A program made the position numbers and the translations under genes. 29,159 bases of DNA from a virus: IMG/VR virus record IMGVR_UViG_3300022821_000084, positions 1-29,159 of that record, one strand, 5' to 3'. Under the pieces are notes generated by a model, which had not been told where the DNA came from, made no database searches, and was given only the letters and a program-made list of their open reading frames with translations. Numbering within the stretch: position 1 is the stretch's first letter; each line of letters begins with the position of its first letter. Shown here piece by piece: positions 1-29,159 of the stretch.

Positions 1-543
1 AAACTCGACCCATGCAGAAGTGGTTACGAAAACTTAGTCAAGTATTATCCTGATTTTGATATGACGATGGTTGAGTTTTTAGAGTTAGAACATATCCCTC
101 ATAACGATAAAGCGTGGCTAATAAGGAGAATGGTTGATGTTAATATTTTAAAATGGTGGTCATTAGAATGTGCGAAGTCAGTTGCTCATATTTACAATAA
201 AAAATACCCTAAAGATAATAGGGTTAATGAGTGCTTAAAAGCTAATAAAGATTTCTTGTTAGGCTTAATATCGTTAGATGAATTATTAATAAAAAGACGT
301 GCGGCTTCTGATGCCGCTGCTTATGCTGCCTCTTCTACTTCTTATGATGTTGATGCTGCTTCTGCGGCTGCGGCTGCGGCTTCTGATGATGATGCTGCTG
401 CTTCTTATGCTGCTGATGCTTCTGCTTATGCTTATGCTTATGCTTATGCTTATTCTGCTTATGCTTATACTTATGCTAAAAAAGAGCAATGGGACATTAA
501 TTTTATGTTACTAATTCGTATATTAAAAGATGAGGGGGAATAG
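1..543 (+). CDS. Immunity-like Ala/Tyr/Ser-rich repeat protein, 5' partial
   Basis: The reading frame is open from the first base, so the ATG at 61 is not the likely start: upstream codons read KLDPCRSGYENLVKYYPDFD, resembling the N-terminus (C-x4-G-Y/F ahead of the first conserved block) of the 'putative immunity protein' (Imm-5-like) family found in bacteria and phages. The middle carries WLIRRMVD, ECAKSVAHIY and NRVNECLKANKDFLLGLIS, matching the family pattern of a helical domain, then 'D-R-P-x-x-A-I-x-A' and a long Ala-rich tail. Here the tail (nt 301-477) is Ala, Ser, Asp and Tyr, ending in near-perfect Ala-Tyr dipeptides before KKEQWDINFMLL. The family role is inferred from toxin-immunity neighbourhoods; its role in phages is unknown. 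The next gene starts directly after the stop codon. Confidence 0.7.
   Translation, partial: KLDPCRSGYENLVKYYPDFDMTMVEFLELEHIPHNDKAWLIRRMVDVNILKWWSLECAKSVAHIYNKKYPKDNRVNECLKANKDFLLGLISLDELLIKRRAASDAAAYAASSTSYDVDAASAAAAAASDDDAAASYAADASAYAYAYAYAYSAYAYTYAKKEQWDINFMLLIRILKDEGE
424..474 (+). repeat. GCTTAT hexanucleotide tandem repeat inside the immunity-like gene
   Basis: Five perfect GCTTAT units (424-453), an interrupting TCT, two more perfect units (457-468) and one ACTTAT unit (469-474). Each unit encodes Ala-Tyr in frame. GCGGCT and GAT/GCT runs lie just upstream (about 362-410). As the unit is 6 bp, slippage changes protein length without a frameshift. Confidence 0.9.
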
Positions 544-732
544 ATGTATAAAAAAGAAAAGTTAAATGAAATTGCTAGATATTGTGCAAAGGAAAGTGCT
601 GGAGGATACATGTGGGCAGATTACATTCTAAGCATTATTCTCGAATGTGATTTTAGAGATTCTCAACAACTTTACAACAAATTATATAAAAAGGATGAAT
701 TGGATGATAGTGGTATTTTGGTTAGTAAATAA
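544..732 (+). CDS. Small hypothetical protein (62 aa)
   Basis: The ATG follows directly after the stop of the previous gene, and a purine-rich GAGGGGGAATAG serves as ribosome binding site, so the two are translationally linked. The product is small, charged and mainly helical by composition (MYKKEKLNEIARYCAKESAG, then WADYILSIILECDFRDSQQL). It has no signal peptide or membrane segment, and I do not recognise a family. Its position suggests the same accessory transcript as the immunity-like gene. Confidence 0.6.
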   Translation: MYKKEKLNEIARYCAKESAGGYMWADYILSIILECDFRDSQQLYNKLYKKDELDDSGILVSK

Positions 733-806
733 TTATGCATGTATCTGGGATACGGAAATTAGTATAAAATAATAATATACGATAATTAGTATAGATTGGA
801 GAAAAC

Positions 807-1535
807 ATGTTTAAGCATTACAAATACCATCATGAACATATTGCAGTTATGTGCGAGAGTAATTTAGGAAAGTACTTTGACGAATACCTTAGACCAGATC
901 TTAAACCTAGATCCCTAAGAGACTTCGGAGATTATGGGCATGAAAATCCTCACTACTTTAGCGCAATCTTCGCTTGCTTACTTGAACTTAAAGAGGGAGC
1001 TGTATCGTCTATTATGTATAAGTCTTTCTATAGGAATGAAGTATTAAAAAACTGTAGGGTAGAGGCGGGATTATATTCTAGACAACCTTTCGGAGCCAAT
1101 GCATATCCTGAAGATCATCCAAGTGGTGAAGAGTGGAACTATATTTCTAAGGATGAATATGTAGGGATAACTTACTTCGCTAATCCTGACGAGAGAATGG
1201 AGATAGTAGAATGGGGAGCTGGTCACTCATGGACCTATGACGACTATAAGAAGAAAACAACTTTAAGAAGATGGCATCCGTGGGCTAATCAATACTATTA
1301 TGTCGAGGCTTCTAAGTGGTACTCTACTAATTGGATACAACGATTAGCCTTTAAACTATCCAAGAAGCACGAAGGAAAAGACGACTCAGTAATTAAAGAC
1401 TACATAAGAGGTAGAGTATTAGGAGAAGATATCGCAGGAATTACCGATTTCTTAGCAGCTATACGCACTTATTTCCCTAAAAAGCATCCTTTTTGCTTCA
1501 TGGCTGAAGAAATTTACTACACTAAACTAGTCTAA
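807..1535 (+). CDS. Unrecognised phage protein rich in aromatic residues (242 aa)
   Basis: The start is supported by GGAGA about 5 nt upstream. The protein has no membrane segment and is unusually rich in Tyr, Trp and His. Segments include VEAGLYSRQPFGANAYPEDH, SKDEYVGITYFA, EWGAGHSWTYDD and RRWHPWANQYYYVEASKWYS. A 'GLYSR...SKDEYVGI' pattern resembles a hypothetical protein type I have seen in other phage genomes, often described without a function, so I assign none. The 74-bp gap upstream has an AATTAGTATA direct repeat (757-766, 784-793) and a GTATC/GATAC inverted repeat (741-753), which could hold a weak promoter or operator, but no good -35 is visible. Confidence 0.7.
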   Translation: MFKHYKYHHEHIAVMCESNLGKYFDEYLRPDLKPRSLRDFGDYGHENPHYFSAIFACLLELKEGAVSSIMYKSFYRNEVLKNCRVEAGLYSRQPFGANAYPEDHPSGEEWNYISKDEYVGITYFANPDERMEIVEWGAGHSWTYDDYKKKTTLRRWHPWANQYYYVEASKWYSTNWIQRLAFKLSKKHEGKDDSVIKDYIRGRVLGEDIAGITDFLAAIRTYFPKKHPFCFMAEEIYYTKLV

Positions 1536-1554
1536 TTTCTCATGAATATCGTCA

Positions 1555-1584
1555 GTGATATCATCATTTATGAGGTGATATCAC
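1555..1584 (+). promoter_or_regulatory. Palindromic repeat and hairpin covering a ribosome binding site
   Basis: GTGATATCAT (1555-1564) and the perfect palindrome GTGATATCAC (1575-1584) lie 20 bp apart start to start, ending at the ATG at 1585. Read as RNA, 1555-1567 can pair with 1570-1584 with only a 2-nt bulge, burying the Shine-Dalgarno GAGGTGA (1572-1578). It could be a DNA operator or a translational switch. Structure seen directly; function inferred. Confidence 0.5.
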
Positions 1585-1818
1585 ATGAGCGATTTAAAAC
1601 TACTAAAGTTCCCTACAACTTCAGACGAGCGCATACAAAGAAATATTGATCGACTAGCTAAAGAGCTTTGGGAATCCGAAGACGGGGAGCATGTCATTGA
1701 AATACTTAGGATATGTGAAGAATATGTCTTATGTTTAGAGGATGATGTCGAGACAAGTCTAGCCCTTGTCAATCTTCAAACGACTATAATACTTCTTGAA
1801 AAATACTTTAATTGTTAA
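1585..1818 (+). CDS. Small acidic hypothetical protein (77 aa)
   Basis: A good ribosome binding site, GAGGTGA, sits 6 nt before the ATG but inside a strong potential hairpin (1555-1584), so translation may be controlled. The product is acidic and helix-forming (DERIQRNIDRLAKELWESED, then HVIEILRICEEYVLCLEDDV) with several hydrophobic stretches too short and charged to be membrane segments. No family is recognised. A strong terminator follows 30 bp after the stop, so this is the last gene of the first transcript. Confidence 0.65.
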   Translation: MSDLKLLKFPTTSDERIQRNIDRLAKELWESEDGEHVIEILRICEEYVLCLEDDVETSLALVNLQTTIILLEKYFNC

Positions 1819-1847
1819 TACCATATAGCCAACCTCTCTCAGGGTAT

Positions 1848-1899
1848 CCCGCTTCGGTTTGTGTGTTTGTGTCTCCTTACCGTCGAAGCGGGTTTTTAC
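1848..1899 (+). terminator. Rho-independent terminator with a long loop
   Basis: Perfect 9-bp stem CCCGCTTCG (1848-1856) / CGAAGCGGG (1884-1892) followed directly by TTTTT and a further T-rich stretch. The 27-nt GT-rich loop is longer than usual. It separates the accessory genes 1-1818 from the metallophosphoesterase. Confidence 0.8.
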
Positions 1900-1957
1900 T
1901 TTCTAAATAAATAAATCTACCATTTAGTTAATTAATATTTAGCCAAGGATGGTATTT

Positions 1958-2704
1958 ATGATTAAGAAAGCCCTAGTGATCCCCGATTGCCACATCCCCT
2001 ATGAAGATAAACGAGCTTACGAATTAATGTTAGCAGTAGCAAAGGACGTAGATCCTGATGAGATAGTCATACTCGGAGACTATGCAGATTTTTATTCTCT
2101 CTCTAGTCATGGACGAGATTCGGCTGTCACCGAACAACTACAAGACGAAATATTTGAAGTCGTTAAAAGATTAAAACAACTTAATAGATTATTCCCTAAT
2201 GCTAAGAAAGTTTATATAGAGGGGAATCACGAATACAGGATGGCAAGATATATTAATTCTCGATGTCCTGATCTGTATGGCTTTGTGGATACTCGCATAG
2301 TTCTAGAATTAGACTTATTAGGATGGGAGTTTGTACCGTATTGCCCAAATCAAAAGCATCCTGTTTTGGGTTCCAAACTAATTGCACGTCATGAGCCCTT
2401 AGCCGGAGGAAAGCATGTAGCACAGAACAGCGTAGAGAAAGCAATGCACTCATTAATTTTTGGTCATACACACCGAATACAAGAAGCTCAAGTCGTGACG
2501 ATTCATGGAGAGAACTATCGGGGGATTTCAAACGGATGGTTAGGCGACTCCACGCATCCGGTGATGCAATATGTAAAAAATCATCATCAATGGGCATTAG
2601 GCTTCTCCGTTACAACCGTATTAGATGATGGTACATGGTTTAATAACCTATTGCACATTATCAATTATAAGTGCATTTACGAGGGCAATTTATATGAGAA
2701 TTAG
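1958..2704 (+). CDS. Calcineurin-like metallophosphoesterase
   Basis: The metal-binding signature of the calcineurin-type phosphoesterase family is complete: D10-x-H12 (PDCHIP), GD41 (LGDYADF), GN90-H91-E (EGNHEYR), H145 (IARHEP) and GHTH at 169-172. At 248 aa the protein is a single catalytic domain. Such enzymes are two-metal phosphomonoesterases or phosphodiesterases; the substrate cannot be told from sequence, and phage relatives may act on nucleic acid ends or cyclic nucleotides. An upstream in-frame ATG at 1949 is possible, but AAGG abuts it; the ATG at 1958 has AAGGA with an 8-nt spacer and gives a start right before the first beta strand. It lies after a terminator, so it probably has its own promoter, though none is convincing. 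Confidence 0.9.
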   Translation: MIKKALVIPDCHIPYEDKRAYELMLAVAKDVDPDEIVILGDYADFYSLSSHGRDSAVTEQLQDEIFEVVKRLKQLNRLFPNAKKVYIEGNHEYRMARYINSRCPDLYGFVDTRIVLELDLLGWEFVPYCPNQKHPVLGSKLIARHEPLAGGKHVAQNSVEKAMHSLIFGHTHRIQEAQVVTIHGENYRGISNGWLGDSTHPVMQYVKNHHQWALGFSVTTVLDDGTWFNNLLHIINYKCIYEGNLYEN

Positions 2705-2768
2705 CTTGAATAACGAGGGGAGTTATCGTACTATCGGGCATCAATTTAACACCATAGGAGGCACAATT

Positions 2769-3023
2769 ATGGAATGGCATACCTTACCCGATCCGAAAGA
2801 AGCACCAAGTCAGTTAGACAAGTTACTAGATCTTTACAATAAGGTAGATGAGAACATCTCGGGGTTAGAAAACGCCATGTTAGATAGCTCATTCTATTGC
2901 ATATTTAAGTGGGAAAATAGAGACATCAACCTAAATTTAGTTAACCAAGACGCTATTAAAGACAGTATTAGAGATCTAAGACAAATCAAAAAAGAAATTT
3001 TAGAGTTATCAGTAAGGTCTTAG
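2769..3023 (+). CDS. Small hypothetical helical protein (84 aa)
   Basis: I place the start at 2769 because AGGAGG (2756-2761) lies 7 nt upstream. The frame is open further 5', and an ATG at 2694 with GAGGG 8 nt upstream would give 109 aa overlapping the metallophosphoesterase stop; that is a real alternative. The product (MEWHTLPDPKEAPSQLDKLL, then LYNKVDENISGLENAMLD) has heptad-like spacing and ends with IRDLRQIKKEILELSVR, so it is probably helical or coiled-coil. No family recognised. A strong terminator follows 40 bp later. Confidence 0.6.
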   Translation: MEWHTLPDPKEAPSQLDKLLDLYNKVDENISGLENAMLDSSFYCIFKWENRDINLNLVNQDAIKDSIRDLRQIKKEILELSVRS

Positions 3024-3064
3024 GCTGTTTTTGTGCCAACGATCCGCAGTTTAAGACTTTAGCC

Positions 3065-3088
3065 CCCCCCATTACGGGGGGTTTTTTT
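3065..3088 (+). terminator. Strong rho-independent terminator
   Basis: C-run paired with a G6-run around the loop ATTAC, followed by seven T. The C-run is 8 long (3063-3070), so the exact register can vary. It insulates the accessory block from the packaging operon. Confidence 0.85.
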
Positions 3089-3092
3089 GCAT

Positions 3093-3123
3093 TATGCACA
3101 ATAAACAGCAAAAGTAGTGCATA
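3093..3123 (+). promoter_or_regulatory. Inverted repeat upstream of the late promoter
   Basis: TATGCAC (3093-3099) and GTGCATA (3117-3123), perfect 7-bp arms with a 17-nt gap, ending 25 bp before the -35 box at 3149. The spacing fits a dimeric regulator site or an activator site, but no regulator gene is seen here. The function is a guess. Confidence 0.3.
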
Positions 3124-3148
3124 TTGAAGCCCCAATGCCCTATAGTTA

Positions 3149-3177
3149 TTGACATAAAGAAAGTACGATCTTAGTAT
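3149..3177 (+). promoter_or_regulatory. Sigma-70 type promoter for the packaging/structural operon
   Basis: A perfect -35 box TTGACA (3149-3154), a 17-bp spacer and the -10 box TAGTAT (3172-3177, 5 of 6). It lies between the terminator at 3065-3088 and the small terminase gene, so transcription from about 3184 would give a leader of about 38 nt. This is the best promoter in the window and probably reads far into the structural genes. Confidence 0.75.
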
Positions 3178-3221
3178 TAACTCATAGAGCTGTGCTTAAA
3201 ACATAAAACTCCGTGGGGATT

Positions 3222-3659
3222 ATGGAAGAAACAAAGAAAACCGTAGGTCAACCGACCAAGTATCACAATGAAATGCCTAAATTATTACTAGAGTTTTACT
3301 CTCGCCCTATGTTCATATATGAAGATCAGGAAGTCGCTACCCCCAAAGGTGTGGTGACGGTTAGCGTTAAGACTCCAAACGAGTTTCCTATAGTAGAGGG
3401 TTTCTGCTCAGAGCAGGACATATGCACCGATACATTCTACGAATGGTGTAAGGTGCATAAGCCATTCTCCGAGGCATATAAGAAATCTAAGGCTAAACAG
3501 GCTAAGAAACTTATCAATCATGGGTTATTTGGTACGTATAACGCCTCTATAACTCGACTACTAATGTCTAACTGTACAGACTACAGAGAAGTCAAAGATG
3601 TAGAAGAGGTCAAAGAGATCAAAGTAGTGTTGACTGATGACCGAGCTTCAAAACTTTAA
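3222..3659 (+). CDS. Terminase small subunit
   Basis: Role inferred from position directly ahead of the large terminase (23-bp overlap) and from the fold signature: an N-terminal GQPTKYHNEMPKLLLEFYSR block as in many phage small terminases, a helix-turn-helix-like part around CSEQDICTDTFYEWCKVH (conserved pattern of 'T.. Y.W...h..F..a...' in this class) and a helical segment FSEAYKKSKAKQAKKL followed by a variable acidic end. It would bind the packaging site and load the large subunit. A GTG at 3213 in the same frame is an alternative start but has no ribosome binding site; the ATG at 3222 has GGGGA only 2 nt away, so the start is uncertain. Confidence 0.82.
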   Translation: MEETKKTVGQPTKYHNEMPKLLLEFYSRPMFIYEDQEVATPKGVVTVSVKTPNEFPIVEGFCSEQDICTDTFYEWCKVHKPFSEAYKKSKAKQAKKLINHGLFGTYNASITRLLMSNCTDYREVKDVEEVKEIKVVLTDDRASKL

Positions 3660-4911
3660 GCTAACCGATAAGCAATCGGACGCTCTCGATTTATGTATAG
3701 GACCGGCTAAGAACATCATGTTATATGGTGGCTCTAGATCAGGTAAAACATTCTTCGCATGCTGGGCAGTAACTATGCGGGCTATCATGGAGCCTAATAG
3801 TCGTCACTGTATATTGAGAGAGAAGTTCAACGCTGCTAAACGCTCATTGTGGTTAGATACATTCCCTAAATTATTCGCTATTGCTTTCCCTGATATACCA
3901 TTTAAAGCACATGGCACGGATTACTATTGGAGACTACCTAATGGATCAGAAATATGGATCGGAGGACTTGACTCGAAAGATCGTACCGAGAAGATTCTTG
4001 GTAATGAATACTCTACATTGTATTTTAATGAATGTTCACAACTCGACTATAGTTCCATTCAGATGGCTCGTACTCGTTTGGCGCAAAGGAACGGGCTTGC
4101 TAAGAAAACTTATTACGATCAAAACCCGCCGGTAAAGACTCATTGGAGTTACTGGTTATTTGAAAAGAAGCTCAATCCAGTAGATGATGAGCCTCTCCTA
4201 GATCCCGAGCAATATGTATCTATAAGGATGAATCCTTCAGATAACTTAGACAATATCGATGATGAATATATAGCACTATTAAAGACAATGCCCGAAGCCG
4301 AGAGAAAGCGTTTCCTATTAGGAGAGTACTCAGACGAGTCAGATGGTCAAATCTATTACGGGTTCAATAGAGAAGAACACGTCAAAGAGTTAGTCCTTCC
4401 TAAGCATGGAACTGTTTATATCGGGATGGACTTCAATGTTAATCCTATGACGGCTACTATTATCAAATACGTTAACAATATATTCTACGTATATGATGAA
4501 GTCTTTTTAGAAAACTCTGACACGTATAGAATGGTAGATGAGCTGAAGAAACGTAAGTTCTTCGGTGTCGTAATACCAGATAGCACGGGTAAGAATAGAA
4601 AGACATCAGGACGATCGGACCACGATATCCTAAAGGATGCAGGGTTTAAGATTCCAAGTGTAAGAAATCCATTCGTAACTGATCGGGTAAATAACGCTAA
4701 TCGTTTGTTTACATCCGGTAGGGTGATCGTGCATCCTAGATGCAAGAAGCTTATTAATGATTTAGAGAAAGTAGCTTGGAAGGATAACAAGATAGATCAG
4801 AAAACAAATCCTATGCTTTCTCACGTTTCAGATTCTTTGACATACGCATTATGGCATTTAGATCCAATAGGTAATAATATTAAACCAATTAGCATACAAA
4901 CATATAGGTAG
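3637..4911 (+). CDS. terL: Terminase large subunit (packaging ATPase and nuclease)
   Basis: All core motifs are visible in 424 aa. The ATPase part has Walker A GGSRSGKT (31-38), Walker B TLYFNE (127-132, catalytic E132) and a coupling motif YDQNPP (160-165). The C-terminal RNase H-like nuclease has D265 in GMDFNVNP, D315 in VIPDS and D399 in HVSDSLTYALWHL. The enzyme powers DNA translocation into the prohead through the portal and cuts the concatemer. It overlaps the small subunit by 23 bp and is followed 4 bp later by the portal gene. The Walker B aspartate position is Asn (FNE), as occurs in some phage terminases. Confidence 0.97.
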   Translation: MTELQNFKLTDKQSDALDLCIGPAKNIMLYGGSRSGKTFFACWAVTMRAIMEPNSRHCILREKFNAAKRSLWLDTFPKLFAIAFPDIPFKAHGTDYYWRLPNGSEIWIGGLDSKDRTEKILGNEYSTLYFNECSQLDYSSIQMARTRLAQRNGLAKKTYYDQNPPVKTHWSYWLFEKKLNPVDDEPLLDPEQYVSIRMNPSDNLDNIDDEYIALLKTMPEAERKRFLLGEYSDESDGQIYYGFNREEHVKELVLPKHGTVYIGMDFNVNPMTATIIKYVNNIFYVYDEVFLENSDTYRMVDELKKRKFFGVVIPDSTGKNRKTSGRSDHDILKDAGFKIPSVRNPFVTDRVNNANRLFTSGRVIVHPRCKKLINDLEKVAWKDNKIDQKTNPMLSHVSDSLTYALWHLDPIGNNIKPISIQTYR

Positions 4912-4915
4912 GACC

Positions 4916-6543
<1,628 letters not shown>

Positions 6544-6544
<1 letters not shown>

Positions 6545-7065
6545 TGGCTGATCTCGCAGGAAAACGAAAGATCTCAGTAGATAAATCTGAGCAGGAGATC
6601 AACTTACGGACTCTCCTAAAGCGTACACCTAGTCAAGGCGAGAAAAAAGTATTCGCTGATATGGCTATACAGTTAATAAACGAAAGAACATTAGACGGGA
6701 ATGATATAGACGGTAGAGACTTTACTAAATACTCAGAAGCCTATGCAGATAAGAAAGGCGTTAGTCGAGAATCTGTAGATCTATTCCTAGACGGCGGCAT
6801 GTTGGGCGCAATCAAGGAGACAGGATCTACTAGAGATAAGGTCAAGATAGGAATAACGGGAGGGGAAGAGGCGGCTAAGTCACATGGACATAATACAGGC
6901 GGCGGCTTCCTACCTAAGAGAGAGTTTTTCGGGATCACTAGACTAGAAGCCGATAAGATAGCTAAAGATATTGGGATAAGTGCTAAAGCCGAAGAGCCTA
7001 GACGCAGGACATTAGCCGAGCTTAAAGCCCTATTAGCTACCTTAGTTTTGGAGAGAGATGGCTAG
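6544..7065 (+). CDS. Virion morphogenesis-like protein
   Basis: 173 aa, start codon overlapping the portal stop by one base. The C-terminal part, HNTGGGFLPKREFFGITRLE followed by KIAKDIG, resembles the 'P-x-R-x-F-F/L-G' signature of phage virion morphogenesis/tail completion proteins (Mu gpG-like). Upstream, FTKYSEAYADKKG and LFLDGGMLGAIKE also fit that class (the usual 'F...sp.Y...K' and 'L..tG.l...l' blocks). It probably acts at the neck or in joining head and tail. Overlaps the next gene by 8 bp. Family assignment is from pattern memory only. Confidence 0.6.
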
Positions 7066-7558
7066 GCTAATACTAACTAACCTAAAAGAGATAACGGTAG
7101 ATCTGAGAAAGCGTATCACTGAGATCCTTAGGGATCCTAGTGTCAGATCAGGGCTAGGAGAAATCCTGGTAGACTATATTAGGACTCAGACATTTGGCAC
7201 ACCTAAGCAAAGCACTAAAGACCGTCGGCAATATCTAGAGAGATATAACAAAGTAGATAAGGATTATAACTCCGGCAAGATTAAAGCTATCTTTACGGGA
7301 GAGCTATTAAACGATCTAGCCGGCAATGTTAAGGCTAATTTCAAAGGCGGCAAGGCTACTTTTGAGTTTGCACAATCCAATAAGAAGCATAAGAAATACC
7401 AAGGCAAGAAGAAAAAAATAGGTTCAACTAGGTCAGCATATTCAGCTATACAGTCAGGATTAGAATCGCTAGGATATGACTATATAGAAGTTGACGACGC
7501 AACTATAGATAAAATGACTCAATTTATACAAGATACACTATTGAGGAAACTAAGATAA
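7058..7558 (+). CDS. Minor head/neck protein, morphogenesis-like
   Basis: 166 aa, basic, overlapping the previous gene by 8 bp. It begins with a helical part (LTNLKEITVDLRKRITEILR), then VDYIRTQTFG, a basic linker, IFTGELLNDLAGNVKANFKG and a Lys-rich stretch NKKHKKYQGKKKK, and ends with helices. The 'FTGELLNDL' block parallels the 'LTGRMLNSL'-like block of phage head-tail completion proteins, and the partner gene upstream shares the same layout. A neck or minor head role is likely; the exact role is unknown. Confidence 0.55.
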   Translation: MARLILTNLKEITVDLRKRITEILRDPSVRSGLGEILVDYIRTQTFGTPKQSTKDRRQYLERYNKVDKDYNSGKIKAIFTGELLNDLAGNVKANFKGGKATFEFAQSNKKHKKYQGKKKKIGSTRSAYSAIQSGLESLGYDYIEVDDATIDKMTQFIQDTLLRKLR

Positions 7559-7568
7559 TTTAGAGTAT

Positions 7569-7598
7569 TTGACACTCAACAACTAAAGGAAGTAAAAT
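7569..7598 (+). promoter_or_regulatory. Possible internal promoter overlapping the scaffold start
   Basis: TTGACA (7569-7574), 18-bp spacer, TAAAAT (7593-7598). The -10 box contains the first bases of the scaffold ATG (7597), so a transcript from here would lack that start and would mainly serve the major capsid gene. The match may be chance, because the -10 is also a start region. Confidence 0.35.
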
Positions 7599-8214
7599 GG
7601 AAGGAAATGTCAAGGTCAGTGACCAAACAAACGACGGTAGTACCGACGATGGAATCAACGAAAAGAAAGTAGAGGCTGTACAGAATCCCGCCGATGATTA
7701 TCGACGTGATATGTTTAAGTTTAAGAGTGAGGCTAAAAGTCTACGAGATGAGTTAGACGAGTACAAACTCAAAGAACAAGAACAAGCCGGAAACTTGCAA
7801 GAAGTTATCGCTAAACTAAAGGGGGAGAACAGACAATTAAAACAGTCTGTAGCTAAGTCGGAAGTTAGCTTTGCAGAAGGTAAGATCGAGGATGCTATTA
7901 AAACAGTAGCCTCTAAACTAGGCTGTACTGATCCTGAAACTTTCTACCGATTAGTTGAAAGAAGCGACATTGACATTATAGAGCTGGACGATAAGTTCAG
8001 AGCTAATAAAGAAGATATTAATAGTATTGTAGATAAGTACCGCAAGAACTATGAACATCTAGGATTTTTTAATAAGAAGGTTAATATTGTCGATGGAGTA
8101 CCTAACAGTAAACCAAACAATAAACCAGTAAAACAAAAGGCGTTATCTGATATGAGTCAAGAAGAACTTATGTCCCTAGCGGCAGATACAGGACTTAAAA
8201 GAATTAATCGTTAA
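7597..8214 (+). CDS. Capsid scaffolding protein
   Basis: 205 aa directly upstream of the major capsid gene, the usual place. The composition fits a scaffold: a disordered acidic N-terminus, a heptad-rich coiled coil from about residue 32 to 90 (MFKFKSEAKSLRDELDEYKL, then LQEVIAKLKGENRQLKQSVA), a helical centre and a Lys-rich C-terminus (NSKPNNKPVKQKALSDMSQE) that would contact the capsid protein. No protease motif is seen, so the scaffold probably leaves intact. AAGGAAG lies close upstream of the start. Confidence 0.85.
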   Translation: MEGNVKVSDQTNDGSTDDGINEKKVEAVQNPADDYRRDMFKFKSEAKSLRDELDEYKLKEQEQAGNLQEVIAKLKGENRQLKQSVAKSEVSFAEGKIEDAIKTVASKLGCTDPETFYRLVERSDIDIIELDDKFRANKEDINSIVDKYRKNYEHLGFFNKKVNIVDGVPNSKPNNKPVKQKALSDMSQEELMSLAADTGLKRINR

Positions 8215-8218
8215 CAAA

Positions 8219-8243
8219 ATAACAAGGAAGGTTAAAGATGGCT
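8219..8243 (+). promoter_or_regulatory. Strong translation start region of the major capsid gene
   Basis: The 25 bases up to codon 2 are identical to those at the major tail protein gene (13301-13325). The core is AACAAGGAAGGTTAAAGATG, with AAGGAAGG as Shine-Dalgarno. Only these two genes, encoding the most abundant virion proteins, carry it. Confidence 0.8.
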
Positions 8244-9122
8244 GTTACAGGCAACACACAACTTGCTCCAACTAAGCAAGACATTATCGCTGCGGCGGTA
8301 TTAAGAGAATTAAGAGAAAGATCATTTCTTTCTAACTATGTAATGGACGTAAGTTCATTCGCTGGCAAAGGAATGAAAAGTATTTCTTTCCCTAAGCTTT
8401 CAGGATTCACAGTAGAAGAAAGAGCTTCTGCGGTTGCGGGTACGATCCAAGATCTATCTGCAAGCATTGATACTCTTTCACTAGATAAGAGAGCTTATAT
8501 CTCTTGGCTAGTAGACTCTAACGATGAGATTCAATCAACGATTGATTTTCAATCGGAAGCGGCTATCAGAGCAGCTTCAGCTCATGCACGTTTTGTTGAT
8601 GATGAACTAATCAAAGAGCTTCTTGCTGTAGCTTCTTTATCAGTAAATGCGGCCTCTCCTGCCAATCTTGATAGAGATATGGTTTTAGAGATGCGTAGAT
8701 ACTTAATCGAGAACAATGCAAACATGAATGATGTTGCAATGTTTATCTCTCCAAGTCAGGAAGAATCAATGCTTAAAATTAACGAATTTACTAGAGCAGA
8801 AGTTTATGGATCGGCTGTAATTCCTTCAGGAGTTATCGGACGTGTTTATAACATTCCAGTACTTATCCATAACTCAGCGGAAATGGATGATCTAGGGAAT
8901 GGTTATCAGCAAGCTATCATGTTTGAAAAAGAAGCATGTGCAATTGGATTTCAAAGAAGCCCAAGCTTTGACGAACAAAAGAAAATTGAATACGGAACGG
9001 GAGCAATGCTTCAAGCTGTAGATCAATTATTTGGAGTTAAAGGTATGCAACTTGGAGAAAGTACTCCTAAGCATGCAGGCGTTGCTGGTAAATCTCCTCT
9101 ATGTGCTAAATTAGCAGACTAG
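8238..9122 (+). CDS. Major capsid protein (HK97-type fold)
   Basis: 294 aa, following the scaffold, with an exceptional ribosome binding region. Features of an HK97-type capsid: N-terminal helix region (DIIAAAVLRELRERSFLSNY), then SISFPKLSGFTVEERA, a long spine helix region (SEAAIRAASAHARFVDDELI), a P-domain region LEMRRYLIENNANMNDVAMF and a C-terminal strand region AIMFEKEACAIGFQRSPSFD with GTGAMLQAVDQLFGVK. No prohead protease is evident and the N-terminus shows no delta domain. It forms the icosahedral shell. A perfect 11-bp hairpin follows 43 bp after the stop. Confidence 0.92.
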   Translation: MAVTGNTQLAPTKQDIIAAAVLRELRERSFLSNYVMDVSSFAGKGMKSISFPKLSGFTVEERASAVAGTIQDLSASIDTLSLDKRAYISWLVDSNDEIQSTIDFQSEAAIRAASAHARFVDDELIKELLAVASLSVNAASPANLDRDMVLEMRRYLIENNANMNDVAMFISPSQEESMLKINEFTRAEVYGSAVIPSGVIGRVYNIPVLIHNSAEMDDLGNGYQQAIMFEKEACAIGFQRSPSFDEQKKIEYGTGAMLQAVDQLFGVKGMQLGESTPKHAGVAGKSPLCAKLAD

Positions 9123-9130
9123 GTTATTAC

Positions 9131-9346
9131 TTGGATCGTTTTTACGAAATACCAAACAAACTAGAAGCACGTAACTTTGACGAGTTACGTGCTTTCATGC
9201 TTGCTAATAACGTAAGACTAGGCGGGAAGGTTATCTATGATATACACCCGCCAAGATCTACTAAAGGTAAGTGGCTGGCTTTCTTCTACGAGAAGATGTC
9301 CACGCAAGAGATGATTAAAGAACAACTAAGCAAAACAGAAAAGTAG
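9131..9346 (+). CDS. Small hypothetical protein downstream of capsid (71 aa, TTG start)
   Basis: The start appears to be TTG with only a weak AGG 7 nt upstream, so translation should be poor compared with the capsid gene 8 bp before. The product reads MDRFYEIPNKLEARNFDELR, then MLANNVRLGGKVIYDIHPP and a helical Lys/Glu-rich end. No membrane segment or known domain is visible. A hairpin (9165-9194) lies inside its 5' part. The frame is intact and the stop is 7 bp before the next start, so I take it as real. Confidence 0.55.
   Translation: MDRFYEIPNKLEARNFDELRAFMLANNVRLGGKVIYDIHPPRSTKGKWLAFFYEKMSTQEMIKEQLSKTEK
9165..9195 (+). terminator. Perfect hairpin after the major capsid gene (attenuator or mRNA stabiliser)
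   Basis: AAGCACGTAAC (9165-9175) and GTTACGTGCTT (9184-9194) form an uninterrupted 11-bp stem with an 8-nt loop, followed by T and C. The T-tract is short (TTT), so this is more likely a partial terminator or a 3'-end block protecting capsid mRNA than a full stop. It lies within the next small ORF. Confidence 0.5.
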
Positions 9347-9353
9347 GGGTTAT

Positions 9354-9824
9354 ATGGCAATCCCAGGAAATATAAGAGATAGAGAACATCGCTCGTTCGT
9401 CCAATCGCCCACTAGAGGGGATGGCAAAACGGCAAGAGAAGTTCTCGTCGGTAACGGTACCGACTCTCCTATCCCTGTAGTAGATGTAGGCATATCCGGT
9501 CAGATGGTTAATTCCTACAACGAGATACTTGCCTTAGCTGGTAGTGCTACGAGTGACATCGTACTCTATACTGTTCCAGTAGATAAGAAACTCTTCTTAC
9601 GGAGAGTTACCTTTAGCGGGGAGAACAAGGCTATATTTAAGATAGACTTAAATGGCGATATACAAGCAAAAAAAAGAACTTGGTACACTTATTATAATGA
9701 GGATATAGTTTTTGAAGATATAGAATTGATAGCGGGTGACGTAGTTAAGTTAATAGTAACTAACGGAACTAATAGCGTTTCCGACTTTAACGGTAACTTA
9801 CAAGGAGTGTTAACAGATGCTTGA
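9354..9824 (+). CDS. Putative virion beta-domain protein (decoration or fibre type)
   Basis: 156 aa, with an N-terminal extended part (IRDREHRSFVQSPTRGDGKT, then AREVLVGNGTDSPIPVVD) and a C-terminal all-beta domain (SDIVLYTVPVDKKLFLRRVT, SGENKAIFKIDLNGDI, EDIELIAGDVVKLIVTNGTN). This 'VPxxKxxxL..v..sg.....k..i.G' layout is frequent in small virion proteins and recurs in the proteins at 10022 and 26751. Located after the capsid gene, it may decorate the head. The role is inferred. Confidence 0.55.
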   Translation: MAIPGNIRDREHRSFVQSPTRGDGKTAREVLVGNGTDSPIPVVDVGISGQMVNSYNEILALAGSATSDIVLYTVPVDKKLFLRRVTFSGENKAIFKIDLNGDIQAKKRTWYTYYNEDIVFEDIELIAGDVVKLIVTNGTNSVSDFNGNLQGVLTDA

Positions 9825-9996
9825 ACTTAAAAAGAAAGAATTAGAATTGATGAAAGTATCATGTGCTAAGGCTGAAATGGAGATGAAGGTCTACGAAGCT
9901 CAGGAAAACATCATAAGGCTACAAGCTAATATGACTATCCAAGACGAGCGGATAGAGACTTTAAAAGTAGATATTAACGAATTAAAAACCAATTAA
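9817..9996 (+). CDS. Small coiled-coil protein (59 aa)
   Basis: An ATG at 9817 overlaps the end of the previous gene by 8 bp and has AAGGAG (9802-9807) 9 nt upstream. The frame ends at TAA 9994-9996. The product, MLELKKKELELMKVSCAKAE, then MEMKVYEAQENIIRLQANMT and IQDERIETLKVDINELKTN, is a single amphipathic helix with heptads. It fills an otherwise empty gap between two structural genes with good codon usage and a good start, so it is a probable real gene, short enough to be missed. Function unknown; a small virion or assembly protein is possible. Confidence 0.65.
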   Translation: MLELKKKELELMKVSCAKAEMEMKVYEAQENIIRLQANMTIQDERIETLKVDINELKTN

Positions 9997-10021
9997 GATC
10001 GAATAGATCAAGGAAGGAATT

Positions 10022-10966
10022 ATGGCAGATTATGATAGCTCACTACCAATAAGAACGGAATCAGCGGGTGACGTTGATATTTTTATCAGTGACGCAACGA
10101 TAAGCACACAAAAATTAAAGGTAAACGCTGACGGCTCAATCGATGTTAACGCAACGGCTACCGATCTCGATATTAGAGATCTGGTATTCGCAACGGATAA
10201 AGTAGATGTAAGTGGTTCAAGTGTAACTGTATCAGCTACAGACTTAGACATCAGAGACTTACTCTTCGCTTCTGATAGCGTAGACGTTTCAGGATCTCAA
10301 ATACTAGGCATTACTAACGATGTTAATATCGCCGATGGCGGTAATAGCATTACAGTAGATGCGGTAGACTTCGACATAAGAGACTTAGCCTTCGCTACTG
10401 ACTCAGTAGATGTGAGTGGTTCAAGTGTAACTGTATCAGCTACAGACTTAGACATTAGAGATCTTGCTTTTGCAACGGATAGCGTTGATGTAAGTGGTTC
10501 AAGTGTAACGGTTTCGGCTACAGACTTAGACATCAGAGACTTAGACGCAGCTCAAGACTCAGTACAAGCTAACCTATTCGACGAGGCAGGAGTAGCATTT
10601 AGTGCGACTAATCCTCTTCCAGTAGTAGTATCTTCTGACTCTGAAGGTGATGAGGTATGTGATTATAATACGAGCGCGGCGGTAGCTAAAGACGCTTCTG
10701 TTAATCACGATTATTCAGTCACAGCGTTAAAGACTTTCATCGGGGAAGAGGCTTGGATCTCAGGATCAGGAAAGCTTAAAGTAGAGTTACTAATTAACGG
10801 AGCTGTTAAGTTTACAGGATTTAACTCGACATCTAATCCTAATGTAAGAATCCCTTTGGATCGTATGCCTAAAGGAGATGCAGGAGAGGTTATCAGGTTT
10901 ACAATTACTAACCGAGATAATCAAGCTCAGGATCTTTATAGTACCCTTACAGGTTTAGAGGTTTAG
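10022..10966 (+). CDS. Repeat-containing virion protein
   Basis: 314 aa in three parts. The N-terminus (1-45) has short beta stretches (DVDIFISDATISTQKLKVNA). The centre (46-182) holds five copies of a 26-residue repeat with the core ATDLDIRDLxFATDSVDVSG, spaced regularly except for an insertion in copy 2. The C-terminus (about 205-314) is a beta domain (SVTALKTFIGEEAWISGSGK, LKVELLINGAVKFTGF, GEVIRFTITNRDNQAQDLYS). The repeats suggest a stacked beta-solenoid or triple fibre. The repeats resemble decoration or fibre proteins of environmental phages. AAGGAAGG precedes the ATG. Head fibre or neck whisker is a reasonable guess. Confidence 0.6.
   Translation: MADYDSSLPIRTESAGDVDIFISDATISTQKLKVNADGSIDVNATATDLDIRDLVFATDKVDVSGSSVTVSATDLDIRDLLFASDSVDVSGSQILGITNDVNIADGGNSITVDAVDFDIRDLAFATDSVDVSGSSVTVSATDLDIRDLAFATDSVDVSGSSVTVSATDLDIRDLDAAQDSVQANLFDEAGVAFSATNPLPVVVSSDSEGDEVCDYNTSAAVAKDASVNHDYSVTALKTFIGEEAWISGSGKLKVELLINGAVKFTGFNSTSNPNVRIPLDRMPKGDAGEVIRFTITNRDNQAQDLYSTLTGLEV
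10157..10567 (+). repeat. Tandem repeat of about 78 bp within the virion protein gene
   Basis: Repeat copies begin at residues 46, 72, 114, 140 and 166 (26, 42, 26, 26 and about 17 residues). Copies are nearly identical in protein; DNA identity is highest across AGTGGTTCAAGTGTAAC, followed by TGTATCAGCTACAGACTTAG, which recurs with few changes. This allows copy number change by recombination. Confidence 0.9.
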
Positions 10967-10970
10967 ATAA

Positions 10971-11486
10971 ATGGCGGATATCGAAGAGACTAAACAATCT
11001 GAAGTTATCAGAATAACAGACGGCGATGAGACTCTCATCGTCGACGTTGTTCAAGATGAAGCGGGAGTCAATAGGTTACAAACTTCGGCGAAAGGTAGTG
11101 TAAATCTAAGTACTGATTTAGCTATCCTCCAAGAGTATGATCAAGATCAAGATCTAGACGATGTAACTTACTTCGATATCTTATCCGAGACAGGGGTCAA
11201 CACTATCTCAGGTTTTCAATTAGAATTTAATGATAAAAAAGTATATGTGAGGTTAGAGGTGGATGGAGTCGAGATATTCGATATCAATTGTGAAAAATTA
11301 AAAGACATATTGGATTGGAATAAAGCCCCACAACCTCAAACTTATATATCATGGAATGATGGGCTAAAAGTGTTTTACTTTACGCCCACCTTTCCTATTC
11401 AGTCCTTGTCTAGCTTAAAGATACAAGCAAGATCTAAGACAGGACAGTCTAAGAAATACTTAGCATCAATAATACAGGTAGGATAA
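10971..11486 (+). CDS. Hypothetical virion protein (171 aa)
   Basis: Starts 5 bp after the previous gene. The N-terminus (IRITDGDETLIVDVVQDEAG, then VNRLQTSAKGSVNLS) resembles the N-terminal beta part of the preceding repeat protein, suggesting both use the same docking module. The C-terminal half is beta-rich (GFQLEFNDKKVYVRLEVDG, YISWNDGLKVFYFTPTFPIQ). No enzyme motif or membrane segment. Part of a run of small structural genes; a decoration or connector-associated role is inferred. Confidence 0.5.
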   Translation: MADIEETKQSEVIRITDGDETLIVDVVQDEAGVNRLQTSAKGSVNLSTDLAILQEYDQDQDLDDVTYFDILSETGVNTISGFQLEFNDKKVYVRLEVDGVEIFDINCEKLKDILDWNKAPQPQTYISWNDGLKVFYFTPTFPIQSLSSLKIQARSKTGQSKKYLASIIQVG

Positions 11487-11906
11487 ATGATTAGTCATAC
11501 AGCTTCACCCTTTAACCCTAAGTGCGTAACTCAAAACAAAGTAGAGTATAAGCTCTACGAGACTGTTAAAGGTGCTAAAATATCGGTAGCCGCTAACTCG
11601 ACAAGTCCATGCAGGATCTTAGTGCCTTATACTAAATGTTTCTTTACTAGCCTTAGTGCTATCTCTTCGATTGACTTCCTGGAGCTAGACTTTCACTTTG
11701 AAGTCAGTAACGGTCAAGGCGGGTTTACATCTATCTTTCAGCATGGGGATAAAGTTTACCTACCTAAAGGCTTATTCTCTCAGAAATCAGCTTACGAGGC
11801 TGAATTAACAAATACTATATATATAACGGCTTACGTTACTAATCCAAGTGGAGCCGCCGTAGATTTCGCTATGAACGTAACGCTTCACAATGCGGTAGAG
11901 GCTTAA
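11487..11906 (+). CDS. Hypothetical beta-rich virion protein (139 aa)
   Basis: The ATG directly follows the previous stop. The product is a single beta-rich domain (NKVEYKLYETVKGAKISVAA, RILVPYTKCFFTSL, LELDFHFEVSNGQGGFTSIF, TNTIYITAYVTNPSGAAVDF). It carries Cys residues but no motif. Layout matches the small beta-domain proteins around it, which together look like a set of minor virion proteins. Overlaps the next start by one base. Function not recognised. Confidence 0.5.
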   Translation: MISHTASPFNPKCVTQNKVEYKLYETVKGAKISVAANSTSPCRILVPYTKCFFTSLSAISSIDFLELDFHFEVSNGQGGFTSIFQHGDKVYLPKGLFSQKSAYEAELTNTIYITAYVTNPSGAAVDFAMNVTLHNAVEA

Positions 11907-12160
11907 TGAAGAAAACGCCAATATTTATCCTTACAATAGTCCTACTAATAGCGGGCTTCGATACCTTCATTATATTTACAGAAGGGAAAGACGAGTCAGT
12001 AAGCAGCTATATAATCCGGTGGTCCTTTGAATATCCTATGTTTACGCTAGGTATGGGGATCGTATTAGGGCATTTGTTTTGGTCCTTTGACGTAAAGAAT
12101 CTATACGTTAAGATATTTAATAAAAAGAAAGAAGACGACGACGAGGAGTTAAAGAAATGA
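11906..12160 (+). CDS. Two-helix membrane protein, holin-like
   Basis: 84 aa with two clear membrane segments: about residues 5-24 (PIFILTIVLLIAGFDTFIIF) and about 45-62 (MFTLGMGIVLGHLFWSF), a charged hydrophilic link between them and a strongly charged C-terminus (FNKKKEDDDEELKK). That layout fits a class II holin with both ends in the cytoplasm. The 'GHLFW' end of helix 2 resembles small phage membrane proteins I know as holin candidates. Its place amid head-tail genes, far from the endolysin, is unusual. Holin is likely but not shown. Confidence 0.5.
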   Translation: MKKTPIFILTIVLLIAGFDTFIIFTEGKDESVSSYIIRWSFEYPMFTLGMGIVLGHLFWSFDVKNLYVKIFNKKKEDDDEELKK

Positions 12161-12867
12161 TGTTTCCAAGCCTAAGCTTTGAAAGGGTTATCCAAGCCGA
12201 CGACAAGATCCGACTAGATGCTAGTCTATCCTTTTCTCCCGACGAGATCATAACAGACGTAGAGATCAAGCCATCTCCTACCGATACATTTATAAGTGTA
12301 TTTAATAGTAACTCCGACAAGTGGCTCCTAGATTGGGCTTATGAAGTTGACGGCGTGTCAACGGTAGAGGTTAGACTCACTTCGGCATCGTCTACTAAAA
12401 CAAAGTCCTACGACATATTAGTACTTACAGAAGATCAGGATTGTCTATTGAGCGATGATAATGATTTGGTAGCCTTAGAGCCTACCCTAAAAAGGTACTT
12501 ACCTAACGGAAAGAATAGTTTTAAATATGCACACCGAGTAGCGCAAGAACGGATTATCGCATATCTAGACGAGCAAAGAATCTGGAAAGCAGATAGTGAG
12601 AGATATACTAAACAGGATCTAATTGATATCACAGATCCTGATTTCAAGTACCAATTTAAACAGTGGTCCATCTATCAGACTCTCCTACTTATCTTTGAAT
12701 CCTTACAGTTAGGAGCCGACGACATCTTCCAAGAGAAGAGAGAAGGCTACGAGCTTGAGATGCGTCAACATAGAAACAGATCGTCATTGAGATTAGATAA
12801 AGACGGGGACGGCGTACTAGACGAAATCCCTTATAACATTAGAAGTACAAGGATGTTACGGAGATGA
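12157..12867 (+). CDS. Head-tail connector protein with beta N-domain and calcium-loop motif
   Basis: 236 aa, overlapping neighbours by 4 bp on both sides. The N-terminal third is a beta domain (IRLDASLSFSPDEIITDVEI). The middle is helical and connector-like (ALEPTLKRYLPNGKNSFKYA, HRVAQERIIAYLDEQRIW, KYQFKQWSIYQTLLLIFESL), matching the pattern of neck adaptor proteins. Near the end, DKDGDGVLDE (214-223) is a good match to the calcium-binding loop of EF-hand/dockerin type. Position just before the tail terminator-like gene fits an adaptor between portal ring and tail. Role inferred from position and helical pattern. Confidence 0.6.
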   Translation: MMFPSLSFERVIQADDKIRLDASLSFSPDEIITDVEIKPSPTDTFISVFNSNSDKWLLDWAYEVDGVSTVEVRLTSASSTKTKSYDILVLTEDQDCLLSDDNDLVALEPTLKRYLPNGKNSFKYAHRVAQERIIAYLDEQRIWKADSERYTKQDLIDITDPDFKYQFKQWSIYQTLLLIFESLQLGADDIFQEKREGYELEMRQHRNRSSLRLDKDGDGVLDEIPYNIRSTRMLRR

Positions 12868-13289
12868 TAACCGAGATAAGAGATTACTTTACGGGAGTTA
12901 TTCAAGAAGTAGACGGCGATCTAGACTTCGATGGCTTTATCTTTGAGAATGAGAACATAGGTAATACGGCTATAGATAATACGTATAAAATGATGATAGG
13001 CGAGAGCGCAGTAGTTCGTATAGATAGCTCTTATGTTAACTCGTTATCCTTAGAGATATGGATATATAAATCGAGTGGATATGACAGAGTAGAGGATTTT
13101 GACGATATATATTGTAAATCTATTGAAATCGCTGCATTATCTATTGATCAAACAAAGATAGATCAATCGGGATTTATTAAGTCGGTTATATCTCAGTCAG
13201 TACTCCCCGAAGCTTTCGAGGATAATGACAATGCGATGAGATTTAGAATACAATTTACGATAAGTGCATATTTTAGTGTAGAAGATTAA
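12864..13289 (+). CDS. Tail terminator-like protein
   Basis: 141 aa, ATGA overlap with the previous gene, directly ahead of the major tail tube protein. This is where siphophages place the tail terminator or tail completion protein. The sequence has an alpha/beta pattern typical of that fold: N-terminal helix (TEIRDYFTGVIQEV), middle strands (SLSLEIWIYKSSGYDRVEDF), and a final strand RFRIQFTISAYF. It would cap the tail tube and join it to the head. Based on position and pattern only. Confidence 0.55.
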   Translation: MITEIRDYFTGVIQEVDGDLDFDGFIFENENIGNTAIDNTYKMMIGESAVVRIDSSYVNSLSLEIWIYKSSGYDRVEDFDDIYCKSIEIAALSIDQTKIDQSGFIKSVISQSVLPEAFEDNDNAMRFRIQFTISAYFSVED

Positions 13290-13300
13290 ATATTATATAT

Positions 13301-13325
13301 ATAACAAGGAAGGTTAAAGATGGCT
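13301..13325 (+). promoter_or_regulatory. Strong translation start region of the major tail gene
   Basis: Twenty-five bases identical to those at the major capsid gene (8219-8243), including AAGGAAGG and the ATGGCT start. It is preceded by an AT-only run (TATTATATATATAA, 13291-13304) that may keep the region unstructured or act as a weak -10. Confidence 0.8.
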
Positions 13326-14228
13326 TGTAGAGTACAAGAACAATCAATTAAATTAGAAGCGGTTACAGTAACGTGGGGAAGAGAGCAATGTAGAGCGGTC
13401 CCAATGGTAGCCGATGTTTCGGGTTCATTAAGTGGAGAGTATTTCGACCTTAATGTTTTAGACATTAACGGCGTAGAGTCTAAGTACTACGTACTCCTAG
13501 ACAATGGAAGCGCAGTAGATCCAGCTCCGGCGGGAAAGACTAAGATCACAGTAAGTTATTCAGACGACGACGATGCGGCAACAATCGCAGCGGATATGCA
13601 AGTAGCTATCGACGCAATCTCGGACGTAAGTGCTGAAGTTGTAGACGGTAACGTAGTCCATATCCAAAACGATTGGATCGGAGAAGTAAGCGCAGAAGAT
13701 CAATCTAACGCTAGTTCTTTCGAGTTCTCTAACTTAGAGGGTATCGGCGGGAACTTAGGTAGAACTTCTGAAGGTGTTGAGATTTCTATTGAGACTCAAT
13801 CTACAGAGATCACGTCTAATCAAACAGGCGGGTTAATCTTAGATGAAATCGGTCAAGGTCAATCAGCATCTTGTACAGCTTCATTTATTGAGCTAACAAA
13901 AGAAAGACTAGAATCACTTATAGCGGGGGCAGTAGGCGGGACTCATACTCCTGTAGCTGGTACTAAGTTAATCGGCGGCGGTTCTTCAAAGCTATTCCAA
14001 AGTCTAAAGACTTTAGGTGGGAAGCTTATCCTTCATCCTCAAAGACTTGCTAAGAGTGATAGATCGGAAGACTTTGTTTTCTGGCTAGCAGCTCCTAAGC
14101 CTGAGTCTATCAACTATTCGGGAACTGATGTTCAAGCATTAAGTTGTACTTTTACCGCTTACCTTGATGACAGTAAGCCGGATGAAGTTGACCTCTTTGC
14201 AATCGGTGATTGGAAACAAGAGTTATAA
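13320..14228 (+). CDS. Major tail tube protein with an inserted domain
   Basis: 302 aa. The two ends match a tail tube protein family: residues 1-40 (VQEQSIKLEAVTVTWGREQC, VPMVADVSGSLSGEYF) and 150-302 (EISIETQSTEITSNQTGGLI, LILHPQRLAKSDRSEDF, SCTFTAYLDDS, VDLFAIGDWKQ). Between them (about 41-145) sits an extra domain with KYYVLLDNGSAVDPAPAGKT, ATIAADMQVAIDAISD and VVDGNVVHIQND. That block is a mobile domain seen in several phage structural proteins, here probably on the outside of the tube. Strong ribosome binding region, and a perfect hairpin follows the stop. Confidence 0.85.
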   Translation: MACRVQEQSIKLEAVTVTWGREQCRAVPMVADVSGSLSGEYFDLNVLDINGVESKYYVLLDNGSAVDPAPAGKTKITVSYSDDDDAATIAADMQVAIDAISDVSAEVVDGNVVHIQNDWIGEVSAEDQSNASSFEFSNLEGIGGNLGRTSEGVEISIETQSTEITSNQTGGLILDEIGQGQSASCTASFIELTKERLESLIAGAVGGTHTPVAGTKLIGGGSSKLFQSLKTLGGKLILHPQRLAKSDRSEDFVFWLAAPKPESINYSGTDVQALSCTFTAYLDDSKPDEVDLFAIGDWKQEL

Positions 14229-14238
14229 ATAGAATAAG

Positions 14239-14262
14239 TAAGGAGGCAATAAAGCCTCCTTA
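14239..14262 (+). terminator. Perfect hairpin after the major tail gene, containing an anti-Shine-Dalgarno copy
   Basis: TAAGGAGGC (14239-14247) and GCCTCCTTA (14254-14262) form a 9-bp stem with a 6-nt loop. There is no real T-tract afterwards, so it may be an mRNA 3'-end block or attenuator. The right arm contains CCTCCTTA, the same as the end of bacterial 16S rRNA, and the left arm is a perfect Shine-Dalgarno with no start codon after it. Confidence 0.6.
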
Positions 14263-14279
14263 TTAACAAAAGGTTTTGC

Positions 14280-14522
14280 ATGTTAGAGTTAGTTTCAAAA
14301 GAACTAGAGTTAAGCTTCGAGGGGAAAATCCAAAAGCTTAAATACCCTACCGTTAAACACATGAAGAAAATTAACAGTAGCCTAAACGAAGCCGGAGCCA
14401 ACGAGATAGCATTGCTATCTGAATTACTCCAAGACTTAGGGATGGATGAAGACGTAGCCGAAAACCTTGAAGTGGAGCATGTTAATTTGATCGTGCAGGA
14501 GTTGACCGCTACAAAAAAGTGA
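14280..14522 (+). CDS. Tail assembly chaperone, upstream frame (gpG-like)
   Basis: 80 aa between the tail tube and tape measure genes, the conserved place for the tail chaperone pair. It starts with beta-like LELVSKELELSFEGKIQKLK YPTV and goes on with helices (KKINSSLNEAGANEIALLSE, then LLQDLGMDEDVAENLEVEH), as in other G-type chaperones. The frame ends AAA AAG TGA, placing the slippery heptamer A AAA AAG (14513-14519) directly at the stop. Most ribosomes would make this short form; a fraction slips -1 and goes on into the next frame to give a fusion of about 181 aa. AAAGG precedes the ATG. Confidence 0.82.
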   Translation: MLELVSKELELSFEGKIQKLKYPTVKHMKKINSSLNEAGANEIALLSELLQDLGMDEDVAENLEVEHVNLIVQELTATKK

Positions 14523-14589
14523 TAGATTACTTCGACGTTAACTTAGCTATGTTTATGAATTTTTATAGCTACAAGTTTATCGAAGTAAT
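14497..14589 (+). other. Programmed -1 ribosomal frameshift element
   Basis: In order: AGGAG (14497-14501), 11 nt, slippery A AAA AAG (14513-14519) in the correct zero-frame phase (AAA AAG), stop TGA (14520-14522), then a stem starting 6 nt after the heptamer: ATTACTTCGA (14526-14535) with TCGAAGTAAT (14580-14589), 10 perfect bp. An inner stem pairs 14540-14550 with 14565-14577 around a 2-nt bulge, with a 14-nt loop. The same order (Shine-Dalgarno, A AAA AAG, stem) drives frameshifting in E. coli dnaX. The -1 frame continues as V-I-D-Y-F-D into the downstream chaperone. Confidence 0.8.
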
Positions 14590-14824
14590 GGAGTTACGAA
14601 ACGATTTATTTGAGTATCTGTATAACGCTATGATAAAGGCGAAAGCAACGGATAGAGTTAACGATTTAGAGTTATACGTCTATCCTCACGTTAAGGCAGA
14701 TGTAGCTAAGAAGATACATAAAAAACTATATGAGCAAGCGATGCCGGAGAGTGCCAAGAAGGACCGCATTGTTACGATGGAAGACTTAAAGCAGCAAGGG
14801 TTTAACGCACTTGCTAAGGGCTAA
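14519..14824 (+). CDS. Tail assembly chaperone, frameshift part (gpT-like)
   Basis: This frame is -1 relative to the upstream chaperone and begins at GTG 14519, the base directly after the slip. It is probably not started independently: the GTG has no placed ribosome binding site except the stimulator at 14497, which is too far. The product (IDYFDVNLAMFMNFYSYKFI, EVMELRNDLFEYLYNAMIKA, TMEDLKQQGFNALAKG) is helical and would form the C-terminal half of the long chaperone that binds tail subunits and the tape measure. It ends 2 bp before the tape measure start, as usual. Confidence 0.78.
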   Translation: MIDYFDVNLAMFMNFYSYKFIEVMELRNDLFEYLYNAMIKAKATDRVNDLELYVYPHVKADVAKKIHKKLYEQAMPESAKKDRIVTMEDLKQQGFNALAKG

Positions 14825-14826
14825 GA

Positions 14827-17154
14827 ATGGCTAAGAAACTTATAATCCAATACGATCTTAAACCCGTGAAAATCGACAAGGCTTTCCGCCCCATCGAAAC
14901 GCAATCGGCTAGAATTGGCAAGCTTTCAGGCAAGAAGTTCAAGAAAGAATTTAAACAAGAGACTAACGGCTTAGGGAATAAACTTCTAGGCGGGCTTAAA
15001 AGTCAGCTTAAAAGTTTCGGAGCTTTAGCAGCGGCAGCGGGAGGAGCATTTCTCCTTAAAGAATCTATTCGATCAGCCGCCGATTTCGAGAAAGCCCTAA
15101 TAGAAATCAATACTATTCTTCCTAAGAATACTAAATTAACAGATCGGCAAACAAGTGCTTTAAAGAATCTAGCCAAGCAATATGGTACTTCGGCAACGGA
15201 TCAAGCAAAGTCATATTATCAAGTCATATCCGCAGGGATAACAGATGCTGCATTAGCGACCGACGCTCTAGACGCTGCCAACAAATTAGCCGTTGGGGGT
15301 TTATCAGATGTAGGAAGTTCAATCGACATCCTTACCTCGATAATTAACGTCTATGGTGCTGAGAATATAACGGCAGAAGAGGCAGCGGATTCGCTTTTCA
15401 AAACCGTTCAACTTGGTAAGACAACTATATCAGAGCTTTCAAGCTCTCTAGGTTTAGTCCTTCCTTCAGCGAAAGCGGCAGGGGTAGGACTAAACGAAGC
15501 TAACTCGGCGATAGCATTACTAACGGCTAACGGTCGTTCTACGGCTAGAGCAGTTACCGAAGTAAACGCAGTAATAAACGGCTTCGCTAGAAACGGAGCT
15601 AAGTTAGGCAAGGGCTTAAATACAGCGGCGATTAAAGCCGATGGACTCGGAGTAGTAGTCGCAAGATTAATACAATACTCTAAAGACTCAGGTAAAGAAT
15701 TAGTCGAGTTACTAGGAAGTACGGAGGCAGTTAGTGGAGCCTTAACTCTAGGAGCCAATAACGGGAAGACGTTTAACGGTGTATTAACGGAGCTATCCAA
15801 AAACGCCGGAGCATCCGGTAAGGCTTTCGATCAAGTAGCTAAATCAGCTGACTTTCAATTTAAAAAATTAAGCGCAGAATTAGACGTACTAGGTATCGAG
15901 ATCGGTACTAAGCTACTGCCTATAGTTCTTAAACTAGCGGAAGCCTTTAGCTTCTTACTTAGGGGCGGGAACGATCCTATTAAAGCAATGGGAGTCGATA
16001 GAATACGAGCGGAAGTAAGCGCATTACAATTACAAGTCGATACACTTAGAGAAGGATCTATCTTACCCGATTGGCTAACCGCTGATCTAGACGAGTCAGA
16101 AGCTAAGTTAGCAAAATATCAAAAGAGGCTTAGAGAGCTTACAATAACGGAAGGAAACTTAGTAGAACAACGAAAGAATAACGCTAATTCTCAGCCGGAT
16201 TTCTTAGAACTATTCGGATCTGAAGGGGATTTCTTCGGAGTCAATAAAGGAATAGACGAGAGTGTAGGCAAGCTCAAAGGAGCGGCGGCAGTATCTAAAG
16301 GGATCAAAGAAGAGGAAGCTTCAGATAATAAAAAACTATTAGAACAGAAGAGAATAGATCAACAACTATTTTCCCAAGCATCTCTCAATAATGAAACAAC
16401 TATTATCAATGCAGCACTTGCAAAGCAAGAAGCTATCGAAGCATTAAGAGAGAGAGATCTAATCACTAGAGAAGAATACAACGAGGCTCTCTTAGCTAAC
16501 GAACAGACTAAGGAAGATAAACTCTCCTCTTTAGCACAGCAAAGAACTGATGCGAATGTCTTTAGTTTCAACGCTATCGGGAAAGCATTTATAGAAAACA
16601 ATAAAAGGATGAAAGCGTCGGCTAGAGATGTCGCAAGTATAGTGCAAAGAAGTTTCCAAACAGGTTTTGGAAATGCTTTCCAAGCCGTAGGAGCTGCATT
16701 AGCTTCGGGCGCAAGTGCTATGGATGCATTTAAATCGGCGGTAATGGGTACCTTCGCAGATCTAGCCTCGTCACTTGGTAACTATTATATAGCTCTAGGT
16801 ATTGCTAGGACAGCCGCCTACGATCCAGGGGGACCGGCAACACTCGCCGCTGGTATAGGACTTAAAGTATTGTCAGGAGTTTTATCAGCTAGTGGAGGAT
16901 CTTCGGCTGGCACTCCGAGTACAGGCGGCGGCGGGGGCGGCAGCGTTACCGGATCAGCGGCGGCAGGATTTAATCAAGACGAAATACTAGACGAGCCAGA
17001 TTCTATCGATAGACGGGAGCCGGAGACATCGGTATCCATTACGGTTAACGGCGATATATTAGACAGCGAAGAAACGGGAACGAAGCTAGCTAGCGTCCTT
17101 TCCGATTCTTTTGGAAAACAAGGCGTAGTCCTTAGAGATGCGAGGTTTGCGTAG
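14827..17154 (+). CDS. Tape measure protein
   Basis: 775 aa with a TP901-type minor tail domain at about 80-270 (FEKALIEINTILPKNTKLT, LKNLAKQYGTSATDQAKSYY, ALDAANKLAVGGLSDVGSSI, GVGLNEANSAIALLTANGR). A hydrophobic stretch near 60-78 (FGALAAAAGGAFLL) and a helical, partly coiled central part follow; the C-terminus has a membrane-like Ala-rich region around 620-700 and a Gly/Ser-rich linker (TGGGGGGSVTG). It sets tail length and is later ejected with DNA; at about 0.15 nm per residue the tail would be near 115 nm. It follows the chaperones and overlaps the next start by one base. Confidence 0.95.
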   Translation: MAKKLIIQYDLKPVKIDKAFRPIETQSARIGKLSGKKFKKEFKQETNGLGNKLLGGLKSQLKSFGALAAAAGGAFLLKESIRSAADFEKALIEINTILPKNTKLTDRQTSALKNLAKQYGTSATDQAKSYYQVISAGITDAALATDALDAANKLAVGGLSDVGSSIDILTSIINVYGAENITAEEAADSLFKTVQLGKTTISELSSSLGLVLPSAKAAGVGLNEANSAIALLTANGRSTARAVTEVNAVINGFARNGAKLGKGLNTAAIKADGLGVVVARLIQYSKDSGKELVELLGSTEAVSGALTLGANNGKTFNGVLTELSKNAGASGKAFDQVAKSADFQFKKLSAELDVLGIEIGTKLLPIVLKLAEAFSFLLRGGNDPIKAMGVDRIRAEVSALQLQVDTLREGSILPDWLTADLDESEAKLAKYQKRLRELTITEGNLVEQRKNNANSQPDFLELFGSEGDFFGVNKGIDESVGKLKGAAAVSKGIKEEEASDNKKLLEQKRIDQQLFSQASLNNETTIINAALAKQEAIEALRERDLITREEYNEALLANEQTKEDKLSSLAQQRTDANVFSFNAIGKAFIENNKRMKASARDVASIVQRSFQTGFGNAFQAVGAALASGASAMDAFKSAVMGTFADLASSLGNYYIALGIARTAAYDPGGPATLAAGIGLKVLSGVLSASGGSSAGTPSTGGGGGGSVTGSAAAGFNQDEILDEPDSIDRREPETSVSITVNGDILDSEETGTKLASVLSDSFGKQGVVLRDARFA

Positions 17155-17924
17155 TGGTTATTGACTCATATTCGGCATGGTATTACGGACACGAAGTATC
17201 TATAGATAATCAGATTATCCCTTTAGACGAGGGCTTCGGAGAGTTAGCGGTAGAAGTTACGGTCGGCTCATACTCTTTAACTAACTTCGTTACTTTTGTT
17301 AACGCTTCGTTAAACGAGTTTAGCTCTCAGGAGTACAATGTAAATATAGATCGATCTACTAGATTGATAACAATAAGCGCACCGGCTAACTTCAGCCTAT
17401 TATTTGGGACATCTTTAAACGAATCTATATCATTACGGACATTACTAGGATTTGATCAGGTAGATTATACAGGATCTAATAGTTATACGGCTCCAAATCC
17501 TTCAGGATTTGCATACTATCCCCAATTCAAACTACAGAAGTTCTTTGATTTCGATATGATTCAACGTGCTAACGCTGAAACGGTTAGGGCAACGGCTTCG
17601 GGTAAAGTGGAAGTAGTCAAATACTCAAATAATTATTTTATGAAATGCACGATTCCCTATATAACGGACATCGTTAATCAGGGTTTAATAAAGAATAACC
17701 CCACCGGCTTGGCGGATGCTATAGCCTTTATACAATACGCAACAACTAAAAACGATATGGAGTTCGTCTACGATGTAGAGACTCCAACAACCTTTCAAAC
17801 GTGTATCCTTGAGTCTACAGGTCAATCGAGATCAGGCACAGATTACGAGTTATCCCCATTGTACAGTCGAGGATTGACCGGCTATTATGAGTTAAAGAGT
17901 CTCACGTTTAGGAGAATTGACTAA
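17154..17924 (+). CDS. Distal tail-like protein (256 aa, GTG start)
   Basis: Starts with GTG overlapping the tape measure stop and ends overlapping the next ATG by one base. The N-terminal half is a beta-rich domain (VEVTVGSYSLTNFVTFVNAS, YNVNIDRSTRLITISAPANF, LLFGTSLNESISLRTLLGFD), and the C-terminal half has YYPQFKLQKFFDFDMIQRAN and AETVRATASGKVEVVKYSNN with FMKCTIPYITD. The place directly after the tape measure is that of the distal tail protein, the hub of the tail tip. Assignment from position and beta content; no motif proves it. Confidence 0.5.
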   Translation: MVIDSYSAWYYGHEVSIDNQIIPLDEGFGELAVEVTVGSYSLTNFVTFVNASLNEFSSQEYNVNIDRSTRLITISAPANFSLLFGTSLNESISLRTLLGFDQVDYTGSNSYTAPNPSGFAYYPQFKLQKFFDFDMIQRANAETVRATASGKVEVVKYSNNYFMKCTIPYITDIVNQGLIKNNPTGLADAIAFIQYATTKNDMEFVYDVETPTTFQTCILESTGQSRSGTDYELSPLYSRGLTGYYELKSLTFRRID

Positions 17925-18886
17925 TGCCTTTAAATTTCAAAGCTCCGGCTAGTAGTGCGCTAGTAAATGCCACTTTTGTTTACAAAGATGCAGACGACGA
18001 CAAAAAAGGTCGACTAGGTTTATTTAAAATAAATTTAGCTGATACTGATGCAGTATTAAACGTACAAGATTTCCTAAACGAAATAGCAGCTAATATCGGT
18101 CAAAATGGCGAGAGCGATGGGACGGCTAACGACTACGCTACTAATCACATAATCACCAACGGCGAGAACAGAAAAGAAGCTATCGAAGCTCTAGACATAG
18201 GGATCAAAGATAACATCGATTCGATCGCAATAATAGAAAACGAGATCGCTTTAGGTACTGAGCAATTAAGACAATACATCTCAGATAGTGCTTATGAAAC
18301 GGCTAACGGCGCACCTAGTGGCGGCGAGGTTTACTATAACACTACTACAGGATTAGCCCGATATTATGATGGGTTGGAATCTGAGTGGAAGCCTATTGGA
18401 GCCGGTGGTACTGGTACGCAAGAAGTACCAGTGGGAGCCATTAACGGATTAAATGTAGATTTTAATATAACTAATGCACCGACTAACGACGAGTCCTTAA
18501 TGGTATTCGTTAACGGTTTAATAGTACCGATTGCCGATTGGTCCTATGCAGCTCCTACAATTACATTAACTATAGCTCCTGAATCTGGATCAGACGTTTA
18601 CGTCTTCTATCTATCAGATGGATCTCCGGCAGCTCCGATTATAAGCGCAGGAATAAATAATGTTGTTTATCACGAAGTTACGGCGGGAGAAGAGGTACTA
18701 AAGTCCTTTACTATCCCGTCGGCTCCTATAACAGAAAACAAGACTCTCGTTGACATCGTGGGAGGATCTACGCAAGAATATAGCGTAGACTTTACACTTT
18801 CAGGGACGACGTTCAACTGGTCAGGCTTAGGCTTAGACGGGGAGTTAACCGAGGGCGATGTAGTAAGATTACAATTTTTTAACTAG
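17924..18886 (+). CDS. Tail fibre or tail tip protein
   Basis: 320 aa. N-terminal part helical-extended (NVQDFLNEIAANIG, then IIENEIALGTEQLRQYISDS), followed by GEVYYNTTTGLARYYDGLES, a short module of tail fibres that resembles 'yyntt.g.ly.yDG..W'. The C-terminal part has a beta domain, VGAINGLNVDFNITNAPTND, SLMVFVNGLIVPIADWSY, which is closely similar to the protein at 19987, and another beta domain at the end (EVLKSFTIPSAPI, VVRLQFF). A shared fibre module in three neighbouring genes suggests assembly of one fibre complex. Overlaps the upstream gene by one base. Confidence 0.65.
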   Translation: MPLNFKAPASSALVNATFVYKDADDDKKGRLGLFKINLADTDAVLNVQDFLNEIAANIGQNGESDGTANDYATNHIITNGENRKEAIEALDIGIKDNIDSIAIIENEIALGTEQLRQYISDSAYETANGAPSGGEVYYNTTTGLARYYDGLESEWKPIGAGGTGTQEVPVGAINGLNVDFNITNAPTNDESLMVFVNGLIVPIADWSYAAPTITLTIAPESGSDVYVFYLSDGSPAAPIISAGINNVVYHEVTAGEEVLKSFTIPSAPITENKTLVDIVGGSTQEYSVDFTLSGTTFNWSGLGLDGELTEGDVVRLQFFN

Positions 18887-18916
18887 ATATAACTAAACTA
18901 AAAGGAAGGAATTAAC

Positions 18917-19972
18917 ATGGCAAAATTACAAACCAAGTGGCTAGCAGATGATGCGGTCAATGAGTCAAAAGTAAAATTATCGAATGATGGATTTCTACGA
19001 GGTAGAAATGCAGGAGACTCGGCAGACGTTAACATCATTAAAGTTAATGCGAGTGATGCTCTAGAACTAGCTTTTAAACTTAACGATCCTAGTAACGCCG
19101 CTCCATCGGCTGACACCCAACTAGCTAACAAGAAATATGTTGACGATCAAGTAGGTGCGATCTCTCTTCCTTCAGTATTTGAATTACAGGGGAATTACAA
19201 TGCGACTACTGACTCTCCGGCTCTAGCTAACACGGATACAAGTGTAGACGGATTCCTATACTACGTAAACGTAGCGGGTTCTCAAGACTTTGGCGCAGGA
19301 AGTTTAACTTTCAGTGTTGGAGATTGGGTTTATAATGTTAACGGTGCATGGGTTAAAGCCGATAATAATGACGATGTTTTGAGTGTTAACGGAAATGTAG
19401 GAACGGTAGTTTTAGACACCGGAGACATCTCAGAAAATACAAACCTTTATTATACTCAAGCTAGATTTGATGCAGCTTTCACGGCTAAAGATACAGATAG
19501 TTTATCCGAGGGTGCTTCAAACTTCTATTATACGCAAGCTAGATTCGATACAAGTATAGCGGCTAGCGATACAGGCGATTTATCAGAAGGAGCTAACCTT
19601 TATTTTACAGACGTAAGAGTAGAAGATGCGACATTAACTAACTATGTAGTAGGAGCTAATACAGCTATCTCTAATGCAGACGATGTTAAGGGTGCATTAG
19701 GAAAACTACAGGGGCAAGTAAGTGCAGTAGCGGCGGGAAGCCAAGACTTCAGCAAAGAAAACTTAACTCTATCAGGCGGCGACATTACAGCGGGTACGAA
19801 AGATTTAGCTCAGACTCCTATCGCAGGATCTCTTAGAGTATTTATCTCAGGATCACCTGAGCAAGTAGAAGGCGTAGACTACTCAATGAGTGGTGTAACT
19901 ATGACTTTCGCCGGAGATATGGCGGCTGAATTAATTGCTGGTGACGTTCTAAGAGTAAGTTACGCTTACTAG
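18917..19972 (+). CDS. Tail fibre protein with repeats
   Basis: 351 aa, strong AAGGAAGG start region. The N-terminus (KLQTKWLADDAVNESKVKLS, FLRGRNAGDSADVNIIKVNA) is a fibre-attachment type seen in environmental phages, followed by LANKKYVDDQV. The central part has three repeats built on DTGDLSEGANLYFTxARFD (about residues 167-242), typical of shaft repeats in tail fibres. The C-terminus is a beta domain (SLRVFISGSPEQVEGVDYSM, GVTMTFAGDMAAEL) similar in layout to the domain ending the neighbouring fibre proteins. A role in host recognition or fibre shaft is likely. Confidence 0.75.
   Translation: MAKLQTKWLADDAVNESKVKLSNDGFLRGRNAGDSADVNIIKVNASDALELAFKLNDPSNAAPSADTQLANKKYVDDQVGAISLPSVFELQGNYNATTDSPALANTDTSVDGFLYYVNVAGSQDFGAGSLTFSVGDWVYNVNGAWVKADNNDDVLSVNGNVGTVVLDTGDISENTNLYYTQARFDAAFTAKDTDSLSEGASNFYYTQARFDTSIAASDTGDLSEGANLYFTDVRVEDATLTNYVVGANTAISNADDVKGALGKLQGQVSAVAAGSQDFSKENLTLSGGDITAGTKDLAQTPIAGSLRVFISGSPEQVEGVDYSMSGVTMTFAGDMAAELIAGDVLRVSYAY
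19415..19643 (+). repeat. Three fibre-shaft repeats (about 75 bp each)
   Basis: Three protein repeats: DTGDISENTNLYYTQARFD, then DTDSLSEGASNFYYTQARFD, then DTGDLSEGANLYFTDVRVED. Each is about 25-26 residues. They match the shaft repeat found in many long tail fibres, where they form trimeric rods. Confidence 0.8.
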
Positions 19973-19986
19973 ATAAGGGATAACAA

Positions 19987-20232
19987 TTGAAAGTAACAGG
20001 TAAATGGATAGAGGATATATTTAAACAAGAGATACCTACTGGTACGGTGAATGGGTCGAACACTTCATTCACCCTTTCAGAAGTACCTCACTCAAATGCA
20101 TGTGTTGAGTTATATCTTAATGGTCTTATAATTAGACAGGGTACAGATTACACCTTGTCTAATTCTGCCATTACTATGACCACAGCACCTGTTACGAGTT
20201 CGGACTTATACGCAACATACATTAAGGTGTAA
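19987..20232 (+). CDS. Small fibre-module protein (81 aa, TTG start)
   Basis: Start TTG with AAGGGA 6 nt upstream; no in-frame ATG nearby gives the conserved beginning. The product is a single beta domain: PTGTVNGSNTSFTLSEVPHS, CVELYLNGLIIRQGTDYTLS, AITMTTAPVTSSDLYATYI. It aligns well by eye with residues about 165-225 of the protein at 17924, so it is a free-standing copy of the fibre module. It lies between two fibre genes and probably belongs to the same complex. Confidence 0.65.
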   Translation: MKVTGKWIEDIFKQEIPTGTVNGSNTSFTLSEVPHSNACVELYLNGLIIRQGTDYTLSNSAITMTTAPVTSSDLYATYIKV

Positions 20233-20235
20233 AAA

Positions 20236-22302
20236 ATGACTTATAGAAGAATACAAGATCAAGACGTTAAAGGTAGTGCTGATGTAAGTTCGGATGCAGA
20301 TTTAATTAACGATACTAAAATTTATGTAACAGGTGGAAGCCCTGCAATAAATAAAACACTAGATGCAGCTATCACAGATGGTGACATAGGCGGCGGTGGT
20401 GGTTCGGGTGGGGTCAACTATGTTTCATCCAACCCAGACTTTGAAGCTGACACATCAGGCTGGTCACTATATAACGACTCGGCTGAAAAACCTGTGGACG
20501 GTACAGGTGGTTCGGCTACTTGTACATTCACAAGAACAACTACAAGCGGTGAAGTCCTTTCTGGAAGTGGGAGTGGTAAGTTCTCGCATCCAGGTGGTGG
20601 GTCTAAGCAAGGTGAAGGTGTTTCTTATGACCTTGATGACTTCGATTTAAAAGGAGCTTCTAAGCTACATGAAATAGCTTTTGACTTCTTATATGATGGT
20701 GATCAAGACGAGATTGCAATGTATATGATTGCATCTAACGATGGGCTTAGTGCTGACTTTGTTAGAATTGAACCAGTAGGAAACCTAGTACAATCTGCCA
20801 GTGGTAGATTCTCTTGTTACTTTCAATCTAACAACAGCACATACGAAGACTATAGATTGTGTGTTCACGTTAAGGGTACAGGCACAACAGCATGGGATTT
20901 GATACTAGAATCTGTACGAGTTGGTGATTATGATAAATCAATCAATCCTACAGTAGTAAGTGATTGGCAAACTTTACCGACTACAGGATCGTGGACTAAC
21001 GCAGTTTACAACGGTAAATATAAAAGAGTTGGTGATCAGTTACATGCTCAAGTAGCCGTCACGGTTACTGCTACCCCATCTCCAGCAGGTGCTTTAAATT
21101 TAGACCTGTTAGAAGGTTTAAACTTAGACACCAGCAAGATTATTAAGGGCGCAATATTTGACGTTAATTGTGGTACGGTAACTTTAAAAGATGCCAGCAC
21201 CGGAAACGTTGCAGAAGGTAGACTTAGTTACATGACAGGGGCTAACACGTTTAGAGTTAGATACTTCCTTGACGATGGAAATAGAGAGAACTATGGAAAT
21301 CTTACTGGCACAAGTCCATTATCTTTGGTTAATAATGATGAAATTTACATAACTTATTCAGTACCGATTGCCGAATGGGCAACAGGTAACGATACAATAG
21401 CCTCGACTAAAGAGAACAGAATCGTTGCAATGGCGGCAAGCGATACAGTGACCTCGATAGCCAGTGCAGGAACAGAAGATGTAATTTTTTCAGTGGTTGA
21501 GGAAACCCATAGCGGATATAATGTTTCTACTGGCGAGTACACAATACCCGAGTCCGGCTGGTACTCGGTAGCGGTCATTCTTTCTTTTTCTGTATCAAGT
21601 CCGGCGGCAGGAAATGCATCCAATATGAAAGTTTTGTTAAACGGCGGGACTCACAAGAGATCATTCATAGAGGCAGAGGGAACCGGATCAGGTGTAATTT
21701 ATACCCATGTCCTTCCCTATACGTTTTACTATGAAAAGGATGATGTTTTAAAATGTACGTTTAATAATAATTGGGGCGAGACAATAGCCTTTAACGGATC
21801 AAGTGAAAGGGAAATGTTTAGTGTTAATAGATTATCAGGACATAACCAACTAATAGGAAACGAGACAGTAGCTTGCGTTGTGTCTGATGATTCTGGACAA
21901 GCTATAGATGCTACAGGGGGAAACGATACCCCTACATGGAATACAGTAGAGAGAGATACTAATAATATGTTCGATGGGGCATCCACTATAACGATTAAAA
22001 AAGCGGGTCTGTATTTCATTCACATTAAATTACGAACCGCTACCGTTTCAGTCTCCGAGGGTGATTCATTTACATTGTTTGTTAAGAAAAATTCAGACTC
22101 GGCGTTTAAAGAACTTTGTAGAGATGAGATTAACGACACTAACACCTCTTACGTTTTTGCAATAGGCGGTAGTTGTCATACTCAATTAGAAGTAGGGGAC
22201 ACTATACAATGTAACAGTGTGTTATCTACAACAGGATCAACGCTAGGGCTAGGAACTGATATAGCAAGAAACTTTATGGAAGTTATAAGGGTAGGTAACT
22301 AA
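20236..22302 (+). CDS. Receptor-binding tail fibre/spike with two C1q-like domains
   Basis: 688 aa, the longest fibre gene. It has an N-terminal attachment part (TYRRIQDQDVKGSADVSSDA), a Gly linker, a carbohydrate-binding-like beta domain at about 60-232 (NPDFEADTSGWSLYND...), a second beta domain at about 240-380 (WQTLPTTGSWTNAVYNGKY) and two C-terminal jelly-roll domains, about 393-535 and 536-688. These carry the C1q/TNF-type pattern YNVSTGEYTIPESGWYSVAV and, in the second, STITIKKAGLYFIHIKLRTA. Domains of that type form trimeric heads that bind surface molecules. It is the best candidate for host-range determinant. Confidence 0.75.
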   Translation: MTYRRIQDQDVKGSADVSSDADLINDTKIYVTGGSPAINKTLDAAITDGDIGGGGGSGGVNYVSSNPDFEADTSGWSLYNDSAEKPVDGTGGSATCTFTRTTTSGEVLSGSGSGKFSHPGGGSKQGEGVSYDLDDFDLKGASKLHEIAFDFLYDGDQDEIAMYMIASNDGLSADFVRIEPVGNLVQSASGRFSCYFQSNNSTYEDYRLCVHVKGTGTTAWDLILESVRVGDYDKSINPTVVSDWQTLPTTGSWTNAVYNGKYKRVGDQLHAQVAVTVTATPSPAGALNLDLLEGLNLDTSKIIKGAIFDVNCGTVTLKDASTGNVAEGRLSYMTGANTFRVRYFLDDGNRENYGNLTGTSPLSLVNNDEIYITYSVPIAEWATGNDTIASTKENRIVAMAASDTVTSIASAGTEDVIFSVVEETHSGYNVSTGEYTIPESGWYSVAVILSFSVSSPAAGNASNMKVLLNGGTHKRSFIEAEGTGSGVIYTHVLPYTFYYEKDDVLKCTFNNNWGETIAFNGSSEREMFSVNRLSGHNQLIGNETVACVVSDDSGQAIDATGGNDTPTWNTVERDTNNMFDGASTITIKKAGLYFIHIKLRTATVSVSEGDSFTLFVKKNSDSAFKELCRDEINDTNTSYVFAIGGSCHTQLEVGDTIQCNSVLSTTGSTLGLGTDIARNFMEVIRVGN

Positions 22303-22712
22303 TGACAAAACTAAGATACCAAATTGAAAACCAAAGAGCGGGCAGGAAGTTCGAGGCTAGTCAAGAAGACAATATATGGCTAGACAAACAAATAGCTAAA
22401 AACTCATGGGGCAAGTCTGACAGGTGGATCAATCTAGATAAAGCTGATGAATGGGAAAAATCTAGAGAAGACGATAGACGGTCTTCGGTTGACGATGATG
22501 GCTTAGAATCTATCGAGATTCATCTACCCGACGACTACACGATAGAAATAACAGATATAACAGTACAAGAAAACGGTAAACAGGCAGCTAGAGAAGCTAA
22601 GAAAGAGTCGAAAGAAGCTTGTAAGGTAGAACTAGGAAAGCGCAAAGATCTTAAAACAGTTAAAGACTGTAAAGAAGCTATTGCAATGATCCTAGATTAT
22701 TTAGAACTATAG
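22302..22712 (+). CDS. Charged hypothetical protein after the fibre gene (136 aa)
   Basis: Start overlaps the fibre gene stop by one base. Highly charged, with Trp and Asp/Lys-rich N-terminal half (NIWLDKQIAKNSWGKSDRWI), a beta stretch (SIEIHLPDDYTIEITDITV) and a Lys/Glu helical C-terminus (KQAAREAKKESKEACKVELG). It may be a fibre assembly chaperone, which commonly follows fibre genes, but nothing in the sequence shows this. No family recognised. Confidence 0.55.
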   Translation: MTKLRYQIENQRAGRKFEASQEDNIWLDKQIAKNSWGKSDRWINLDKADEWEKSREDDRRSSVDDDGLESIEIHLPDDYTIEITDITVQENGKQAAREAKKESKEACKVELGKRKDLKTVKDCKEAIAMILDYLEL

Positions 22713-22735
22713 GGAATAACTAAGGTAAGGGCATT

Positions 22736-22764
22736 ATGACAGTATGCTCCCTACATGTTAAAAT
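22736..22764 (+). promoter_or_regulatory. Extended -10 promoter ahead of the lysis-like genes
   Basis: -35 box ATGACA (22736-22741, 5 of 6), 17-bp spacer, -10 box TAAAAT (22759-22764) with the extended TGN just before it. Initiation would be near 22771. An inverted repeat TGTTAA (22756-22761) / TTAACA (22771-22776) spans from the -10 to the start site and could be an operator or an early hairpin. Confidence 0.65.
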
Positions 22765-22795
22765 CGTATCTTAACAGCTAAATGGAGTTAGCCCT

Positions 22796-23032
22796 ATGGA
22801 ATTACAAATAGCAATCCCACTTTTCGGTTTAGTGTTAACAGCATTAGGGACTCTCCTACTATCTTATTTTAGAGAAATGAAAAACGATGTTAAGAACATG
22901 ACGGGATCTCTTATAGAATTGAACATTAAACTAGAGAGAGTTATACTCGATCAAACATGGCACAAAGAAGAAATATCAGTAATAAAAGAAAGACTAGATG
23001 CTTTACAGATAAGAATAGATAAGAATAGATAA
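22796..23032 (+). CDS. Membrane-anchored coiled-coil protein (78 aa), lysis candidate
   Basis: First gene after the promoter at 22736, with GGAG 8 nt before the ATG. One membrane helix at about 4-25 (QIAIPLFGLVLTALGTLLL) is followed by a long coiled coil (REMKNDVKNMTGSLIELNIK, LERVILDQTWHKEEISVIKE, RLDALQIRIDK). The layout fits an inner-membrane spanin or an XhlA-type lysis accessory protein. Basic residues right after the helix suggest the coiled coil may stay in the cytoplasm, which argues against a spanin. Lysis-related role inferred from context with the lipoprotein three genes on. Confidence 0.5.
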   Translation: MELQIAIPLFGLVLTALGTLLLSYFREMKNDVKNMTGSLIELNIKLERVILDQTWHKEEISVIKERLDALQIRIDKNR

Positions 23033-23053
23033 ACATTAAACTAAGGAATAATT

Positions 23054-23284
23054 ATGGCTGAAATGAAAGACGAAATGAAGAAACTAGCTCTAAGGTATGC
23101 CGAGAAATATGCCGAGCTTTCTATAGAGTTCGCTATGGAGCTAATGCAAAAGGGTGCTGATCTTTCATCTAACCCAATTGACGATGCTATCGTAGCCGCT
23201 TCTAGGGGTTTTATGGAGAGTTCACTAATGGACTTAGCCGATAAGATCGACGGCGAAATCGAAGAAGAAGAAGATAAAGAGTAA
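23054..23284 (+). CDS. Small helical acidic protein (76 aa)
   Basis: AAGGAATAATT precedes the ATG. The product is almost wholly helical (EMKDEMKKLALRYAEKYAEL, SIEFAMELMQKGADLSSNPI) with an acidic end (IDGEIEEEEDKE). No membrane segment or signal peptide. It sits between the membrane coiled-coil protein and another small gene, overlapping the latter by one base, so it is probably cotranscribed. Function not recognised. Confidence 0.55.
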   Translation: MAEMKDEMKKLALRYAEKYAELSIEFAMELMQKGADLSSNPIDDAIVAASRGFMESSLMDLADKIDGEIEEEEDKE

Positions 23285-23484
23285 TGGGGAAAATACTTCA
23301 GCTCGTAGCCGTTTTAGTAGGCAAGCCAATACTTGAGAAAGTAGCGTCTTACCTAGTGGACTATTTACAAGCTGAGTACGAAACTTATAAGATGCGGAAA
23401 AAGCAAAAGAAGCTATACGAAGAGTTAAAAAAGGCTAAAGGTCCCGATGAGATACGTGCTATTAATCGCAAGCTTAGTCTTTAA
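23284..23484 (+). CDS. Small amphipathic protein with basic tail (66 aa)
   Basis: The start overlaps the previous stop by one base. The N-terminus is hydrophobic (ILQLVAVLVGKPILEKVASY) but short and interrupted, so a membrane association is possible rather than a certain span. The rest is a basic helix (YKMRKKQKKLYEELKKAKG). It overlaps the spanin-like lipoprotein gene by 38 bp in another frame, an arrangement common for spanin pairs, so it may be the inner-membrane partner. That role is uncertain. Confidence 0.5.
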   Translation: MGKILQLVAVLVGKPILEKVASYLVDYLQAEYETYKMRKKQKKLYEELKKAKGPDEIRAINRKLSL

Positions 23485-23758
23485 TTCTTGTGGTACTTTA
23501 CCCGAGAAGCCTGAAGTAACTAACTGCCTTTTTTTAATTGAACATAATAGAGCAGCTTGTTTAAATAATGTAACGGGAGAAGAGTCCGAAGTACCTCTAA
23601 CCGCTATGGATAAATATGTAGCATTTAGCCCTGGAGATTGGGTCAAAGCTATAGACTATATTCGTATGCTAGAGAAATACAGGAGGAATCACCCCGAAAT
23701 AAAAAAGCTCTTAGGCTCTTATCCATCGAAGGTAAGAGTCCAAAAGAAGAGGAATTAA
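23447..23758 (+). CDS. Small lipoprotein, outer-membrane spanin-like
   Basis: 103 aa with a short lipoprotein signal (MRYVLLIASLVFNSC), Cys15 being the likely acylated residue although Asn-Ser before it is not the commonest lipobox. The mature part, NCLFLIEHNRAACLNNVTGE, SEVPLTAMDKYVAFSPGDWV, resembles small phage lipoproteins placed near lysis genes. An outer-membrane spanin joins inner and outer membranes at the last lysis step, which implies a Gram-negative host. The start lies inside the preceding gene (38-bp overlap), as in embedded spanin pairs. Fairly sure of lipoprotein, less sure of spanin. Confidence 0.62.
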   Translation: MRYVLLIASLVFNSCGTLPEKPEVTNCLFLIEHNRAACLNNVTGEESEVPLTAMDKYVAFSPGDWVKAIDYIRMLEKYRRNHPEIKKLLGSYPSKVRVQKKRN

Positions 23759-23759
23759 T

Positions 23760-26201
23760 TTGGCTTTTAACGTCACTAAGACTTTAAGAAACTTAGCTAG
23801 AGAGCGGACTAAAACGCCACAAATTATCCTTGAGATTGAGGGGATTCCCTTCGTATTCGGTGCTAATCCCGTTGAAACTATATGGACACTAGACGAAGAT
23901 CCTATAAGATACTTCGATGATCTAGGACTACGATTCGATACACCTATAGCAGCATTTAACTCAATAGACCTTATCTCCCTAGAAGGGACCACGAAAACTA
24001 TGAGCCAGCAAGTACAACCGGATAAATCGGGTACGACTTCAATAGCTACATTAAAAATTGATCTAGTAGATAAAGACAAAAAAATCACAGATATATTAAA
24101 CTTCGAGAATTATGTCGACGATATACTAGGTAGAAATGCGACGGTTTACGTTTCCTTAGTAGGTGCGACACACCCTATCGACTCAATCCCTATTTTACAG
24201 GGCTATATTGATGACTATCAAATAGTACAAGGATCTTTCCTAGTCTCTATTAGTCATCCCGAAAACTTAAAAAGAAAGCAAGTTTATGACGAATATGCAG
24301 ACAAAACTAACGAAGGTGTGACGCTTACCGAGACAACTATAGATGTTTTAAACACGGCTCCTTTAATATTATCAGGGGATGCGGTAACATCTCACGTTAG
24401 AATCGATGACGAGATAATGAAGATTAACTCTAAGACATCGACATCTATATCAGTTACTAGAGCGCAGCTTGGAACGGTTGCGGAAACGCATGGTTTCGAT
24501 ACTGAGATAAGTAACATTTACGTCTTATCAGGTCATCCGATAGACTTAGCCCTAAAAATCTACCTGTCTAATCCTCAAGGGGATTTAACTAATTATGACG
24601 TAGAGAGCTTTGTAGATATAGCGGGCGGGGAAACGGCAACTAATGCAGTATTTTTTAAAGGATATAACATCAAGCTCCTCTCAGGAGTTGTTAGCGGTGA
24701 CTCTATTACTATTACTAATTCAGCGTCTAATAATGGGACGTATGAAGTAATAGACATCGAAGAGGATAGCACTTACGGCTCTTATATTGTCGTCGACTCT
24801 AACCTTACAAACGAGTCGGATGCTTCGGCGAGTGCTACTTTTAGTAGTCAATATGATGTATTGCCGACGGGCTTCGGGCTTGGTCTTACTAACCGAGAAG
24901 TAGACGTAGAAGGACATATAGAGATAAAGGATTTTAATCCTGCTAACTTTCCCGATATGAAGTTTTATTTAGAAGACGGCGTAGACGGGAAAGACTTTAT
25001 AGATAGAGAAATCTATTTTCCTAATGCTCTTTATTCAGTACCGAGACAGGCTAAAATTAGTCTCAAGATAGTACAACCTCCGTTAAGTACTTCGCAGATC
25101 GTAAGGATTAACGAAGAGTCAGTAGCTAACGTAGATAAGATCAGGATAGTTAGATCTACCTCAAAATACTTTTATAATACACTAGTATATAAATACGGCT
25201 ACGACCCTATCTTTAACAAGTTTAGAAGAGGAGCCATTTTTAGGAATGAGACTTCAGCTAATAGAATACAAGTAGGGACTAAGCAGCTTACTATCGAATC
25301 TAAAGGGCTAGAGGATAATCTAGAAACTACTAGCCTAATAGGAAGACAACAACAACGACTACTAGACCGCTATAGATTTGCGGCTCAATCAATAAAGAAT
25401 GTTAAACCACTTTATGAGATTGGGTATAACATTGAGATCGGAGACATTGTAGTCTTCGGATCTGATAACTTACAACTAACTGACCTTAGCTCAGGGGAGC
25501 CGACTTTCGAGGCTCGTTTAGTAGAGGTTATAAATAAAACTTTAAACATAACTAACGGCGAGGTGACTCTCGAATTATTGGAAACTGCATACGATTTAAA
25601 CGCTAGATTTGGCGTTATATCTCCAAGCAGTATTGCAGATTCAGGAAGTACTACAACCGATATAAACCTTAAACTCTCATATGGAAGTGCTGAGTTACAA
25701 GATTACGAGTTCGAGACTGAGAAATGGGAATCATTAATCGGCGAGCGAATTAGGGTAAGAAGTGACGACTATTCTTTCGATGAGACTAGAACAATAAAAC
25801 AAATAAAAGGAACTAATAGAAACACTCTAGTAATAGAGCCAGCTCTAAGCATAGCCCCGAATGAGGGCTTTATCTTAGAAGTGCCCGAATACCCTGCAAC
25901 GGGCGACGCATTGTACAAAGATCTCTTTGTATATTTTAACCCTCAAGTGCAAGTCACTAGCGGGACATCTCAGACAGTTTTTAACGCTCCGGTGTCAGAA
26001 CTGTTTGTAGGTGCTTACATTTACGTATCTAGTCCCACTTACAATAGAGATAGTTTCGCAGTAGAAGATTCTCAAATTGACAGTATAGTAGGTACGACGA
26101 TAACATTAAATAAGGCATTAGGATTCACACCGCAAGCAGGAGATCACGTAGAATTGGTCGGCTTCGTGGATGATGAAGGCTTGCCTTACAGACTTATTTA
26201 A
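23760..26201 (+). CDS. Tail hub / baseplate protein (813 aa, TTG start)
   Basis: Starts at TTG with AGAGGAA 6 nt before it. The N-terminal half has the pattern of a phage tail hub: ERTKTPQIILEIEGIPFVFG, SIATLKIDLVDKDKKITDIL, ILQGYIDDYQIVQGSFLVSI and IYLSNPQGDLTNYDVESF. The middle has FYLEDGVDGKDFIDREI, LVYKYGYDPIFNKFRRGAIF and IGRQQQRLLDRYRFAAQSIK, common to hub proteins with VxIGDIVVF near 590 and the C-terminal beta modules (VVTSGTSQTVFNAP type). It would close the tail end and hold fibres. It lies about 6 kb beyond the tape measure, which is unusual, since fibres and lysis genes intervene. Confidence 0.72.
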   Translation: MAFNVTKTLRNLARERTKTPQIILEIEGIPFVFGANPVETIWTLDEDPIRYFDDLGLRFDTPIAAFNSIDLISLEGTTKTMSQQVQPDKSGTTSIATLKIDLVDKDKKITDILNFENYVDDILGRNATVYVSLVGATHPIDSIPILQGYIDDYQIVQGSFLVSISHPENLKRKQVYDEYADKTNEGVTLTETTIDVLNTAPLILSGDAVTSHVRIDDEIMKINSKTSTSISVTRAQLGTVAETHGFDTEISNIYVLSGHPIDLALKIYLSNPQGDLTNYDVESFVDIAGGETATNAVFFKGYNIKLLSGVVSGDSITITNSASNNGTYEVIDIEEDSTYGSYIVVDSNLTNESDASASATFSSQYDVLPTGFGLGLTNREVDVEGHIEIKDFNPANFPDMKFYLEDGVDGKDFIDREIYFPNALYSVPRQAKISLKIVQPPLSTSQIVRINEESVANVDKIRIVRSTSKYFYNTLVYKYGYDPIFNKFRRGAIFRNETSANRIQVGTKQLTIESKGLEDNLETTSLIGRQQQRLLDRYRFAAQSIKNVKPLYEIGYNIEIGDIVVFGSDNLQLTDLSSGEPTFEARLVEVINKTLNITNGEVTLELLETAYDLNARFGVISPSSIADSGSTTTDINLKLSYGSAELQDYEFETEKWESLIGERIRVRSDDYSFDETRTIKQIKGTNRNTLVIEPALSIAPNEGFILEVPEYPATGDALYKDLFVYFNPQVQVTSGTSQTVFNAPVSELFVGAYIYVSSPTYNRDSFAVEDSQIDSIVGTTITLNKALGFTPQAGDHVELVGFVDDEGLPYRLI

Positions 26202-26210
26202 GGAAACTTT

Positions 26211-26741
26211 ATGGCTGATATTTTGCCCATTAGATCTAGCTTACGAGAAGAGGATGTCGCTTACAGGCGATCTGTATCCGAAGCTATACTAAACAAAGTA
26301 GGCGCACAGTCTAATTTTACCAATACATATCAACAAGACTCTTACTCTTGGAAGCTAAATGGAAATTATAGTATTGCCACTAATGTTAATTTTTATGATG
26401 GAGTTACGTCTTTGTTTTACAATACTGAGATTGTTGGGGTTTCATGGTGGCAACAATCCGGAACATCTGGAACGACCACGCTGGATATTGAGTGGTATAA
26501 TACAAGCGGCACTAATCAAGGCAGTATATTTTCAACTCGCCCCAATATTACCAGTGGCTCAAATCGCATTGGCTTTAAAAATCTTGTCACCGGAACTTTA
26601 GTTAGTCCTTCGGGAGTTAATAATCCTTCGTTTAGTAAGACTACTTTTAACGAGGGAGAGTCATTAGCTTTCGTATTAGACGGGGCAATGGTAGAAGCTT
26701 TTAACGGCGGTATAACGGTATATTATAGACCTATAAATTAA
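26211..26741 (+). CDS. Tail-tip associated protein (176 aa)
   Basis: Begins 10 bp after the hub gene. N-terminus DILPIRSSLREEDVAYRRSV, SEAILNKVGAQSNF may dock to the hub; the rest is a beta domain with aromatic residues (QQDSYSWKLNGNYS, TTLDIEWYNTSGTNQGSIFS, SLAFVLDGAMVEAFNGGITV). This layout is common in tail-tip and carbohydrate-binding virion proteins. No enzyme motif. A tail role follows from location between hub and endolysin; the precise function is unknown. Confidence 0.55.
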   Translation: MADILPIRSSLREEDVAYRRSVSEAILNKVGAQSNFTNTYQQDSYSWKLNGNYSIATNVNFYDGVTSLFYNTEIVGVSWWQQSGTSGTTTLDIEWYNTSGTNQGSIFSTRPNITSGSNRIGFKNLVTGTLVSPSGVNNPSFSKTTFNEGESLAFVLDGAMVEAFNGGITVYYRPIN

Positions 26742-26750
26742 GGAATTAGC

Positions 26751-27203
26751 ATGGCAACTTTCGCACTTGGCGCAGGAAATTTAGTAGAGGTAGCGATAGA
26801 GACAGAAACGGGATCAGGGACAACGGCTTTCGACGAAATTTATGTAGTGCCTACGGGGTTTTATGTAGAGTTAGTAGACGTTTCCCTAGAGACAAGAACT
26901 TTCGGGACTGGCGGCTACGCATCAGTGGTAGTTAGAAAGACGCTACTATCAGGATCGGACTACGTAGATTATGGAGTATTCAAGCATGATAATACAGAAA
27001 CTTTAGATAACGATGCTGTAATAGCTAATTATGTCGGCACTTATACAGGAGGGGAGGGATCTGACTTAACTAGAGCTACCTTCTGGCAAAAAATAAATGA
27101 CGGGTTTATCCTTTACGCAGGGGATAGAGTTTTTATTAAAACCAATAATTATGCAAACGAATATAAATCTAGAATAATGATTAATATTTATAAGAATCCA
27201 TAA
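26751..27203 (+). CDS. Small beta-domain virion protein (150 aa)
   Basis: Single beta-rich domain: VEVAIETETGSGTTAFDEIY, VVPTGFYVELVDVSLETRTF, ATFWQKINDGFILYAGDRVF, IKTNNYANEYKSRIMINIYK. The 'VPxG.y..L..v.....' and 'GD.v.i...n' blocks parallel the protein at 9354 and the C-terminus of the one at 10022, so all three probably share a fold. It overlaps the endolysin start by one base. Decorative or tip role inferred. Confidence 0.52.
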   Translation: MATFALGAGNLVEVAIETETGSGTTAFDEIYVVPTGFYVELVDVSLETRTFGTGGYASVVVRKTLLSGSDYVDYGVFKHDNTETLDNDAVIANYVGTYTGGEGSDLTRATFWQKINDGFILYAGDRVFIKTNNYANEYKSRIMINIYKNP

Positions 27204-27595
27204 TGATATTTAAAAAAAGAGTAGACCAAAATAGATTCTTTTGCCTTAATCCAGTAGTGATTTTAATAGCTGCCGAGATGTTTAAATGGTGTGCGACTAG
27301 GGACATCCCTTTCGTTATTACCTCAACCGTATCTACACTAAAAGAAGATAAAAGACTTAAAAGAGTGTCAACATCTCATAGAACTTGTAGAGCGTTTGAC
27401 CTTCGTAGTTGGGTTTTTACTGAAGAGGACCACATACAATTTATGGCTTTCTTTAATCGCAAGTTTAAAAACGTGGCGGCGGTGTCTAGAGATGGAACGC
27501 CTAACTTAATAGTGTACCATACGGGTACAGCTCCTCACTTTCATATTCAAATACATTCTCGCTTTGCCTTGAAGAATCCCATCGAAGCGTTATAA
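27203..27595 (+). CDS. Endolysin, M15-type peptidase
   Basis: 130 aa, single domain. The zinc site pattern of M15 (VanY/L-Ala-D-Glu endopeptidase) is visible: S-x-H59-x6-D66 in STSHRTCRAFDLRSW, and PHFHIQI with H114 (and H112) near the C-terminus. It would cut the peptide bridges in host peptidoglycan. Cys62 stands where many relatives have Gly. No signal peptide, so release should depend on a holin. Last gene of the + strand run, overlapping the previous gene by one base; a terminator follows. Confidence 0.85.
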   Translation: MIFKKRVDQNRFFCLNPVVILIAAEMFKWCATRDIPFVITSTVSTLKEDKRLKRVSTSHRTCRAFDLRSWVFTEEDHIQFMAFFNRKFKNVAAVSRDGTPNLIVYHTGTAPHFHIQIHSRFALKNPIEAL

Positions 27596-27635
27596 AATAT
27601 TATAACGCCATGGATGGCATCAAATATCCTACCTC

Positions 27636-27677
27636 AAGACGGTGATTACTCACGGACGAGGGCTTACCGTCTTTCTT
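27636..27677 (+). terminator. Terminator ending the + strand operon
   Basis: AAGACGGT (27636-27643) pairs perfectly with ACCGTCTT (27666-27673); the 22-nt loop contains a GTGA/TCAC inner pair. The downstream TTTCTT is a moderate T-tract. It stands between convergent genes; the minus-strand copy has no T-tract. Confidence 0.65.
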
Positions 27678-27909
27678 ATAAAATAAACTTTTTATATGTC
27701 ATTGCGTATAATTGTTTATTAAAGTCTAAAGTCTTTTGTAAAAACTCTGATTTACTTTCCCATTCTTTAATCTTATCAATTTTCCTTCTTACTACGTATT
27801 GCTCGAAATCGTTTTGATTGATCTCTCTACTAACTATTTTACAGTTTTCTTTTAACTCCGAGATCTTATTTTCTAAATCGAAAATTCTCTCTTGTATCTG
27901 TCTTTCCAT
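27676..27909 (-). CDS. Small coiled-coil protein (77 aa)
   Basis: On the opposite strand, last of the convergent operon. GAGG lies 7 nt before the ATG. Heptads are clear (MERQIQERIFDLENKISELK, ENCKIVSREINQNDFEQYVV, RRKIDKIKEWESKSEFLQK). No known family. The gene is 54 bp after the RusA-like gene and probably cotranscribed with it. A DNA-metabolism partner or regulator are both possible; nothing shows which. Confidence 0.6.
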   Translation of the reverse strand: MERQIQERIFDLENKISELKENCKIVSREINQNDFEQYVVRRKIDKIKEWESKSEFLQKTLDFNKQLYAMTYKKFIL

Positions 27910-27963
27910 TCTATACCTCGTTAGTCTCTAATGCTTTGCTAGGTATATTTTACCGAAGGATTT

Positions 27964-28374
27964 CTAATCATCAACCCTAAAAATCTCTACCTCGAAATAT
28001 CTTTCTTCGCTGTGCTGTTTTCCTGAGAAGAATCCTAGTACTTGACTATCATTAAACCCAAAATAATAAGCCATTATATCTTCCAAGGGCTTGATAAGAT
28101 TGGAGACATCTCCGGCGGTCTTACTTAGATGAGTAGTACCTTTCTTATAGATCGGATAGTAGAAACGATAGAAGATAAAGATAGGCTGCATCCCTACTAT
28201 TCCTAGCTCCGGTAGAACATTCTTAGTAAATAATTGATCGCACATCTCATATTCAAAAGAATTATAAGCCGATGACTTAGCTCTCTGATTGCCCCTGCCA
28301 TTTACATAGGCTTCATTAACGGAGAGTGCTTTCCCTTCTACTCGGAATTTAATTAGTTTTTGCATCTTCGACAT
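27964..28374 (-). CDS. rusA: RusA-type Holliday junction resolvase
   Basis: 136 aa, a normal size. The N-terminal GKALSVNEAYVNGRGNQRAK block and the catalytic block GDVSNLIKPLEDIM (D89, N92, K95, D99) followed by NDSQV (D109) match the RusA family. In E. coli RusA two aspartates flank one residue (D-x-D-N); here the second is Ser91, so one metal ligand is changed or replaced by another. The enzyme resolves recombination junctions or branched DNA before packaging. AGGTGA is 6 nt before the ATG, and the gene overlaps the helicase stop by 26 bp. Confidence 0.85.
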   Translation of the reverse strand: MSKMQKLIKFRVEGKALSVNEAYVNGRGNQRAKSSAYNSFEYEMCDQLFTKNVLPELGIVGMQPIFIFYRFYYPIYKKGTTHLSKTAGDVSNLIKPLEDIMAYYFGFNDSQVLGFFSGKQHSEERYFEVEIFRVDD

Positions 28375-29159
28375 TAGAAATCACCTTTTTTTTATCTTTT
28401 ATTTTACTGTAAATCATATGATCAATCTTAGAACTAAAGATATAATAATAGAAGCATGTAGATTTCTGACCTACTCTATGGATTCTTTTTTCAGCCTGTT
28501 CAATGTCAGAAGGAACCCAAGGAATGTCATTAAAAATCATGTAGTTTGTATTAGTTAAATTAACCCCTACTGATAAAGCTCCAATAGATGCGACTAAAGC
28601 ACAGTGTTTCCCTGCTTTAAATTCGTCTATAATGTCCGATCTCTTCTCAGGACTTACGCTCCCGTGTATGTGGGGTACTTTAAAATGTTTAGCGATAGCT
28701 TCGCAAGATGCTCTATGATGTGTGAATATAACGGGGGACTTCTCTTCAGCTATTAACTCTTCGGCTAACTCAATAGTGTATTTAGTTTTAGCTAATGCAT
28801 TGGCTGACTTAACAGTAGCGAATGCAGCATCGTCTCGATTAGTATTGAACGCTTCAAAGGCATTTATGAGGGATCTATCATATTCGTTTTTATCTTTTGT
28901 CTGTATAAATTTATATGTTTGCTCGGGTAGATCTATCTCAACGTCACAAAGTTTCTTTCTATAATAGATCGGGGCTATTAAAGTCTTTAGCTCCATCAAC
29001 CTCTCAGGCTTTAATCCTTCGAATCTTCTAAAGGTGTAACCATTAGCAAAGAAAGGAGTCTCATAGCAAAAGGTATGACAGAATCTATTGTGTGATTTGT
29101 ATTGCTCTAGGGAGTATTTCTTTCCTAGACTACATAATTTAAGTAGATGCCAGATATCG
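28349..29159 (-). CDS. SNF2-family helicase, C-terminal part (5' end outside window)
   Basis: The minus-strand frame stays open to the right edge, so the gene begins beyond it; the TTG/ATG near 28999 is internal. The upstream part reads DIWHLLKLCSLGKKYSLEQY, then RRFEGLKPERLMELKTLIAP, matching the linker of SNF2 enzymes. The C-terminal helicase lobe shows motif IV (SPVIFTHHRASCEAIAKHF), HGSVSPEKR, motif V (ASIGALSVGVNLTNTNYMIF) and motif VI (EQAEKRIHRVGQ). It is an ATP-driven DNA translocase of the SMARCAL1/DEAD-like type, probably for fork or recombination steps. The N-terminal ATPase lobe cannot be checked here. Confidence 0.9.
   Translation of the reverse strand, partial: DIWHLLKLCSLGKKYSLEQYKSHNRFCHTFCYETPFFANGYTFRRFEGLKPERLMELKTLIAPIYYRKKLCDVEIDLPEQTYKFIQTKDKNEYDRSLINAFEAFNTNRDDAAFATVKSANALAKTKYTIELAEELIAEEKSPVIFTHHRASCEAIAKHFKVPHIHGSVSPEKRSDIIDEFKAGKHCALVASIGALSVGVNLTNTNYMIFNDIPWVPSDIEQAEKRIHRVGQKSTCFYYYIFSSKIDHMIYSKIKDKKKVISNVEDAKTN

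Follow-up and report, generated by a model that had tools for sequence, protein, structure and literature searches.

A probable programmed -1 frameshift site with candidate stimulators on both sides in the tail assembly chaperone genes of an uncultured virus

The DNA analysed here, called the window, is a whole record of 29,159 bases from an uncultured virus in IMG/VR, and its structural genes run in the order terminase, capsid, tail genes and tape measure, which is of the tailed-phage type. Long-tailed phages have their tail assembly chaperone genes in the stretch that separates the major tail protein gene from the tape measure gene. A pair of ORFs occupies this position in the window, and the relatives described below have the same order. 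The features of the region are the following.

13320-14228, + strand: major tail protein gene, matched in PHROG by Ig-domain and major tail proteins (context)
14280-14522, + strand: upstream ORF, very likely a (G-like) tail assembly chaperone of 80 aa and the product of normal termination; ORF, AlphaFold model and homologues in 30 loci
14497-14501, + strand: AGGAG, a Shine-Dalgarno-like (SD) candidate for a 5' stimulator, separated from the heptamer by 11 nt; sequence, with L116, L142, L147 and L152 having the same motif at this spacing
14513-14519, + strand: slippery heptamer A_AAA_AAG; sequence, X_XXY_YYZ in 31/31 loci
14513-14824, + strand: -1 frame (T-like) part of the predicted fusion chaperone, KKVIDYFD...; ORF, -1 frame homologues in all relatives
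14520-14522, + strand: TGA stop of the upstream ORF, proposed to be passed by shifted ribosomes; sequence
14526-14535, + strand: 5' arm of the outer stem, 10 bp; fold, covariation in the window sub-lineage, arm-swap test
14540-14577, + strand: inner stem of 12 bp, containing a 2-nt bulge and a 12-nt loop (14540-14551 with 14564-14571 and 14574-14577); predicted fold only
14580-14589, + strand: 3' arm of the outer stem, 10 bp; fold, covariation, arm-swap test
14827-17154, + strand: tape measure protein gene, PHROG tape measure E 5e-47 and Pfam PF10145 (context)

Other features were observed in the window. A G+C-rich hairpin, AGTAAGGAGGC-AATAAA-GCCTCCTTATT, lies at 14237-14264, between the stop of the major tail protein gene and the start of the first chaperone ORF. 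Relatives with a gap of at least about 30 nt between these two genes have a hairpin there too, of unrelated sequence, and those with a gap under 30 nt have none; the hairpin may be a stabiliser of the abundant tail-protein mRNA or a partial transcription terminator. An identical leader, ATAACAAGGAAGGTTAAAGATG, precedes both the capsid gene (8220-8240, start at 8238) and that of the major tail protein (13302-13322, start at 13320); the two most abundant structural proteins share one strong translation start. The ORF at 10022-10966 consists mostly of repeats, about 26 residues long and almost identical to each other (DLDIRDLxFATDSVDVSGSSVTVSAT), and the ORF at 61-543 holds an Ala/Tyr-rich simple repeat (AYAYAYAY). 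Two small ORFs, at 23284-23484 and 23447-23758, overlap in different frames, the second with a lipoprotein-like start (MRYVLLIASLVFNSCG); the two are possibly a spanin-like lysis pair.

The two chaperone ORFs of the window gave no significant match to the protein HMM libraries. The AlphaFold model of the first ORF (mean pLDDT 87.4) shows a beta-hairpin followed by helices. Its top PDB match in Foldseek was the HK97 tail assembly chaperone 2OB9, at a probability of 0.80 and a weak E of 0.18, and predicted structures of viral proteins with the name tail assembly chaperone recurred among its top matches, several at a probability of about 0.99. The predicted fold by itself is not decisive, but combined with the gene order it makes the first ORF very likely a tail assembly chaperone.

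The divergence of the chaperone ORFs is too high for relatives to be found with them alone, and relatives were therefore gathered via terminase and via major tail protein alignments, giving 31 loci: the window and 30 related loci, a few of them near-duplicates. Identity to the window ranged across the relatives from 13 to 44% for the first ORF and from 19 to 42% for the second. The fusion protein as query found no relative in the collection scan, and scans with only the tape measure or only the tail protein of the window as query yielded a single distant match or none. No prophage relative was found in the bacterial genome scan, and annotated phage isolates gave distant matches only, to the terminase and the tail protein. 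Another 47 records with a terminase were searched with a profile and gave no match; since many of them are fragments, this result is uninformative.

In some of the relatives (L125/L126 and L119/L120 vs L117/L118/L121), close major tail proteins stand beside differing chaperone cassettes, with A7-C and a stem versus A9-T, mostly without a stem. Different cassettes beside close tail proteins suggest that the chaperone pair and its frameshift site may be swapped between phages as one unit.

The upstream ORF ends with ACA AAA AAG TGA, and the heptamer is in the right phase for tandem -1 slippage directly before the stop, as the original prediction had stated. After a -1 slip the reading would become AAA AAA GTG ATA GAT TAC TTC GAC (KK-VIDYFD). 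An in-phase X_XXY_YYZ heptamer was found at the upstream stop, or one codon before it, in 31/31 loci, each time followed by a homologous open ORF that lies in the -1 frame and overlaps the end of the first ORF. The types are A_AAA_AAG, A_AAA_AAA and A_AAA_AAC, with G_GGA_AAG, which is the lambda heptamer, in L149 only. At the protein identities given above, the heptamer therefore outlasts most of the protein sequence. Relatives that keep the genes and lose both heptamer and stem had been proposed as the observation that would count against the site; none of the 30 relatives lose the heptamer, and about half are without the long stem.

It had also been claimed that the downstream frame begins exactly at the slip. 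This was incorrect, as the -1 frame is open from 14486 to the stop at 14824, and what coincides with the slip is its first possible start codon, the GTG at 14519. This GTG overlaps the TGA (GTGA) and offers a second way to translate the -1 frame, in which ribosomes would terminate at the TGA at 14520 and restart at the GTG, the second protein would be a separate one, and the AGGAG would serve the coupling, as an SD near a gene end can (PMC5009743). However, 17 nt separate the AGGAG from the GTG, a longer distance than usual initiation allows. In the relatives TAA, TAG or another codon replaces the TGA, so that the -1 frame reads GTA, TTA, CTA or GCA at this place, none of which is a start, and the first start codon after the slip comes at +2 to +110 nt, mostly at 20 nt or more and often inside conserved protein sequence, the one exception being a TTG at +2 in L127. 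No start codon was found in the -1 frame before the slip in any of the 31 loci. Nearly all relatives are without a start codon at the junction, and re-initiation is therefore not the shared mechanism; it also leaves the heptamer of all 31 loci and the covarying stem described below unexplained. The GTG of the window is a coincidence of its TGA stop, and we regard re-initiation as very improbable here.

Downstream of the slip, a perfect outer stem of 10 bp starts after a spacer of 6 nt and closes an element of 64 nt, at the positions originally predicted. The bulged inner stem was also predicted by folding, at 12 bp with a 2-nt bulge instead of the 11 bp first described. Folding of 14490-14600, which had been suggested as a check, gave an MFE of -26.7 kcal/mol (z = -2.9 vs dinucleotide shuffles). 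Compared to sequences that encode the same -1 peptide with other synonymous codons, the downstream structure of the window was of higher stability (z = -2.7, p = 0.017), and in the loci of a second sub-lineage the same test gave p = 0.003, its floor. The Rfam search of the element gave no match to any known frameshift family.

The outer stem is real, as shown by compensatory changes in two sub-lineages and by an arm-swap test. Over the 31 loci the native arms formed duplexes with a mean of -12.8 kcal/mol, compared to -8.3 (sd 0.51) for permuted arms, and 0/20,000 permutations were as low. In the window sub-lineage (the window, L116, L142, L147 and L152) the arms pair in one register, 6 nt past the heptamer; 4/10 pairs are changed on both sides and 88% of the cells are paired. 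The covariation score was 0.49 vs 0.24 for shuffled alignments, was reached by 0/500 shuffles, and dropped when the partners were slid by 1-3 columns. The second sub-lineage (L114, L119, L120, L122, L123 and L125) forms a separate stem of 13 bp, in a single register, with 95% of the cells paired and a score of 0.41 vs 0.19 (0/500 shuffles). Covariation in related phages, the other comparison that had been proposed, is thus borne out in both sub-lineages; the rows of both tests were picked as stem-forming, which favours the stem, and the arm-swap test is free of this bias. L128 and L149 have comparable stems in shifted registers, and adding them together with L113 (other registers or local pairing) to the window sub-lineage made the covariation weaker (8/500 shuffles).

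Most loci with a short A run have a stem, and most with a long one have none. A strong long-range stem was found in 15/19 loci with seven consecutive A's or fewer vs 1/12 loci with 8-9 A's (Fisher p = 1.7e-4, phylogeny ignored, with a stem cut-off of -11.5 kcal/mol that was picked after seeing the data). Threshold-free rank tests, which also ignore phylogeny, gave p values of 5e-4 to 6e-4. Among independent pairs, which allow for descent, an average of 4.2 agreed and 0 opposed, with a median p of 0.125, which is not significant, and for this reason we keep the association as a lead only. It is possible, if somewhat doubtful, that there is a trade-off in one lineage, in which loci with seven A's or fewer have a long covarying stem, some of them with an SD as well, and loci with 8-9 A's do without because the run would be slippery enough alone or via polymerase slippage.

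The long runs bear on a further explanation of the fusion, namely that RNA polymerase inserts or skips A's within the run and that standard translation of the altered mRNA makes the fusion protein. Runs of 9 A's occur in many relatives, and polymerase slippage has been described at this length for the 9 A's of T. thermophilus dnaX (PMC3711429). The window, however, has just 6 A's and the GGGAAAG of L149 just 3, the 9-A runs are mainly in loci without a stem, and a covarying downstream stem at ribosomal spacing points to the ribosome. Like re-initiation, transcriptional slippage is unlikely for the window, and we give it very little weight. With its six A's, SD and stem, the window belongs to the ribosomal type.

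The AGGAG was found where it had been reported, and its distance of exactly 11 nt from the heptamer is common to the window, L116, L142, L147 and L152. Active SD elements stimulating -1 frameshifting lie 9-14 nt upstream (PMC5009743), and the window spacing falls within this range. At the phage's own starts the SD signals had a mean of -5.6 kcal/mol vs -2.2 kcal/mol for the background; the host ribosome therefore presumably reads such signals. With the heptamer and the stem taken as real, the AGGAG could nevertheless be no stimulator and simply a by-product of the conserved K/Q-E-L peptide that it overlaps, the E-L being kept near the C-terminus of the first ORF. Against a null of synonymous codons the window gave just p = 0.053, and most of the distant relatives have no SD. 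Yet the same null gave p = 0.024 for L116, 0.041 for L142 and 0.005 for L113, though 0.12-0.20 for L147 and L152, and the window and the four loci that share the AGGAG all use G-ending codons (AAG or CAG, then GAG), always at 11 nt and at a spacing reported as active. Part of the AGGAG conservation could be protein-coding constraint, but an AGGAG that is nothing else seems rather unlikely to us, and on its position and codon use it probably acts as a frameshift stimulator.

Taken together, the gene order, the predicted fold, the heptamer of 31/31 loci and the covarying stem agree with the original prediction of a -1 frameshift in a tail chaperone pair, and it is almost certain from the comparison of sequences that the site would be a programmed -1 ribosomal frameshift site yielding two tail assembly chaperones from one message. 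We infer the slippage itself, its rate, its stimulation by the SD and the stem and the roles of the products in tail assembly, as follows. Most ribosomes would read 14280-14519 and terminate at the TGA at 14520, making the 80-aa G-like protein. In a minority, the two lysine tRNAs on AAA AAG would move back one base to AAA AAA, and these ribosomes would bypass the stop and read the -1 frame to 14824, making a G-T-like fusion of 181 aa. Behind the ribosome the AGGAG would pair with 16S rRNA, and ahead of it would stand the stem-loop, both raising the rate of the slip. By analogy with lambda (PMC5009743), the short form may bind and coat the tape measure protein and the fusion may recruit the major tail protein.

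Long-tailed dsDNA phages conserve a -1 frameshift of the lambda G/GT type in their tail chaperone genes (Xu, Hendrix and Duda 2004, reviewed in PMC5009743). The window shares with lambda the order tail protein, G, -1 T and tape measure, a slip near the end of G and a fusion that extends the short form. It differs from lambda in that the slip is at the stop codon itself, accompanied by a properly spaced SD and by a strong 3' stem that covaries, and its sequence is too divergent for existing HMM families. With E. coli dnaX it shares A_AAA_AAG, an SD about 10 nt upstream and a stem-loop a few nt downstream. In dnaX, however, the shift leads to an early stop and a shorter product, which is made at about 50%, whereas here it leads past the stop to a longer one; there is no sequence relation, and the window genes are tail genes, not a DNA polymerase III subunit. 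The label dnaX-like given earlier to the element suits its layout (heptamer, SD within 9-14 nt upstream and stem about 6 nt downstream) and not its outcome. The dnaX gene itself was rejected as the identity of the element on the basis of the tail genes, of a shift that extends the protein and of the Rfam result. IS3-family elements such as IS911 also have an A-rich slippery heptamer, an upstream SD, a downstream structure and a fusion that extends the first ORF; they differ in carrying transposase genes, and in IS911 a three-way junction forms the structure (PMC5009743).

The combination of both stimulators is known from dnaX and IS elements (PMC5009743). A survey of E. coli found conserved hairpins at 3/5 prophage frameshift clusters and a conserved SD at 3/13 IS and prophage clusters (PMC4066793), and for two genes of an HK97-like cluster frameshifting of 6% and 7% was obtained experimentally (PMC3711429). 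With conserved hairpins that common at prophage clusters (PMC4066793), the earlier statement that this site surpasses the usual one of phages is no more than plausible.

Frameshifting in tail chaperones has itself long been known, and the locus is very likely a chaperone pair of the lambda G/GT type with putative dual stimulators in the style of dnaX. If the trade-off is true, the same chaperone ratio would be reached by two routes in close relatives. What is added here is comparative evidence on the stimulators: compensatory changes of the stem, seen in two sub-lineages, a switch to another heptamer type and the relation of the stem to the length of the A run. Together they offer a natural series in which to test how the ratio of two proteins is maintained while the signal changes.
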